This document shows, piece by piece, positions 1 to 64,000 of a stretch of 64,000 nucleotides of DNA. Both the position numbers and the translations under genes were made by a program. The number at the start of each line of letters is the position of its first letter. Position 1 is the first letter of the stretch. Location of the stretch: the NCBI RefSeq assembly GCF_001189235.2, contig NZ_LFIP02000006.1, positions 186,001 through 250,000 of the forward strand. The letters run 5' to 3'. Under the pieces are notes generated by a model. It was not told the DNA's origin. It saw nothing but the letters and a program-made list of their open reading frames with translations, and ran no database searches. The DNA is from Bradyrhizobium embrapense (GTDB lineage: Bacteria; Pseudomonadota; Alphaproteobacteria; Rhizobiales; Xanthobacteraceae).

Positions 1-902
1 TCATTGTACTGGACGAGATCCTCGAAACTGGATTGCGCCCAATTGCCCTGGCCTTCCGGCGAGGCCTTGCCGGCGTTCTTCACCTCGTGCCCGAACGCGT
101 TGACCGCCTCCGGATCGGCCTTGACGATGATCTCGTCAAGCACGGCGCGCGCCTCGGCTTCGGTGTCGCGCGCGATCGCAAAGGCGTTGACACCGATCTT
201 GACCGAATGATTGTTGGCGCGCGCCTTCGCCCTGATGTCGTCGATCTGCTTCTTGATCTCCGCGACCGAATTGCCGTTGGTGAAGTACCAGTCCGACACC
301 CGCGCGGCCATGTCGCGCGCGGCACGCGAGCTGCCGCCCTGGAAGATCTCGGGCAATGGATGCGCCGGCTTCGGCTTCAGCGTGTAGTCGGAGAAGCGGT
401 AGAAATCGCCGCGGAAGGTGAAATTGTCCTGGGTCCAGATTCCGCGCAGCGCGCGGATGAACTCTTCGGAGCGGCGATAGCGCTCGTCGTGATCGAGCCA
501 GGGCTCGCCGATCGCGGTGAACTCGCCGCGAAACCAGCCGCTGACGATGTTGACGGCGACGCGGCCTTCGGTGAGCTGGCTGATGGTGGCGATCTGCTTG
601 GCCGCGACCGCCGGATTCCACGGTCCGGGCAGCAGCGCTGCGATCACCTTCAGCTTCGTGGTCGCGGCGAGCAAAGCATGGCTGAAGGCGACCGGCTCAT
701 GCTGGAACTCGGCGCCATAACCGGCGGTGAAGCGGATCTGGCTCAGCGCATAATCGAAGCCAGCCTGCTCCGCGATCTGCGCCAGGCGGCGGTTATAGTC
801 GATGTCCCATCCGGTTCGCTGTTCGATCTTGCTGATTACAAGGCCACCGGAAACATTTGGAACCCAGTAAGCGAATTTGACCTGATCATGGCTGTTAGTC
901 AT
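1..902 (-). CDS. sfnG: Dimethylsulfone monooxygenase SfnG, 3' end cut by the window edge
   Basis: An FMNH2-dependent monooxygenase of the bacterial-luciferase-like (LLM) family that oxidises dimethylsulfone to methanesulfinate in sulfur scavenging. About 300 residues are visible; the C-terminus lies outside the window. The opening FAYWVPNVSGGLVISK, then WDIDYNRRLAQIAE, then SQIRFTAGYGAEFQHE are characteristic of SfnG rather than SsuD. IFQGGSSRAARDMAARVSDW and the end of the visible part (GNWAQSNFEDLVQYND) also fit. The ATG at 900-902 has a GAGG ribosome site about 8 nt upstream. It faces away from the IMPase gene, with 820 bp between. The family usually depends on sigma-54, but I see no -24/-12 element here. 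Its product would need reduced flavin; a flavin reductase is encoded far away at 33.4 kb. Confidence 0.9.
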   Translation of the reverse strand, partial: MTNSHDQVKFAYWVPNVSGGLVISKIEQRTGWDIDYNRRLAQIAEQAGFDYALSQIRFTAGYGAEFQHEPVAFSHALLAATTKLKVIAALLPGPWNPAVAAKQIATISQLTEGRVAVNIVSGWFRGEFTAIGEPWLDHDERYRRSEEFIRALRGIWTQDNFTFRGDFYRFSDYTLKPKPAHPLPEIFQGGSSRAARDMAARVSDWYFTNGNSVAEIKKQIDDIRAKARANNHSVKIGVNAFAIARDTEAEARAVLDEIIVKADPEAVNAFGHEVKNAGKASPEGQGNWAQSSFEDLVQYN

Positions 903-1722
903 TGGAATTGCCTCAAACGTTGGACGTGACGGGGTGAGGAAGGCAGCACGAAGCGTTCGCGCGGGCGCCCATCCAGTGGGTTACAGCGCGGCTCATGCGA
1001 GCTGCCGGCAGATTTGAACTAGGGGAAGGGTGGCCGATCAGTATCCGTGATACGCGCCGGCACACGTTCGCTGCGTCAACAACACACCGTTCGACACGAT
1101 GTCAGCGGCGCGGCGCGACTTCGAGATCGGTCAAACGGGCCATTGCAAGTCATCCGCATTCCCCTCGCAGGCAGCATCGGCGAACGATCAATAGTCTCAG
1201 AGAAAGCAGAGACGAGCGAGTCCAAGGCAATCTCTTTTTCAGCCAGTCCGGGAAAGCGGTATTCTTTTGTTGATGCAAAATGCATCGTTTGATGCTGAGC
1301 GGTCGATTTTCTTCGGATTGAACGTGCCGCTAAGCACCGAGCGACGCTTATAACGCGCTGGTATTGCGTCTAGCCCGAGCCTTGCTGCTCCATTCGGTAA
1401 GGCGAGCATGCATGCGCGAAGAGAGGCGGAGCTGACTATCGGACCAATGTGGGTTTTGGCGCCTCCAGGAGGTGTCGGCACATTCTTCCAGCGATTGGTA
1501 ATTGCCCGATGAAGCCAAAAGCATTTCTCTGTCGAAGCCAATATCAATTACCGCATGATAGGCCGGAGTGGCCGTCCGGTTAGAGATGCGAGCAATAATC
1601 GGGATAGCTTTTTTTGTTTTTGGGTTTCTGCGTGGCAACCGAAGCCACGGTATCAAAAGCGATATGGCAATATGTGTTTTTGTACCTTAAGCTGGATCTG
1701 CAATGCTCAGGAGGTTGCCAGC
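903..1722. other. Long intergenic region, no gene recognised
   Basis: About 820 bp between the divergent sfnG and IMPase genes. It is AT-richer than its surroundings, notably 1260-1330 and 1600-1690. Short open frames exist on both strands but none resembles a known family or has a convincing ribosome site. It must carry the promoters of both flanking genes. It may also hold a decayed gene I cannot identify. Confidence 0.5.
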
Positions 1723-2514
1723 ATGGATGGTGCAGACTCGATGTCTGATTTGGTCGATTTCGCGTTCGAGATCGCTGGAAGCGCAGGTTCTCACGCCACC
1801 GAATGGTTTCGACGGCCGATAGACATCAACACGAAGGATGACGAGAGCCCCGTTACGGAGGCAGATCGGCGTGTCGAGGAAGCCATCAGAAAGGCGATTT
1901 CCGCTAGATTTCCAGAGCATGCGATTTTCGGTGAAGAATACGGGATCCAGGGTGATCTCGATTTGCCTACGTGGGTGGTCGATCCCATAGATGGCACGCG
2001 CAGCTTCATTTCCGGGTCTCCGCTTTGGGGAACGCTGGTCGCGCTCGCTATCCAAGGGCGTTCACAGATTGGCGTCGTCGAGATGCCCGCATTGCGGGAA
2101 CGCTGGACGGGCGCAACCGGCCTGGGTAGCTGGTTTGTCAACTCGAGCGGCCTTCGCACAAAATGCCAAGTTCGCGACTGCCGGCGCCTCGCCGACGCGA
2201 ACTTCTACACCACGTCGCCCCTCTATTTTGCAGAATCAGAACGCGATCAAATCCTGGGCATCAGCCAAACTGCCCGGATGTGTCGCTTCGGCGGCGATTG
2301 CTATAATTATGGATTGCTTGCATCGGGACACATCGACCTCGTGATCGAGACGCGGATGGAGCCTTACGATTTCATGGCGCTGGTGCCGGTGATCGAAGAA
2401 GCCGGCGGCATTGTCACCGACTGGGAGGGCAAGCCGCTCACGATCACCTCCGGCAAGCGGGTCATCGCTGCAAGCACGGCAGAACTTCACGCCGAAGTTC
2501 TGCCCTTGCTCTAG
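1723..2514 (+). CDS. Inositol monophosphatase family phosphatase (HisN/SuhB-like)
   Basis: A 263-residue Mg2+/Li+-sensitive phosphatase of the IMPase fold. Metal-binding motifs are in place: GEEYG with Glu71/Glu72, the signature DPIDGTRSF at residues 87-95, and the late Asp216 in EPYDFMAL. SPVTEADR at 42-49 is the usual N-terminal motif. The frame stays open upstream, but the ATG at 1723 has AGGAGG about 8 nt before it, which fixes the start. Family members act on inositol phosphate, histidinol phosphate or other sugar phosphates. DPIDGTRSFISG is closer to histidinol-phosphatase HisN than to classical SuhB, but substrate cannot be settled here. A broken DeoR-type sugar-metabolism regulator follows directly, so the pair may be left over from a sugar-catabolic locus. 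Confidence 0.82.
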   Translation: MDGADSMSDLVDFAFEIAGSAGSHATEWFRRPIDINTKDDESPVTEADRRVEEAIRKAISARFPEHAIFGEEYGIQGDLDLPTWVVDPIDGTRSFISGSPLWGTLVALAIQGRSQIGVVEMPALRERWTGATGLGSWFVNSSGLRTKCQVRDCRRLADANFYTTSPLYFAESERDQILGISQTARMCRFGGDCYNYGLLASGHIDLVIETRMEPYDFMALVPVIEEAGGIVTDWEGKPLTITSGKRVIAASTAELHAEVLPLL

Positions 2515-2659
2515 AAACGATAGAAGCGCGGCTGAGTCGGTCAGTTACGTGGAAGGATGGGCGCCAGCATCATGTCGGTTGGACGCATCGAGCCTATTGT
2601 CGTGTCGCGCTATGGCCCGAAGCCGACGATAGAAACTGCTAAGATACTGGGGAGCATCT

Positions 2660-3484
2660 ATGTGACCAGAGGAACGACGGCGTCACATTCGATCGATGTT
2701 GGCAACGTTCGGCACGCTAAGCGTTGATCGGCTGACGGAAGATTTTGGAGTGTCGCTCGAAACGATACGCCGCGATCTCATGGAAACGAAAGAAAGCGGA
2801 GAACTCCGCCGGGTCCGCGGCGGAGTCGTTCCGGTTGCCAAGGACAAGGAGGCTCCCTGCCAATTGCGCACTGCCGTACGTAGTCGCGAGAAAAGAGCGA
2901 TTGCCAGGGCAGCGGCAGCAATGGTCGAGGCCGGTCAGACGATCCTTTCGACGGGGAAGCACGACAACTACCCTGGCCCAACGCTCAGCTCAGATGGAAG
3001 GGCTTATTGTCGTCACCAACTCTCTCAATGCCGCCAAGTGCTTGACTTCCGCGGGTGATTGCACGCAGCGCGGAAACAGGGGTTGATCCTGGGTGGGACA
3101 GACGATCCGCCCGCAACGCTCGGGGCGAATACCGTCAATGAGATAGCTCGCTACCGAGCGGATTTCGCGATGGTCCCTCCGTTCGGTTTTCGATGCGACC
3201 GCTGGTGCGATGAGCTTCATCCCGACGAAATAGAGACAGCGTGAGCGACGTTTGATCATGCGCGCAAGCGCATTATTCTCGCCGACTATTCCAAAGTGGG
3301 TGTCGTTAGCCGGGTTCATATTGCGCGCTTGGTAGACGCAGACTGCGTGATCGTCGACGTCAGGGCCCGTCAGAACGCCATGTTTCCGCAACTGTGCTCA
3401 GTCAATTCGAACGTAGTTGTCGCTTGGGGACTGCGGCGCATCGAGAGGCACGTGCGGCATTTTCTCCATCCCCCACATAACTAG
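2660..3484 (+). pseudogene. DeoR-family transcriptional regulator, degraded
   Basis: All parts of a DeoR/GlpR repressor can be followed, but not in one frame. The helix-turn-helix (LSVDRLTEDFGVSLETIRRD) sits near 2715-2780. The ligand-binding domain continues with QMEGLIVVTNSLNAAKCL in a second frame (from about 2960), then QGLILGG in a third (from about 3080). An in-frame TGA at 3241-3243 separates this from DHARKRIILADYSKVG. At the 5' end, ATG at 2660 follows a good GGGGAG site but its second codon is TGA. Reading on from that TGA gives PEERRRHIRSML, the normal DeoR opening. So there are two stops and at least two frameshifts, and no functional protein is expected. It lies downstream of the IMPase gene on the same strand. 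Confidence 0.8.
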
Positions 3485-3509
3485 ATTCCAAATTTGTAAA
3501 AACTAAGCG

Positions 3510-3840
3510 ACCGCTTGCGGCTCGCGCCATCGTGCCGCCATCGAATTGCTCAGAAGTGAGCGGAGCGCGTGTCCGATGCTGCCTTTGCGATACAGCCGCG
3601 CATCCGGATCGCTCGTGGACACGTGCGCGCGGTTGCTGCGCGATTGTCCGCGGAAGTCGCTGCCGCCCTCGTCATCGCCGTCCTTCTTGAAACTCTTGCC
3701 CGGCCCAAGCCTAGATCAACGTGCGATCCACACTGAAATGTTCGCCGACAACCAGCCCCGGTCAGTGGCGATCTCCACCACTTTGTTGAACAGCGCGATC
3801 ACCGCATCGTGTTCGATCAGTCGCTCGCAGTTCTTGCAAC
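3510..3840 (-). mobile_element. Remnant of an IS5-family transposase gene
   Basis: On the minus strand, pieces of a DDE transposase appear in shifting frames. LIEHDAVIALFNKVVEI is at about 3780-3826, GEHFSVDRTLI ends in TAG near 3715, and DFRGQSRSNRAHVSTSDP followed by DARLYRKG is at about 3580-3665. These match the IS5-type core (DEHFSVDGTLIxAWAS ... THASTTDPDARLYRKG) that I know from the family. At least two frameshifts and one stop disable it. I do not see terminal inverted repeats. It abuts the 3' end of the gibberellin operon and is the only content of the 415-bp gap there. Confidence 0.7.
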
Positions 3841-3899
3841 CGTGGCCGGCGCCGTTTGCTGACCCAGCACGAGGTCCAGATGGCCGTCCTTACGCCGGC

Positions 3900-6454
<2,555 letters not shown>

Positions 6455-6718
6455 GCGGATGCTCCTTCTGCAGACGGATGGGCAGACGTCGATCATGTCG
6501 CCGCAAGCTGTCGTATGGGCAGTGCCGGACGACCGCCCTGCTCCGGCGCGCCGACCGCCCCGATGCTGGCGCGGGCCCGCCGCATAGGCTTGCGCACAGC
6601 GCGCAGCGGCAACCTCTGCGATCGGCGCCGGGCACTTCGCACATTAGTGCAGCATGCACGATCCGCGGCCGCCGACCGATCGCACAGCAAAGGAGCGTCT
6701 CCAAGCGGACGGGCACGC

Positions 6719-7726
6719 TCATGCGCATGGCGCGTGCTTGAACAGATACGCGTTGGCCCGCTGCAGGATGTGCGCCAACCGTTCTGCGCGCGGCCCCATC
6801 GGCGCGATGGCTTCCCCGGCATCGCGCAACAGATCCAGCGCGAACTGGCGCGCCGCCTGCAGCCCCATGATCGACGCGCAGGTCGGCTTCTGCGCCGCCG
6901 CGTCCTTACCGGCGGTCTTGCCCAGCGTCGCGGTATCTGCTGTCACGTCGAGAATGTCGTCGATCACCTGCAATGCCAGGCCGAAACAGGCGCTGTAGCG
7001 ATCGAGCGCACAGTACAGCGCAGCGTGCGCGGCATCGTCCGCGATGGCGCATAGCGCGCCCATGCGAACGGATGCGCGCACTAGCGCCCCGCTCTTCATT
7101 CGGTACATCGCCACGATCCTGTCCAGCTCCACGTGCTTTCCAACCAGCGACAGATCGATGGCCTGCCCGCCTGCGGCACCCTCTGCGGACACCGCCAGCG
7201 CCAGTTCGCGCACGAGCGCTATACGGTAATCGCCTGGCGCATCCAGGCTCGCCAGGGTCAGAAAGGCGTGCGCCTGCAGCGCATCGCCGACCAGGATCGC
7301 AATAGCTTCGCCGTACTTGACGTGCACGGTCGGAAGGCCGCGGCGAAGCACATCGTCGTCCATCGCAGGCAGATCGTCGTGGACCAGGGTACAAGCGTGC
7401 ATCATCTCGATGGCAGCGCCGACGTCGTCGAGCATGTGCGCCGGCGTATCGGACAGTGCGCCGGCAGCCAAACAGAGCAAGGCACGGGTACGCTTCCCGC
7501 CATACAAGGTGGCGTAGCGCATCGCCGCCTTCAGCTCGCTCTCACCGTCATGTTCGACGAAGAGAAGGCGCGCCAGCACCTTTTCGACCCGCTTTGCGCC
7601 CTCCTGCATCCAGATCTCGGGCAGCAGCCCGCCGGATGCGCCGCGCGCCGGTCCGCCCAATCCGCCGAGCGAAGAAGCACCAGTCCTGTCGTCCTGTGGC
7701 GTAGTATCGGCCTGCAAGTTGTTCAT
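6719..7726 (-). CDS. ggps: Geranylgeranyl diphosphate synthase of the gibberellin operon
   Basis: Trans-prenyltransferase (polyprenyl synthetase family) supplying GGPP to the two cyclases. The first Asp-rich motif is HDDLPAMDDD and the second is QVIDDILD; YGGKRTRALLCL is the usual substrate-binding stretch. The chosen ATG at 7726 gives MNNLQADTTPQDD, 335 aa. A longer frame upstream adds only low-complexity Arg-rich sequence, so I reject it. A CAGG stands about 10 nt before the ATG. A dedicated GGPS in this operon is expected because the primary metabolism of these bacteria makes mainly FPP and longer chains. It lies 142 bp downstream of cyp117. Confidence 0.92.
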   Translation of the reverse strand: MNNLQADTTPQDDRTGASSLGGLGGPARGASGGLLPEIWMQEGAKRVEKVLARLLFVEHDGESELKAAMRYATLYGGKRTRALLCLAAGALSDTPAHMLDDVGAAIEMMHACTLVHDDLPAMDDDVLRRGLPTVHVKYGEAIAILVGDALQAHAFLTLASLDAPGDYRIALVRELALAVSAEGAAGGQAIDLSLVGKHVELDRIVAMYRMKSGALVRASVRMGALCAIADDAAHAALYCALDRYSACFGLALQVIDDILDVTADTATLGKTAGKDAAAQKPTCASIMGLQAARQFALDLLRDAGEAIAPMGPRAERLAHILQRANAYLFKHAPCA

Positions 7727-7868
7727 ATGCTCGTACCTGACAGGAGGCCGCCACGGCGAGCGGCGGGGCGCCGCGGTGTTGTCGGCGTCGCACCGTGCGC
7801 GCGCCGAGTGCAGCATTGCCGCGCGTCGCCGGCGTCGCTGCCGCGCCACATGCGCATGCGATGCCAGC

Positions 7869-9212
7869 TCATGAGAATCCGATGCGGATAGTCATGGACG
7901 GATGCGCGGTCGGGTAATAGCGCCGGCCTTTTTCGGCGTCGCTCAGCAACCGCGGCCGCACCCCGGCCTCGTGCATGGTCAGCGCCAAGGCGATGCAGAA
8001 CTGCACCAGTTCCAGCCATGCCAGGTGGTAGCCCACACAGACGTGTGGACCGGTACCGAATTGAAGCATGTCCATCGACCCGATCGGCTCGGTGCGTTGC
8101 AGCCACCGCGCCAGCCGAAACTGATCAGGCGCCTCGTGCAACAGCGCCGAGGTCGAGAAATGCAGCAGCGGGACGCACAGATCGGTGCCCGCGGGAATGC
8201 GCCGTTGGCCGAGTTGCAAGTCACGCACTGCGCGACGCACCAGGAGTGGCGTCGCCGGATGCACGCGCAGCGTCTCGCGGAACAGCGCCTCGGCAACCGG
8301 ACACTGCGCCAGATCCGCGTGCCGGGTCGGCACCGCGCCCACGCGTTGCGCCTCCTCGACCAGGGTGTCCCACAGCCCAGGCTGCCGAGCCAGCTCGATC
8401 ACCATCCAGGCCATCGTCGAGGCGGTGGTTTCGTGCCCACCAAGCAGCAGCAAGCGGATATTGGCGACCAGGACGTCATCGGAAAGCGCATTGTCGCTGC
8501 GATCGAAGGCGCTCACCATGTCGTTGATCAAGCCGGTGCGCGAGGCATGTTCACGCGCGGCGCGGACGAACTCGCGCAACCGCGCATCGATCCAGTCGCG
8601 GGCGGCGCGACCGCGCCGCAATGGCAGTCCGGGCAGGTCGACTGGGGGCGCGACGATCAGCCGCAGCAGTTGCCGGTACTTGCGACGCCATCCCGGCAGG
8701 TCCTGCGCGGGGATTCCCATGAGACTGAAGATGAGCTTGAGCATCAGATCGCCGGTTTCGCGCAAGATGATTACGTCGCCGTGGTCGCGCCACCTCTGCA
8801 CGCGCGCCCGGATGACGGGTGCGAACAGCTCGCCGATGCCCGCCTGGGTCAGCCCCTTGGGCAGAAGCGACACCTGGATCGCATCGCGCGCCTGCCGGTG
8901 CGCGATGCCGTCCTGGGCAACCAACGTTCCGCCAAACAATTCGGGCGCGATGTCTTCGATCAGCGCCGAGGACACGTCCTTGTGCCGGAGCAGTGCGAGA
9001 ACGTCCGGATCCAGACTGGTCATCAGATGTCCGGCAGGGCCGAAATCCAGCCAGAAGTGGCTGCCCAGAGTCCGTTCCGCGCGCCGCAGCAGGCACGGCA
9101 GGTCGCAGACGACGGCGGGAAGATGTCCGACCAAGGGGAAAGCACCCGGCACGACGGCGATGTCGTGCCGCAGCCGATGCCGACGGTTCAGCGGGTTGAG
9201 CAGCATGTCCAT
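7869..9212 (-). CDS. cyp117: Cytochrome P450 CYP117 (ent-kaurene oxidase)
   Basis: In the rhizobial pathway this P450 oxidises ent-kaurene at C-19 through to ent-kaurenoic acid. Diagnostic P450 features are all present in 447 aa: I-helix LLLGGHETTAST, K-helix ETLR, and heme-binding FGTGPHVCVGYHLA with the axial thiolate at Cys392. The ATG at 9212 overlaps the SDR stop (TGATG). A longer upstream frame over the SDR gene is a shadow. The N-terminus has no membrane anchor, as usual for bacterial soluble P450s. Electron supply is probably from the operon's ferredoxin. Confidence 0.92.
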   Translation of the reverse strand: MDMLLNPLNRRHRLRHDIAVVPGAFPLVGHLPAVVCDLPCLLRRAERTLGSHFWLDFGPAGHLMTSLDPDVLALLRHKDVSSALIEDIAPELFGGTLVAQDGIAHRQARDAIQVSLLPKGLTQAGIGELFAPVIRARVQRWRDHGDVIILRETGDLMLKLIFSLMGIPAQDLPGWRRKYRQLLRLIVAPPVDLPGLPLRRGRAARDWIDARLREFVRAAREHASRTGLINDMVSAFDRSDNALSDDVLVANIRLLLLGGHETTASTMAWMVIELARQPGLWDTLVEEAQRVGAVPTRHADLAQCPVAEALFRETLRVHPATPLLVRRAVRDLQLGQRRIPAGTDLCVPLLHFSTSALLHEAPDQFRLARWLQRTEPIGSMDMLQFGTGPHVCVGYHLAWLELVQFCIALALTMHEAGVRPRLLSDAEKGRRYYPTAHPSMTIRIGFS

Positions 9213-10057
9213 CAGCAGCCCCGCGACGCGTCCGCTTCGGCGGTCTTGCCGGAAGGACGCGCGGCGCGGCTGTTGCCACCATCGGCGTACGTCGGCACAT
9301 GCGCCATCATGCCGCCGTCGATGCACACGACCTGGCCAGTAATGAACGCAGCATCGTCGGAGAGCAGGAACGCCACCAGCGAGGCCACGTCTTCGGGGCG
9401 GCCGACGCGCGGCAGGAGCTGGTGCCGGCGCAGATGCCATTGCGTGCACTCGTCCAGCTTTGCGAGGAGACGATCGGTCATGATAAGACCCGGCGCAACC
9501 GCGTTGCAGCGGATCTGCGCATGACCGTACTGGGTGGCGAGCGAGGCGGACAGCATGTTCATCGCCGCCTTCGACGCGGCGTAGGACGTCTGTGCGGTGT
9601 CACCGCTGAGCCCCTGGCACGACGACATGTTAACGATCGCGCCACCACCGCGGGCGATCATCCGTGGGATGGCCTGCCGGCAGCAGAGCAACGTACCGCG
9701 CAGATTGGTCGCCATTGTCTGGTCCCAGACCGCCAGGTCCAGGTCAAGGATCGCGCGATCGCGCGGAGTCAGATGCATGGCGCTCGCGTTGTTCACCAGC
9801 AGGTCGACCCCACCGAAGTGCCGCTCCGCCGTTTCGAATAGCGCAGCCACCGCCTGCGCATCGGCGATGTCTGTGGCCGAGGCCAGCGCGCGGTCTGCCT
9901 CGGATGCAATTTGCGCGGTGCTGGCGATAGCCGCCGAGCCATCAATGTCGGCGACCACCACCCTGCCTCCCTCGCGCGCTATAGCGAGGGCGCATGCCTT
10001 GCCGATGCCGGCTCCGGCACCGGTCACCACGGCCACCTTGTCTTCAAACCGTCCCAT
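9212..10057 (-). CDS. sdr: Short-chain dehydrogenase of gibberellin biosynthesis
   Basis: NAD(P)-dependent classical SDR of 281 aa. In bacterial gibberellin synthesis this enzyme takes part in making GA9 together with CYP112 and CYP114, oxidising the ring-contraction aldehyde GA12-aldehyde to GA12. Rossmann motif TGAGAGIG is at 12-19, NNAS at 89-92, Ser145/146, and the catalytic YAASK with Tyr159 and Lys163. The start at 10057 follows AGGAGGGT; the longer frame upstream lies within the ferredoxin gene and is rejected. It overlaps the 3' end of the ferredoxin gene by 14 nt in a different frame, so the two are separate proteins here, not a fusion. Confidence 0.9.
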   Translation of the reverse strand: MGRFEDKVAVVTGAGAGIGKACALAIAREGGRVVVADIDGSAAIASTAQIASEADRALASATDIADAQAVAALFETAERHFGGVDLLVNNASAMHLTPRDRAILDLDLAVWDQTMATNLRGTLLCCRQAIPRMIARGGGAIVNMSSCQGLSGDTAQTSYAASKAAMNMLSASLATQYGHAQIRCNAVAPGLIMTDRLLAKLDECTQWHLRRHQLLPRVGRPEDVASLVAFLLSDDAAFITGQVVCIDGGMMAHVPTYADGGNSRAARPSGKTAEADASRGC

Positions 10058-10352
10058 CGTACCCTCCTGGGTGGCATTGGTCTCTTGCGGCATGCCGCTC
10101 GGCTTCCAGTGTAGTAGGCGGAGGGCCGGCGCTTCCGCGCTCGTCATCGCCAGCGTCGCTTTCGATGACCCGAATGGCGGCGACTGGGCACTGGCTCGCC
10201 GCCAGCCTCACGGCAGCGTGCAGCGCCTGCGGGACCGTCGCCACGCAAACTTCGGCCACGCCGTCCGATTCGCGCTGGCGAAAGGTGCTCGGCAGCGTCA
10301 GCACGCACTGCCCGCTAGTTCCGCACAGATCCTGGTCGACCACGACGCGCAT
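10044..10352 (-). CDS. fd: 3Fe-4S ferredoxin of the gibberellin operon
   Basis: Small 102-aa ferredoxin that probably delivers electrons to the three P450s of the operon. MRVVVDQDLCGTSGQC and the later SQCPVAAI give the C-x5-C ... CP spacing (Cys10, Cys16, Cys55) of the single-cluster 3Fe-4S ferredoxins that accompany bacterial P450s. A fourth Cys36 is present but off-motif. The region after about residue 65 is a hydrophilic tail without obvious homology. The ATG at 10352 lies just inside the gap after the cyp114 stop (10354-10356). It overlaps the SDR start by 14 nt. Confidence 0.88.
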   Translation of the reverse strand: MRVVVDQDLCGTSGQCVLTLPSTFRQRESDGVAEVCVATVPQALHAAVRLAASQCPVAAIRVIESDAGDDERGSAGPPPTTLEAERHAARDQCHPGGYDGTV

Positions 10353-10353
10353 C

Positions 10354-11643
10354 TCAGCTCCCTTGCGCATCCAGCCGCACCGGTAGCGCGCGGAACGTCC
10401 GAAGGAATGCGGAGGGCTCCCGGGTCGGCTGCCCGGCCAATGCCAGCGTGGGGAAGAGGGCCAGGATCCGCGGCAGGCTCTCGGCCAACTGCACCCGGGC
10501 CAGTTGCGCACCAAGGCAGAAATGAATGCCATGGCCGAAGCTCAGCATGATCTTCCCGTCGATCGACATGCCTGGACTGGTGCCGTAGAACCGCGCCGGA
10601 TCGAAGCGATCGGGATCGGCGAAGGCGTCCGGGTCGCGATTGCCGGACGCGATCAGCACGCGCACGTCCGAGTTTTTCGGGATCACCACGCCACCCAGTT
10701 CGATGTCGCGCTGCGCGATACGCGGAATGGAGCTGAACATCGCGGGCGCGTCGCAGCGCAGGACTTCTTCGACGAATGCCTTCACCCCCGCGGCGTCTCG
10801 CTGCAGCCAGTGCCGCTGTTGGGGATGCGCCAGCATCGCCAGGACTGCATGGTCGATGGTCGCAGCAGTGGTGGTGAAGCCGCCCAACAGCATACCCCAC
10901 AACATGCTGATCAACTCCGCATCCGATAGCGTGTCGGCATCATCGTCGTGTGCGCCGACCAGCATCGACACGATGTCGAAGCGGGGATTGGTGCGCTTGC
11001 GCTGGATGAGACCGCCGAAATAGGCCTTCACTCTGGCACTGGCCGCGTCCGCCGCGGCGAGCTGGGGATCGCTGGCGTGTGGGCTGAGGCCTTCCAGAAT
11101 GGCGCCGATGCCGGCGGCGAGCCCGAACATGTCGTCCTGGGGCATGCCAAACAGTTCGGCGAAGACCAGCATGGGCAAGGCCAGCGCGAATTCCCGATGC
11201 AGGTCCATGGCCTCCCCGCGCTCCAGTGCGGGCGCCATGCCGTCGAGGCGCGCAGCGACGATGCGCCCGATGGTCGGCCGCAGGTCGTCGATCTGGCGCA
11301 TGGTGAAATCGCGCGAGATCAGCCGGCGCAGACGCGTGTGCGCCGGTGGGTTCTTCATCGCTAGCGTGGACGCCAGTAGATTGAGCGACAGGCTGGCGGC
11401 TGCACGCGGAAAATAGCGCGCCAGCTCGCCCGGCGCTGGTCCCCGAAACGCATCGCCCGTGGCCTTGAGCGCCCAGAGAATGTCGGCGTGGCGGCTCAAC
11501 AGAAAGAGGCCCGACGCTGAGCGATGCACCGGATCGTGCTCGCGCAACCACCGCATGAACGGATACGGGTCGTGAAGGCACGCTGGCGACGCCAGTTCGG
11601 CGAAGGCGTCCCGACATACTGCCGTGGCTGCTTGCACGTCCAT
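10354..11643 (-). CDS. cyp114: Cytochrome P450 CYP114
   Basis: 429-aa soluble P450. In the bacterial gibberellin pathway CYP114 carries out the oxidative ring contraction from ent-kaurenoic acid via 7-hydroxykaurenoic acid to GA12-aldehyde, working with the ferredoxin and SDR encoded next to it. Heme motif [14 protein letters not shown] with Cys376, K-helix EEVLR, and RFDPARF are visible. The I-helix reads [12 protein letters not shown], where the usual acidic residue before the Thr is missing (GGFTTT instead of GG(H/A)ETT). The stop is followed after 1 nt by the ferredoxin start, so translation is almost certainly coupled. Confidence 0.92.
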
Positions 11644-11731
11644 TTTGGTTACCTATTGGCTGGCTGGTCTGACGGGAGCGCGCGCCGATAAATTGCAGAG
11701 AAGATCGCGATAGCCGGCGGCGTCCCGCGAA

Positions 11732-12934
11732 TCACCAGAGCACCGGAAACGCCTCGAACCCACCAGTGATGATGTCCTTGCGCAACTTCAGTTCTTCGGG
11801 CGCCACGGCCAGGCGCAACGCAGGAAACCGCTGGAAGATCGAACCGAACACCACCTTGAGTTCGAGTCTCGCCAGCGCTGCGCCGATGCAGTGGTGCGGT
11901 CCGTAAGAAAACGCCAGGTGAGGATTTTCGTCGCGCCCGATGTCGAAGGTTTCCGGGGCGTCGAAATGGCGTGCGTCAAACGACGTCGCCGGCAGCCCGA
12001 CCAGCACCTTGCTCTCTGCGGGAATATTTATGCCCGCGATGGTCACATCGGTTTTCGGATAGCGCATGATTCCGTCCCAGCCGGCGCCCGGCGGGTACAT
12101 GCGCAGGATTTCCTCCACCGCCTTGTCTACCAGGGATGGATCGCCGACCAGGCGTTTGCGCTGTTGCGGATGGCGGAACATGGCCAGCAGGCCGAATTCG
12201 ATCTGCGCGACGGTGCTCTCGTGCCCCGCCACCAGCATACCCGCCGCAAGGCCGACCGCCTCTTCCTCGGTCGCCTTGCCCTGGTCGACCGCCGCGAGCA
12301 GATCCGTCAGCAGGTTGTCGCCCGGAGCCTGGCGCTTGTCGCGCATCTTGCCGCGCATGTAGAGGCGCAGTTCTTCCCAGGCCTCGCGCGACGCGCTGCG
12401 CGGTCCGCTTTCATGCTGGTGCGTCATCACTTCGTTGGACAGCTCGGCGAAAAAGGCGTGATCCTCGTAGAGCACGCCCATCAGCGCGCTGATGACCATG
12501 GTCGGAAGCGGAAAGGAGAGATGGCGCCGCAGGTCGGCGGGCTGGGACTGGGCCGCCAGCGTCTCGAACAGCCGCGCGGCAATCGCCTCAACCTGCTGCC
12601 CAAGCAGCTTCACCCGGCCGTCACTGAAGGCCGGCGCCACGATTGTGCGTAACCGGGCATGTTCGCCTCCCTCGTGCGAGACCAGCCACCCCTGCGAACC
12701 GAGAATCACCGTATCCGGGGTGAATGCCGCCGGCGGCATTCCCGCGGGCCGGAACGCCGCGTCCGACAGCGCCGCCTTTGCCTCGTCGTAACCTGTCACC
12801 CACCAGCCTTCGTGTCCGGACGGGAAGCGCACGCGGTGGATCGGACCGTTGGCGCGTAGCGCCAACATCTCCGGCGAAGGCTCGATGTGACTGACTCGCC
12901 ACATCGGTAGCGTCGGCAAGGATTGTTCGGACAT
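11732..12934 (-). CDS. cyp112: Cytochrome P450 CYP112, first gene of the gibberellin operon
   Basis: 400-aa P450 that in this pathway removes C-20 from GA12 to give GA9. Motifs: I-helix MLVAGHESTVAQI, K-helix EEILR, heme FSYGPHHCIGAALA with Cys349. It lies 88 bp upstream of cyp114, the same order as in other rhizobial operons. Upstream (12935-13350, minus strand) I searched for cyp115, which some operons carry to turn GA9 into GA4; no heme motif or other P450 trace was seen. I could not recognise the promoter; no -24/-12 element stands out before the gene. Confidence 0.92.
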   Translation of the reverse strand: MSEQSLPTLPMWRVSHIEPSPEMLALRANGPIHRVRFPSGHEGWWVTGYDEAKAALSDAAFRPAGMPPAAFTPDTVILGSQGWLVSHEGGEHARLRTIVAPAFSDGRVKLLGQQVEAIAARLFETLAAQSQPADLRRHLSFPLPTMVISALMGVLYEDHAFFAELSNEVMTHQHESGPRSASREAWEELRLYMRGKMRDKRQAPGDNLLTDLLAAVDQGKATEEEAVGLAAGMLVAGHESTVAQIEFGLLAMFRHPQQRKRLVGDPSLVDKAVEEILRMYPPGAGWDGIMRYPKTDVTIAGINIPAESKVLVGLPATSFDARHFDAPETFDIGRDENPHLAFSYGPHHCIGAALARLELKVVFGSIFQRFPALRLAVAPEELKLRKDIITGGFEAFPVLW

Positions 12935-13589
12935 GGTGGCAAATCACTCTCTAAGCGATGAAAGGACGGAAGGTGACCGATAGGAGCCGCAGGCAGCGAA
13001 TGCATTAGACGGCAGGTAGACGACAGCCTCCGCGGCGTTGGTCCGTACCCGATCTCCCATCCGCACGAGTAGCGCGAAGAAGGCTCATCGCAATTCCAGG
13101 CACCCAGCGCACGCTCAGGCGGAAAAGCGGCCCCTAGCCGAACGGCAGGTGCGGGAGCTGTGCCGCCGCATGACATCGAACCTGCCGGCATCGCCAAAGA
13201 TCGACTGACCGTAGGGATTGGTGAAGGAGGCTCGAAGCACCCGTCACCAACTTGCACGCCAATATAGCCTCCGGACCAGTCGCACTTTTCCGGTGGCAGT
13301 TTCGCTGGCTCCCAAAAGAAGAACTCTAGATCGCATCCAATCCTTCCCTGCATTTTCTCGGTCCACTACCGAGCGCCAAGTCATGCCACAGCAAGCCGTC
13401 GGAAAGGACCAAACGCGAACAGCGACGCGCGCCGTGTCCGTCCCGAAGATCATCGCACCGCGATTGGTGATGATGCCGTGAACAGAGCAAATCGCGTGCC
13501 GAGATGAGTTCGCAGGCTCAGCAGGCACTTCGTAGCGCGCGTATGTCAGGTTTCTGGCATTGGGTCTCAATGCCGACAACGGCGCAGCA
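12935..13589. other. Upstream region of the gibberellin operon, no intact gene
   Basis: About 650 bp. Open frames cross it on both strands (one of 185 codons on minus) but none resembles a known protein, and codon use looks random. It must hold the operon promoter. I see no clear lux, nod or -24/-12 box. Confidence 0.4.
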
Positions 13590-13838
13590 AGTGCCCGACA
13601 AAGGCCTGCTCTCGCGCTGAATGTGCGGGGCGCCCTTGCGCGGATTTCAAGCAACCGGATTGGCTGTGGAATGTGGTTCGCAGGAAATCACTCCGATGTC
13701 GGCGGTAGTTATCCCGAAAGTGAAACCCGCCAATCCGACATCTCGCTGGGTTGGATGGCGCATGCGGCCCAGACCTTTCCCGACCGCAAGGGGCCCGACG
13801 GATTCGGCATCAAGGTACACGATTCCCCCCAACACATG
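13590..13838 (+). pseudogene. Fragment of a DUF2235 (T6SS-type lipase) gene
   Basis: A 56-residue stretch from 13671 reads WFAGNHSDVGGSYPESE, then SDISLGWM, then KVHDSPQHM. This matches the conserved core of DUF2235 alpha/beta-hydrolase-like proteins (VWFAGNHSDIGGSYPE...). RPALAL just before it corresponds to the family's RHALAL. No start, N-terminal or C-terminal parts are found in any frame nearby, so it is a relic rather than a gene. Confidence 0.65.
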
Positions 13839-14009
13839 AGAGCGCGGTGCGGCTCTGGCTGCACGCGCAAAGACCTAAGCGAACGTGATGCTGGCCATCC
13901 TGCAAGAACTGCTCGGCATCTTTCACAGGGATCTCAGAATTGGGGAAACCTTGTCCTCTGCTTACTGGGAATCCAGCCTTGTGCGAGGAGCCGGAACAGA
14001 TGGCGGACC

Positions 14010-14140
14010 ACAGGATTCGTCGAATTCGAGGTCTACTTCAATGCCGGTCTTCTCCGCCTCGTACTGTATTTCGTAGTCCTGCCACCCGCGCCGGGTCCTG
14101 CTTTCGTCCGCGCGCCGTCTTGCTCATTCTTCGCTGCCGC
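14010..14140 (-). pseudogene. Fragment resembling a DUF3606 protein
   Basis: On the minus strand MSKTARGRKQDPARVAG is in one frame and WQDYEIQYEAEKTGIEV in the next. Together they mirror the short DUF3606 proteins (RVAGGQDYEVxYEAxKTG). The break of frame between them indicates an inactivated copy. It sits between two other fragments in the same decayed zone. Confidence 0.5.
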
Positions 14141-14251
14141 CATCGGTGCCTCCTGTTGTGACATTGAAGCAACGCGACAGGGATGCGCAGGTTCGGAACG
14201 ATTCGAACTGTGCGTAGAGTTCTTCCAGTGGCGTTTCAGCGTAAAAAACCA

Positions 14252-14355
14252 ATGGCGGCCGACGGCACGACCGACTTCTCGATCCTGCAGAACGAGCTCA
14301 AGGGCAAATCGAAGAGCATCATCCTCGTAGCGTTCGATAACGTCAGGCTGAAGGA
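14252..14355 (+). pseudogene. Fragment of an ATP-dependent DNA ligase (LigD-type)
   Basis: The stretch AADGTTDFSILQNELKGK followed by SIILVAFD matches the adenylation domain of LigD-type ligases (DGxTDFSxLQxxL ... LVFVAFDLL). Identity ends after about 34 codons. No catalytic Lys region or other domain is found nearby. It is a relic, on the plus strand. Confidence 0.55.
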
Positions 14356-14877
14356 GACCCAGCCACTCGGCTGGTGCGCGCGTGCGCAACGGCTACGGTT
14401 TCAACAAATGACCACGGACCGCACAAGAAAAGACTCGGCCAAAATGCGAGAATGCGATCGGACTCAAAAGACAAAGCAGCGGAATCAACGAAGCTACTCG
14501 TTACCGCGTTGCTCATGACGGTGTGCTGCGGGAATTGCCGAGCCTGTCATCTGCGAGAGCAGAACGACTGCTCAGATCTCTACGCTCCCGAGAATCTATC
14601 GATTTTTCTTTCGATCATATCCAATTCTGCGATCGATGTCTAAGAAACCTACCCTTCTTGAACCGCTTGCAGCATCGTGGCGTTATGAAGCGTGCGAAAG
14701 CAAAGGAACATGCGCCACCGTGGGTAAATTCACCTGGAATAGATCGTGCCTTAGTCAAATTCGTTGAAGCTCTTGCAATCGCCGATGCGAGGCGCGATCA
14801 TCTCTTCGAGAATGAGCGGCTGATAAAAACTCATATTGACGCCGCCAGCGAGAAACGCATCAGCGGTGGTGTTCAAG
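14356..14877. other. Gap before the recombinase, no gene recognised
   Basis: About 520 bp, AT-richer than the flanks. A plus-strand frame (14523-14939) with an Arg/Leu-rich translation overlaps the recombinase start in another frame; I do not recognise it and it has no ribosome site. Confidence 0.4.
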
Positions 14878-16566
14878 ATGAAGTCTGCAGCAGTTTATGC
14901 TCGGTTCTCGACCGAGCTTCAAAACGAAAAATCGACTGAAGATCAGATTGCTCTGTGTAGGGCCTATGCGGCCCGTAATCAGCTCGACGTCGTTGCGATC
15001 TTCGAGGACAAAGCTCGTTCTGGAGCCTCTGTATTCGGTCGCGATGGCTTGATGCAGCTTATGGATGCGGCTCGCCAACAACGTTTCACCGTCGTCATTG
15101 TGGAGGCGTTGGATCGGCTTTCTCGTGATATGGAAGACTTGGCCGGCATCCACAAAAGGCTATCTTTCCAGGGCATCCAAATCCAAGCCGTTCATGATGG
15201 CACCGCGGATTCGATCTTGATTGGAATTCGCGGCCTCGTTGGACAGATGCAGCGCGAAGACGGAGCGAAGAAGGTCCGTCGCGGTATGGCCGGTGTGATA
15301 CGCGACGGTCGACACGCCGGCGGACGCGCCTACGGATATCGAGCTATTCCCGGCAAAGCCGGCGAACTCGAAATCGTCGAAGACGAAGCTGCGATCGTCC
15401 GACGAATTTTCACGGCCTATGCCGGGGGACGAACGCCGCGGGACATCGCACACGATCTCAACCGAGAAAACGTTCGTCCACCGCGAGGCCGGCTATGGAA
15501 CGCGTCGACGATCAATGGGAACGCCGAACGTGGTGCTGGGCTCATCTTGAACGAACTCTATGTTGGGCGGATCGTTTGGAACAAAGTCCGGATGGTCAAG
15601 GATCCTGACACCGGCAAGCGGCTGTCTCGCCCGAACCCTCGCGATGAGTGGCAGAGCATCGAGGCGCCTCAGCTTCGGATCGTCGAACAGTCCGTTTGGG
15701 AGCATGCTCACGCTCTGAAAACCGAGAAGAGCCACTTGGCCAACCACGTGAAGCGCCGGCCACCGCACCTCCTCTCCGGTCTCCTTCGCTGCGGTTGTTG
15801 CGGATCGGGGATGTCGGTCCATGACCGTGACAAGACTGGAAAGACCAGGATTCGCTGCTCGGCGGTTCGCGAGAGCGGGAGTTGTTCGAATCGAAAGATT
15901 ATCTACCTGCGCGACATCGAAAGACTTGTGCTCAGCGGCATGGCGGAAGAACTGAAAGACCCGCAGCTGATCGAGACTTATGTCCGCAACTACAACAGTG
16001 AACGGGAGCGGCTTGCTGGGCACGCGGTCGCAGTGCGCGCGCGACTAGAAGCAAAACGTGATCGGATCGAAGGGGAGCGCCAGCGCAACATTGATCTCGT
16101 GATCAATTACGTAATTTCCGAGAAGGACGCCAAGCAACGGATCGCGGAACTGAAGGAAGAACGATTGCGCGTCGAGTCCGAACTGGCCGCACTCGAAGAA
16201 GCTCCAGTCCCCGTCGCGCTCCATCCGGCGACCCTGGACCGCTACATCAGCACGGTCAACGCACTTGCGGAGATAATGGCCAGCCACACCGAGGCGAAGG
16301 ACGACCGCGGTTCCCTGATAAACGACTTTCGCGCGCTTGTGCACAGCGTCACAGTCCACCCGAAGGGACCACGGGAAGGGTTCGAGATCGAGGTGAAAGG
16401 CAAGCTCGCCGCGCTAATCGGCGGGAACGCTTTTCCCCAGGCCCACCGCGATAGTGGGTTATACATGGTAGCGGGAGACCGCTACAGCGCGAAACCCACT
16501 TTTGAAGATAGTGGGGGACGCATGGTAGCGGGGGAGGGACTCGAACCCCCGACCCCAGGATTATGA
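14878..16566 (+). CDS. Large serine recombinase / site-specific integrase
   Basis: 562-aa serine recombinase. The resolvase domain (residues 1 to about 150) begins MKSAAVYARFSTELQ; Ser11 is the nucleophile and ALDRLSRDMED is the usual E-helix region. A recombinase domain (AYGYRAIPGKAGELEIVEDE...) follows. A zinc beta-ribbon reads LLRCGCCGSGMSVHD then later SGSCSNR. A Lys/Glu-rich coiled coil covers roughly 380-450. The ATG at 14878 is chosen because it gives the standard N-terminus; no good ribosome site is visible. The last 15 codons (VAGEGLEPPTPGL) are read from the complement of the tRNA-Met gene. That placement, gene end inside the tRNA 3' part, is the signature of an integrase at the end of an island that uses the tRNA as attachment site. 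Confidence 0.9.
   Translation: MKSAAVYARFSTELQNEKSTEDQIALCRAYAARNQLDVVAIFEDKARSGASVFGRDGLMQLMDAARQQRFTVVIVEALDRLSRDMEDLAGIHKRLSFQGIQIQAVHDGTADSILIGIRGLVGQMQREDGAKKVRRGMAGVIRDGRHAGGRAYGYRAIPGKAGELEIVEDEAAIVRRIFTAYAGGRTPRDIAHDLNRENVRPPRGRLWNASTINGNAERGAGLILNELYVGRIVWNKVRMVKDPDTGKRLSRPNPRDEWQSIEAPQLRIVEQSVWEHAHALKTEKSHLANHVKRRPPHLLSGLLRCGCCGSGMSVHDRDKTGKTRIRCSAVRESGSCSNRKIIYLRDIERLVLSGMAEELKDPQLIETYVRNYNSERERLAGHAVAVRARLEAKRDRIEGERQRNIDLVINYVISEKDAKQRIAELKEERLRVESELAALEEAPVPVALHPATLDRYISTVNALAEIMASHTEAKDDRGSLINDFRALVHSVTVHPKGPREGFEIEVKGKLAALIGGNAFPQAHRDSGLYMVAGDRYSAKPTFEDSGGRMVAGEGLEPPTPGL
16450..16533. repeat. Duplicated tRNA 3'-end sequence, probable att site
   Basis: The 12-mer CATGGTAGCGGG occurs at 16464-16475 and again at 16521-16532, the second being the 3' end of the tRNA-Met gene. 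The similarity extends left (GATAGTGGG before both copies), giving two imperfect 27-bp direct repeats 57 bp apart. This is what repeated integration, or a leftover att core, at the tRNA 3' end would leave. The other island end is outside the window. Confidence 0.5.
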
Positions 16567-16599
16567 TTCCCGTGCTCTAACCAGCTGAGCTACCCCGCC
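16523..16599 (-). tRNA. tRNA-Met (anticodon CAT)
   Basis: 77 nt on the minus strand, starting GGCGGGGTAGCTCAGC and ending CCCCCGCTACCA with encoded CCA. The anticodon loop is ATCATAA between stems CGGGA and TCCTG, and the T-loop is TTCGAGT. The acceptor stem pairs GGCGGGG with CCCCGCT (G-U at the first pair). CAT could also be a tRNA-Ile2 read after lysidine modification, but the overall sequence fits the alphaproteobacterial elongator Met. It appears to be the integration target of the adjacent recombinase. Confidence 0.93.
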
Positions 16600-16715
16600 A
16601 CGGGTTCGCGATCGGCGGCATGCAAGCCGCGGGTGCGAACGCGCGGCATATAAAGAACGGTACGCGCGCCTGTCAAGCAAACCGGGGCGAGGCGGCAACT
16701 TATTGCAGGGAGAGG

Positions 16716-17081
16716 CTATTTCGGCCTCACCGCGGGGTCGCCGCCGGGGCTGCCGGGCGGCGGAATCACCGGCGTGTTGCCGCCTTGTGGGGTCGGCGCG
16801 CGCATTTCGGGGTCGATACCGGCCGGCGGGCACAACACCCCGTCGGATTTGGCGAGCTTGTCACCAAGCGGCTGGCCAGCCTGCCCGGTTGTGGTTCCTT
16901 CCGGCACCGCAGCCCCCGGATGCGAAGGCTGCTGCGGCGCGCAATTCGCGGCGGCGCGCTGCGGCGCCGGCGGCGCGGTCTGGGCTGGCGGCGTGGCCGA
17001 CGTCGGCGGCGCCTGCGCGGCGGCAACGACGGGCGCCAGCATCAGGGCACAGGACAAAGCGAGCGTACGATTGATCCTCAT
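16716..17081 (-). CDS. Secreted Pro/Ala-rich hypothetical protein
   Basis: 121 aa. The N-terminus MRINRTLALSCALMLAPVV followed by AAAQA is a clear Sec signal peptide with cleavage near residue 23. The rest is low-complexity, rich in Pro, Ala and Gly. It has two Cys (NCAPQQP and LCPPAG), so a disulfide is possible. The ATG at 17081 is preferred over one 19 codons upstream because it places the signal peptide at the start. No function can be assigned. It is the first gene on the backbone side of the tRNA. Confidence 0.65.
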   Translation of the reverse strand: MRINRTLALSCALMLAPVVAAAQAPPTSATPPAQTAPPAPQRAAANCAPQQPSHPGAAVPEGTTTGQAGQPLGDKLAKSDGVLCPPAGIDPEMRAPTPQGGNTPVIPPPGSPGGDPAVRPK

Positions 17082-17134
17082 GAGGGGAAAACCGGCACGA
17101 TGCGCCGATGTTCCCTCGCAAAATCGCCGCAGCC

Positions 17135-17773
17135 TCACGATTTGCGGAAGCGGATCAGTGAGAAATGCCCCATCGGCGGCATCGGCCGGCGTTCCGCGAG
17201 GCTGACGCCGCCATGCTTCGCGGCCCAGTTGGTCAGCCGCTCCCAGGGAAATTCCGGACGCCAGCCGAGCCGCCGCGCCAGCGGCGCGAAGGCGAGTTCG
17301 AAGATGCGGCGCGGGCCGCTCTCGGCGCCGATGTGATTGACCAGGATCAGTTCGCCACCCGGCTTCAGCACACGAATGAAATCATCGAGCGTCGCCTCGG
17401 GATCCGGCACCGCGGTGATGACGTATTGCGCGACCACCGCGTCGAAGAACCCGTCCGGAAATGCCAGGTTCTTGGCGTCCATCACCGCCAGCGTCTCGAC
17501 ATTGCTGAGCCCCAGCGCGCGCACGCGCTTCAACGCCCGCCGCAGCATCGGCTCGGAAATGTCCACGCCGCACAGCTTTGTCGTGCGCGCATATTCCGAG
17601 AGCGACAGCCCGGTGCCGACGCCGACGTCGAGCACGCGTCCGCCGATCCGGTCGGCTTCCGCGATCGTCGACTGACGGCCCTGATCGAACACCTTGCCGA
17701 ACACCAGATCGTAGATCGGCGCCCAGCGGCCATACGCCTTTTCGACCCCCTCGCGGTCGATGTCCCCAGCCAT
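17135..17773 (-). CDS. Class I SAM-dependent methyltransferase (PmtA/UbiE-like)
   Basis: 212-aa Rossmann-fold methyltransferase. Motif I is VLDVGVGTGLSLSEY; the acidic residue binding the ribose is in CGVDISEPML; FPDGFFDAVVAQYVI and LKPGGELILVNHI are motifs II-III. The N-terminus (AYGRWAPIYDLVFGKVF) is like that of bacterial phosphatidylethanolamine N-methyltransferases of the Rhodobacter type and of UbiE. A role in phosphatidylcholine synthesis is therefore likely but not certain. It is 24 bp downstream of mnmA on the same strand. Confidence 0.8.
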   Translation of the reverse strand: MAGDIDREGVEKAYGRWAPIYDLVFGKVFDQGRQSTIAEADRIGGRVLDVGVGTGLSLSEYARTTKLCGVDISEPMLRRALKRVRALGLSNVETLAVMDAKNLAFPDGFFDAVVAQYVITAVPDPEATLDDFIRVLKPGGELILVNHIGAESGPRRIFELAFAPLARRLGWRPEFPWERLTNWAAKHGGVSLAERRPMPPMGHFSLIRFRKS

Positions 17774-17797
17774 TCCCTGCCCCGAAGCTGCTTCTGT

Positions 17798-18994
17798 CTA
17801 TCCGCGAACCGCTTCCGCGAGCGACGCCATCGCATCCCGCGTCGCGGCCCGCACGACGCGGCTCGCGCTGGCACTCCTGATGAAGCCACCGCCGAGCACA
17901 CGCGCCTGTCCGGACGCCGCGTCGTAGAACACGCAGGCCTGGCCGGGCGATACGCCCTCCTCGCCGGCGACGAGCTCGACCTCATAGCCGGCGTCCGTGG
18001 CGCGCAACCATGCCGGTTGCGGCGCGCGCGTCGAACGCACGCGGACATAGATCTCGATACCCTCACCGATCACGCGATCCAGCGCGCCATCACCGATCCA
18101 GTTGACGTCGCGCAGCGCGATGCGATCCATCCGCAACGCCTCGCGCGGCCCGACCACGACGCGGCGCGTCGCCGCATCGAGCTTGACCACATAAAGCGGG
18201 TGGCTTGATGCGATGCCGAGGCCCTTGCGCTGGCCGACGGTGAAATGAACGATGCCCTGGTGCTGGCCGATAACATTGCCGGCGAGATCGACGATGTCGC
18301 CCGGCGCGATCGCATTCGGCTTCAGCCGCCCGATGATGTCGGTGTAGCGGCCGGTCGGCACGAAGCAGATGTCCTGGCTGTCCTGCTTGTCGGCGACCTC
18401 GAGCTCGAAGCGCCGCGCCAGCTCGCGGGTCTGCGGCTTGGTCATGTCGCCGAGCGGGAAGCGCAGGAAGCCGAGCTGCTCGCGCGTGGTGGCGAACAGG
18501 AAATAGCTCTGGTCGCGATCGGCATCGGCCGCGCAGATCAGCGAGCGCGATCCGTCGGCGAGCCGGCGCGAGGCAACATAGTGTCCGGTGGCGAGCGCCT
18601 GCGCGCCGAGCTCGCGCGCGGTTGCGAGCAGATCGCGAAACTTGACCGAGCGGTTGCACTCGATGCACGGCACCGGGGTCTCGCCGAGCGCGTAGCTGTC
18701 GGCGAAATTGTCGATCACCGATTGCTTGAAGCGGCTTTCGTAATCGAGCACGTAATGCGGGATGCCGATCCGCTCCGCGACGTTGCGCGCATCGTGGATG
18801 TCGCGGCCGGCGCAGCAGGCGCCCTTGCGATGGGTCGCAGCGCCGTGGTCGTAGAGCTGCAGCGTGATCCCGACCACGTCGTAGCCCTGCGACTTCAACA
18901 GCGCAGCCGTCACCGACGAATCGACGCCGCCGGACATGGCAACGACGATCCGCGTGTCTTCAGGGCGGCCTTCAAGATCCAGACTGTTGAGCAT
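17798..18994 (-). CDS. mnmA: tRNA-specific 2-thiouridylase MnmA
   Basis: Thiolates U34 in the anticodon of tRNA-Lys, -Glu and -Gln (s2U34). The ATP-pyrophosphatase P-loop is SGGVDSS at 21-27. The catalytic cysteines are in [14 protein letters not shown] and SQDICFVP, and GHYVASR also fits. 398 aa from the ATG at 18994, which gives [15 protein letters not shown]. The frame is open to 19117, adding 41 residues without family similarity, so the shorter form is preferred although its ribosome site is weak. Confidence 0.93.
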
Positions 18995-19298
18995 CTCTAA
19001 GCGGTCATTGGTCACTGTCGCGGCGAAGTCATGCGCTCCGCGACGAAATTGGGAAAAGCCTTTGTCCAGAGAGCCTTGGAACGCGTCCAAGACCGGTTCG
19101 GTCGGTTCGGGACGCATCGAAGGCCACCTTTAATATAGGCCGTATTCCGGCGAGGCAATCCGGCGGAATCCGTAGCCGCCGTGCGCGGGGGGCAAATCTT
19201 GCCGCCGGGCAAAAACCGGGCCTGCCGGGAACCGGTTCCGGGCTCCGCGCGCGACCCTTAAACAATTGAAATAGCTGAATATTTATCACTACCGATGG

Positions 19299-19315
19299 TT
19301 GGCCCACTCCTTGCT
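19299..19315 (+). promoter_or_regulatory. Sigma-54 (-24/-12) promoter before fliK
   Basis: TTGGCCCACTCCTTGCT matches the consensus TTGGCAC(G)-N4-TTGC(A/T) at all invariant positions: GG at 19301-19302 and GC at 19313-19314 with the required 10-bp spacing. It lies 37 bp before the fliK start. Sigma-54 control of late flagellar genes by FlbD is known in Caulobacter, and flbD is in this window at 31.2 kb. Confidence 0.7.
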
Positions 19316-19352
19316 GACAAAACGCCGGAAGTCTCATTTGCGAGGGTTGGCA

Positions 19353-20948
19353 GTGGTCAGCGTGACGTCGGAAGCATTGGCAAGCCGGTCTTTTCAGGGC
19401 GCGACGCCGCGGTCGGCACGGCCAGATCCCGCCTCGCGGGCGGGGAACGGCGGCTTTGCCTCGCTGGTCGACAGCAACACCGCGCCCACCAGCGACAACA
19501 ACCGGTACGACCCGCAGCCAGCGCCCGCGCGCCGGTCCGACGATTCGACCTCGACGACCGATCCACGCTCCCGCGACACCAGCACGGCCCCCGACCGGGC
19601 GCCGCGGGATTCCGGCAGCTCGCGCGATGACAACAAGGTCGATAGCGACAGCGACGCGCCGCGCAAGACCAAGTCGAAATCGAAATCGGACGACTCGAAG
19701 TCGAGCACCGATACGCAATCCACCGGCGACAAGGCCACGACGCAAGCCGTGCCGCAGCCGGATCCGTCCAATGCGGCAGCGGCCAACGCCGTGGTTGCCG
19801 TTCCAGTTGCAACTGCAGCAGCCACCGACCCGACGGCGACGGCGACCCCGCCATCCGGCCAGCCGGCGGCACCGCTCGCAATCGCGGCTGCGGCTATCGC
19901 GGCAAGCTCGGCCATCGCTGGCACTGCTGCCGCGGCCGGCAGCGGTGCGCCTGCCGGCGCCGACACCGCAACGGCGGCAACCACCGCGGCGAATGCCGAC
20001 AAGGTCGCCAAGGCGGCCGGCGTCAAGACCGAGGGACAGGTCATCACGACGGATGCGGCAACGGTTTCAGGCGCAGCGACGGCGACCGGCGATGCGACCC
20101 TCGCCGCCACCGTCGCCGCCGGAACGCCGGCCACGAAGGCGACGACGCAAGCCAAGGCACAGGTGGCCGCAAAGGACGCGACCGCGACAACGCCAATTGG
20201 CCAGGACGGCGCGGCCCAGGGCAACAACGCGACCGCACAGGCTGCTCCAACGAACATTGTTCCCGCAGCCACGCAGCCGGCGGCTGTATCCGGCAAGGCG
20301 AAGGCCACAGCAGACGGCGCAGCGGATGCCATCAAGGCCGATACAGGCGGAGACGGCGACGCCGCGCCGACACCGCCGGTCGGTGGCCACGCGGCTGCGC
20401 AGGCCCAGCTCACGACGCCCGATCCCGGCGCACAGGCGCCGAATGCACTCCAGACGCAACTGCCGGCCAGCCAGACGACGCCGTCTGCGACCGCGCAATT
20501 GACCGTGACCAACGCGGCGCAAGCCGCCGTGCCGCTCAGCGGGCTTGCGATGCAGATCGCCGCCTCTGCCAAGAGCGGCAAGAGCCGCTTCGAGATCCGG
20601 CTCGACCCCGCCGAGCTCGGCCGCATCGATGTCCGCATCGATGTCGATCGCAACGGCCAGGTGACCTCGCATCTCACCGTCGAACGGCCGGAAACGCTGT
20701 CGATGCTGCGCCAGGACGCCAACCAGCTGCAGCGCGCGCTCGACAATGCCGGCCTGTCGACCGGCAATGGCGGATTGCAGTTCAGCCTGCGCGACCAGTC
20801 GCAGTCGGGCCAGAACAACAATGGCCAGTCCAATCCGAACGCCCATCGTTTGATCGTCACCGAGGAGGACAGCGTCCCCGCCGCAGCGGCAGGCCGCTCC
20901 TATGGCCGCCCAACCGGCGCTCTCGGCGGCGTCGATATCAGAGTGTAA
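19353..20948 (+). CDS. fliK: Flagellar hook-length control protein FliK
   Basis: 531 aa. The first 400 residues are low-complexity (Ala, Thr, Asp, Lys), the molecular-ruler part. The conserved C-terminal domain follows: FEIRLDPAELGRIDVRIDV, then DRNGQVTSHLTVERPETL, then LRQDANQLQRAL (about residues 410-480). The protein measures hook length and switches export specificity at FlhB. The GTG at 19353 is preceded by GAGGG with 7-nt spacing and gives VVSVTSEALASRSF. A more upstream ATG would lie inside the sigma-54 promoter, so I reject it. Confidence 0.88.
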   Translation: MVSVTSEALASRSFQGATPRSARPDPASRAGNGGFASLVDSNTAPTSDNNRYDPQPAPARRSDDSTSTTDPRSRDTSTAPDRAPRDSGSSRDDNKVDSDSDAPRKTKSKSKSDDSKSSTDTQSTGDKATTQAVPQPDPSNAAAANAVVAVPVATAAATDPTATATPPSGQPAAPLAIAAAAIAASSAIAGTAAAAGSGAPAGADTATAATTAANADKVAKAAGVKTEGQVITTDAATVSGAATATGDATLAATVAAGTPATKATTQAKAQVAAKDATATTPIGQDGAAQGNNATAQAAPTNIVPAATQPAAVSGKAKATADGAADAIKADTGGDGDAAPTPPVGGHAAAQAQLTTPDPGAQAPNALQTQLPASQTTPSATAQLTVTNAAQAAVPLSGLAMQIAASAKSGKSRFEIRLDPAELGRIDVRIDVDRNGQVTSHLTVERPETLSMLRQDANQLQRALDNAGLSTGNGGLQFSLRDQSQSGQNNNGQSNPNAHRLIVTEEDSVPAAAAGRSYGRPTGALGGVDIRV

Positions 20949-20958
20949 GGAGTTCACC

Positions 20959-21675
20959 ATGGCAGTCGATGCAACCATGCCGACGCCCGTTGTCTCGGCA
21001 CCGGGCACCAGCAACGGAACCAGCTCGGGAAGCAGCACCGGCAGCGGCCTGACGACCTCGTCGCAGGGCATCGCCGACAATTTCCAGACCTTCCTGACGC
21101 TGCTCACGACCCAGTTGAAGAACCAGAACCCACTCGATCCGCTCGACACCAACCAGTTCACCCAGCAGCTCGTGCAGTTCGCCGGCGTCGAACAGCAGCT
21201 GAAGTCGAATGATCAGCTCAAGCAGCTGATCGCGATCGAGAAGAGCGCGCAATCGACCCAGGCGCTGGTCTATGTCGGCAACACCGTGGCCGTCGACGGC
21301 AGCAAGACCCAGTTCAACAAATCCGCGACCTGGAATCTGGTATCCCCGCAAGCCACCAGCGCCACCATCACGATCACGAGCGCGACCGGCCAGACCGCCT
21401 ATTCCGGCAATTTCAACCTGAACCAAGGCAACGCCAGCTTCGTCTGGGACGGCAAGGGCACGGACGGCACGCAATGGCCGGCCGGCACCTACACGCTGAC
21501 CGCGACAGGCAAGGATTCCAAGGGCAACCCGCTTGCGATCTCGACCGAGATTCAGGGCGTCGTCGACTCCGTCGACCTGACCGCTACCCCGCCGCTGCTC
21601 TCGATCGGCGGCCAGACCTACACCACCGACAAGATCAAGCGCGTGGTCCGCGGCGCGACGAGCAGCAGCAGCTAA
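20959..21675 (+). CDS. flgD: Flagellar hook assembly protein FlgD
   Basis: 238 aa. After a Ser/Thr/Gly-rich start comes the FlgD N-terminal motif FLTLLTTQLKNQNPLDPLD, with FTQQLVQFAGVEQQL, about residues 45-90. FlgD forms the scaffold cap during hook polymerisation. A FlgD Ig-like/tudor region (FVWDGKGTDGTQWPAGTYTL) lies at about 155-180. The start follows TAAGGAG, only 10 bp after the fliK stop, so the two genes form one unit driven from the sigma-54 promoter. Confidence 0.93.
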   Translation: MAVDATMPTPVVSAPGTSNGTSSGSSTGSGLTTSSQGIADNFQTFLTLLTTQLKNQNPLDPLDTNQFTQQLVQFAGVEQQLKSNDQLKQLIAIEKSAQSTQALVYVGNTVAVDGSKTQFNKSATWNLVSPQATSATITITSATGQTAYSGNFNLNQGNASFVWDGKGTDGTQWPAGTYTLTATGKDSKGNPLAISTEIQGVVDSVDLTATPPLLSIGGQTYTTDKIKRVVRGATSSSS

Positions 21676-22445
21676 GCAAAGGCGTCGCTGCATCCCGGCA
21701 ATCCGGCGCTCGCCTCCGCGGGAATTGCGTGTGCGCTTCTGCGCGTCATGAGGCGCCGCATGCACGCCTGTTGTCCCTGCTTCGCAAGGACGACAGTGAA
21801 TGGGGTGCGCGGCCTGTAATCCGCACCCCGCATTCTCGCGACATGATTTGTCCGAGCCTTGCGCTCCGTTCCGCCCTCTCCTCTCGCAGGAGCACAGAGA
21901 AAGCCTACCCGATCGCCCCCATGGGAGCGGCGCACAACATCGACAAATATCAATCAGCAATAAGCTGCAACACGTCAGCTTCCTGTAAGCAAGCGGATGT
22001 TATCCTCATGTTCTGCAATTGAACGACGCTTCCGCCCTGAAACTCCGCAGCTGCCTAGGCTGCGCGCTTTGACCGCCGGCAAGAGTTAGCCAGTGACCCC
22101 GACACGCCCGATCCCGCCAGACCCCGCCCAGACCACGCCACGGCGTGCGGTGACACCTCACCCGCAGCTCGCCGAGACGATGACCGAGAATGCGCGCCTC
22201 AGAACCATCGCCATCACGGTTATGCTTGAAATCGCAGTGCTTCGGGAACGGCTGCCCCGGACTGCAGGCGAGTAACAGCGCGGCCGGAGTGAAATGACAA
22301 AGCGAGGCTATCTCGCCGCACTGACGGGCCTCGAACGCCAGTCTTGTTTGACAGGTCAGGCCTTTGCCGGCGGCGCAACCGGCGCGGCCGGCCCGATGAC
22401 CTCACCGTCCCTTCGATCGATCTTCTTGGCGGGCACACGTCCTGA
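21676..22445. other. Intergenic region after flgD
   Basis: About 770 bp between flgD and the convergent AraC gene. A stem GGGGTGCG / CGCACCCC (21802-21829) could end flgD transcription, but no T-run follows. One small open frame (22093-22275) is listed separately. Nothing else is recognised. Confidence 0.4.
22093..22275 (+). CDS. Possible small protein (60 aa)
   Basis: GTG-started frame with a Pro/Thr-rich first half and a helical, Leu/Arg-rich second half (LRTIAITVMLEIAVLRERL). The ribosome site is weak (AAGAG). No family recognised. It may be real because the second half looks like a coherent amphipathic helix, but chance is equally likely. Confidence 0.3.
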   Translation: MTPTRPIPPDPAQTTPRRAVTPHPQLAETMTENARLRTIAITVMLEIAVLRERLPRTAGE

Positions 22446-23438
22446 TCACGCTTGCACGGCTCGGTTGGCCCCCCTTCGGGCAAGGCGAACGCCTCGCGGA
22501 GAATCGCCGAAGCGAATTCGGAACAAGCGATTGAAATGCGACACGTCCGAGAAGCCAACCTCGAGCGCAATATCGGAAATCCGCCGACGGCCGGCGTCCG
22601 ACCCGGTCAGCAATTCGAGCGCCCGCTGGAGACGCAGTTCATTCAGGCGCTCGGTGAATGACGTTCCGGATGACGCCATCAGACGCTGGAGGTAGCGCGG
22701 CGAGATGCCCTGGCAGCGTGCGACCGTTTGAACGTTGAGCCCAGGGTCCTGGAAGTGTATCGTGATGTAGTCGAGGGCCGCATCGTGCCGCGCAGCCATG
22801 ACGGCGCTCGCGCTGCTCTCGCCCAGGGCAGGACACTCGTCGATCGCGAGTGCGACGAGATCGTGGATGTGGGTCACGACCGTCTGACGAAGTTTCGGGG
22901 AAGTCAGTGCTCGCGCCTTGAGAACTGACTTCAGATAGGTCGCGAATAACCGGAATGCTTCCTTGCGGCGCCCGATCGGCTGCATGACCAGGCTCTCGAT
23001 ATCCGACACGCGCTGCTCGAGGTCCGCGCGCGGCACCGCCAGCCCGAATTGTAGTCCATCAACGTAGGTGACGACGGCTGGTTCGGAATGCAGGATAGCA
23101 ATCGCATCGCCAGCACGAAGCTCGACGTCCCGACCGCACTGCGATAGCTGACTTATGCCGGGAGAGCAGAAAATGACGCCGACGGAATCATCACCATCGG
23201 CAAGACTCGCTTGCGAACGTTCAAAGCGCATCGACGTGCCCCTTAGCGAGAGCATCCGCAGGCCCTGAACCGCCTGAAGCGATGCATGGGCCTCGATTGG
23301 AATATTCGACAGAGGCTCGATGTCAGCGTGCACCACGCAGCGCCCAAAGTGCTCGCGCCAGAGAGGGAGACGAATGCGCTCCGGAAGGTCGCGCGTCGAA
23401 AATCGATACGATGCAAAATCGGCTGCGTCCGTAGGCAT
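22446..23438 (-). CDS. AraC-family transcriptional regulator
   Basis: 330 aa. The C-terminal AraC DNA-binding domain has both helix-turn-helices: LNVQTVARCQGISPRYLQRL (about 234-253) and ISDIALEVGFSDVSHFNRLF (about 285-304), then RFGDSPRGVR. The N-terminal part (SYRFSTRDLPERIRLPLWRE) resembles the AraC-binding-like (feaR/oruR) effector domain. The target is unknown; the neighbours give no hint. A long promoter-like gap precedes it. Confidence 0.85.
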   Translation of the reverse strand: MPTDAADFASYRFSTRDLPERIRLPLWREHFGRCVVHADIEPLSNIPIEAHASLQAVQGLRMLSLRGTSMRFERSQASLADGDDSVGVIFCSPGISQLSQCGRDVELRAGDAIAILHSEPAVVTYVDGLQFGLAVPRADLEQRVSDIESLVMQPIGRRKEAFRLFATYLKSVLKARALTSPKLRQTVVTHIHDLVALAIDECPALGESSASAVMAARHDAALDYITIHFQDPGLNVQTVARCQGISPRYLQRLMASSGTSFTERLNELRLQRALELLTGSDAGRRRISDIALEVGFSDVSHFNRLFRIRFGDSPRGVRLARRGANRAVQA

Positions 23439-23994
23439 GGGGATCTCCAGCCTTCACAGAGCATCAGGATGAAATGCTGCGGCACACCATTTTCATGTCT
23501 GCATTTTGCAATTCACGCACCGGCGTTCTCTCGATCCGTGCGCGCAAGTCCAAGAAGGCATGCTACCGATCTGCTAGTCTGAATTGCCTGCGATCGATGC
23601 TGATGTGAACTGGTTCACCTGTCGGTCAGAATAATACGTTTATACTGGTCGCGAAAGTCACGGCCCTTATTTCTCCCTTAAGAGGAGACGGTCGTGATGG
23701 CTCTATCTGTAATTGCCGCCGCGGATTCATTGGACATCCCTGGCGGCGCGCAGGCGTAGAACAGCTGATGCCCCTGTTCGCAATTGATCCGGTTTACGGA
23801 GCCGCGGGCAGGTCATTTTTGAAAGATTGCCGATACCGATCTTATTTCGCCGCTTTGGCCAAACGCCAAGCAGAATTTGTCGGACATAAAATGCCTGCGG
23901 CACTATTAGCTTTTTGCCGCCGGTTGAAATGGTCGAAATCTGTCACGTGGGAAGTCAACCTCAGTGATCAGGAAGGCGTTCGATCATGTCCACT
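23439..23994. other. AT-rich intergenic region with a short leader-like ORF
   Basis: The strongest ribosome site here is AGAGGAG at 23681-23687. It precedes GTGATG (23694-23699) and a 20-codon frame MALSVIAAADSLDIPGGAQA ending in TAG at 23757. It could be a leader peptide or the stump of a lost gene. A second frame at 23768-24061 does not look like protein. Nothing else is recognised. Confidence 0.35.
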
Positions 23995-24270
23995 TTATTC
24001 GACATGCTTTATCACGAGTACTGTCGTGCCCGCCTCGCCGAAATGCGAAAGCAGCTTTTGATACCGCTCGTCGGCGAAGTCTTGCAGCCGCCGCCGGAAG
24101 ACGGCGATCGTTCCGGGCCCTTTGATTGCGGCTGGCCGGCGAAAGCGCCGCCAACCCTCGGGTAGCCGGAGCGTCCAATCCCATGGCTTGGCCGGAGGCT
24201 GGTCCGGCACGCGCACGACTTTGAGTATCCTAGCGTCCCATGGACCTGTGCCCGATGCGGCCGTGCGCAT
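23995..24270 (-). CDS. Possible hypothetical protein (91 aa), divergent to opgC
   Basis: The translation has a normal composition (RILKVVRVPDQPPAKPWDW ... FADERYQKLLSHFGEAGTTV) and looks more like protein than the other frames here. Family unknown. It starts only 17 bp from opgC in the opposite direction, leaving little room for promoters, so the true start may be further in or this may be a relic. Confidence 0.35.
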   Translation of the reverse strand: MRTAASGTGPWDARILKVVRVPDQPPAKPWDWTLRLPEGWRRFRRPAAIKGPGTIAVFRRRLQDFADERYQKLLSHFGEAGTTVLVIKHVE

Positions 24271-24287
24271 GACCGACGGATCGACAG

Positions 24288-25535
24288 ATGCATGATCGAA
24301 CCGACACCTCGAAGCGATTGATCGGCGATACTCCGCCGGAGTTCAGATCGACCGGCCGCGACCTGCGCATCGACGTCTGTCGCGGGATCGCCTTGTGGTG
24401 GATCTTTCTCGACCATGTTCCGAATAACGTCGGAAGCTGGCTGACGCTGCGCAATTACGGCTTCTGCGACGCCGCCGAGATATTCATGTTCATCTCGGGC
24501 GTGACGTGCGCGCTGGCCTACGGCCGAGCCCGTCAACGTGACGGCTGGAGAGGCGTGATTGGCCGTTCGTTGCGCCGCGGATGGGACATCTACGTCGCGT
24601 TCCTCCTGCTTACGCTCGCTTGCGCCGTCCTCGTCTACATCGCCGGCGGCGATCTTGCCGACGACAGCAATACGCGGGTTTTGTTCGAACGTCCGGGCGC
24701 GACGCTTGCGCACGCCGCGATCCTGCAATTCCGCCCGGTCAATACCGATGTCTTGCCGGTGTTCGTGATCTGTCACGTGATGTTCGCACCGTTGTTGTGG
24801 CTGCTGCTGCGCGCGCCAAACGTGACGCTTGCCCTTTCGTTGCTGCTTTATGCGCTGGTGCACATCCTCGGCTGGCACGTTGCTGCCTGGCCCGACGGCT
24901 TCTGGTTCTTCAATCCACTGGCATGGCAGTTTCTGATCGTGCTGGGCGCATGGTCCGTCATCGAGGGGAGGACAATCCGGGGATGGATGACATCGCGCCC
25001 CGCGCTGATCTTTTCCGCGCTCTTTCTGGCGATGATCCTCGTCCTGGCGCTCGGCCGGGACATCAAGGCGCTTCAGGCCGTAACGGACCTGGTCTTTCCA
25101 TTGGACAAATCGAATCTGAGCCCGTTGCGGCTCCTGCATTTCCTGGCTCTTGCAATCGTGACGTCATGGCTCGTCCCCGCGGGATGGCGAGGACTATCGA
25201 CGCCGATCCTGCGCAGCGCGCGGTGGTGTGGCGAGAACTCGTTGCCGATCTATTGTCTCGGCGTTCTGCTCGCGCTGGCCAGCCAGCTCGATCTGCTCGA
25301 CATCTCGAACCGGCCCTCGGTGCAGATCGCGCTCAGTCTCGTCGGCGTCTTGACGATGATCGCCGTCGCGGCGCTCCTGAACGCGCTCGGCGCCAAGCGC
25401 AAGCCCGCGGGGGTCGCAGTCGATCGGGACATTTCCGCCGCGGTTGCAGATCACAATGTTGGGGATCGCGCACGCAGGACCGTTCTCGATCCACAACTGA
25501 GAGCCATCATCGCTCCATCGACGTATCGCCCTTGA
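24288..25535 (+). CDS. opgC: OpgC-like membrane acyltransferase
   Basis: 415-aa integral membrane protein with about ten transmembrane segments, of the OpgC family that succinylates osmoregulated periplasmic glucans. The start of the domain is diagnostic: RDLRIDVCRGIALWWIFLDH, then FCDAAEIFMFISGVTCALAYG. ENSLPIYCLGVLLALASQ near residue 325 is also typical. In Bradyrhizobium cyclic glucans matter for osmoadaptation and symbiosis, so a role in glucan modification is likely; the acyl donor is not shown by sequence. The last 40 residues are hydrophilic and cytoplasmic. Confidence 0.82.
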   Translation: MHDRTDTSKRLIGDTPPEFRSTGRDLRIDVCRGIALWWIFLDHVPNNVGSWLTLRNYGFCDAAEIFMFISGVTCALAYGRARQRDGWRGVIGRSLRRGWDIYVAFLLLTLACAVLVYIAGGDLADDSNTRVLFERPGATLAHAAILQFRPVNTDVLPVFVICHVMFAPLLWLLLRAPNVTLALSLLLYALVHILGWHVAAWPDGFWFFNPLAWQFLIVLGAWSVIEGRTIRGWMTSRPALIFSALFLAMILVLALGRDIKALQAVTDLVFPLDKSNLSPLRLLHFLALAIVTSWLVPAGWRGLSTPILRSARWCGENSLPIYCLGVLLALASQLDLLDISNRPSVQIALSLVGVLTMIAVAALLNALGAKRKPAGVAVDRDISAAVADHNVGDRARRTVLDPQLRAIIAPSTYRP

Positions 25536-25691
25536 TCAAAATTGGACTCGTGCCGGACATCGGCTATCTGCCACGTTCAATCGCGTTCGCGGCGGAACTA
25601 TTCCGTTCGAGCTTCGGTTTCTGCTCCGGCTGGACGCAACACGGAGGCGAGCCCATGAACGACCGCTCGGCGGGACCGGGACGCCCTCCCC

Positions 25692-26471
25692 TCACGCCGA
25701 CCGGCCCGCGGCCTCGAGGATCAGCCGCGCAATCGGGTCGGGCTGCGAGATCAGCGCCAGATGGCTGGCCTTCACCTCGATCGTGGTGGCGCCCATCCGC
25801 TTGGCCATGAAGCGTTCGAGATCCGGATTGATGGTGCGGTCCTCGGTCGAGACCGCGTAGTAGCTCGGCTTGCTGCGCCAGGCCGCCTGGCTGGTCTTGC
25901 CTGCCAGCAGTTGCTTGTGGAACGGCTGCTGCACCGCGTAGAGCACCTTTGCTTTCGCCTCCGGCAGGTCGCCGGCGAAATCGCGCAGGAACGCTGCTTC
26001 GCTCAGCCGGCCCTCGTCGCCATCGAACACGATGCCGGCGCTCGCGGGCGGCGTCGGATAGGTCTTGGCCAGTGCGGTGTAGTCCTCGTCCGCATCGGGC
26101 GCGCGCGCGGCGACGTAGACCAGCGCCGAAACATTCGGGTGCACGCCGGCCTCGGTGACGATCATGCCGGAGAAGGAATGGCCGACCAGCACCGTCGGGC
26201 CGTCCTGACGATCGAGCACACGCTGCGCCGCGGCGACCGCCTCCGGCAGCGTGGTCAAGGGATTTTGCACTGACGTCACATTGAGCCCCGCGGCCTGCAG
26301 GCGCGGAATGACCTCGGACCAGCACGAGCCGTCGGCGAACAGTCCGTGCACCAGCACGACGTTGCGCGCCTGCGCCGGCGGCGTGGGTGCGGCGATGCCG
26401 CGCGAGGACACCAGCGAAGCGGCAGTTCCAGCAAGCAAGGCAGTCGAGAAGGTGCGTCTGTTCATCAACAT
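25692..26471 (-). CDS. Tat-exported alpha/beta hydrolase
   Basis: 259 aa from the ATG at 26471. The N-terminus MLMNRRTFSTALLAGTAAS is a twin-arginine signal (NRRTFS), so export to the periplasm in folded form is expected. The hydrolase core has the oxyanion motif VLVHGLFADGSCW and the nucleophile elbow GHSFSG. The catalytic His is probably in KASHLALIS near the end. It resembles the small plant-esterase-like hydrolases (EstC/salicylate-esterase type); substrate unknown. The frame extends 19 codons upstream but that would bury the Tat motif. Confidence 0.8.
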   Translation of the reverse strand: MLMNRRTFSTALLAGTAASLVSSRGIAAPTPPAQARNVVLVHGLFADGSCWSEVIPRLQAAGLNVTSVQNPLTTLPEAVAAAQRVLDRQDGPTVLVGHSFSGMIVTEAGVHPNVSALVYVAARAPDADEDYTALAKTYPTPPASAGIVFDGDEGRLSEAAFLRDFAGDLPEAKAKVLYAVQQPFHKQLLAGKTSQAAWRSKPSYYAVSTEDRTINPDLERFMAKRMGATTIEVKASHLALISQPDPIARLILEAAGRSA

Positions 26472-26684
26472 GATTGGAACTCGGATCCAAGGATTAGGGG
26501 AAACGCGCCGGTTGCGGCGCGCGTACAACCTCTCCTACGCAGGCAAAGGCGGTTGGTTACGCGCGCCGCCTCCGCGGTCCTGCAATCGCGATCAAGGATC
26601 AGTGAATGCGTAGAAGATGCGACGAACGTTCATGTGACGTGCGCAACAGTGATTGCTCGAACAAATCCAAATCGATCTCTGCTT

Positions 26685-26850
26685 ACCCCTCTCCCCAACC
26701 CTCCCCCACAAGGGGGGAGGGAGCCCGACCGATGTGCTCACCTCACGTTGCGTGGACCCGTCGCGCGAGAATTGGACGTAAAGGATGTGAAGGGGCGTAC
26801 CGGCGGGAGGGTTCCCTCCCGCCTTGTAGGGGAGGGTTAGGGAGAGGGGT
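26685..26850. repeat. Palindromic MITE-like element
   Basis: Two arms of about 38 bp in inverted orientation with few mismatches: one at 26685-26722, from ACCCCTCTCCCCAACCCTCC, the other ending at 26850 with GGGAGGGTTAGGGAGAGGGG. They enclose about 90 bp without an ORF. The whole is about 166 bp, the size of a miniature inverted-repeat element. It lies in the gap between the hydrolase and sciP. Confidence 0.65.
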
Positions 26851-27030
26851 ACCACTTGCGCCGCTACCCGACACCGGGCGGACAATCGGCTCATAAGCAG
26901 CCAATCCGCCTCCCTGTTCCCGGCCCTTCCAACGAGAATCGTATTGAAGCCTTGGGCTTAGGCAAATTTTAAACCGGTGGGCGTAGGTTACCTATCGCGA
27001 GTTCAGTGGTTGAGAGTTTGTGAGTACGCC

Positions 27031-27306
27031 ATGACAGAACCCCATCGCCCGAGGGTGAAATACGTCATCGGGCCTGACGGCAGCCCGTTAACGATTGCGG
27101 ATTTGCCGGCCCCCGGTACCAAACGGTGGGTCATCCGCCGCAAGGCCGAAGTCGTCGCTGCGGTCCGCGGCGGCCTGCTCTCCCTCGAGGAGGCCTGCAG
27201 CCGCTACACGTTGACCGTCGATGAATTCCTTTCCTGGCAGTTCTCGATCGACCAGCATGGTCTGGCCGGACTGCGCACCACACGTATCCAGCAGTACCGG
27301 CAGTAA
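27031..27306 (+). CDS. sciP: CtrA inhibitor SciP (DUF1153)
   Basis: 91-aa protein with the whole SciP core: KYVIGPDGSPLTIADLPAP, then KRWVIRRKAEVVAAVRGGLL, then SLEEACSRYTLTVDEFLSWQ. In Caulobacter SciP binds CtrA and stops it from activating its promoters in G1 cells; flagellar genes are among its targets. The start at 27031 gives MTEPHRPRVKY; the longer frame is not supported. A rho-independent terminator follows. Its position beside fliF fits a regulatory link with the flagellar cluster. Confidence 0.9.
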   Translation: MTEPHRPRVKYVIGPDGSPLTIADLPAPGTKRWVIRRKAEVVAAVRGGLLSLEEACSRYTLTVDEFLSWQFSIDQHGLAGLRTTRIQQYRQ

Positions 27307-27333
27307 GTTTCTCCTAAAGAGTGGTATTTGACG

Positions 27334-27367
27334 AAAACCGGCCTCGCTTTGCGAAGCCGGTTTTTTT
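27334..27367 (+). terminator. Rho-independent terminator after sciP
   Basis: Stem AAAACCGGC...GCGAAGCCGGTTTT with a TTT loop, then a run of seven T. The stem is symmetrical, so it could act in both directions. It separates sciP from fliF. Confidence 0.8.
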
Positions 27368-27392
27368 CATGTCCGCGTTTTTGCCGCGGTTC

Positions 27393-27408
27393 TTAACCTT
27401 CGTTAACC
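27393..27408 (+). promoter_or_regulatory. Possible CtrA-binding site before fliF
   Basis: TTAACCTTCGTTAACC holds two TTAACC half-sites 10 bp apart. The known CtrA box is TTAA-N7-TTAA (11-bp period), so this is one base short. Position (about 80 bp before fliF) and the adjacent sciP support the reading; in Caulobacter fliF is CtrA-controlled. Confidence 0.4.
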
Positions 27409-27479
27409 ATATGGAAACCATACCCTAGGCAATATTTGCCCAGTCGGACCCGCGTGGGCCGAATCCCTGGGGGCCGTTG

Positions 27480-29111
27480 GTGCAAAGTCTGGTTGCTTTC
27501 TTCAGAGGTCTAGGTGCGGCCCGCCTCGCGGCCATGGTTGCGGTCACTGCGGCCCTGATCGGTTTCTTCGCCTTCGTCATCATGCGCGTCACCACGCCCC
27601 AGATGACCACCCTGTTCACCGACCTGTCGACCGAGGATTCCTCAGCCATTATCAAAGAGCTGGAGCGCCAGGCGATCCCGTTCGAGCTGCGCAATGACGG
27701 CGCTGCGATCATGGTGCCGAAGGACAAGGTGACGCGGCTGCGAATGAAGCTCGCGGAGGGCGGCATGCCGAAGGGCGGCGGCGTCGGCTACGAGATCTTC
27801 GACAAGTCGGACGCCTTGGGCACCACCAGCTTCGTCCAGAACATCAATCACCTGCGGGCGCTGGAGGGCGAACTCGCCCGCACCATCCGCGCCATCGACC
27901 GCGTCCAGGCCGCGCGCGTCCACCTCGTGCTGCCGGAAAAGCCGCTGTTCTCGCGCGAGACGCCGGAGCCGTCGGCCTCGATCGTGCTCAGGGTCCGCGG
28001 CGCGCTGGAGCCGCAGCAGATCAAGGCGATCCGCCATGTCGTCGCCTCCGCCGTCAACGGGCTGAAGCCGCAGCGGGTCTCGATCGTCGACGAGGCCGGC
28101 CAGCTGCTCGCCGACGGCGCCCAATCCGATGCCGATGCCGCGGTCGGCGACGAGCGCCGCGCCGCCTTCGAGAAGCGGATGCGCAAGCAGGTCGAGGACA
28201 TCGTCTCCTCGGTGGTCGGCGCCGGGCGCGCCCGCGTCCAGCTCTCCGCCGATTTCGACTACAACAAGATCACCCAGACCTCGGACAAGTTCGACCCCGA
28301 GGGCCGCGTGCTGCGCTCGACCCAGACCCGCGAGGAAAGTAGCCTCACCGCCGACAATTCCGGGCAGGTCACCGTCAACAACGAGCTGCCGGGCAACCAG
28401 AACCAGGACAACGCGGCCCGCGCCCGCGACCAGAGCAAGAAGAGCGAGGAAACCAACAATTACGAGATTTCCCGCACCACCAAGACCGAGGTGACCGAGG
28501 CGGGCCGCGTCAACCGCATCTCGGTCGCGGTGCTGGTCGACGGCGCCTACGCCAAGAACGAAAAAGGCGAGATGGTCTACCAGGACCGCTCCAAGGAGCA
28601 GCTCGACCGCATCGCCGCTTTGGTCCGCTCCGCGATCGGCTTCGACCAGAAGCGCGGCGACCAGGTCGAGGTCGTCAACCTGCGTTTTGCCGAGCCGCCG
28701 GCCGCGCAGCCGATCGCCGAGCCGACCGGCCTGCTCGGCATGCTGCAATTCACCAAGGACGACGTGATGTACGTCATAGAGCTCGGCGTCATGATGATGC
28801 TCGGCCTCGTCGTGCTGTTCATGGTGGTTCGCCCGCTGGTCAAGCGCATCGTGGCCGCCGACGTGATCCCGGCGCTGGGCGGCGGTGCGGGCATGCCGGC
28901 GCTCGCCGAAGCCCATGCCGAAAGCGCCGGTGCGTCCGGCCAGGCGCTGATCCCGAGCGGCAGCGGCGCGGCGCAATTGATCGACGTCGCCCAGATCCAG
29001 GGCCAGGTCCACGCTCAGGCCGTGCACCGGGTCGGCGAGCTCGCCGAACGCAATCCGAACGAGACCGTCTCCATCGTCCGTCAATGGCTGAGCGAGCCGG
29101 TAGAGAACTGA
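27480..29111 (+). CDS. fliF: Flagellar MS-ring protein FliF
   Basis: 543 aa from GTG 27480 (TTG 27477 is the alternative; GGGGG upstream fits GTG better). N-terminal membrane helix at about 16-36 ([20 protein letters not shown]). The ring-building domains follow, with [19 protein letters not shown] and [16 protein letters not shown] second helix is at about 430-450 ([19 protein letters not shown]). The cytoplasmic tail that binds FliG ends [13 protein letters not shown]. FliF forms the MS ring in the inner membrane. fliG follows after 1 bp. Confidence 0.95.
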
Positions 29112-29112
29112 C

Positions 29113-30198
29113 ATGGCCGCCGTACCCCAGACCACCAACGCCAACGACATCGCCACCGTCCTCTCGACGCTGGCGAACCGGCAGAGCGCCAGGCCCAAGG
29201 GCAAGCCGCTGCCCGGCCCCAAGCGCGCCGCGATCCTGATGCTCGCGCTCGGCGAGCAGTATGGCGGCAAGATCTGGTCGATGCTCGACGACGAGGAGGT
29301 CCGCGAGCTGTCGGTCCACATGTCGACGCTCGGCACCGTCGAGGCAGACGTGGTCGAGGACCTGATGCTGGAATTCGTCTCGCGGATGTCGGCCTCCGGC
29401 GCGCTGATGGGCAATTTCGACGCCACCGAACGGCTGCTGCAGCAATATCTGCCGGCCGAGCGCGTCACCGGAATCATGGACGAGATCCGCGGTCCCGCGG
29501 GGCGCAACATGTGGGAGAAGCTCTCCAACGTGCAGGAAGAGGTGCTCGCCAACTACCTCAAGAACGAATACCCGCAGACCATCGCCGTGGTGCTGTCGAA
29601 GCTGAAGCCGGAGCACGCCGCGCGCGTGCTGGCGATCCTGCCCGAGGACATCGCGCTCGACGTGGTCGGCCGCATGCTGCGGATGGAGGCGGTGCAGAAG
29701 GAAGTCATCGAGCGCGTCGAGCAGACGCTGCGCACCGAGTTCATGTCGAACCTGTCGCAGACCCGCCGCCGCGACGCCCATGAGGTGATGGCCGAGATCT
29801 TCAACAATTTCGACCGCCAGACCGAGACCCGCTTCATCACCTCGCTGGAAGAGGAAAACCGCGAATCCGCCGAGCGCATCAAGGCGCTGATGTTCACCTT
29901 CGACGACCTGATCAAGCTCGATTCCGCCTCCGCCCAGACGCTGATGCGCAACATCGACAAGGACAAGCTCGGCGTCGCGCTGAAGAGCGCCAACGAGGAG
30001 GTGCGCAGCTTCTTCCTCGGCAACATGTCCTCGCGCGCCGGCAAGATGCTGATGGACGACATGGCCGCGATGGGCCCGGTGCGCCTGCGCGACGTCGACG
30101 AGGCCCAGGCGCTGCTGGTCAACCTTGCCAAGGACCTCGCCGCGCGCGGCGAGATCACCCTGACCAAGAACCGCGCCGACGACGAGCTGGTGTATTGA
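29113..30198 (+). CDS. fliG: Flagellar motor switch protein FliG
   Basis: 361 aa, rotor protein at the MS-ring/C-ring junction. The N-terminal domain has [20 protein letters not shown]. The middle domain has HPQTIA-type sequence ([19 protein letters not shown]). The C-terminal domain carries the charged torque helix around [20 protein letters not shown] and [20 protein letters not shown]. It overlaps fliH (TGATG). Gene order fliF-fliG-fliH-fliN-flbD is as in Caulobacter. Confidence 0.96.
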
Positions 30199-30821
30199 TG
30201 GCCGCGCCCGCAAAATTCCTGTTCGACACGGATTTCTCGGCGCCGGACCGTTCGCGCGAGCGCGCCCCCACTCCGGCTGAGGTCGCGCAGAAGGTTGCCG
30301 ACGCCGAGGCGCGTGCCTATCGCGCCGGCTACGAGGCCGCGCTGCGCGAGGCCAAGGTCGAGAGCGACCGCCGGGCGGCGCAGGCGCTGGAAGAGATCGG
30401 CACCGCGATCAAGGGCATCGCCGCCCGCTTTGCCGGCATCGAGACGCGGATGGAGACCGAGGCCGTCGATATCGCGGTCGCGGTCGCCCGCAAGCTCTGC
30501 ACCGAACTGATCGCGCGCGAGCCGCTCGGCGAGATCACTGCGCTGGTCTCCGACTGCTTCTCGCATCTGGTGGCGACGCCGCATCTCGTGGTCCGCATCA
30601 ATGATGCGCTGTACGAGGCGGCGCACGACAACATCGAGCGGATGGCGGCGCAGTCGGGCTTCCAGGGCCGCCTGGTGATCCTGGCCGAGCCGACGATTGC
30701 GACCGGCGACTGCCGCATCGAATGGGCCGATGGCGGCGTCGTGCTGGAGCGCGCTGCGATCGAAGCAAAAATCAACGAACTCGTCGGGCGCTATCTGGCG
30801 TCCCGCGGCGAGGCTGGCTGA
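30198..30821 (+). CDS. fliH: Flagellar assembly protein FliH (FlbE)
   Basis: 207 aa. FliH tethers and restrains the export ATPase FliI. The N-terminal part is a long charged helix with GYEAALREAKVESDRRA; the C-terminal domain has VAVARKLCTELI and SDCFSHLVATPHLVVRINDA. ATG 30198 overlaps the fliG stop. The protein is divergent, as usual for alphaproteobacterial FliH; its place between fliG and fliN supports the call. Confidence 0.85.
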   Translation: MAAPAKFLFDTDFSAPDRSRERAPTPAEVAQKVADAEARAYRAGYEAALREAKVESDRRAAQALEEIGTAIKGIAARFAGIETRMETEAVDIAVAVARKLCTELIAREPLGEITALVSDCFSHLVATPHLVVRINDALYEAAHDNIERMAAQSGFQGRLVILAEPTIATGDCRIEWADGGVVLERAAIEAKINELVGRYLASRGEAG

Positions 30822-30841
30822 AGGCGATTGAGGGCTGAACC

Positions 30842-31192
30842 ATGAGCGACACCGACACCCACGTCCCGCTTCCCGATCTCAACGCCGCCGACGCGCCCGG
30901 GATCGACGACATCGGCTACAACGAGGACGAGAATGCCGCGCGCATCGCCGCCGACCTCGAGGCCGTGTTCGACGTGCCGGTGCAGGTCTCGGCGGTGCTC
31001 GGCCGCTCCAAGATGGACGTCGGCGACCTCCTGAAGCTCGGACCGGGCACCGTGCTCGAACTCGACCGCCGCGTCGGCGAAGCGATCGACATCTACGTCA
31101 ACAACCGCCTGGTGGCGCGTGGTGAAGTGGTGCTGGTGGAAGACAAGCTCGGCGTGACCATGACCGAAATCATCAAGTCAGAACGCTCGTAA
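30842..31192 (+). CDS. fliN: Flagellar motor switch protein FliN
   Basis: 116 aa with the single SpoA/SpoB fold: VFDVPVQVSAVLGRSKMDV, then LLKLGPGTVLELDRRVGEAI, then VNNRLVARGEVVLVEDKLG. It forms the base of the C-ring with FliM. The N-terminal 35 residues are an acidic extension. The ATG follows GGGCTGAACC; the gap to fliH is 20 bp. Confidence 0.95.
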   Translation: MSDTDTHVPLPDLNAADAPGIDDIGYNEDENAARIAADLEAVFDVPVQVSAVLGRSKMDVGDLLKLGPGTVLELDRRVGEAIDIYVNNRLVARGEVVLVEDKLGVTMTEIIKSERS

Positions 31193-31245
31193 CAACCAGA
31201 CGGTAGCGCGCGGAACCTGCGCGACCAGACGAACAGGAGATCATC

Positions 31246-32631
31246 ATGCGGCTTCTCATCGTTGGCACCCTGAAGGGCCAGCTCACGACCGCGACCAAGA
31301 TCGCGATGGACAACGGCGCCTCGGTGACCCACGCCGAGGCCGCCGAGCAGGCGATGGGTGTGCTGCGCGGCGGCAAGGGCGCCGACCTCCTGCTGGTCGA
31401 TGTTGGCCTCGACATCCGCGACCTCGTGATGCGGCTCGAAGCCGAGCACATCCACGTTCCGATCGTCGCCTGCGGCATCTCCAACGATGCCCGCGCCGCG
31501 GTCGCCGCGATCCATGCCGGCGCCAAGGAATACATCCCGCTGCCGCCCGACCCCGAGCTGATCGCAGCGGTGCTCGCCGCGGTCGCCAACGATGCCCGCG
31601 ACCTGATTTATCGCGACGAGGCGATGGGCCGGGTGATCAAGCTCGCGCAGCAAATCGCGGGCTCCGACGCCTCCGTGATGATCACCGGCGAGTCCGGCAC
31701 TGGCAAGGAGGTGCTGGCGCGCTATGTCCATTCCCGCTCGGCCCGCGCCAAGCGGCCTTTCATCTCGATCAACTGCGCCGCGATCCCGGAACACCTCTTG
31801 GAATCCGAGCTGTTCGGCCATGAGAAGGGCGCCTTCACCGGCGCGGTGGCGCGCCGCATCGGCAAGTTCGAGGAAGCGACCGGCGGCACGCTGCTGCTCG
31901 ACGAAATCTCCGAGATGGATGTCCGCCTTCAATCGAAACTATTGCGCGCCATCCAGGAGCGCGTGATCGACCGCGTCGGCGGCACCAAGCCGGTTCCGGT
32001 CGACATCCGTATCATCGCGACCTCGAACCGCAACCTGTCGGAGGCGGTGCGCGAAGGCACCTTCCGCGAGGACCTGCTGTTTCGCCTCAACGTCGTCAAC
32101 CTGAAGATCCCGCCGCTGCGCGATCGTCCGGCCGACATCCTCGAATTGGCGCAGCATTTCGCCAAGAAATATGCCGAGGCCAACGGCCTGCCGGTGCGCC
32201 CGGTCTCCGCCGAGGCGCGCCAGATCCTGACCGCCAACCGCTGGCAGGGCAACGTCCGCGAGCTCGAGAACACCATCCATCGCTCGGTGCTGATGGCGCA
32301 GGGTGACGAGATCGGCCCGGAGGCGATCCTGACCCCGGACGGCGACCGTCTCGACCTCGCCAAGACCGCGCCCGCGGTCGCGCATGCCACGCTCGCCGCC
32401 GAGCAGGTCACCCGCGCGCTGGTCGGCCGCACCGTTGCCGACGTCGAACGCGACCTGATCCTGGAAACGCTGAAGCACTGCCTCGGCAACCGCACTCACG
32501 CCGCCAACATCCTCGGCATCTCGATCCGCACGCTCCGCAACAAGCTGAACGAATATGCCGACGGCGGCATCCCGATCACCCCGGCCGGCAATGGTGCGCC
32601 GGATTATCAGCGCATGGCGAGCGCCGGCTAA
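31246..32631 (+). CDS. flbD: Sigma-54-dependent flagellar activator FlbD
   Basis: 461 aa. Atypical receiver domain (1 to about 115): the acidic pair expected after strand beta-1 is missing (MRLLIVGTLKG), while Asp52 in LLLVDVGLD is kept, as in Caulobacter FlbD. The AAA+ domain has Walker A GESGTGKE (about 148-155), the sigma-54 contact loop GAFTGA (about 195-200), LLLDEISEMD, and FREDLLFRLNVV. The Fis-type helix-turn-helix is at the end (GNRTHAANILGISIRTLRNK). It activates late flagellar sigma-54 promoters such as that proposed before fliK. Confidence 0.93.
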   Translation: MRLLIVGTLKGQLTTATKIAMDNGASVTHAEAAEQAMGVLRGGKGADLLLVDVGLDIRDLVMRLEAEHIHVPIVACGISNDARAAVAAIHAGAKEYIPLPPDPELIAAVLAAVANDARDLIYRDEAMGRVIKLAQQIAGSDASVMITGESGTGKEVLARYVHSRSARAKRPFISINCAAIPEHLLESELFGHEKGAFTGAVARRIGKFEEATGGTLLLDEISEMDVRLQSKLLRAIQERVIDRVGGTKPVPVDIRIIATSNRNLSEAVREGTFREDLLFRLNVVNLKIPPLRDRPADILELAQHFAKKYAEANGLPVRPVSAEARQILTANRWQGNVRELENTIHRSVLMAQGDEIGPEAILTPDGDRLDLAKTAPAVAHATLAAEQVTRALVGRTVADVERDLILETLKHCLGNRTHAANILGISIRTLRNKLNEYADGGIPITPAGNGAPDYQRMASAG

Positions 32632-32640
32632 GAAAGGGAG

Positions 32641-32664
32641 AGCGGCGGAGAAGGCCCCGCCGCT
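32641..32664. terminator. GC-rich hairpin between flbD and the convergent small gene
   Basis: AGCGGCGG...CCGCCGCT, 8-bp stem just after flbD. No T-run follows on either strand, so it may only weakly stop transcription. Confidence 0.35.
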
Positions 32665-32673
32665 TGCCGAGCC

Positions 32674-32829
32674 TCACGAATAATTGGGCGCATCCGGCTT
32701 GCGAAAGATCCGGATTGGATCGCCGGGTGTGATGTCGCGGCCGGTGAAGGTCACATACGCATAGAGCGCGAGATAGGCGACGGCGATTGCGCCGACGAGA
32801 TAGAACAGCCAGGTTCCCACGCGCTTCAT
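32674..32829 (-). CDS. Small membrane protein (51 aa)
   Basis: Short frame MKRVGTWLFYLVGAIAVAY, then LALYAYVTFTGRDITPGDPI, ending FRKPDAPNYS. It has one transmembrane helix at about 6-26, N-terminus positively charged, and a polar C-terminal tail. The composition is that of a genuine small bitopic protein. It converges with flbD. No family name can be given. Confidence 0.65.
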   Translation of the reverse strand: MKRVGTWLFYLVGAIAVAYLALYAYVTFTGRDITPGDPIRIFRKPDAPNYS

Positions 32830-32999
32830 CAAACCGTCACGTCTCCAACACGTCTGCGGCTTTTAGAGCGCTTGCCGTGCCAGCGCCACGGCCAACATGC
32901 CGCGCCGGCCGCCTTCGCCGTTGATCGCTTGAATCTTGCGGCTAGTTGCCTTATTCAATCTCCTATTGCTCTTTCATATTTAGACAACTGGAGAGTGAT

Positions 33000-33377
33000 A
33001 TGGCTCTTTACGCGCAGACCAGCGGCACCCTGTCCACCAACTCCGGCACTTTCACGCCGATGCAAGGCCTCAACCTGACGATCCCGGAGGGCGTCGGCAC
33101 CACCACGATCATTACGCTCAACGTTCCGAATCCCTACGCCACCGGCACCGATATTCCGGGCGGCATGTTCGGCGTCACCATCAATGGCAAGGTCTCGCCT
33201 GTCGTCGCGAGCTTCACCTATAACGAGACGCCGTCGAGCTTTGGCCGCATCCCGACCACGCTCGTCGTCGGCATTCCGCTGGGCAATGCGGCTCAGACCA
33301 TCCAGGCCGTATGGGCTGGCGTTCGTGGCAGCACTGTGATCATCGACAGCCCGGCGTCGCTGAGCTCAGTCTACTAA
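33000..33377 (+). CDS. Hypothetical beta-rich protein (125 aa)
   Basis: ATG at 33000 behind GGAGAG. No signal peptide, no Cys. Alternating Thr/Val/Ile patterns (TTTIITLNVPNPYATG, GVTINGKVSPVVASFTYNE, TTLVVGIPLGNAAQTIQAVW) suggest a beta-sandwich, as in small lectins or phage-type adhesion domains. I do not recognise the family. It stands alone between two convergent minus-strand genes and has an AT-rich upstream region (32930-32999). Confidence 0.75.
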   Translation: MALYAQTSGTLSTNSGTFTPMQGLNLTIPEGVGTTTIITLNVPNPYATGTDIPGGMFGVTINGKVSPVVASFTYNETPSSFGRIPTTLVVGIPLGNAAQTIQAVWAGVRGSTVIIDSPASLSSVY

Positions 33378-33403
33378 ATTCCGATCCGGACCAGCGACGA
33401 GCG

Positions 33404-33994
33404 CTAGCCCACGCCGCGGGCATGGACGTGACGTGACGGCAGGCTGACTTCGGCCAGCCGCGCGGCGTCTTCGTCGCGGTCGATCGCGACATACTCGCCG
33501 TGCCAATACGCCAGCGCTGCGGTGCGCTCCGATGCGATCACATCGAGCACGCGGCCGATGACGATCGCGTGCGAGTGCCGCTCGATCATCTCCTCGACCT
33601 CGCAGTCGATCGCAGCGAGGGCTCCGACCAGCAACGGCGCGCCCGAGGCGCGCGTCGTCCATTCGGCGCCGGTGAACCGGTCGGCGCCCTTCAGGCCGCC
33701 CTTGCCGGTGAAGCGTTCGGCGATGTCGAGCTGATCTGCGGTCAGGATGTTGACGCCGAACGCGCCATGGCGCGCGATCAGCGGCCATGAGGAGGCAGCG
33801 CGGTTGATGCTGACGATCAGCGACGGCGGCTCGACCGACAGCGACGACACCGAGGTCACCGTCATTCCGGAGATGTCCTTGCCCCGGCCCGCCGTGATGA
33901 CGCTGACGCCGCCGGTGAGATGGCGCATCGCGCCTCGGAATTCATCGGCCGCCACCGCGGGCTCGATCGAAACATTGCGGACGATGGAATTCAT
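33404..33994 (-). CDS. Flavin reductase (HpaC/RutF-like), partner of SsuD
   Basis: 196 aa. FMN-binding split-barrel fold: RHLTGGVSVITAGRGKDISG, then MTVTSVSSLSVEPPSLIVSI, then HGAFGVNILTADQLDIAERF. It reduces FMN with NAD(P)H and would supply FMNH2 to SsuD. It is 7 bp downstream of ssuB and the last gene of the ssu operon. It takes the role of SsuE but is of a different reductase family, so I leave the symbol blank. Confidence 0.88.
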   Translation of the reverse strand: MNSIVRNVSIEPAVAADEFRGAMRHLTGGVSVITAGRGKDISGMTVTSVSSLSVEPPSLIVSINRAASSWPLIARHGAFGVNILTADQLDIAERFTGKGGLKGADRFTGAEWTTRASGAPLLVGALAAIDCEVEEMIERHSHAIVIGRVLDVIASERTAALAYWHGEYVAIDRDEDAARLAEVSLPSRHVHARGVG

Positions 33995-34001
33995 GGCGGC
34001 C

Positions 34002-34853
34002 TCACAGATCGAATGTGTCTTCGCTGCCCTCGAGCAGATGTTTCAGTATCTCGCCTTCCAGCGCGGCGAGTTCGGCCGAACCGCGCCGGCGCGGGCGCGG
34101 CAGGTCGATGGTGACATCCTCGGCGATCCGGCCGTCCTCGATGACCAGCACGCGGTCGGCGAGCGCGACCGCCTCGGCGACGTCATGCGTCACCAGGATC
34201 GCGGTGAAGCCCTGGTCGCGCCAGACCCGCTCCAGCAATTGCTGCATCGAAATCCGGGTCAGCGCGTCGAGCGCGCCGAGCGGCTCGTCGAACGCCAGCA
34301 CGCGCGGCTGGGAGACCAGCGCCCGCGCCAGCGCCACGCGCTGCTTCTGGCCGCCCGACAGCACCGACGGCCACTGCCCGCGCTTGTCGCCGAGGCCGAC
34401 CTCGACCAGCGCCCGCTCGGCGCGCGCCTGCGCGTCCGCCGACGCGCGCTCGCGCCCCAGACCGACCTCGACATTGGACAGCACTCGCGCCCAAGGCAGC
34501 AGGCGCGGCTCCTGGAACATGACGCGGATGTCCTGCGCCCGGGGTTCCTCACCGAACGCGATGCTTCCCGCAGTCGGCGCGTCGAGGCCGGCGACCAGGC
34601 GCAGCAGCGTGCTCTTGCCGCAGCCGCTGCGGCCGACGATCGCGACGAACTGGCCGGCCGGGATGTGCAGGTCGATGCCGCGCAGCACCTCATTGTCGCC
34701 GAACGCCTTGCGCAGGCCCCGGATGGTCAGCGACAGGCCGCGGGCCGCGCCTTCCGCCACGCGCCGCAAATGCCGCGCCTTCACGACGATGTCGGCCTGG
34801 CCGACCGGTTCGGCACCTGCGGGCTGGAAACGAAGCGCTTCTTGCATTCTCAT
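34002..34853 (-). CDS. ssuB: Sulfonate ABC transporter ATP-binding protein SsuB
   Basis: 283 aa. Walker [11 protein letters not shown]-loop [10 protein letters not shown], signature LSGGQKQR, Walker [14 protein letters not shown], and switch His in [10 protein letters not shown]. It energises uptake of aliphatic sulfonates with SsuC and SsuA. Start ATG 34853 (or ATG 34847), right after the ssuC stop; the open frame continuing to 35282 is antisense to nothing real and lies within ssuC in another frame. Confidence 0.92.
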
Positions 34854-34855
34854 TC

Positions 34856-35662
34856 TCACTTCTTCTGGAAGGCGGGGTGCCACGACAGGGTCAGCCGCTC
34901 CAGCGCCCGCGAGGCGCTGTCGGCGAGCTTGCCGAGCAAGGCATAGATCAGGATCGAGAGCACCACGACGTCGATCAGCATGAACTCGCGCGCCTGCATC
35001 GCCATGTAGCCGAGGCCCGACGAGGCCGCGATGGTCTCGGCGACGATCAAGGTCAGCCACATGATGCCGAGCGCAAAGCGCAGCCCGACGAAGATCGAGG
35101 GCAGCGCACCCGGGAAGATCACCCGGCGAAACAGCTCGCCGTCGGTCATGCCGTAGATGCGGCCCATCTCGATCAGCTGCGGATCGACGGTGCGGATGCC
35201 GTGCAGCGTGTTGAGATAGATCGGGAAGAACACGCCGAGCGCCACCAAAAACAGCTTGGCCGACTCGTCGATGCCGAACCACAGGATGACCAGCGGGATC
35301 AACGCCAGATGCGGGATGTTGCGCACCATCTGCAGCGTGGTGTCGGTGAGTTTCGCCGACAGCTGCGAGAGCCCGTTGGCGAGCCCGAACGCGAAGCCGA
35401 TGCCGCCACCGATCACAAAGCCGATCGAGGCGCGCCAGAAGCTGACCCAGATGTTGCGGACCAGCTCACCCGACAGCAGCAGCTTCCATCCGGCAAGCGC
35501 AACGTCGGTCGGCGCCGGCAGCACGCGCGAGGGCACGAAACCGGTGACGCAGGCGAGCTGCCAGATCAGCACAATCGCAAGCGGCACGATCCAGGGGATC
35601 AGGCCGTCGACTTTCGGTAATTTCGGTGCGCCGACGCGCGGGAGACTGTCAATGAGACTCAT
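34856..35662 (-). CDS. ssuC: Sulfonate ABC transporter permease SsuC
   Basis: 268 aa with about six transmembrane segments. The cytoplasmic EAA-type loop is [20 protein letters not shown], then [16 protein letters not shown], which contacts SsuB. Start overlaps the ssuD stop (ATGA). Standard BPD_transp_1 permease of the sulfonate/nitrate/taurine class. Confidence 0.92.
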
Positions 35663-36825
35663 GATTGCGATGCCTGTTTCTGCGGCCGATATTCGTTGCC
35701 GATGGTCTCGCCGAACGGCCCGGTGTTGACCCGGATCGGCGTCACGTTGTTGCCGTGTCCGAGCGAGAGCAGCGGGAACACCAGCTCGGCGAAGCGATAG
35801 GCTTCCTCGAGGTGCGGATAGCCCGACATGATGAAGGTATCGACGCCGACGTCCTGATACTCCTTGATCCGCGCGGCGACGGTCTCGGGATCGCCGACCA
35901 GCGCGGTGCCGGCCCCGCCGCGCACCAGGCCGACGCCGGCCCAGAGGTTCGGGCTGATCTCGAGCTTGTCGCGCCGTCCGCCGTGCAGCTGCGCCATGCG
36001 CTGCTGGCCGACCGAATCCATCCGCGAGAAGATCTTCTGTGCGGTCGCAATGGTGTCGTCGGTGACGTATTGGATCAGTTCATCGGCGGCCTTCCACGCC
36101 TCCGCATTGGTCTCGCGCACGATCACGTGCAGGCGGATGCCGAACGACAGCTTGCGGCCGCGTTGCGCGGCAACGGCCTTGACCTTGGCGATCTTCTCGG
36201 CGACCTGCGCTGGCGGCTCGCCCCAGGTCAGGTATTTGTCGACGGTGTCGACCGCGACGTCGATGCCGGCATCCGAGGAGCCGCCGAAATACAGCGGCGG
36301 GCGCGGCGACTGCACCGGATTGAACAGCAGGCGGCCGTCCTCGATCCTGATGTGCTGGCCTTCGACATTGACCGTCTTGCCCGCGAGCAGATCACTGTAG
36401 ATGTTGAGGAATTCGCGCGTCACGGCGTAGCGCTCGTCGTGACCTAAGAAAATGCCGTCGCCCTTGTTCTCGATCGGATCGCCGCCGGTGACGACGTTGA
36501 TCAAGAGACGGCCGTTCGACAGCCGGTCCAAGGTCGCGGTCATGCGGGCGGCGACGCTCGGCGACTGCAGGCCGGGCCGGACCGCCACGAGGTAGCGCAG
36601 GCGCTCGGTCCAGGGCGCGACGGCGGACGCCACCACCCAGGAATCCTCGCAGCTCCGTCCCGTCGGCAGCAGAACGCCGTAATAGCCGAGCTGGTCGGCG
36701 GCCTGCGCGATCTGGCGCAGATAGTTGAAGTTGACCTCGCGGCCACCGACCGACGTGCCGAGATAACGGCTGTCGCCGTGGGTCGGCAGGAACCAGAGGA
36801 TGTTGGCGTTGGTTGGGGTGCTCAT
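35659..36825 (-). CDS. ssuD: Alkanesulfonate monooxygenase SsuD
   Basis: 388 aa. Oxidises alkanesulfonates with FMNH2 and O2 to aldehyde and sulfite. Family motifs: [20 protein letters not shown] at the N-terminus, [15 protein letters not shown] with the active-site Cys, INVVTGGDP, and FGGSSDAGI. The conserved His lies in [12 protein letters not shown] and Arg in [20 protein letters not shown]. The ATG at 36825 overlaps the stop of the second ssuA; a start 5 codons upstream is possible. It needs the flavin reductase encoded three genes on. Confidence 0.94.
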
Positions 36826-37775
36826 GTGCCCGGCCTCCATGCGACGTCGGAAATCTTGATTGGTTTGGGGATCAGGCCGAGCGCAAAGAACGTGTCGGCG
36901 ACCTGCTGCTGATCCGCGATGACAGCGTCGGTGACCGGCTTGATGCCGTAGGCCTGCCGCTTCAGCGCGACCTCGACCACCGGTACCGACAGCCCGATGC
37001 TCGGCGCCAGCTGCTCGGCCACGGCGTGGATGTCGCCCCTAGCCCAGTCATCGACTTCACTCAGCTGCGCCAGCACGAGTTCGACGATCTTCGCATCGGT
37101 CTGTAAGAACTTCTTCGAGGCGAAATAGAACTGATAATTCGCGACGATGCCGACGCCGTCGGTAACGGTGCGCGCACCGGTCGCGGCCTCGGCCGCGGCC
37201 TGGAACGGATCCCAGATTACCCAGGCATCGACCGCGCCGCGCTCGAACGCCGCGCGGGCATCGGCCGGCGCCAGGAACACCGGCTCGATCTCCGAATATT
37301 TGACGCCGGCTTTCTCCAGCGCCTTCACCAGCAAATAGTGGACGTTGGATCCCTTGTTGAGCGCGACCTTCTTGCCCCTCAGATCAGTCACCGATTTGAT
37401 CGGGCTGTCCTTCGGCACCAGGATCGCCTCGCCTTTCGGCGCCGGCGGCTCGTAGGCGACATACTGGATCGGTGCACCGGCGGCCTGCGCGAAGATCGGC
37501 GGCGCCTCGCCGGTGTTGCCGAAATCGATCGCGCCGACATTGAGCGCTTCGAGCAGCGGCGGCCCGGACGGAAACTCGGTCCACACCACCTTGGTGCCGA
37601 CCGCTTTCAACTTCTCCTCGAGCGACCCCTTGCTCTTCAGCAGCACCAGCTTGCCGTATTTCTGATAGCCGATGCGGACGACTTTCTCCTGGCCGTAGGA
37701 GGCGCCGACGGTCGCCGCGACGATGCTGACCGAGAGCACCGCGCGGGCAACCCAGCGTCGAAATAAACGCGTCAT
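36822..37775 (-). CDS. ssuA: Sulfonate ABC transporter substrate-binding protein SsuA (second copy)
   Basis: 317 aa, periplasmic. Sec signal at 1 to about 28 ([20 protein letters not shown]). Mature part begins [20 protein letters not shown], then [20 protein letters not shown], typical of SsuA. Its stop overlaps the ssuD start. It is a clear paralogue of the neighbouring protein (shared [37 protein letters not shown]) and probably arose by tandem duplication. Confidence 0.92.
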
Positions 37776-37813
37776 GGGAATATCCTCTGCATCGAATTGA
37801 CCAAGCGCGCCGA

Positions 37814-38764
37814 TCAGGTCTGGGGGTTGCGCCAGACGATGTCACGGATCGCGATCTGTTTCGGAATCAGGCCGAGCTTGAAGAAGCGATCGGCGACGCC
37901 TTGCTGGGTCGCGATGATATCGTCGGTCACGGGGCCGACCGAGAAACCGGCCCGCCGCGCCGCGATGGTCTGGATATCGAGCGGCACGCCGGTGACCGCG
38001 GCCAGCGATTTCGCGACCTCGTCGGGATGCGCCTCGGCCCATTTCGCGCTCGATGCCGTGACATCGACGATCTGCTGCAGGATCGCACCGCGATTCCGCG
38101 CGAAGTCGCGGTTGGCGATGTAGAACGCGTTGGTCTTGGTGACATCGCGGCTGTTGACCAGAATGCGGCCGTTCTGCTTGGTCTCGGCGATCGCGAAATA
38201 GGGGTCCCAGATCGCCCAAGCGTCGATGCCGCCGTTGGCGAAGGCGGGGCCGGCGTCCGGCGGCGTCAGGTAGACCGGCGTGATGTCGTCATAGGTCAGC
38301 CCGGCCTTCTCCAGCGCCTGGATCACGACGTTATGCGCGCTGGATCCCTTGGTGAAGCCAACGCGCTTGCCCTTGAGATCGGCGATGTCCTTGATTGCCG
38401 AATTCTGCGGCACCAGGATGCCCGACCCGTTCATGATCGGCTGAGCCGCGGCATAAACGATGGCCGCGCCAGCGGCCTGGGCGAAGATCGGCGGGGAATC
38501 GCCGACCGCGCCGTAATCGACGCTGCCGACATTCATCGCCTCCATCATCGGCGGCCCCGACGAAAACTCGACCCATTTCACGCTGATGCCCTGCGGCTTG
38601 AAATGATTTTCCAAGGCTTCGCGCTGCCGCGTGATAACGAGCACGCCGTTCTTCTGGTAGCCGATACGAATTTCCTTCGCGTCCGCCTGGGCCTGCGCGC
38701 GCCCCGACAGCGCAACGGTAGCGGCTGTGGCGAGCGACAGCTGGAGGAACTCACGACGCTTCAT
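37814..38764 (-). CDS. ssuA: Sulfonate ABC transporter substrate-binding protein SsuA (first copy)
   Basis: 316 aa. The N-terminus MKRREFLQLSLATAATVALS is a twin-arginine signal, unlike the Sec signal of its paralogue. The mature part has EIRIGYQKNGVLVITRQ, FSSGPPMMEAMNVGSVDYG and [20 protein letters not shown]. The start at 38764 places the RR motif near the N-terminus; the frame is open 32 codons upstream but without meaning. Probable first gene of the ssu operon; 38 bp separate it from the second copy. Confidence 0.92.
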   Translation of the reverse strand: MKRREFLQLSLATAATVALSGRAQAQADAKEIRIGYQKNGVLVITRQREALENHFKPQGISVKWVEFSSGPPMMEAMNVGSVDYGAVGDSPPIFAQAAGAAIVYAAAQPIMNGSGILVPQNSAIKDIADLKGKRVGFTKGSSAHNVVIQALEKAGLTYDDITPVYLTPPDAGPAFANGGIDAWAIWDPYFAIAETKQNGRILVNSRDVTKTNAFYIANRDFARNRGAILQQIVDVTASSAKWAEAHPDEVAKSLAAVTGVPLDIQTIAARRAGFSVGPVTDDIIATQQGVADRFFKLGLIPKQIAIRDIVWRNPQT

Positions 38765-38867
38765 TCCAAGACTCTCCTGACGATCAAGCGCGTTTCTCAA
38801 CACGCGATCATGCGTTGTCAGGATGATGGGGCGCGCGAATGAAGCTGTCGAGCACCGCACAAAAATA

Positions 38868-38897
38868 GCGATGCCTGCACTTCGGTGCAGGCATCGC
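38868..38897 (-). terminator. Perfect hairpin terminator after the LLM monooxygenase gene
   Basis: 13-bp perfect stem GCGATGCCTGCAC / GTGCAGGCATCGC closed by a 4-nt loop (CGAA on the minus strand, TTCG on the plus). On the minus strand it is followed by TATTTTT, a good rho-independent signal. It isolates the ssu operon from the gene at 38981-40186. Confidence 0.8.
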
Positions 38898-38980
38898 GCG
38901 TGTCGTTTCGTTCAAGTCGCAGGTCGCGCGTAGCGAATTATTTTCTTCACGGGAACGCGAGGTCGCTGCACAGGAATCGA

Positions 38981-40186
38981 TCAGCCGGCGGCTGCGGTTT
39001 TCGGTCCGACATTGACCGCGAGTTTACCATAGCGGTCCGAGAACGCCTGGGTGTCGATCTCCTCGAGCTGGATCGAGCCGTCGAGCACGCCCTTCTTCCA
39101 GGCATCGTGCTCGGGATCGTGCTGGAACTCGGGCATCACCTCTTTCCCGAACAGCTCGAGCGACTCGCAGATGTGCTCATGGGTGTTCTTGCCGGCCTGG
39201 TTGAGCAGGATCACCTGGTCGATATGCGAGGCGCGGAAACGCCGCAGCTTCTTGCGCAAGGTCTCCGGCGAACCGATCAGGCCGCCGCGTAGCGCGGCCT
39301 CCTGCGCCTCCGGATTCTCCCGCTTCCACTTGTTGTACTCGTCCCACATGTTGACCGTGCCGGGCGCCGGGCGCTGCCGGTTCTGCGCCTGGCCGTAATA
39401 GCGCAGCGCGAACTGGAAGAAGGTCGCGCCATCAGCGCGCCTGCGCGCCTCCTCATCCGTCTCCGCGCACATGAAGAACGAGACCAGCGCCATGTTCGGA
39501 TTGATCTCGTAGTCGGCGAGCTTCTTCAGCCGCTTGGTGATCGCGTTGTAATAGGCATGCACCCAGGCATGCGCCGCCTCGGCGCTGACGAACTGGAAGC
39601 CGAGCGCGCCGAATCCGTTCTGCCCGGCGCGTTCGATCGTCGGCAGTTGCGAGCAGGCCATCCAGAGCGGCGGATGCGGTTTCTGCACCGGCTTCGGCAC
39701 GACGTTGCGCAGCGGGATGTCGAAATACTTGCCGTGATGCTCGGTGCCGATTTTGGTGAACATCGGGAAGATCGCACTGACGGCTTCCTCGAACACCTCG
39801 CGCTTAGTCTCCATGTCGCGGCCGAACGGCGTCAGCTCGGTGATCGAGGCGCTTTCGCCCATGCCGAACTCGCAGCGGCCGTTAGAGAGCAGATCGAGCA
39901 CCGCGACCCGCTCGGCGACGCGCGCGGGATGATTGGTGGTGAGCTGGAAGATGCCGTGGCCGAGCCGGATGTTTTTGGTGCGCTGGCTCGCGGCGGCGAG
40001 GAAGGATTCCGGTGCCGGCGAGTGCGAATATTCCTCGAGGAAATGATGCTCGACGACCCAGGCATAATCGTAGCCGAGCCGGTCGGCGGTCTCCAATTGC
40101 GTCAGTGCATTCTGGTAGAGCCTGAGCTCGTCGCCGTCATTCCAGGGGCGCGGCAGTTGCAGCTCGTAAAAGATGCCGAATTTCAT
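38981..40186 (-). CDS. LLM-class flavin-dependent monooxygenase
   Basis: 401 aa luciferase-like protein: MKFGIFYELQLPRPW, YAWVVEHHFLEEYSHSPAPE, then LLSNGRCEFGMGES and WMACSQLPTIERAGQNGFGA. The EHHF motif is shared with the bacterial luciferase/limonene-monooxygenase-like subgroup, not with SsuD. Substrate unknown. Its setting next to the ssu operon suggests organosulfur or related oxidation, but a strong terminator makes it a separate transcription unit. Confidence 0.85.
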   Translation of the reverse strand: MKFGIFYELQLPRPWNDGDELRLYQNALTQLETADRLGYDYAWVVEHHFLEEYSHSPAPESFLAAASQRTKNIRLGHGIFQLTTNHPARVAERVAVLDLLSNGRCEFGMGESASITELTPFGRDMETKREVFEEAVSAIFPMFTKIGTEHHGKYFDIPLRNVVPKPVQKPHPPLWMACSQLPTIERAGQNGFGALGFQFVSAEAAHAWVHAYYNAITKRLKKLADYEINPNMALVSFFMCAETDEEARRRADGATFFQFALRYYGQAQNRQRPAPGTVNMWDEYNKWKRENPEAQEAALRGGLIGSPETLRKKLRRFRASHIDQVILLNQAGKNTHEHICESLELFGKEVMPEFQHDPEHDAWKKGVLDGSIQLEEIDTQAFSDRYGKLAVNVGPKTAAAG

Positions 40187-40401
40187 GGCGTCACTCCCAA
40201 GGTCGTGCCGACCACCTGTGGTGGTCCCGACCCCTGTTGTTTTCGGTCAGTCTAGTGCCACGCGGGATCAAGTCTAGCCTCGGGCGCGAAACCCCAATTC
40301 CGTGCAGCGGGAGACGGCTTGCCTGGGACGCATGAATGTTTAGCTTGTACGGGTGTGAGTCGCGGCGCTATCGATCGCGCGCTCATTCTTCCGAAAGCCC
40401 C

Positions 40402-41511
40402 ATGACCACCTTTACGCCGCATCAGGATTCCGCGCTGAAAGCCGTTGCCGACTGGCTGAAGGCCAAGCCCGGCCAGAACGGGACGCCGCCGGTGTTCCGC
40501 CTGTTCGGCTATGCCGGAACCGGCAAGACCACGCTCGCCCAGCACATCGCCGAAGGGGTCGATGGCGAGGTGAAGTTCGCGGCCTTCACCGGCAAGGCGG
40601 CGCTGGTGATGCGCAACAAGGGCTGCGACAACGCCTCTACGATTCACTCGCTGATCTACCGCGCCCGCGAGTCCGGAGTCGAGCAGCCGAGTTTCGAGCT
40701 ATGGGACGATGCGCCGGCATCGAAAGCCAAGCTGATCGTGATCGACGAATGCTCGATGGTCGACGCCGAGCTCGGCCGCGATTTGATGTCCTTCGACTGC
40801 CCGCTGCTGGTGCTCGGCGATCCCGCGCAATTGCCGCCGATCCAGGGCGGCGGCTTCTTCACCGATGCCGAGCCGGACGCGATGCTGACCGAGGTGCATC
40901 GCCAGGCGCAGGACGATCCGATCGTGCGGATGTCGATGGATATCCGCGAGGGCCGCGAGCTCGAGATCGGCCGCCATGGCGAGAGCGAGGTGGTGTTGCG
41001 CAAGGAGCTCGATCCGGACCGCGTGATGCGCGCCGACCAGGTGCTGGTCGGCCGCAACAACACCCGCCGCGCCTACAACATGCGGATGCGGCAGCGGCTG
41101 AACATCGAAGATCCTCTCCCGGTCGCCGGCGACAAGCTGGTCTGCCTGCGCAACAACCGCAAGAAGGCGCTGTTCAACGGCGGGCTGTGGCGGGTCAAGG
41201 CGCGTGCGCAGTCGAAGTCCAAGATCATCACCATGCGCGTGATGCCGGACGAGGATTTCGGCCACAAGGTCACCAAGGTCTCGGTGCGCGGCGAATGTTT
41301 CGATGGCGGCATCGAGGGCATTCCGTGGGAGCAGCGCAAGCCCTATGACGAGTTCGACTACGGATACATACTGACCGTGCATAAGTCGCAGGGCTCGCAA
41401 TGGGACGATGTGGTGCTGTTCGACGAAAGCTTTGCATTCCAGGACTCGCGCGCGCGGTGGCTGTACACGGGTATCACGCGGGCGGCGAAGCGGCTCAGCG
41501 TGGTGGTGTGA
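40402..41511 (+). CDS. RecD-like ATP-dependent DNA helicase
   Basis: 369 aa, superfamily 1B helicase related to RecD/Dda. Walker A LFGYAGTGKTTLAQH (about 33-47), motif Ia FTGKAALVMRNKG, Walker B VIDECSMVD, motif III GDPAQLPPI, and a C-terminal UvrD-like part YGYILTVHKSQGSQWDDVVL with TGITRAAKRL. It is shorter than RecD and lacks RecB/C partners, as is usual for stand-alone phage-like versions. Start ATG 40402; upstream codons do not add family sequence. Confidence 0.88.
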   Translation: MTTFTPHQDSALKAVADWLKAKPGQNGTPPVFRLFGYAGTGKTTLAQHIAEGVDGEVKFAAFTGKAALVMRNKGCDNASTIHSLIYRARESGVEQPSFELWDDAPASKAKLIVIDECSMVDAELGRDLMSFDCPLLVLGDPAQLPPIQGGGFFTDAEPDAMLTEVHRQAQDDPIVRMSMDIREGRELEIGRHGESEVVLRKELDPDRVMRADQVLVGRNNTRRAYNMRMRQRLNIEDPLPVAGDKLVCLRNNRKKALFNGGLWRVKARAQSKSKIITMRVMPDEDFGHKVTKVSVRGECFDGGIEGIPWEQRKPYDEFDYGYILTVHKSQGSQWDDVVLFDESFAFQDSRARWLYTGITRAAKRLSVVV

Positions 41512-41702
41512 AGTCCCGCGCATTCGCGATAGACCCGTCATCGCCTTGAATGACCGGCATTTCCCTCACGAAACCGTGTGGCCGGCGCCGTAACAAAACG
41601 CGCCCTCGCCCGTATTTTGAAGCGTCGGAGCAGCCCGGCCCGGTTTGCCAATGCCCGCTCCCGCTCTAGACTGGCCCCCAATTGCGATCCCACGAGGAAC
41701 CC

Positions 41703-42419
41703 ATGCCCAAAAGCTCCCTCAGCCGCCTCACGCTTTGCGCTGCCGCGATCGGCGCGCTGGCCATCGCAGCTTTTGCCGTTGCGCCCTCGCTTGCCGCCGA
41801 GGACGCCGTGATCATCCCGCCGCCGGCCGCGAGCGCGCCGGAAACCGGCATCAAGACCGCGGTGCTCGCCGGCGGCTGCTTCTGGGGTGTGCAGGGCGTG
41901 TTCCAGCACACCGCGGGCATCGTCAGCGCGGTGTCCGGCTACTCCGGCGGCAGCAAGGCGAATGCCGACTACGAGAAGGTCTCGACCGGCACCACCGGCC
42001 ACGCCGAGTCCGTCGAGATCAAGTACGACCCGCAGAAGATCTCCTACGGTAAGATCCTGCAGATCTTCTTCTCGGTCGTGCACGACCCGACCCAGCTCAA
42101 CCGCCAGGGCCCGGACTCCGGCACGCAGTATCGCTCGGCGATCTTCACCACCAGCGACGAGCAGAAGAAGGTGGCGGACGCCTACATCGCCCAGCTCAAT
42201 GCGGCCAAGGTCTACAAGAAGCCGATCGTCACCAAGGTCGGCGCGCTGGAGGCGTTCTATCCGGCGGAGAGCTACCACCAGGACTACCTGACGCTGCACC
42301 CGAACCAGCCCTATATTGCGTATAACGACATCCCGAAGGTCGAGAACCTGAAGAAGATTTTTGCAGAGAACTACATCGAGAAGCCGACGCTGGTGGGCAG
42401 CACCAAGGTCACCAACTGA
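41703..42419 (+). CDS. msrA: Exported peptide methionine sulfoxide reductase MsrA
   Basis: 238 aa. Signal peptide at 1 to about 32 (LTLCAAAIGALAIAAFAVAP), so it acts in the periplasm. The catalytic motif GGCFWGVQGVFQ holds the nucleophilic Cys; GYSGG, GHAESVEI and DPTQLNRQGPDSGTQYRS are the other MsrA blocks. It reduces methionine-S-sulfoxide. There are no clear resolving Cys residues near the C-terminus. msrB follows 116 bp on, with a palindrome in between. Confidence 0.94.
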   Translation: MPKSSLSRLTLCAAAIGALAIAAFAVAPSLAAEDAVIIPPPAASAPETGIKTAVLAGGCFWGVQGVFQHTAGIVSAVSGYSGGSKANADYEKVSTGTTGHAESVEIKYDPQKISYGKILQIFFSVVHDPTQLNRQGPDSGTQYRSAIFTTSDEQKKVADAYIAQLNAAKVYKKPIVTKVGALEAFYPAESYHQDYLTLHPNQPYIAYNDIPKVENLKKIFAENYIEKPTLVGSTKVTN

Positions 42420-42432
42420 CGGGAACAATCAC

Positions 42433-42516
42433 CGTCATTGCGAGCGAAGCGAAGCAATCCATGGTGCCGCAAGCGGACAGATGGATTGCTTCGTCGCTTT
42501 GCTCGTCGCAATGACG
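42433..42516. repeat. Dispersed palindromic repeat, copy 1
   Basis: 84-bp palindrome: left arm CGTCATTGCGAGCGAAGCGA (42433 onward) ending in AAGCAATCCAT, right arm from ATGGATTGCTTCGTCGC to GTCGCAATGACG. A related copy is at 59838-59921. The sequence type is common between genes in Bradyrhizobium and relatives. It could fold into a long hairpin in the msrA-msrB transcript. Confidence 0.75.
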
Positions 42517-42535
42517 ATCAAACCGAGGAGGTTGA

Positions 42536-42946
<411 letters not shown>

Positions 42947-42986
42947 CGGCGAAGCCGTCATCCCGGGGAGTCCCAAATCCCGGGAG

Positions 42987-43098
42987 TCGCAACGGGTCGG
43001 CGCTTTGCGCCGCCCGTTGGCAAGCTCCGGACTGAACCTCAGATGCGCAATTGCGCATCAGGGGATCTCGAGATTCCCCAATTCGCAGTTGCGAATTC
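42987..43098. repeat. Cluster of four short hairpins (REP-like)
   Basis: Four palindromes follow each other: CAACGGG...CCCGTTG (about 42990-43020), GATGCGCAATTGCGCATC (43042-43059), GGGGATCTCGAGATTCCCC (43061-43079, nearly symmetrical) and AATTCGCAGTTGCGAATT (43080-43097). Such back-to-back hairpins look like a REP/BIME-type unit. It fills the gap between msrB and the DUF3309 gene. Confidence 0.6.
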
Positions 43099-43199
43099 GG
43101 GTTCGATGCTGCGCATCGCCCCGGAATGTGCTTTGCTCCGAATTCGCGGGGCCGTCGGCGTCTCGCCGAGCGGCTGCCGCCTGTTCTGAGGAGGGCGCC

Positions 43200-43364
43200 A
43201 TGTCGCTCGGACTGATCCTCATTATCCTCCTGCTGGTTATCCTGCTGGGCGGCTATAGCGGCCGGATCCGCGGCTATGGCTATGGTCTCGGCCACTCCGG
43301 AATGGGCCTTTTCGGGGTGATTTTGATCGTGGTCGTGATCCTGGCCTGGCTCGACAAGATTTAA
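43200..43364 (+). CDS. DUF3309 small membrane protein
   Basis: 54 aa. Two hydrophobic segments, SLGLILIILLLVILLGGYSG and GMGLFGVILIVVVILAWL, joined by a Gly/Tyr-rich turn (RIRGYGYGLGHS). This matches the DUF3309 family. Ribosome site GAGGAGGG just before the ATG. Function unknown; such proteins are often linked to envelope stress. Confidence 0.82.
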   Translation: MSLGLILIILLLVILLGGYSGRIRGYGYGLGHSGMGLFGVILIVVVILAWLDKI

Positions 43365-43586
43365 TGGCCATAAGCCATTGAAATAAAAGGATTTATTTTG
43401 ATAACCCGCGTGCTATGCGCGGATTCAGCATGTGCCCTGTCAGGGGCGCTTCCGGGGTCGCATTTTTGTCAAAGAGGCCTATATTAGGGATCGAAATGAC
43501 ATGTACGGCGCGCCGCCGATAATAGGCCGCCGTCCCCCAAAATCCCTTTCGCCGCTCTATGCCAAGAACACAAGAGGTCGTCGACC

Positions 43587-43877
43587 ATGCGTCCGCTGCG
43601 TCCGTTCAACTATAACACATCAGCCGAACTGTTCCCTGCCGCGATCCGCAAGAAGAAGCGGGCCGGCTTCGCTTACCGCCGTTTCGGCACTGCCGCCGAG
43701 GCCGTGCAGTTCGCGATGGAGCAGCTGCCGGCGGACTCGTTGAACGGCGCCTATCTCCAGGTCGAGGAAGCCCGTTTCGACCAGAACGGCATCCGCTCGC
43801 TGTATGAGAGCGAGGCCTTCCCGCTGCCGCGCCGCGCGCGCCCCGAACCGGCCCAGACCGACGCCGACGCCGCATAA
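43587..43877 (+). CDS. Conserved hypothetical protein (96 aa)
   Basis: Sequence [19 protein letters not shown] followed by [20 protein letters not shown] and [21 protein letters not shown] soluble, alpha/beta-like composition without signal or membrane segment. Family not known to me. It is monocistronic, with a terminator directly after it, which supports a real gene. Confidence 0.7.
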
Positions 43878-43900
43878 GCTCTTCTGCTCTATGCCCAACG

Positions 43901-43934
43901 AAAAGCCCTCGGCGATGTCCGGGGGCTTTTGTTT
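43901..43934 (+). terminator. Rho-independent terminator
   Basis: AAAAGCCC...GGGCTTTT stem with GCGATGTC loop region and a following GTTT. It lies between the convergent genes ending at 43877 and 43940 and probably serves both. Confidence 0.7.
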
Positions 43935-43939
43935 GAGAG

Positions 43940-44500
43940 TTACAGTCTCGGCTGCTTGTCGAGCCAGCGCCGCAGCATCCGCACATTGCGGATGTTGACG
44001 CGGAACATGACGTCGAAGGCATCGCCCGCCACCGGCACCATGCCGACCACGCCGTCGACCGCGACATTGGCAAGCATCCGCGCGGTGATGTGCCAGGGCG
44101 CGCCCAACAGACGGGCCTCGCGCACCAGCCACAGCGAGATCGCCGTCGTGATGAGATCGCCGACCACGGGGATCAGGCCGATCAGCCCGTCGATGCCGTA
44201 GCGGACATTGGTGCCCGGCACGACGAAGGCGACGTCGAGCAGCTTGGCGATCATCTCGAGCCGTGCGAGCCGCTCCTCGCGCGTCAGATTGCCGAACGGG
44301 TTGGCGGTGGAGTTGCGGAAGTCGAAGCGGAAGCCGTCCTGAAAGGCTCCCTGAAAACCTTGGAACTGCGGATGCAGCGGGCCATCGCCGAGCTCGCGCC
44401 CGTCCTGATCGATGACCTTGCCGCGCGCCTGCGCCCCGCCGAAGGGCGGCCGCGAGCGCGTGGCGTGGGGGGAGAAAATGTCGTCCTCGGGCATGGCCAT
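43940..44500 (-). CDS. DUF4112 domain protein
   Basis: 186 aa. The conserved core is LLDVAFVVPGTNVRYGIDGL, then IGLIPVVGDLITTAISLW and GMVPVAGDAFDVMFRVNIRN, which defines DUF4112. Two hydrophobic PVxGD segments may insert in the membrane. The first 65 residues are polar and Gly-rich. Start ATG 44500 is taken; GTG 44503 and ATG 44494 are alternatives. Function unknown. Confidence 0.83.
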   Translation of the reverse strand: MAMPEDDIFSPHATRSRPPFGGAQARGKVIDQDGRELGDGPLHPQFQGFQGAFQDGFRFDFRNSTANPFGNLTREERLARLEMIAKLLDVAFVVPGTNVRYGIDGLIGLIPVVGDLITTAISLWLVREARLLGAPWHITARMLANVAVDGVVGMVPVAGDAFDVMFRVNIRNVRMLRRWLDKQPRL

Positions 44501-44668
44501 CACATGGTAACGCGAGCAGATGGTTCAAGTTGCGTCACATTACCAGTGTGTCACCTTGTTGGCTGCTCAAGCCGCACCACCTGCCGTGCGCCGCCGACGG
44601 CGTCAAGCCGAAGCGGCGGCGAAAGCAACGATTGAAATCGATGGCGCGGGACGCGATCGTCGCCTCGC

Positions 44669-45079
44669 TCAATAGACGCCCTTGTTCATGGTCCTGAGCC
44701 GCTGGGCCAGCGTCCGCATCACCTTCAGCGCAAAGTGCGGCGTCTGGCTGACGAGGAAGAGAAACTGCTTTTCCGAGACCGGGACGAGCTCCACATCGGT
44801 GAGCGCCGTCGCGGTCGCGCTTCTTGGCTCGTTGTCGATCAATGCCATCTCGCCGAAGATCGTGTCGGCCGGCAGGTCCGCCATGGTCTTGTTGCCGACC
44901 TGAATGCGCACGTAGCCGCTCTTGATCACGAACAGCTCGTTGGCCTGCTCACCCTCGCGAAAGATGACGCCGCCGGCCCGTACCAGGCGCGTTTCGATAT
45001 CGTTGCCCGTCAGAAGGCTGAAGCTTGCATCTGCCACTCGAAATTCCTTTCCCCGAACCCGGATGCAAATCTCAGGCAT
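44669..45079 (-). CDS. Cyclic-nucleotide-binding domain protein
   Basis: 136 aa, a single cNMP-binding (CAP_ED) beta-roll: VRAGGVIFREGEQANELFVI and the phosphate-binding cassette FGEMALIDNEPRSATATAL with the key Glu and Arg. The helix-turn-helix of CRP/FNR regulators is absent; after the C-helix (KVMRTLAQRLRTM) the protein ends. It is therefore a stand-alone sensor. It is 22 bp downstream of the PiT gene on the same strand. Confidence 0.85.
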   Translation of the reverse strand: MPEICIRVRGKEFRVADASFSLLTGNDIETRLVRAGGVIFREGEQANELFVIKSGYVRIQVGNKTMADLPADTIFGEMALIDNEPRSATATALTDVELVPVSEKQFLFLVSQTPHFALKVMRTLAQRLRTMNKGVY

Positions 45080-45100
45080 CCGGTTGTCTTGCTGCTCCGG

Positions 45101-46723
45101 CTAAAATAGATGCGCGAAAACGAAGTAGAGAACGCCCGAGATCAGCATCGCCATCGGCAGGGTCAGAACCCAGGCCATCGCGATGTTGCGGATTGTCGAC
45201 CATTGCAGGCCGGATCCATTTGCGGTCATGGTGCCGGCGATGCCGGACGACAGCACATGCGTCGTCGACACCGGCAGGCCGTATCCATCTGCCGCGGCGA
45301 TGGTCGCCGCCGCCGTGATCTCGGCGCAGGCACCCTGCGCATAGGTCAGATGGGTCTTGCCGATCTTCTCACCCACCGTCACGACAATCCGTTTCCAGCC
45401 GACCATCGTGCCGAGGCCGAGCGCGACGGCGACTGCGATCTTCACCCAGGACGGAATGAATTTGGTGGCGGCATCCAGCGAGCCCTTGTAGCGATTGAGC
45501 GTCGCGACATCGGCATCGTTCAGCCCGCTGTCGCTGCTCTTCATCAGCAGGCGAAGCGCCTCCGATACCAGATACATGTCGTTACGCGTGTTGCCGACGG
45601 TCTCCGCCGGGAATTTCGCCAGCGAACCGTACTGCACGACCTGGTCGCGGATTTCGTCGACGAGAACGGAGAGTGACGGATAGGTATCGTCGCTGAGTTG
45701 CCGAAGCGCGATGTAGTTCGTCACCGCCGGACGCGGATTGCCGGTCACCCTGCGATCGGCTCCCCTATCCTCGATGACCTTGCTCGCCGCAGCCGAGTTC
45801 GCTGTGAATGCCTCGATCTGGCTGGCAGGCATCGCGCGGTTGAGTGCGTAGGCGGTCGGGACCACGCCGATCAGGATGAGCATGATGAGACCCATGCCCT
45901 TCTGACCGTCGTTCGACCCATGAAAGAAGCTGACCAGGGTGCAGGTCAGGATCAGGATGCCGCGAATCCACCACGGCGGCGGCTGATCGCCCTGCGGCTC
46001 GCCGAACAGCGCCGGCGTTGCGCGCAGCAGCGCGGTCTTCAGCCCGTAGAGCAGGATGGCCGCGAGCGCAAATCCGAACAGCGGCGATAGCAAGAGCGCC
46101 TTGCCGGTGTTGACGGCCTGCGACCAGTCCACGCCTGACGTCCCCTCCCGTCCGTGCATCAGCGCATTCGCGATCCCCACGCCCATGATCGATCCGATCA
46201 GCGTGTGCGAACTCGAGGCAGGCAAGCCGAAATACCAGGTGCCGACGTTCCAGATGATGGCGGCGATCAGCAGCGCAAACACCATCGCGAACCCCGCACT
46301 GCTGCCGACCTGAAGGATCAATTCGACCGGCAACAGGGAGACGATGCCGAAGGCAACCGCGCCGCTGGAGAGCAGGACGCCGATCAGGTTGAACATCCCA
46401 GACCAGACCACGGCAATGTGGGCCGGCATCGAGCGCGTGTAGATCACGGTCGCGACGGCGTTCGCCGTGTCGTGAAAGCCGTTGACGAATTCGAAGCCGA
46501 GCGAGATCAACAGCGCCACGAACAGCAGCAGAAACGCCGCATAAGAGGTCTTGCCGCTGCCCGTCGCACCAACGTCCGTGTAGATGCTGTAGGCCACGAA
46601 CAGCAGCGCGGCGCCGATCACGCCGAGATAGATAATGCCGGTGAGAGGATGAAAGCCCTTCTCGAGATCGGGGCCGCGGCGTCGCGCGGGCTCGATCGAA
46701 CCAGGTAACGCTACGTCGCTCAT
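45101..46723 (-). CDS. pit: Inorganic phosphate transporter, PiT family
   Basis: 540 aa with about ten or more membrane segments. The two inverted PiT signatures are NGFHDTANAVATVIYTRSMP (N-terminal half) and HGSNDGQKGMGLIMLIL (C-terminal half). A large hydrophilic loop (about residues 285-400) separates the halves. Low-affinity proton-coupled metal-phosphate uptake. ATG 46723 follows GAGGG; a start 10 codons upstream is less likely. The neighbouring cyclic-nucleotide-binding gene may be co-transcribed. Confidence 0.92.
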   Translation of the reverse strand: MSDVALPGSIEPARRRGPDLEKGFHPLTGIIYLGVIGAALLFVAYSIYTDVGATGSGKTSYAAFLLLFVALLISLGFEFVNGFHDTANAVATVIYTRSMPAHIAVVWSGMFNLIGVLLSSGAVAFGIVSLLPVELILQVGSSAGFAMVFALLIAAIIWNVGTWYFGLPASSSHTLIGSIMGVGIANALMHGREGTSGVDWSQAVNTGKALLLSPLFGFALAAILLYGLKTALLRATPALFGEPQGDQPPPWWIRGILILTCTLVSFFHGSNDGQKGMGLIMLILIGVVPTAYALNRAMPASQIEAFTANSAAASKVIEDRGADRRVTGNPRPAVTNYIALRQLSDDTYPSLSVLVDEIRDQVVQYGSLAKFPAETVGNTRNDMYLVSEALRLLMKSSDSGLNDADVATLNRYKGSLDAATKFIPSWVKIAVAVALGLGTMVGWKRIVVTVGEKIGKTHLTYAQGACAEITAAATIAAADGYGLPVSTTHVLSSGIAGTMTANGSGLQWSTIRNIAMAWVLTLPMAMLISGVLYFVFAHLF

Positions 46724-47005
46724 ATGATCGCCCTCACGGCCGCGGGAGGACAAAAGCGGCCATGTGACATTGGGACTACGTTTACATGACGCGCATGTGA
46801 CAGTTCCATGAAGGTCGATGTGCGCCGCTGCCGGCCGGCGACTAATCCGTTGACAGGATTATGATAACGGCGCGCCCCCATGCTCGCCCCGCGTCGGGCA
46901 AAGCCCCCGGTCCGACCGCGACGCGCCAATGCGACGACAGGTCGGACATCGCCGATCGCACCAAGGCCGACAATTTCCGCTTTTCAAAAATCGGACGTGC
47001 ACGCC

Positions 47006-47440
47006 CTAATGCTGGGATGCATGCTGTGCCGGCGCGTGCAGCTCCTCGGCATATCGATGCGCCAGCCAGGACGTGATCACGCCCGGGATGAAGCCGACCA
47101 GCCCGTACAGGATGAACTGCACCGGGCCGCTTTCGGAGCCGTGCGAGGCGTAGGTCAGCGCCGCGCCGACGAACGCCACGGCGCCGACCATCAGCATCCG
47201 CACCGTCGGCGTGATCCGCCGCATATGCATCAGGATGTCGTCGATCGCGCCGAACATCAGCGACGGCACGATGCCGAACAGATAATTGTATTGCAGCGAC
47301 TTCACGAACACGACGAGCAGCTTCGCCACCTCGCCGCCGTTGGTCTCGGTCCAGTAGCCGGACTGATAGGTGGTCATGAGCAGCAGCAGGAAGCCGCCGA
47401 TGAACGGCCCGACGGCTGCGAAGATCAGATAGCGTTTCAT
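47006..47440 (-). CDS. Inner membrane protein, probably DUF5413
   Basis: 144 aa with four predicted membrane helices: YLIFAAVGPFIGGFLLLLM, LFGIVPSLMFGAIDDIL, MLMVGAVAFVGAALTYA and FILYGLVGFIPGVITSWLA. The His-rich end (HAPAQHASQH) could bind metal. ATG 47440 preferred; an upstream ATG adds nine polar codons. Function unknown. Confidence 0.75.
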   Translation of the reverse strand: MKRYLIFAAVGPFIGGFLLLLMTTYQSGYWTETNGGEVAKLLVVFVKSLQYNYLFGIVPSLMFGAIDDILMHMRRITPTVRMLMVGAVAFVGAALTYASHGSESGPVQFILYGLVGFIPGVITSWLAHRYAEELHAPAQHASQH

Positions 47441-47491
47441 GGCGTGCCCCTGCCCGGTGTCGGTCAAGTGTAACGCAGTCGCGCGACGGTG

Positions 47492-47641
47492 CTAGGGAAA
47501 ATCCAAAGCGCTCCGCAATGTTTCCGGAGCCAGCGCTCGAATGCGCTGCAACAGCCAGACTTCGCTGCGATACGGAATCGCCAGGACCAAGCCGGGCGAT
47601 GAGATCGTGAGCACCGAGGTGAGCTTCCAGCTGCTACTCAC
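47492..47641 (-). CDS. Possible 49-aa ORF coupled to the upstream gene
   Basis: GTG at 47641 overlaps the stop of the 525-aa gene (GTGAGTAG). The translation SSWKLTSVLTISSPGLVLAI then PYRSEVWLLQRIRALAPETL has a protein-like composition and differs from the frame of the gene. It may be a small coupled gene, or an old C-terminal extension lost by frameshift. Confidence 0.25.
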   Translation of the reverse strand: MSSSWKLTSVLTISSPGLVLAIPYRSEVWLLQRIRALAPETLRSALDFP

Positions 47642-49211
47642 CCCACGCCGCAAACGCGTCGTTGAAGGCGCGCTCGCCGGGGGCGCCCTTTTCGATCGCG
47701 ATGATGGCGCGGCGCTGGTTGGTGTAGACAAGAGGCACGTCGAACCAGGAGCGCTCCTTCAGGAGCTGCAGATTGCGCGAGCGGTCGGCGTCGACGTTGG
47801 AGAGGCCGACCAGGAAGAAGCCGTCGGTGACCTTGACCGCGAGCCCGGCCAGCGGCGTGCCGCGGGCCTGCTCGTTGGACTTCATCAGGATGCCCGGCAC
47901 GTTGCCGACGCCGCCATTGGCGAAGTCCTGCGGCAGGATGAAGGTCAATTCCGCGGTGTGGCTCGCCGGCAGCGACGTATCGGTGTTGCGGCGGAACGAC
48001 ATCGTCATCTTGAACTTGCGATCGGGGATATCGATGTCGGCGCGCACGGCGATGTCGGGCTTCTGGTTGCCCGATCCCTTGACCTGCTCGGTGCGCCAGA
48101 CCACCGAACCGACATATTGCTTGCCCTTCGGATCCGACGGGTCCTCGTCATAGAGCACCACGCGCTGCGCCACCGGAGCGACCGGCTCGCCCGACGACGA
48201 CGGCTGGCCGACGCGGTCGGTGATCTTCTTGCTTGACGGCGTCGCCGCGGCATCCTTCGGCGCCTCGACGGGGGCGGAGGATTTGAACAGGCTGCCGACG
48301 AAGGTGGTGGCCTGCTGGTGGAACAGAAAGCCGGTGCCGATCAGGATCAGCAGGATGCCGATCGCGATCGCGGTCTTGAACGGGAACATCGATCCGACGC
48401 GCGGCCGCTTCGGCTCGCGCTCGGCATTGCTGACCCGCGTCCGCGTGGGCGGCGCCTGGGGCGGCTGCGGGGCGTAGCGCTCCGCCTCCTCGATCGACTC
48501 GTCGTAGGAATACGGCGCCTCGGGATCGCCGCCGCGGTTTTCAAGGCTCGGCTCGAGCCGGTCGAATTCCGGCGAGGGCGACGGCACGTTGGCGTAGGTC
48601 TTGCGCGCGTTGCGGCTGGCCTGCGCCGCAGCCCGCCCGAGATCGTCGGCGTCGGCGGTGATGTCACGGAAGCCGCGCACGCCCGGGGCGGCCGGCGGCA
48701 CCGGCGGCTGCGCGCCTTCGGGTCCGCGGCGCGGCGGCGCCGGCCGGGCCTGCGGCGCCTGGGTATCGGAGCCGGCCGGGACCGGCGGGTTCTGCGGCCG
48801 CGGCGGCGTCGGCGGCGCATCGGGACGCAAATTCCGCGGCGGGCGCGGCTCGGCCGGAGGCCGCGGGCGCGCGGCAGTGTCGGCGGGATTGGTTTCCGGC
48901 GGCCTTGTATTTGCCTCCGGCGGTCTTGGATTGGCACGGCGCAGCGGGTCGCTGCTGCGGGTAGCCCCGCCGCCGGGACGCGACGCGTCGCGGGCGCGCT
49001 GCGCGGCTTCGGACTCGACCTTGCGCACCGCTTCTTCCAGCGACAGCCGCTCGCGGGTGATCTCGGACTCCGAGAGCGGCGGCTGCACGCCGCGAAGTTG
49101 CTGGATCAACGCCGTCCGCGCCCGCGCGTACAGCGCGCGGCGGGCTTCGCCGGGAGCGTTGGGGTCCAATCCGGCGATGGCACGGGCGATCAGCGGGTAG
49201 TAGTCAGCCAT
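47634..49211 (-). CDS. Pro-rich, single-pass membrane protein of unknown function
   Basis: 525 aa from ATG 49211 (MADYYPLIARAIAGLDPNA). The first 65 residues are helical with ARRALYARARTALIQQLRG. A long Pro/Arg-rich linker covers about 80-270. One membrane helix is at about 277-300 (FKTAIAIGILLILIGTGFLF). The C-terminal 200 residues form a soluble domain (RRNTDTSLPASHTAELTFIL, GNVPGILMKSNEQARGTPL, SWFDVPLVYTNQRRAIIAIE). No enzymatic motif seen. It lies next to purA but 35 bp apart, same strand. Confidence 0.75.
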   Translation of the reverse strand: MADYYPLIARAIAGLDPNAPGEARRALYARARTALIQQLRGVQPPLSESEITRERLSLEEAVRKVESEAAQRARDASRPGGGATRSSDPLRRANPRPPEANTRPPETNPADTAARPRPPAEPRPPRNLRPDAPPTPPRPQNPPVPAGSDTQAPQARPAPPRRGPEGAQPPVPPAAPGVRGFRDITADADDLGRAAAQASRNARKTYANVPSPSPEFDRLEPSLENRGGDPEAPYSYDESIEEAERYAPQPPQAPPTRTRVSNAEREPKRPRVGSMFPFKTAIAIGILLILIGTGFLFHQQATTFVGSLFKSSAPVEAPKDAAATPSSKKITDRVGQPSSSGEPVAPVAQRVVLYDEDPSDPKGKQYVGSVVWRTEQVKGSGNQKPDIAVRADIDIPDRKFKMTMSFRRNTDTSLPASHTAELTFILPQDFANGGVGNVPGILMKSNEQARGTPLAGLAVKVTDGFFLVGLSNVDADRSRNLQLLKERSWFDVPLVYTNQRRAIIAIEKGAPGERAFNDAFAAWGE

Positions 49212-49246
49212 TTCCACACAATTGGTGGGATATAGGTAATATCCCG

Positions 49247-50539
49247 TTAAGCCTCGAACGGATTCTGTACCAGAATAGTATCTTCACGTTCCGGGCTGGT
49301 GGAAAGCAGGGTGACCGGGCACCCGACCAGCTCCTCGACCCGGCGGACATACTTGATGGCCTGGGCCGGCAGGTCCGCCCAGGACCGCGCATTGGCGGTC
49401 GGTTGCTTCCAGCCCTCGATGATCTCGTAGATCGGCTCGACGCGGGCCTGCGCGCCCTCGCCCGCCGGCAGATGGTCGATTTCCTTGCCGTCGAGCTTGT
49501 AGCCGATGCAGACCTTGATGCTGTCGAAGCCGTCGAGAATATCGAGCTTGGTCAGCGCCAGCCCGGCAATGCCGCAGGTCCGGACGGTCTGCCGCACCAG
49601 CATCGCGTCGAACCAGCCGACCCGGCGCTTGCGCCCGGTGTTGACGCCGAACTCCTTGCCGCGGCGGCCGATTTCCTCGCCGATCTCGTCATGCAGCTCG
49701 GTCGGGAACGGTCCCTGGCCGACGCGGGTGGTGTAGGCCTTGCAGATGCCGAGCACATAACCGACCGTGCCCGGGCCCATGCCGGTCCCGGTCGCAGCCT
49801 GCGCCGCCACCGTGTTGGACGACGTCACATAGGGATAGGTACCGTGGTCGACGTCGAGCAGCGCGCCCTGCGCGCCCTCGAACAGGATGCGCTTGCCCTC
49901 GCGGCGCTTGAGGTCGAGCAGCCGCCACACCGTCTCGGCATAGGGCAGCAGCTTCGGCGCCAGCGCCGTCAGCTCGGCCAGGATGCCCTTGCCGTCGATC
50001 TCCTCCAGATTGAGGCCGCGGCGCAGCACATTGTGGTGCGCCAGCAGCCGTTCGATCTTGTGCGGCAGGGTGTCGAGGTCGGCGAGGTCCATCAGGCGGA
50101 TGGCTCTGCGGCCGACCTTGTCCTCATAGGCCGGCCCGATGCCGCGGCGGGTGGTGCCGATCGAGGTGATGGCGTTGGAGGATTCGCGCAGGGCGTCGAG
50201 CTCGCGATGCAGCGGCAGGATCAGCGTCACATTCTCCGCGATCCGCAGATTGTCCGGTCCGACCGCAACGCCCTGTCCCTTCAGCTTGGCGACCTCGTCG
50301 AGGAAGGCCTGCGGATCGAACACCACGCCGTTGCCGATCACCGCGAGCTTGTTCGGGCGCAGCACGCCGGAGGGCAGCAGCGCCAGCTTGTAGGTCTCGC
50401 CGTTGATCACGAGCGTATGGCCGGCATTGTGGCCGCCCTGGAAGCGCACGACGATGTCGGCCTGTTCCGACAGCCAGTCGACGATCTTGCCCTTCCCCTC
50501 GTCGCCCCATTGGGCGCCGACGACGACAACATTGGCCAT
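49247..50539 (-). CDS. purA: Adenylosuccinate synthetase PurA
   Basis: 430 aa, the normal length. GTP-dependent ligation of IMP and aspartate in AMP synthesis. [20 protein letters not shown] with the P-loop at 12-18, [32 protein letters not shown] and [12 protein letters not shown] are all family blocks. Start ATG 50539 is standard; the frame extends to 50701 without similarity. Confidence 0.97.
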
Positions 50540-50910
50540 TGCGAAGATGTTCCCTTCAGCTGTTTCAGAGACCATGATCGCGGCGAAAACGCGTCCGCCC
50601 ACAGCGACCATGCATGATATGCCCAGCCCAAATCGCGGCGCCCGGCCGCGCGCACGCAAGGCGCCTACCGGATAAAGGAAGCGGGTCGGCTGCGCAAGCA
50701 AGAACGGGGTCGTTTACGCCTTTTAGATTAGCAACAAGCCTTTGATATCCCCTGAAAATTCCATGCCGGGCCGGGCTGCGCCGGCCGGGCAGGAATTTAA
50801 TGTTGGGGTGGCCTTGGGCCGACCATGGGCCGACCTTGGACTGACCTTACGGCCGATTGATCGGCGGGCCCATTGCGGCGATCATTCGGCCATATCAACC
50901 GGCAGGATCC
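50540..50910. other. Divergent promoter region purA / ybaK
   Basis: 371 bp. An imperfect palindrome AAATTCC...GGAATTT at 50756-50798 with a GC-rich centre, and a doubled TGGGCCGACC at about 50816-50835, are the only structures seen. Both genes' promoters must be here. Confidence 0.4.
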
Positions 50911-51393
50911 ATGCCCAGTTCGACACAAGCGACGATGGCGCTGCGCAAGCTCGGCATTGCCTTCAGGCTACACACCTATGTCTACGATTCCAGCGCCGAG
51001 AGCATCGGGCTGCAGGCCGCGGAGGCGCTCGGCGTCGACCCGAACCGGATGCTGAAGACGCTGATGGCGGAGGTCGACGGCAAGCCGGTCTGCGCCGTGG
51101 TGCCGTCCGATTGCGAGCTCAGCATGAAGAAGCTTGCGGCAGCCCTCGGCGGCAAGTCGGCGAAGATGATGCGCCCGGCCGATGCCGAGCGGCTGACCGG
51201 CTACCATGTCGGCGGCATCAGCCCGTTCGGCCAGAAAAAGAAAGTGCCGACCGCGATCGACGAGACCGCGCTCACCCATGTCACCGTGTTCGTCAATGGC
51301 GGCCAGCGCGGCCTGCAGATCGAGATCGATCCGAACGACGCCGCGCTCGCCGCCGGCGCCACGATGAAGGCGCTGGTGGCGACGCAGGACTAG
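50911..51393 (+). CDS. ybaK: Cys-tRNA(Pro)/Cys-tRNA(Cys) deacylase YbaK
   Basis: 160 aa, YbaK/EbsC editing domain. SSAESIGLQAAEALGVDPN, then RMLKTLMAEVDGKPVCAVVP, then GYHVGGISPFGQKKKVPT. The conserved Lys (KTLM) and GGISPFG are the active-site features. It hydrolyses Cys mischarged to tRNA-Pro. ATG 50911 follows AGGATCC; the frame is open 18 codons further up. Confidence 0.9.
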   Translation: MPSSTQATMALRKLGIAFRLHTYVYDSSAESIGLQAAEALGVDPNRMLKTLMAEVDGKPVCAVVPSDCELSMKKLAAALGGKSAKMMRPADAERLTGYHVGGISPFGQKKKVPTAIDETALTHVTVFVNGGQRGLQIEIDPNDAALAAGATMKALVATQD

Positions 51394-51423
51394 GGCCCCT
51401 TCGCTCGATAACGCGTCGCGCGA

Positions 51424-51684
51424 TCAGTGCGAGGGCTTGTTGCGGCCAAACTCCGCGCCGACGTAGTCGGACAGGCCGGACAACTCCTCCGCCGAAATAT
51501 CGTTGACGTTGAGCCTGAGCTGCATGATCGCGAGATCGAGCAGATGTGCGGCGAAGGTCGCGCCGGACGCCGTCACGATGCTGCGCTGCTCGATCAAGAC
51601 CGCGATGACGTCGCGCAGACTGCGCATTTGCACTTGATCCATGGCCCTCTGCCCGATGCCGGCCGTCGTGATGTGTGTTGTCAT
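51424..51684 (-). CDS. Unknown 86-aa protein in the luxI-P450 operon
   Basis: Starts inside the P450 stop (AATGA), so it should be translated by coupling. Sequence features: AMDQVQMRSLRDVIAVLIEQ, then ATFAAHLLDLAIMQLRLNVN, then ISAEELSGLSDYVGAEFGRN. It looks all-helical and soluble, with no signal or Cys. I do not recognise the family. Its fixed place suggests that it works with the P450 or the signal it makes. Confidence 0.7.
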   Translation of the reverse strand: MTTHITTAGIGQRAMDQVQMRSLRDVIAVLIEQRSIVTASGATFAAHLLDLAIMQLRLNVNDISAEELSGLSDYVGAEFGRNKPSH

Positions 51685-53045
51685 TGGGATACCGATTGTA
51701 ATGAGCTGATGGACGCCGCATTGGCGGGTGGAATGTATGGCAGCCGCTCGGCTTCCTCGCCGAGATGCAGGATGCGCGATGGAATCTCGCGGACTTCGAT
51801 GTCGATCGTCATCGGCGGTGGAATCAGCGTCACCGAGGCTTTCGGCCAGGGCGCCGGATTCGGGCTCACGGCGGTGAAGCGATAGGCCGCGGCAATTTCG
51901 AGCGCCAGCAATTGCAGCTCGAGCATCGCAACCCCCATCCCGGCGCAGGCACGCGGGCCGGCGCCGAACGGGATGTAGGCGTCGGTGTTGTAGCGCCGCG
52001 TCATCAGGAAGCGGTCGGGATCGGGGAAATGCCTGGGATCGCGCTGCAATTGCCAGGGACAGATCACCAGCGAGGTGCCGACCTTGAGCTCGCGCCCGCC
52101 GATCGTCACCGGCTGCATCACCTCGCGCGAGAACCACCAGGCGCTGGGATAGAGCCGGCAGACCTCCTTGACGAACGTCGCGCTCAGATTGGCGTGCTTG
52201 ACCGCGTCAAGCCGCAGCTCGCCGTCGTCGCCGATGCACTCCGCCGCCTCGTCGGCAATGTCGTCCATCAGGGCGGGATCGGCGGCCATCTGGTAGAACA
52301 TCCACGCCGCCGTCGATCCCGTGGTGTGGTGGCCGGCCAGCAGCAGTGTCAGGATCTCGTCCTCGAGATCGCGATCGCTGAGGCCAAGCGCCTCGAGGTC
52401 GCGCAGCGCGCTGCTCGAGCCCGCCTTGCGGCGCAGCCGTTGCACCACCGTCGACATCGCAAGCTTGGCGCAGACCCGGTTCTGCCGGCGCCGGTACCAA
52501 GCCACCGGACCGAACGGCAAGGCGCGGAACATCTCCTCGGCGAGATCATCCTCGATCACGCCGACGGCTTGCACCAGCGCTTCCTCGTCGCCGGACGACA
52601 TCACCTGGGAGCCGAAGATCGCGACGCAGATGGTCCGCAACGCCAGCATCGCGGTGACATGGTGCGGATCGAACGAGCCGAGCCGGGCCAGACTGGCGCC
52701 GACCGCGCGGATCTCGGCGCACATATGCGGCAGGAATTTCTCGACGCTGCCCTTGGCCATGTGCTTCTGCAGCACCGTGCGCCGCCGCTTGTGCTCCTCG
52801 CCGCTCAGCATCAGCGAAGAGCGGCCGAGCACCGGCGTCAGCTTCTTGATCAGCTTGCCCTTTCCGATGTCGGTCTCCGGCGCCTTGAGGATCGGGCGCA
52901 GCAGATCGGGATCGTTCACCAGAAACACGGGCGCGGGACCGAGCCGCAGGGGCACGAGCCCCGGTTCGGCCTCGTTGCCGCGCGTCAGCAGCAGACGCAG
53001 CGGGTCACGCTGGAATGCTCGAACGTCCGAGAACATGTGAGGCAT
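51681..53045 (-). CDS. Cytochrome P450 downstream of luxI
   Basis: 454 aa. I-helix LLLAGHHTTGSTAAWM, K-helix KEVCR, PERF-like DPDRF, heme loop FGAGPRACAGMGVAM with Cys367. Within the usual heme loop, Ala replaces the residue before Cys, still acceptable. ATG 53045 follows GGAG at 8 nt and lies 41 bp inside the luxI 3' end. It is not similar enough to the gibberellin P450s to be a copy. No ferredoxin is encoded beside it, so it needs an external redox partner. Likely to modify the acyl-homoserine lactone or a co-regulated metabolite; this is inference from the overlap only. Confidence 0.88.
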   Translation of the reverse strand: MPHMFSDVRAFQRDPLRLLLTRGNEAEPGLVPLRLGPAPVFLVNDPDLLRPILKAPETDIGKGKLIKKLTPVLGRSSLMLSGEEHKRRRTVLQKHMAKGSVEKFLPHMCAEIRAVGASLARLGSFDPHHVTAMLALRTICVAIFGSQVMSSGDEEALVQAVGVIEDDLAEEMFRALPFGPVAWYRRRQNRVCAKLAMSTVVQRLRRKAGSSSALRDLEALGLSDRDLEDEILTLLLAGHHTTGSTAAWMFYQMAADPALMDDIADEAAECIGDDGELRLDAVKHANLSATFVKEVCRLYPSAWWFSREVMQPVTIGGRELKVGTSLVICPWQLQRDPRHFPDPDRFLMTRRYNTDAYIPFGAGPRACAGMGVAMLELQLLALEIAAAYRFTAVSPNPAPWPKASVTLIPPPMTIDIEVREIPSRILHLGEEAERLPYIPPANAASISSLQSVSQ

Positions 53046-53661
53046 CGTGGATCTCCAATTGCCGTCCAAGGTCGAGGAATTTGGTCAGGCCGGGATTGTC
53101 GGAAAGACCAAGCGGGATTTCTCCGGCGAGCGCCGTCAGCGGGCGGCCCATACGATCATTGCCGATCACCTGCGGCGGGCCGTAGCGGCGGGTGCGAATG
53201 TCCATACGGGTGAGAAAGCGCTCGTAGGAAAGGTCGGCGAGCGCCACGAGCGCCGCCGCCCCGCGCAGCTCGGCGAAGCGGAACATCAGCGCGTAGTTCA
53301 CGCGCGCCGTTCGCGACCTCGCGCCGCACGGCAGCACGCCGAAACGGCTGATTTCCCAGGCGTCGCGGCGGCTCGGAAAGCGGCGCACCGCAAGCTGCGG
53401 GAACACCGATTTGGTCAGATAGGGATAGTCGGTGCGGATCGCCCGGAAGCCGCCGACCAGCTCGGCGCCTGAGAACAACAGGCAGTGCTCGGTATACCAG
53501 CAGTCGAACTGATCGCGCTCGACGTCGCCGGTCGTGCTCAGAAGCCAGCCGCAATGGTCGACGAACAGCCGCTTGCGCAGCCGCAACATCGCCCCGACAT
53601 GCGCCGGATCAAGCTCTTCCCTGGTGATGAGTGCATGATATCCGTCCAATGCATTCGGCAT
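53005..53661 (-). CDS. LuxI-family acyl-homoserine-lactone synthase
   Basis: 218 aa. All LuxI invariant residues can be placed: Arg29, Phe33, Trp39 (RKRLFVDHCGW), Asp50, Asp53 (RDQFD), Arg73 (GGFRAI), Glu103 and Arg106 (WEISRFGV). It makes an N-acyl-homoserine lactone from SAM and an acyl donor; the side chain cannot be read from sequence. It does not resemble the BjaI (isovaleryl-HSL) N-terminus as I recall it. ATG 53661 follows GGAGGAAAGGA. It overlaps the P450 gene by 41 bp. Divergent from luxR. Confidence 0.9.
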   Translation of the reverse strand: MPNALDGYHALITREELDPAHVGAMLRLRKRLFVDHCGWLLSTTGDVERDQFDCWYTEHCLLFSGAELVGGFRAIRTDYPYLTKSVFPQLAVRRFPSRRDAWEISRFGVLPCGARSRTARVNYALMFRFAELRGAAALVALADLSYERFLTRMDIRTRRYGPPQVIGNDRMGRPLTALAGEIPLGLSDNPGLTKFLDLGRQLEIHDASHVLGRSSIPA

Positions 53662-53713
53662 TATCCTTTCCTCCAAATGCGGAACATCTGGAACAAAAGG
53701 GGTTAACTGTGGT

Positions 53714-53732
53714 ACCCCCGGAAACCGGGGGT
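53714..53732 (+). promoter_or_regulatory. GC hairpin covering the luxR ribosome site
   Basis: ACCCCCGG-AAA-CCGGGGGT is a perfect 8-bp stem ending 7 nt before the luxR ATG (53740) and followed by TTTTC. The GGGGG of its 3' arm is the only possible Shine-Dalgarno of luxR. It may attenuate transcription or block translation; less likely it is a lux-box-type operator in the luxI/luxR spacer. Confidence 0.5.
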
Positions 53733-53739
53733 TTTCGTC

Positions 53740-54513
53740 ATGGGCCTGGTAGACGCGATTGCAACCATCGAGGCGTCGGATACCATCGACGAGCTCAGCT
53801 CGTCATTGCACCGTGTCATCCAGAACTACGGCTTCTCGGGCTTCGCCTTTGTCGATGCCGGCCGGCCCGACCTTGATCTGCCCTATCATGTCGGCACCTA
53901 TCCCGACGCCTGGAAGCGGGCGTATGTGCAGAACGAATTCGTCCATGCCGACCCGGCGCTGGCACGGTCGCGACGCACCAACACGCCGTTCAGCTGGAGC
54001 AGCCTGAAGCTGCCGGAGCGCAGCGGGCACAAGCGGGCGCCCGAGATGAAGACGATGGATGCCGCCCGCGAGTTCGGCTTCAAGGACGGCTTCGTGGTGC
54101 CGTTCCACTATCGCGACCGGCTCGGCGCCGTGCATTCGAGTTCGACGGTGTTCTTCTGGGAAGACCAGCCGCGCGACTTCGACAAGCTGTTCATCTGCCA
54201 TCGCCATGAACTGCATCTGTTGATGATCTACTGGGTGCAACGGGCGATGGACATCGTCAACCGCGACCAGCGCAACGCGCCGACCATCCTGAAGCCCGCC
54301 GAAGCCGCCGAAACCATCAAGCTCACGGCCCGGGAAAAGGAAGTGATCGCCTGGGCCGCGCGCGGCAAGACCGTGGCCGACACCGCGCAAATCCTCGGTA
54401 TTTCGCCGGAGACCGTCGAAGGCTTCATCAAGCAGGCGCTGCGCAAGCTCGAAGCCTCCAACAAGACGCATGGGGTGGCAAAGAGCATCGCGCTCGGGAT
54501 CATCGACCTGTGA
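53740..54513 (+). CDS. LuxR-family quorum-sensing regulator
   Basis: 257 aa. Autoinducer-binding domain at about 15-165 with the conserved YVQNEFVHADPALARSRR and TPFSW, including the Asp-Pro pair that contacts the lactone ring. The LuxR helix-turn-helix at the C-terminus is LTAREKEVIAWAARGKTVAD then TAQILGISPETVEGFIKQAL. It stands 78 bp from luxI in the opposite direction and most likely senses the product of that synthase, controlling both promoters. Confidence 0.92.
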   Translation: MGLVDAIATIEASDTIDELSSSLHRVIQNYGFSGFAFVDAGRPDLDLPYHVGTYPDAWKRAYVQNEFVHADPALARSRRTNTPFSWSSLKLPERSGHKRAPEMKTMDAAREFGFKDGFVVPFHYRDRLGAVHSSSTVFFWEDQPRDFDKLFICHRHELHLLMIYWVQRAMDIVNRDQRNAPTILKPAEAAETIKLTAREKEVIAWAARGKTVADTAQILGISPETVEGFIKQALRKLEASNKTHGVAKSIALGIIDL

Positions 54514-54931
54514 GCGGCGCCGCGCGACCGTCGCGGCGTTCCGAGGACTGCTTTCGTGCGCGCTGCTTCCCTTTGCAAGATATCGCACCGCCCGCCGGCA
54601 ACGCCGCGAACTGTGGCAAGGTCACACATCCGGGTTGGATTTGCCTCGACGACATCCCCAGATTGCATTCGCGCACGATCTTGATAATAAGGCTGCGGCC
54701 CGATGACAGGGATCTTGGACTGTGGGTGCGTATTGCAGTGCCCGCCCGGTGGACCGCCCGGCCGTCGTGAAAGCGCGGATTGTCGTGGACGCCGCCCGAT
54801 GCGGCGGGACCGATCGTCGATCCGGATGATCCGTAGAAATCCCGTGACGACGAACCGCAGTTCCATTTGCTACCAATCAACGTTGCGGACATGCTGTCGA
54901 CGGACGTAGCTGGAGATCGCCCAAGCGCACC
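54514..54931. other. Intergenic region
   Basis: 418 bp between luxR and the XRE regulator, both on the plus strand. No ORF with protein-like composition and no clear terminator. Nothing recognised. Confidence 0.4.
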
Positions 54932-55318
54932 ATGAGCACATCGCAGGACGACCAGATCGATCAACTGGTGCAGGCGCGCTGGCGCGAAATCGGGCTGTCG
55001 CAGGCAGATCTCGCCGAGATCCTGTGCGCGGGAGCCTCCCTGCAAAAGAACGGCGTGGACGGCACCGTAAAAATCGATACCGGGCGCCTGGCCACCGTCG
55101 CCGAGATGCTCGGGATCGCCGCCGATCTCCTCAATCGCCGGCCCGCCACCACGGCGCTGGCACACGGCGGCCTGGCGTCGGAATCGCTGCAATCCCTGCT
55201 CGAGCTGCGCATGCTGCGGGTGTTCCGCGACGTCAACGACCCCGACACCAAGCGGATCCTGATCGAGCTCGCCGAGCAGATCGTCAAGCGCCAGACCACG
55301 CCGCCGGAAACCCGCTAG
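54932..55318 (+). CDS. XRE-like DNA-binding protein
   Basis: 128 aa. The first half resembles a Cro/C1 helix-turn-helix (RWREIGLSQADLAEILCAGA, then IDTGRLATVAEMLGIAADLL), with an insertion between the helices. The second half is helical (LQSLLELRMLRVFRDVND, IELAEQIVKRQ), a layout common in Bradyrhizobium XRE proteins. Target unknown. Confidence 0.7.
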   Translation: MSTSQDDQIDQLVQARWREIGLSQADLAEILCAGASLQKNGVDGTVKIDTGRLATVAEMLGIAADLLNRRPATTALAHGGLASESLQSLLELRMLRVFRDVNDPDTKRILIELAEQIVKRQTTPPETR

Positions 55319-55523
55319 AGGTTTCCGGCAGATCGGCTGGTACGCCGCCTGGCAAAGCGCCATCGCGCCTTCCGTAAGGGGCCATCGCGCATGGTCGCGA
55401 TGCGTCGATCCCCATTGATAGAACGGCAGAATCCGTGTCTGTGACGGGGCGCCGGGGAGATCCATGCCGGCCCGGCGACGGCCGGGCGGGCGGGCCGCGG
55501 CGTCGTGAACCCGGGCCTTTCGC

Positions 55524-56450
55524 ATGTCTGCCACCGATTCCACCACAACGCCTGCGTCCGGCTCCTGGATCGCCAACCAGCCGTATCTATTGCTCTGCAT
55601 CACCGCGATGTGCTGGGCCGGCAATGCGATCGTCGGCCGGCTCGCCGCCGGCCACATTCCGCCGGTGACGCTGTCGTTCCTGCGTTGGTTCGTGGCGTTC
55701 CTGATCATCCTGCCGTTTGCCTGGAAGCATCTCGCCAGCGACTGGCCCGCGATCCGCAAGAATCTCGGCATCATGCTGCTGCTGTCGATGACCGGCATCA
55801 GCGCCTTCAACACGCTGCAGTACTGGGCGCTCGAACACACCCAGGCGCTCAACACGCTGCTGCTGCAATCCTCCGTGCCGCTGATGGTCGCGCTGTGGTC
55901 GCTGATCCTGCTCGGCGCGCGGCTGACGCTGGCGCAGCTTTGCGGCGTCTTGCTGTCGCTCGCCGGCGTGCTGGTGATCCTGCTGCACGGCGATCTTACG
56001 ACGCTGTCGAAGATCGAGTTCAACAAGGGCGACCTGATCTTCATCGCCGCGCTGGTGATCTTCGCGTTTTACTCGGTGCTGACCCTGAAGCGGCCCAGGA
56101 TCCATGGGCTGTCGGTCGCGGCCTTTACCTTCGGCTGCGGCGCGCTGTTCCTGATCCCGTTCCTGATCTGGGAACTGGGCACGCGTCCGGTAATGCAGCT
56201 CACGGCCGGCAACCTGCTGTCGCTGTTCTATGTCGCGGTATTCCCCTCGACGGTGGCCTATCTGTGTTTCAACCGCGGTGTGCAGCTGATCGGCGCCAAC
56301 CGCGCCGCGCCGTTCTTCCACATGGTTCCGGTGTTCGGCACCATCATGTCGATCGTGTTCATCGGCGAGCATCCGCAGGCCTTCCACTTCATCGGCTTCG
56401 CGCTGGTGCTGGCCGGCGTCTTCGCGGCGTCGCGGAGGCAGTCGGCCTGA
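55524..56450 (+). CDS. EamA/DMT-family transporter (paralogue 1)
   Basis: 308 aa with ten membrane helices in two EamA repeats. IANQPYLLLCITAMCWAGNA opens the first; GDLIFIAALVIFAFYSVL opens the second; FNRGVQLIGANRAAPFFHMV is highly conserved. Exporter of small metabolites or amino acids; substrate unknown. It is closely related along its whole length to the protein encoded at 61521-62462. Confidence 0.87.
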   Translation: MSATDSTTTPASGSWIANQPYLLLCITAMCWAGNAIVGRLAAGHIPPVTLSFLRWFVAFLIILPFAWKHLASDWPAIRKNLGIMLLLSMTGISAFNTLQYWALEHTQALNTLLLQSSVPLMVALWSLILLGARLTLAQLCGVLLSLAGVLVILLHGDLTTLSKIEFNKGDLIFIAALVIFAFYSVLTLKRPRIHGLSVAAFTFGCGALFLIPFLIWELGTRPVMQLTAGNLLSLFYVAVFPSTVAYLCFNRGVQLIGANRAAPFFHMVPVFGTIMSIVFIGEHPQAFHFIGFALVLAGVFAASRRQSA

Positions 56451-56532
56451 GCTACCCCGCGTCCGCAGGCGCGGTGACGGGCGCCGGCAAATCCGCTATT
56501 GATCGAGCCCTGCTTCGCGAACGGATGTCTGC

Positions 56533-57342
56533 ATGGCGCGCGCCAGCAATGTTGTGATCGGCACCCTGACGCTGGCCCTGATCGCCGGCTCGCTCGGCGG
56601 CTGGCTGGGCTATCAGCGCTATGCCGGCATCAAGCGGATGGTGCCGTTCCGCGTCGTGTTCGAGGGCTCGGCGTCGGGCCTGCGCCGCGGCGCCAGCGTC
56701 AACTTCGCCGGTGTGCGGATCGGCGAGGTGGTCTCGATCAGGCTCGACCGCCACCGCGTGGTGGCGATGACGCGGATCGAGGGCAACGCTCCGATCAAGA
56801 AGGACACCCAGGCCGGCCTCGAATTCCAGGGCCTCACCGGGATCGCCTCGATTTCCTTCACCGGCGGCACCGACGAAGCCCCGCCGCCGCCGCTCGGCGC
56901 CGACGGCATTCCCGAGCTGACCGCCGACGCCGAAGGCACGATGGGCATCCAGGAGAAACTGCGCGTCGCGCTGCGCAATGTCGACCGCGTCATCACCGAG
57001 AACGAGGCCGACATCAAGGACTCGCTGCTCGGGCTCGAGAACTTCACCAACTCGCTGTCCGGCAATGGCGAATTGATCGCGGGCTTCATCGATGCCGCCG
57101 ACGACGGCATCAGCACTGTCGACGCCAAGCTGACCTCGGCCGACAAGTTCCTGAAGAGCTTCGGCAGCGACAAATATGGCGGCGAGCTGTTGCCGACCGT
57201 GATCTCGCTGCGCGAGCTGGTCCAGAGCTTCGACAAGAAGTCCGGCACCATGATCGCCGAGACCCGCAAGACGCTCAGCGACGTCAGCCAGTCCGTCAAC
57301 ACATTCAACGAGAAATTTGTCCCGCCCGCCGCCAGGCGCTAG
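56533..57342 (+). CDS. MCE-domain (MlaD-like) membrane-anchored protein
   Basis: 269 aa. One N-terminal membrane helix (VVIGTLTLALIAGSLGGWLG) followed by the MCE domain: FRVVFEGSASGLRRGASVNF, then AGVRIGEVVSIRLDRHRVV, then AGLEFQGLTGIASISFTGG. The C-terminal part is a long helix. Such proteins are periplasmic lipid-binding parts of Mla-type ABC transporters. No mlaE/mlaF/mlaC partner is next to it, so it must pair with one elsewhere. Confidence 0.88.
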   Translation: MARASNVVIGTLTLALIAGSLGGWLGYQRYAGIKRMVPFRVVFEGSASGLRRGASVNFAGVRIGEVVSIRLDRHRVVAMTRIEGNAPIKKDTQAGLEFQGLTGIASISFTGGTDEAPPPPLGADGIPELTADAEGTMGIQEKLRVALRNVDRVITENEADIKDSLLGLENFTNSLSGNGELIAGFIDAADDGISTVDAKLTSADKFLKSFGSDKYGGELLPTVISLRELVQSFDKKSGTMIAETRKTLSDVSQSVNTFNEKFVPPAARR

Positions 57343-57399
57343 CCTCGCTTTCCAGCCAAGAACCAAGAACAACACCCAAGAACAACGGAAACGCCCAAC

Positions 57400-58617
57400 G
57401 TGCACGACCGGACCGCAGCGCCCTCCCCACCTCCCGCCACCGTCAACCGCGCAGCGATCGCCGTGCCCCGGCATTTGCGGCGCTATCTCACGCTCGACGA
57501 TTTCGAGCCGCAGGCGCGGCGGCTGCTGCCGAAATTCCTCTACGGTTACATCTCCGGCGGCGCCGAGACCGACGCCGCGCGGTCGGACAATCGCCGCGCA
57601 TTCGACGAATACGGCTTCGTGCCGCGCGTGCTGAACGACGTCTCCGGGCGCGACCAGACCACGACGCTGTTCGGCAAGAGCTACGCCTCGCCGTTCGGGA
57701 TCCCGCCGATGGGCTCGTCCGCGCTGTGCGCCTATCGCGGCGACATCGTGCTGGCGCGCGCCGCGGCCGCGGCCAATGTCCCGATGATCCTCTCGGCCTC
57801 CTCGCTGATCACGCTGGAAGACGTCCGCGCCGCCAATCAGCAGGCCTGGTACCAGGCCTATCTCGCCGGGCTTCCCGAGCGCATCGAGCCGCTGGTCGAT
57901 CGCGTCGCGGCAGCCGGCTACGACACCTTCGTCGTCACCGCCGACGTGCCGGTGCCGCCCAACCGCGAGAACAACATCCGCAACGGCTTCCAGGTGCCGC
58001 TCGAGATCACGCCGCGGGTGTTCTGGGACACCATCACCCATCCGGACTGGCTGCTGAACACGTGGGCGCGCACCGTGCTCAATCACGGCATGCCGCATTT
58101 CGAGAACATGGACGCCAAGCGGGGCCCGCCGGTGCTGTCCAAGAACTTGATGCGCAACATCGGCAGCCGCGACCAACTCGCCTGGAAGCATGTCGAGCTG
58201 ATCCGCAAGCGCTGGCCCGGCAAGCTCGTGGTCAAGGGGCTGATCTCGCCGGAGGACGCGCGGCTGGCGCGCGAGCACGGCTGCGACGGCGTCATGGTCT
58301 CCAACCATGGCGGCCGCCAGCTCGACTACACTGTCTCCGCCCTGCGCACGCTGCCTGAGATCGCGGCGCAGAAGGGCGGCATGACGGTCATGATGGACGG
58401 CGGCGTCCGCCGCGGCACGGACGTGATCAAGGCGCTCGCGCTCGGTGCCGACTTCGTCTGGGTCGGCCGGCCGTTCCTCTACGCCGCCGTGGTCGCAGGC
58501 GAGGCCGGTGTGTCGCGCGCGATCTCGCTGCTGCACGCCGAGATCGACCGCGACCTCGCGTTGCTCGGCATCCGCAGCCTGAAGGAGATTACCCCCGATC
58601 TGGTGCGGAAGTTCTAA
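57400..58617 (+). CDS. FMN-dependent alpha-hydroxy-acid oxidase (LldD-like)
   Basis: 405 aa TIM-barrel flavoprotein. YLTLDDFEPQARRLLPKFLY and YGYISGGAETD are the usual N-terminus; SNHGGRQLDYTVSAL holds the catalytic His and Arg; FVWVGRPFLYAAVVAGE is the FMN phosphate site. It oxidises a 2-hydroxy acid such as lactate or mandelate; which one is open. The start is GTG 57400 with GGAA upstream. It follows the MCE gene by 57 bp. Confidence 0.88.
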   Translation: MHDRTAAPSPPPATVNRAAIAVPRHLRRYLTLDDFEPQARRLLPKFLYGYISGGAETDAARSDNRRAFDEYGFVPRVLNDVSGRDQTTTLFGKSYASPFGIPPMGSSALCAYRGDIVLARAAAAANVPMILSASSLITLEDVRAANQQAWYQAYLAGLPERIEPLVDRVAAAGYDTFVVTADVPVPPNRENNIRNGFQVPLEITPRVFWDTITHPDWLLNTWARTVLNHGMPHFENMDAKRGPPVLSKNLMRNIGSRDQLAWKHVELIRKRWPGKLVVKGLISPEDARLAREHGCDGVMVSNHGGRQLDYTVSALRTLPEIAAQKGGMTVMMDGGVRRGTDVIKALALGADFVWVGRPFLYAAVVAGEAGVSRAISLLHAEIDRDLALLGIRSLKEITPDLVRKF

Positions 58618-58722
58618 GAGCGTTTTCGAGCGAAGTGGATACCGGTTCGCGTGAAGAAAACGCGTCACAACAAGAGTCTGGAGCCCCCTTCCGATTCTGT
58701 CGGAAAGGAAAAGGCTCTAGAC
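58618..58722. repeat. Interspersed repeat between convergent genes
   Basis: Contains GAGCGTTTTCGAGCGAAGTG at 58618-58637, a sequence type found many times between genes in this group. A long imperfect stem follows: GAGTCTGGAGCC at 58674-58685 against GGCTCTAGACTC at 58713-58724, with the inner hairpin TTCCGATTCTGTCGGAA. It lies exactly between two convergent genes and probably serves as a two-way terminator. Confidence 0.6.
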
Positions 58723-59127
58723 TCACGCATAGCGCGCCGCGCCCATGCAGAGCGCGGTGACCGCGAGCAGCCCGGCCGCGATGCGCTGCGCCACCGCCAG
58801 CCTGGAACGCGCAGCCGACTTATCGCCCGCGCTGCTGTGCAGCTGCCGGACCGCGCCGCCGCCGACGATGATCTGGACGGCGATCGCGGCCAGCGCGGCG
58901 CTCGCACCACCGGTCAAAATCTGCTCCGACAGAGCGAACGAGCCTTCATGGGCCAGGCGCCAGAGCGTGGCGCCGGTCACGATCGCGACTGTCGCGGCGC
59001 CGATTTGCGGAAACAGCAATTTTTCGCCGCCGAGGCCGCCGGTGCGTGCCAAAGTGAAGCTGGAGCCGGCCCAGAACACCGATGACAGGACGTGAAGGGA
59101 CAGCGCTATGATGAGTGCGGTCTGCAT
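58723..59127 (-). CDS. Small membrane protein divergent to a TetR gene
   Basis: 134 aa with four predicted membrane helices: IIALSLHVLSSVFWAGSSF, QIGAATVAIVTGATLWRLA, ASAALAAIAVQIIVGGGAV and IAAGLLAVTALCMGAARYA. No family name known to me. Shared operator with the TetR gene on the other side indicates that it is the regulator's main target. Confidence 0.72.
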   Translation of the reverse strand: MQTALIIALSLHVLSSVFWAGSSFTLARTGGLGGEKLLFPQIGAATVAIVTGATLWRLAHEGSFALSEQILTGGASAALAAIAVQIIVGGGAVRQLHSSAGDKSAARSRLAVAQRIAAGLLAVTALCMGAARYA

Positions 59128-59157
59128 GGTTTCGCTCCAAGGGCACTGGAAATTAGA

Positions 59158-59172
59158 TATACATGATGTATA
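59158..59172. promoter_or_regulatory. Palindromic operator, probable TetR site
   Basis: TATACAT-G-ATGTATA, a perfect 7-1-7 inverted repeat in the 73-bp spacer between the divergent membrane-protein and TetR genes. Size and symmetry are those of TetR-family operators. Confidence 0.65.
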
Positions 59173-59200
59173 GTCAATCCGACAAAAGCAAGGCCGACCG

Positions 59201-59818
59201 ATGCTGCCGCGCAGCTATGTGAGCCCGGCGCGCAGTGCCGCCGCCGCCGAAACCCGCGAGCGCGTGATCGAGGCCGCCTCGCGCACGCTGCGCGAAGGCG
59301 AGAGCATCGCGCGCTTCTCGCTGGATACGGTGGCGAAGGCCGCCGGCGTGACGCGCCTGACCGTCTACAACCAGTTCGGCTCGCGGCGCGGGCTGCTCGA
59401 AGCCGTGTTCGACGAGATCGCGCGCCATGGCGGGCTGCATCAGCTCGCCGATGCCATGGCAATGGCCGATCCGCGCGCCGCGCTCGATCGCATGGTGGAG
59501 ATCTTCTGCGGCTTCTGGAGCCGCGATTCCGCTGTCGGCCGCCTGCACGACGCGATGGCGACCGATCCCGAATTCGCCGAGGTGCTGCGCGAGCGCAACG
59601 AACGCCGCCGCCATGGCGTCGCCGCATTGATCGACCGCATCGCGCGCCGGAGCGCGTCGCCGCAGGCCCGCAAGGACACCGTCGACCTGATCTTCACGCT
59701 GACGAGCTACCCGACCTTCGCCTCGCTGAGCGCGGGGCGGTCAAGGGATGAGGTCTGCCGGGTGCTGCAGACGGCCTGCCGCGCGGCGCTTGGACCGCTG
59801 ATTGGGCCGCGGACGTGA
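59201..59818 (+). CDS. TetR/AcrR-family transcriptional repressor
   Basis: 205 aa. N-terminal TetR domain with helix-turn-helix FSLDTVAKAAGVTRLTVYNQ, then FGSRRGLLEAVFDEIARHGG. The C-terminal effector domain is variable. It most likely represses itself and the divergent membrane protein through the palindrome at 59158-59172. Ligand unknown. Confidence 0.88.
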   Translation: MLPRSYVSPARSAAAAETRERVIEAASRTLREGESIARFSLDTVAKAAGVTRLTVYNQFGSRRGLLEAVFDEIARHGGLHQLADAMAMADPRAALDRMVEIFCGFWSRDSAVGRLHDAMATDPEFAEVLRERNERRRHGVAALIDRIARRSASPQARKDTVDLIFTLTSYPTFASLSAGRSRDEVCRVLQTACRAALGPLIGPRT

Positions 59819-59837
59819 GCCATAGCGATCCCTCAGC

Positions 59838-59921
59838 CGTCATTGCGAGGAGCGAAGCGACGAAGCAATCCATCTCTCCGCGCTTGGAGGTATGGGTTGC
59901 TTCGCTTCGCTCGCAAAGACG
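59838..59921. repeat. Dispersed palindromic repeat, copy 2
   Basis: Left arm CGTCATTGCGAGGAGCGAAG... to AAGCAATCCAT (59838-59873), right arm ATGGGTTGCTTCGCTTCGC... to AAAGACG (59892-59921). Same family and almost the same size as the copy at 42433-42516. It lies between convergent genes. Confidence 0.72.
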
Positions 59922-59940
59922 TAGAGGGAGCACGCACACC

Positions 59941-60342
59941 TCACCCGACCTTGAACTTGCTGTAGGCCTCGCGCGTCGCGATGATGACGTGCTCCTCGCA
60001 GCCGTTGCGGCGATGCGGGTCGCAGCGGGTCTCGTAGTCGGCCGAGGTCATCATGTCGAGGAAGGCAGCGACGCTCGGGTAATAGACCAGCGCGAGATAA
60101 TCCCAGCGCTGGCCGGCCGGCTCGCCCAGCGCGACCGTCTCGGCGCTGCCGGTCCAGAGCAGCGTGCCGCCGCGCGCCTTGATCATGGGGACCGTGAGCG
60201 CGCTGTAGCGCAGATAGGCATCCCAGCCCGAGCCGTCGCCGTCGAGCGACCGCTGGCGAAATCGCATCAGGTTGACCATCACGACCGGAGCCTCTTGATC
60301 CAGTTCGCTCAAGCCTTTGACGTTCAATAGATCGACACCCAT
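59941..60342 (-). CDS. DUF1330 family protein
   Basis: 133 aa from ATG 60342 behind GGAG (GTG 60357 is possible). A dimeric alpha/beta-barrel-like fold: PVVMVNLMRFRQRS, ARGGTLLWTGSAETVALG, RWDYLALVYYPSVAAFLDMM. This fits DUF1330. No function known. It ends close to the repeat and is transcribed towards the TetR gene. Confidence 0.72.
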   Translation of the reverse strand: MGVDLLNVKGLSELDQEAPVVMVNLMRFRQRSLDGDGSGWDAYLRYSALTVPMIKARGGTLLWTGSAETVALGEPAGQRWDYLALVYYPSVAAFLDMMTSADYETRCDPHRRNGCEEHVIIATREAYSKFKVG

Positions 60343-60485
60343 CAGCTGCTGCTCCACCCCGGAATAATACGGTCACGTCGGCCAGACCACTGCGGCCGAC
60401 CGCAACGATTATGTCACATCGCCGGACTAGCCTGAAATATCGCCGGGCCGTAAGCTCGCGTCAGCTCTCGGAGGTCAATGCCGTG

Positions 60486-61328
60486 ATGACCCTTCCCGAA
60501 CTTGCGGCCGACGCGCTCGGCAAATTCCTCGGTGAATACATGCAGCGCCGGTTCGGCTCTTCGCAGACCCAGCTTGTCGAGATGGTGCCCTCGATCGCGC
60601 GGATCGCGATCGAATGCATCGGCAACAGCGACGCGCTCTACCACAATGTCGAGCACACCATGCTGGTGACCCTGGCTGGCCACGCCATCCTGCGCGGCCG
60701 CGCGCTGCACGCGCACATGAACGCCGAGGATTATGCGCATGTCATCGTCGCCTGCCTCACCCATGACATCGGCTACGTGCGCGGACTGTTCGATGCCGAC
60801 GACGAGAACGGCTATCTGGTCTCAGCCGACGGCCGCAAGGTGATCCTGCCGCGCGGCTCGTCGGATGCGGGGCTGATGTCCTATCACGTCGACCGCTCCA
60901 AGATGTTCGTGATGGAGCGGCTCAAGGGCGTCGCGCTGCTCGACAAGGAGCGCATCGTGCGCGCCATCGAGGGCACCCGCTTTCCGCAGAGCGCACCTGA
61001 TGGCAATGAGGAGTTCGGCGAGGAAGCCATCCTGCTGCGCGCGGCCGACCTGATCGGCCAGCTCGGCGATCCCCATTACATCCGCAAGGCCAACGCGTTG
61101 TACCTTGAATTCGAGGAGGCCGGATTGAACCGCCAGCTCGGCTACGATTCGCCGGCCGATCTCGTCGACCTCTATCCGCGCTTCTACTGGGACAGCGTCG
61201 CGCCGCACGTGCAGAAAGCGATCCGCCACCTCAACATCACCTCGACCGGACGACAGTGGATCGCCAATCTCTACAGCAACGTATTTCGCGCCGAGCGCGA
61301 CATCTCGTTGTCTGGACCGCAGAGATAG
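60486..61328 (+). CDS. HD-domain protein
   Basis: 280 aa (GTG 60483 is an equally good start; GGAGG upstream). HD-type metal phosphohydrolase motifs: NVEHTMLVTLAGH and CLTHDIGYVRGLF, with later AADLIGQLGDPHYIRKANAL. Layout is like PDEase_I/HD-domain nucleotide phosphodiesterases; some lie in cyclic-nucleotide turnover. Substrate unknown. Confidence 0.8.
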   Translation: MTLPELAADALGKFLGEYMQRRFGSSQTQLVEMVPSIARIAIECIGNSDALYHNVEHTMLVTLAGHAILRGRALHAHMNAEDYAHVIVACLTHDIGYVRGLFDADDENGYLVSADGRKVILPRGSSDAGLMSYHVDRSKMFVMERLKGVALLDKERIVRAIEGTRFPQSAPDGNEEFGEEAILLRAADLIGQLGDPHYIRKANALYLEFEEAGLNRQLGYDSPADLVDLYPRFYWDSVAPHVQKAIRHLNITSTGRQWIANLYSNVFRAERDISLSGPQR

Positions 61329-61355
61329 GCGGGCATCCGAGACACATCCAATACC

Positions 61356-61412
61356 TATCCCCGTCACCCTGAGGAGGCCGCACCGCGGCCGTCTCGAAGG
61401 GTGACGGGGATA
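61356..61412. repeat. Palindromic intergenic repeat
   Basis: TATCCCCGTCACCCT at 61356-61370 and its inverse AGGGTGACGGGGATA at 61398-61412, with GAGGAGGCCGC...GGCCGTCTCGA between. A 57-bp hairpin of the CCGTCACCCTGAGG type seen in many alphaproteobacteria. May end the HD-gene transcript. Confidence 0.7.
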
Positions 61413-61520
61413 GTTCTGCATTCGACGTCGTGTCCTGCGGCGATGACACCGCATGCATGGCTCCAATCCGCTCTTTCGTCTTGTGGCGACTGCGGATTCG
61501 GGCACAACATCCGCCAGACA

Positions 61521-62462
61521 ATGACCGCTTTGCCCGCACCCGCCACACCCCAGCGCCATCAGCCGCTGCACTGGCTCAATAACCAGCCCTATCTGCTGCT
61601 CAGCCTGACGTCGCTGTTCTGGGCTGCCAACATCGTGCTGGCGCGGCACGTCGGCAGCCATGTGCCGCCGGTCACGCTGACCACGATCCGCTGGCTCGGC
61701 GTGTTCCTGATCCTGCTGCCGTTCGCCTGGCCGCATTTGAAGGAGGACTGGCCGAAACTGCGCAGGGCGCTGCCTCTGATGCTGCTGTTGTCCGCGGTCG
61801 GTTTCGCGTTCAACAACGCGATCTCCTACTGGGCGATGCAATATACCGAGGCGCTGAACGCGCTCTTGATCCAGTCGGCCGGGCCGCTGTTCGTGGCGCT
61901 GTGGTCGCTGATCCTGTTCGGCGTGCGGCTGACGCCGGCGCAGCTTGCCGGCATCGCGATCTCGCTGGCGGGGGTGCTGACCATCATCCTGCGCGGCGAC
62001 TTCTCGGCGCTTGCCAGCATCAGCTTCAACCGCGGAGACATCATGTTCGGCGCCTCGCTGGTGTCGTTCGGGCTGTATTCGGCGCTGATCCCGCGGCGGC
62101 CGAAGATCCACCAGCTCTCGCTAATCTCGTTCACCACCTGCTGCGGCGCGCTGATGCTGCTGCCGGTGGCGATCTGGGAATTCGCCAACGGCGTGACGCT
62201 GAAGCTCGACGTTCTGACCTTTGCCACGCTGGGCTACACGCTGATCTTCCCGTCCACGCTCGCCTATCTGTTCTTCAACCGCGGCGTCGCGTTGATCGGG
62301 CCGAACCGCGCGGCGCCGTTCTTCCATCTGGTGCCGGTGTTCGGCTCGGCGATGGCGATCCTGCTGCTCGGCGAGACGCTCGCGCCGTTTCATCTGATCG
62401 GCTACGCGCTGGTGCTCGCCGGCGTCATCATCGCCTCTCGGCAGGGATCGGCGAAGCACTAG
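61521..62462 (+). CDS. EamA/DMT-family transporter (paralogue 2)
   Basis: 313 aa, ten membrane helices. LNNQPYLLLSLTSLFWAANI, PPVTLTTIRWLGVFLILLPF and FNRGVALIGPNRAAPFFHLV align directly with paralogue 1 at 55524. ATG 61521 gives the matching N-terminus; the open frame begins 40 codons earlier without similarity. Substrate unknown. Confidence 0.87.
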   Translation: MTALPAPATPQRHQPLHWLNNQPYLLLSLTSLFWAANIVLARHVGSHVPPVTLTTIRWLGVFLILLPFAWPHLKEDWPKLRRALPLMLLLSAVGFAFNNAISYWAMQYTEALNALLIQSAGPLFVALWSLILFGVRLTPAQLAGIAISLAGVLTIILRGDFSALASISFNRGDIMFGASLVSFGLYSALIPRRPKIHQLSLISFTTCCGALMLLPVAIWEFANGVTLKLDVLTFATLGYTLIFPSTLAYLFFNRGVALIGPNRAAPFFHLVPVFGSAMAILLLGETLAPFHLIGYALVLAGVIIASRQGSAKH

Positions 62463-62474
62463 CCGAAGGCATGG

Positions 62475-63431
62475 CTAGCCAACCTTGCGCAGGCCGGCGG
62501 ATTTGCGTGGCGAATGTGGCTTTGCCGCCAGCGTGTCCGTGATGAAGTCGATAAACCGCCTCACCTTGGCCGGCACGTGGCTACGCGAGGCGTAATAGAC
62601 GTAGAGCGGAAAGCGCTCGTCGGGCCAATCCGGAAACAGCTCCACCAGCGCGCCGCTCCGCAGGTGATCGTCGATGCCGATATCGATCACCTGCGCGATG
62701 CCGAAGCCGGCCAGGCAAGCGCCGAGCTTGGTTCCTGAATCGGTCACGGTGAGCCGGCCGTGGACCGCGACCGGCACGACCTCGCCGCCGCGCCAAAACT
62801 CCCAATCGAACGGACGCCCGGTCGCCGCGTCGATGGCCTGGATGCACTGATGGTCGCGGCTCGCCAGCTCCCGCGGATCAAGCGGCCGGCCGTGTCGCTC
62901 CAGATAGATCGGCGAGGCCACGGTGAGCACCCGCGCCTCCAGCACGCGGCGCGCAATCAGCGCCGACGGCACCGGCTCGCCGAAGCGCACCGCCAGATCA
63001 AAACCGTCGCTGACCAGATCCGCGATCCGGTCGCGGGTCTCGATACGCAGCTCCATGCCCGGGTTCTGCAGCAGGAACTCGCTCAGCTTCGGCGAGAGCA
63101 CCATGCGGGAGAACAGCGGGTCGACATTGACCCGCAGCCTGCCGCGGACCGCATCGCGCAATTTCGCGGTCTCCGCCGCCGCCTCGCCGATCCCGGCCAG
63201 ATGCGCCGCAACCCGCTCATACAGCGCGCGTCCTTCCTCGGTGAGCTCGACGGCGCGGCTGGTGCGGTGGACCAGCCTGGCATCGAGGCGCGCCTCGAGC
63301 TTGGCGATCGCCTTGCTGACCCCGGATTGCGTCATGCCGAGCCGTTCGGCAGCGCGGCCAAAGCTGCGCGCATCCGCCAGCGCTGCGAGCACCACCAGGC
63401 CGCCGACCAGCCGACCGTCAACTTCGTCCAT
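62475..63431 (-). CDS. LysR-family transcriptional regulator
   Basis: 318 aa. The N-terminal winged helix has SFGRAAERLGMTQSGVSKAI then AKLEARLDARLVHRTSRAVE. The effector domain follows, with GMELRIETRDRIADLVSDGF then DLAVRFGEPVPSAL, of the CrgA-like subgroup. Divergent from the SnoaL-like gene 135 bp away, which is probably a target. Confidence 0.9.
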   Translation of the reverse strand: MDEVDGRLVGGLVVLAALADARSFGRAAERLGMTQSGVSKAIAKLEARLDARLVHRTSRAVELTEEGRALYERVAAHLAGIGEAAAETAKLRDAVRGRLRVNVDPLFSRMVLSPKLSEFLLQNPGMELRIETRDRIADLVSDGFDLAVRFGEPVPSALIARRVLEARVLTVASPIYLERHGRPLDPRELASRDHQCIQAIDAATGRPFDWEFWRGGEVVPVAVHGRLTVTDSGTKLGACLAGFGIAQVIDIGIDDHLRSGALVELFPDWPDERFPLYVYYASRSHVPAKVRRFIDFITDTLAAKPHSPRKSAGLRKVG

Positions 63432-63566
63432 GCCGATGCCTCTCAGTCATCCAAGAGATGACCGTCCAGTCGTAGCACTCCGCCACCATATCGGCCACTG
63501 TCGGCGCAGATCACCGGTCTGGTCCGGTGAGTCCACCGCTACATCATCGCTTAAGGAGATTTTGCA

Positions 63567-63950
63567 ATGAGCGACATCCAGGCCATCGCAGCCGCGATCG
63601 ATGGATATTTCAACCTGATGTATGACGTCGACGACAGCCGGTTTCGTGACGTCTTCTCCGATGCCTGTATCGTGCACGGCATCCGGGACGGCAAGCACAC
63701 GGTGCGGTCGGCCGCGGAGTTCCGTGACTTCATCCGCAGCCGGCCCTCGCCGGCGTCGATGAAATCGCCGCGCGAGGAGGCCATCATCAGCATCGAACAG
63801 ATCGCGTCCGATCTCGCCCTCGCCAAGGTGCGCGTCAGGGCCGGCCAGACCGGCTTCATCGACCACCTGGTGTTTCACAGGATCGACGGTAGGTGGCTCA
63901 TTACCACCAAGGCGTTTCACGTCGCGCAGGTCTTTCCGGAAGGATCGTAG
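63567..63950 (+). CDS. SnoaL/NTF2-like protein
   Basis: 127 aa. IAAAIDGYFNLMYDVDDSRF, then FSDACIVHGIRDGKHTVRSA, then FIDHLVFHRIDGRWLITTKA: the cone-shaped NTF2-like fold (putative lumazine-binding subgroup). ATG follows AAGGAG. May be a small isomerase/hydrolase or a ligand binder; unknown. Divergent to the LysR gene. Confidence 0.8.
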   Translation: MSDIQAIAAAIDGYFNLMYDVDDSRFRDVFSDACIVHGIRDGKHTVRSAAEFRDFIRSRPSPASMKSPREEAIISIEQIASDLALAKVRVRAGQTGFIDHLVFHRIDGRWLITTKAFHVAQVFPEGS

Positions 63951-64000
63951 CGTCTCAACGGCCGGATTTCTGACTATCGGAATATGACAGTGAGTTGCCC

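Follow-up and report, generated by a model that had tools for sequence, protein, structure and literature searches.

A cytochrome P450 linked to one LuxI clade in a possible alphaproteobacterial quorum-sensing cassette

In a 64,000-nucleotide stretch of Bradyrhizobium embrapense DNA (the window), a putative N-acyl-homoserine lactone (AHL) synthase gene, luxI, is directly followed by a cytochrome P450 gene. The same order was found in all 52 distinct loci of this LuxI clade and in two outgroups (G1134 and G908), that is, in 54 of 54 loci, one of which has a frameshifted P450 (L038) and one a luxI cut by a contig end. Judging from this conserved order, it is very likely that LuxI and the P450 act in one process, as a preliminary description of the DNA had proposed. 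The most likely reading of the sequences, to which we give about an even chance, is signal tailoring, in which the P450 would give rise to an oxidised AHL. With similar confidence, neither strong nor slight, luxR, luxI, the P450 gene and a small regulatory gene may be regarded as a self-contained, portable quorum-sensing cassette.

Results

Layout and distribution of the cassette

The features of the locus are collected in Table 1. Both gene overlaps reported in the preliminary description were confirmed, namely the 41 bp shared by luxI and the P450 gene (53005-53045) and the 4 bp (ATGA) shared by the P450 stop codon (51683-51681) and the start codon of the 86-aa ORF (51684-51682). luxR is divergent in 51 of the 52 distinct loci, the remaining one being cut by a contig end, and no redox partner gene was found within the cassette.

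Table 1. Features of the luxI-P450 locus (positions in the window)
Feature	Position	Strand	Evidence and remarks
luxR, 257 aa	53740..54513	+	PF03472 and PF00196 matches; points away from luxI
luxI, putative AHL synthase, 218 aa	53005..53661	-	ATG at 53661; PF00765; clade-wide catalytic residues
Cytochrome P450, 454 aa	51681..53045	-	PF00067; C367, E294 and R297 in 52/52; AlphaFold2 model
86-aa helical protein	51424..51684	-	dN/dS; helical hairpin model; ATGA overlap with P450; no Shine-Dalgarno
GGAG, P450 Shine-Dalgarno within luxI	53053..53056	-	Same place in 46/52 loci
Perfect palindrome ACCCCCGG-AAA-CCGGGGGT, luxR/luxI intergenic, candidate LuxR operator	53714..53732		Read by eye
luxI leader hairpin covering luxI Shine-Dalgarno	53665..53700	-	Folding z -3.05
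orf128, PraR-like, 128 aa, degenerate HTH recognition helix	54932..55318	+	HMM link; alignment

The neighborhood of luxI and the P450 gene is thus conserved across related loci, and absence of the P450 from most orthologous luxI loci, named at the outset as an observation that would speak against a joint function, was not seen. Outside the clade, a P450 was beside LuxI at none of 23 loci in the flanks examined, and in the tree a branch with support 99/89 sets the 24 P450-linked LuxIs apart from the rest. In the reverse test, this P450 was found at E ≤1e-40 in 12 of 296 family genomes; luxI adjoins it in 11 of them, and the 12th has an apparent luxI remnant. This P450 was seen without a complete luxI only in G217 and, cut by IS66, on a Methylosinus plasmid. 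G217 has kept luxR and the P450 (open to the contig end), and of its luxI there remains just a weak match to the C-terminal 27 residues (E 0.004). This natural deletion speaks against signal tailoring, as the P450 may serve a purpose in the absence of the synthase. The cassette also occurs outside rhizobia, in Microvirga, Methylocystis and further families of the class; within Bradyrhizobium, B. tropiciagri and B. pachyrhizi are among its carriers. Among the groups listed, no neighboring ORF of at least 120 aa is common to more than 4 of 22 representative loci. Also against tailoring, divergence of LuxI and of the P450 is uncorrelated once LuxR is accounted for (partial r 0.05, n=19). The partial correlations that remain (LuxI-LuxR 0.63, P450-LuxR 0.56; uncorrected for phylogeny) fit a LuxR that follows both enzymes.

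Regulatory DNA and RNA

The exact palindrome of the luxR/luxI intergenic region occurs once in the 8.27-Mb genome, at this operon, and allowing 2 mismatches adds one further site, the same number as for a control pattern. By eye, the palindrome arms vary jointly between lineages; the scan gave a palindrome in all but 5 of 51 loci. The sole exact copy lies at this operon, and the output of the circuit may therefore lie inside it. This agrees with the P450 being a quorum-controlled output enzyme with a separate product, the luxI message merely tying its dose to quorum. We consider this possible, if rather unlikely. The survival of luxR and the P450 after luxI loss in G217 speaks for such a role, as does a coupled luxI in Mesorhizobium, traI2-msi172, whose coupling can serve expression alone according to the available text of PMC5882170; biosynthetic partner genes, on the other hand, were not seen conserved beside the P450, and an output enzyme that adjoins luxI in every clade and outgroup locus, with a complete luxI missing in just the two cases above, would be unusual.

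The luxI leader hairpin has a folding z of -1 or below in 37 of 51 leaders and 12 of 19 cluster representatives. Its covariation is weak, one pair having changed on both sides, and the hairpin is therefore noted merely as an observation. A search of positions 50500-55500 against Rfam gave nothing up to E 1.

Overlap and translation signals

Of the 52 distinct loci, 41 share an overlap between luxI and the P450 gene of exactly 41 bp, down to ~40% identity; it is 62 bp (41+21) in 10 and 44 bp in one. Because the 41-bp overlap recurs in so many distinct loci, its conservation is beyond chance. A P450 Shine-Dalgarno sequence, GGAG, is located inside luxI 7 nt 5′ of the P450 ATG in 46 of the 52 loci, and the other six have GGAC or GGAT at this position. 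For the small gene, no Shine-Dalgarno match of at least 4 bases was found in any of 27 loci. In outgroup G908 the two genes are separated by a 16-bp gap with no overlap, and the P450 has its own GGGAG. It had been claimed that each gene needs the translation of the previous one. This view probably holds for the small gene, which has no Shine-Dalgarno sequence, but not for the P450, whose own GGAG means that dependence on luxI translation is not implied; we expect such dependence to be slight.

It also counts against signal tailoring that a luxI may overlap an unrelated effector gene, in an arrangement that can survive loss of the synthase. In traI2-msi172-msi171 of Mesorhizobium ICEs, as described in the part of PMC5882170 available, luxI likewise runs into the 5′ end of the following gene and a truncated luxI remnant is able to keep the coupling; the 3′ product there is an activator, FseA, rather than an enzyme, and traI2 is given without an identified AHL.

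The LuxI and P450 proteins

The luxI product matches PF00765 with 50.6 bits (cut-off 24). R29 and W39 are found in 51 of the 51 sequences having a letter there, F33 in 48 of 51, and E48, D50, D53, R73, E103 and R106 in all 52; we take these residues (R, F, W, E, D, D, R, E and R) to have the catalytic roles. In acyl-CoA-using BjaI-type synthases, position 9 of the motif (LasI 154) shows no conservation of a positive residue (PMC4234381). This pattern was not found here: the equivalent of LasI R154, counted from an alignment, is R or K in 46 of the 52 clade LuxIs, an ACP motif that bears out the earlier impression of a synthase unlike the BjaI type. The P450 might also act upstream of LuxI and make its acyl precursor (oxidised acyl-ACP or acid), a role with which the kept ACP-type residues agree and for which the linked Mesorhizobium crotonase, thought to prepare a CoA substrate, offers a parallel (PMC10470506). 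We regard it as quite improbable, and neither a carrier nor a ligase gene was seen conserved with the P450.

The P450 matches PF00067 with 178.7 bits, the sole Pfam match in its 454 aa, and the heme Cys (C367) and the ExxR residues (E294/R297) are invariant in the clade. The I-helix has His240-Thr241 in all 52 loci instead of the usual acid-alcohol pair, and Glu in both outgroups. That pair is not defining for all P450s; CYP51 likewise has AGHHT. The AlphaFold2 model has a mean pLDDT of 85.3, and its structural neighbors include CYP175A1 (Z 41.8) and CYP184A1 with oleic acid (Z 39.0). A PDB profile search with the P450 gave 0 sequences at E 1e-50 and 210 at 1e-20.

Oxidation of AHL acyl chains by a P450 is described for CYP102A1 (PMC3355433, in the part available, reporting Chowdhary 2007). 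That enzyme is from Bacillus and fused to its own reductase, a domain absent from the P450 here, and linkage to luxI is not reported in that text. The same source describes lowered bioassay activity of AHLs after oxidation by CYP102A1, and co-expression with luxI would provide automatic negative feedback, so that the P450 could be a built-in brake that oxidises and weakens the AHL to give a pulse or a sharper threshold. A brake acting where and when the AHL is made would be wasteful, however, and its occasional loss would be expected, yet the P450 is present in every locus and frameshifted in one. A brake thus seems unlikely to us.

The small protein and PraR-like genes

The 86-aa ORF is apparently a genuine gene, since dN/dS is 0.20-0.41 in eight pairs of related loci and homologs were identified by tblastn in 27 of the 52 distinct loci, all in one of 20 clusters. 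The expectation that this gene accompanies orthologous luxI loci held for that cluster; elsewhere, most clusters have a small helical-looking ORF 3′ of the P450, in sequence groups that did not all join. These candidates were chosen by eye, and 3 of the 20 clusters yielded none. Pairs above z 4 were 13 of 136 among real pairs and 11 of 1128 among decoys, and by profile comparison the only groups to join were B-C and E-F. A single family of all small ORFs was rejected: in pair tests, 12 of the 17 candidates fell into three groups. The window protein matches that of locus L124 (z 6.8 to 7.9), with no match to L126, L104 or L109 (z 1.4, 1.5 and -0.6). A 57-aa ORF 3′ of the Methylosinus P450 was also rejected, being the P450 C-terminus in another frame. 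The predicted structure of the 86-aa protein is a helical hairpin; Foldseek returned nothing in the PDB below E 0.001 (best 2.3), and Pfam and NCBIfam gave no match at E 0.001 and one Pfam match (E 0.12) at E 10.

A paralog of the 86-aa protein is found elsewhere in the same genome (z 12.8). Among 10 loci, it has a PraR-like gene close by in 4 and none within ~1.5 kb in 5. Of 21 other loci, three have a PraR-like gene no more than ~2 kb from luxI, and one more has such a gene at ~5 kb; the whole 8.27-Mb genome has four, counting orf128. An HMM ties orf128 to canonical Cro/C1 HTH genes that adjoin the cassette in other lineages, and orf128 is a possible partner of the 86-aa protein. By position and nearby PraR-like genes, this protein resembles the CinS antirepressor arm of Rhizobium. 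As far as the source describes it (PMC4149787), cinR-cinI-cinS of Rhizobium leguminosarum also has a small protein gene co-transcribed with luxI, and PraR is a Cro/C1-type HTH regulator like the neighbors of the cassette; here an enzyme gene intervenes, and the likeness is drawn from position and neighbors. A small protein gene in the luxI operon is indicated here by its position and the ATGA overlap, with co-transcription presumed.

Discussion

By analogy, the closest precedent is the R1-I1-crotonase circuit of Mesorhizobium japonicum (PMC10470506), in which luxR-luxI is likewise joined by a third enzyme gene, directly 3′ of luxI in the same direction, the gene 3′ of I1 is required for the unusual AHL, and the trio is found in two further genera. 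Direct linkage of luxR, luxI and an enzyme gene across genera, as in a three-gene AHL circuit with a signal-shaping enzyme, was also observed here. In that circuit the crotonase is 8 bp away, whereas the P450 overlaps luxI by 41 bp; its authors proposed a CoA substrate, whereas LuxI here has ACP-type residues; and it has three genes, whereas a fourth, small gene is present here. In novI-phyH of Novosphingobium and other sphingomonads, an oxygenase gene also adjoins luxI; in the part of PMC3704786 available it is an iron(II) dioxygenase rather than a P450, found at four of five loci, with a hypothesised function.

Under signal tailoring, AHL-bound LuxR would bind the palindrome and switch on the luxI-P450-small gene message, and LuxI would build an AHL from acyl-ACP. 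The P450 made from the shared message would oxidise the acyl chain of the AHL, or its acyl donor, and the signal read by the cassette LuxR would therefore be the oxidised AHL. The 86-aa protein would be made chiefly by ribosomes finishing the P450, through termination-reinitiation at ATGA, and, like CinS, may inform a PraR-type Cro/C1 regulator of the quorum state. Support at the sequence level for such a scheme is the single clade, the set gene order, the kept overlap and catalytic residues, purifying selection in the cluster of the window, and the palindrome with its single exact copy in the genome. We tentatively suggest, as a less probable extension, an alphaproteobacterial quorum-sensing class with a P450-oxidised AHL signal, overlap DNA that serves as LuxI C-terminus, P450 ribosome-binding site and P450 N-terminus, and a PraR-type relay through a P450-dependent small protein. 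The preliminary description knew of no luxI-P450-small-protein system in rhizobia. Our full-text search of open-licence literature found no published luxI-P450 locus either, but the arrangement is not confined to rhizobia.

AHL diversity is usually fixed by the acyl donor that LuxI accepts. Inheritance of the P450 with one LuxI clade, as far as traced, would mean a dedicated oxidative tailoring of the signal, and the recurrence of related units in distant relatives suggests that an oxidised signal may be used by these bacteria. If so, it would amount to a private channel, one that might go unnoticed in standard AHL bioassays and targeted mass spectrometry, and its users would include legume symbionts.

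Conservation and spread of the cassette

The cassette consists of luxI, a cytochrome P450 gene and an 86-aa open reading frame, with luxR diverging from luxI.

Features of the cassette and its surroundings (window positions)
Feature	Position	Strand	Remark
86-aa ORF	51424-51684	minus	no Pfam or NCBIfam match at E 0.001
cytochrome P450 gene	51681-53045	minus	PF00067, 178.7 bits
luxI	53005-53661	minus	PF00765, 50.6 bits (cut-off 24)
hairpin covering the luxI SD	53665-53700		folding z -3.05
perfect palindrome	53714-53732		between luxR and luxI
luxR	53740-54513	plus	PF03472 and PF00196
orf128 (PraR-like protein)	54932-55318		beside luxR; decayed recognition helix

The 41-bp luxI/P450 overlap of the preliminary description was recovered exactly, and the P450 stop overlaps the small gene by 4 bp. 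The genome has a single further PF00765 gene. The window's LuxI is 95-97% identical to LuxI on six named Bradyrhizobium contigs, and dN/dS ranges from 0.06 to 0.41 across all four genes in eight pairs of related loci.

At E <=1e-35 close LuxI relatives occur in 11 of the 296 genomes of the family (next match 5.6e-17); at E 1e-20 they were found in 10 genomes of the order (347 searched) and 29 of the genus (265 searched), the window's own genome being counted each time and the three samples overlapping one another. Thus, the cassette is missing from most genomes and complete wherever it is present. Close relatives also occur in 20 of 21 named loci, those of Microvirga pudoricolor and Methylocystis rosea included, and on a Bradyrhizobium japonicum conjugative plasmid. 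After removal of 17 repeats with identical last 150 LuxI residues, 69 loci gave 52 distinct ones, which form 20 clusters at 75% LuxI identity (27 loci in the window's cluster). Far from being absent from most of these orthologous loci, the P450 gene immediately follows luxI, in the same orientation, in all 52. Its copy in L038, on one Bradyrhizobium viridifuturi contig, is frameshifted after residue ~403, downstream of the heme Cys. Divergent luxR is present in 51 loci, the exception being L119, in which a contig end cuts luxI. Among the 15 largest groups of neighboring ORFs of at least 120 aa, none is common to more than four of 22 representative loci, so the cassette looks like a portable unit.

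The linkage was also examined from outside the clade. No P450 was found in the flanks of 23 other LuxI loci, of which 20 were covered for ~1.5 kb to either side and three for 8-9 kb. A tree of 47 LuxIs has a branch, with support 99/89, that separates the 24 P450-linked proteins from the rest. A reverse search from the P450 at E 1e-40 gave matches in 12 of the 296 family genomes, and luxI adjoins in 11. In the twelfth, a draft assembly (L114, G217:C107), luxR remains together with a P450 still open where the contig ends, and luxI is gone save a weak match (E 0.004) to its last 27 residues, within the overlap; this is an apparent natural luxI deletion. Among 385 class genomes the P450 search at E 1e-50 gave two matches, the window's own and the deeper relative G1134, both with luxI. 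The plasmid search also gave two, one with luxI and one on a Methylosinus sp. C49 plasmid (L136), where the clade P450 is cut by an IS66 element and has no luxI within 8 kb. The next P450 in the window's own genome is 31% identical to that of the cassette. Elsewhere in the window (4904-12934, minus strand) lie terpene-cyclase-like, polyprenyl-synthase-like and SDR-like proteins with three P450-like ORFs (two matched), a block that we take to resemble the rhizobial gibberellin operon.

Overlap, translation and upstream region

The luxI/P450 overlap measures 41 bp in 41 loci; it is 62 bp long in ten others and 44 bp in the last. The same gene order is found in two deeper relatives: in G1134 the two genes overlap by 1 bp (TGATG), and in G908 they are separated by 16 bp containing GGGAG, so the long overlap is a trait of the inner clade. 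The same bases encode the LuxI end, the P450 SD and the P450 N-terminus, which may explain the constant overlap length. Within luxI, GGAG stands 7 nt before the P450 ATG in 46 of the 52 loci; the remaining six have GGAC or GGAT there. The 86-aa gene is preceded by no SD match of at least 4 bases in any of 27 loci, and its junction with the P450 gene is ATGA in 26 of the 27 loci with a recognizable small gene; in the remaining one, L038, the frameshift displaces the P450 stop. These results suggest that P450 translation can probably start independently of luxI, whereas the small gene probably needs ribosomes terminating on the P450. The proposal that each gene requires translation of the previous one is therefore not supported for the P450 and probably stands for the small gene.

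The arms of the palindrome change together between lineages, as judged by eye; the scan found none in 5 of 51 loci and chose a different palindrome in others. It is the sole exact copy in the genome, and the one further site at 2 mismatches is no more than a control pattern gave. Of 51 luxI leaders 37, mostly of one cluster, fold at z <=-1, as do 12 when 19 cluster representatives are considered; hairpin covariation is weak, and luxI start codons are uncertain in some distant loci.

Residues of LuxI and P450

The LuxI catalytic residues are kept in this clade. The clade profile fits 3p2f (presumably TofI) and 1ro5 (LasI) better than 5w8a (which we take to be BjaI) and 6wn0 (4-coumaroyl-HSL synthase). 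Positive residues occupy the equivalents of LasI 150, 154 and 161 in 52, 46 and 52 of the 52 loci. Christensen and colleagues (PMC4234381) describe position 9 (LasI 154) as conserved in clades with a characterized ACP-using member, and the BjaI clade as being without conserved exposed positive residues there; the synthase is thus unlike the BjaI type in this motif, as had been supposed.

The P450 retains the heme Cys and ExxR. I-helix residue 240 is His in all 52 loci and Glu in both outgroups, and possibly reflects altered oxygen activation arising at the base of the clade. Structural neighbors include CYP175A1, CYP184A1 (one with oleic acid), CYP170A1, CYP51, CYP46A1, CYP97C1 and BM3, mostly within a few Z of one another; they suggest a hydrophobic substrate and do not fix its identity.

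The small protein and PraR-like genes

The 86-aa protein is predicted to form a helical hairpin (residues 21-60, block-mean pLDDT 88-95), and homologs occur at 27 of the 52 loci. In shuffle tests it matches L124's small ORF at z 6.8 to 7.9 and has no direct link to the ORFs of L126, L104 and L109, to which the L124 ORF itself links. A paralog in the same genome (z 12.8 to the 86-aa protein) lies ~630 bp from, and divergent to, a canonical PraR-type Cro/C1 HTH gene (L160:4278-4532 and 3254-3649; G000 C8). This neighbor is kept at 4 of 10 paralog loci, one more being cut by the locus end, and is absent within ~1.5 kb at the other five. Canonical PraR-like genes also adjoin the cassette in L111, L109 and L106 and lie ~5 kb from luxI in L123 (4 of 21 scanned), and orf128 was found in all of the 15 scanned Bradyrhizobium loci. 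PraR-like, a label that we assign tentatively from domain order, applies to just four matches across the 8.27 Mb of the genome, orf128 included. In Rhizobium, cinI shares its transcript with the gene for a small protein, CinS, that is described as inactivating PraR (PMC4149787), and these neighbors make a CinS-like role for the small protein a good lead, no more. Speculatively, orf128 may titrate the small protein.

What the P450 may do

The preliminary description held that the genes probably act in one process, possibly yielding a modified signal. The best reading, in which we have about even confidence, is that the cassette would be an AHL circuit with a dedicated oxidizing enzyme, the P450. 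It is favored by the near-exclusive and old luxI-P450 linkage, the lipid-type P450 neighbors, the activity of CYP102A1 on AHLs (PMC3355433), and the Mesorhizobium precedent, in which an unusual AHL needs the gene after I1 (PMC10470506). The gene order holds in G908 without overlap and in G217 with its P450 open. Counting against an oxidizing role on the signal, G217 lost luxI and kept the P450, the traI2-msi172 overlap persists after the synthase decays (PMC5882170), and no LuxI-P450 covariation beyond LuxR was detected. The P450 might form a separate quorum output, which we consider rather unlikely; that it acts as a brake on the signal is improbable, and that it supplies a precursor is still less probable. 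No description of a luxI-P450 locus was found among the matches listed from open-licence PubMed Central full text; one paper supposes that a P450 in a genome modifies AHLs (PMC5479921). If the P450 does oxidize the AHL, the cassette would be a case of luxI with a linked signal-shaping enzyme, an arrangement already known.
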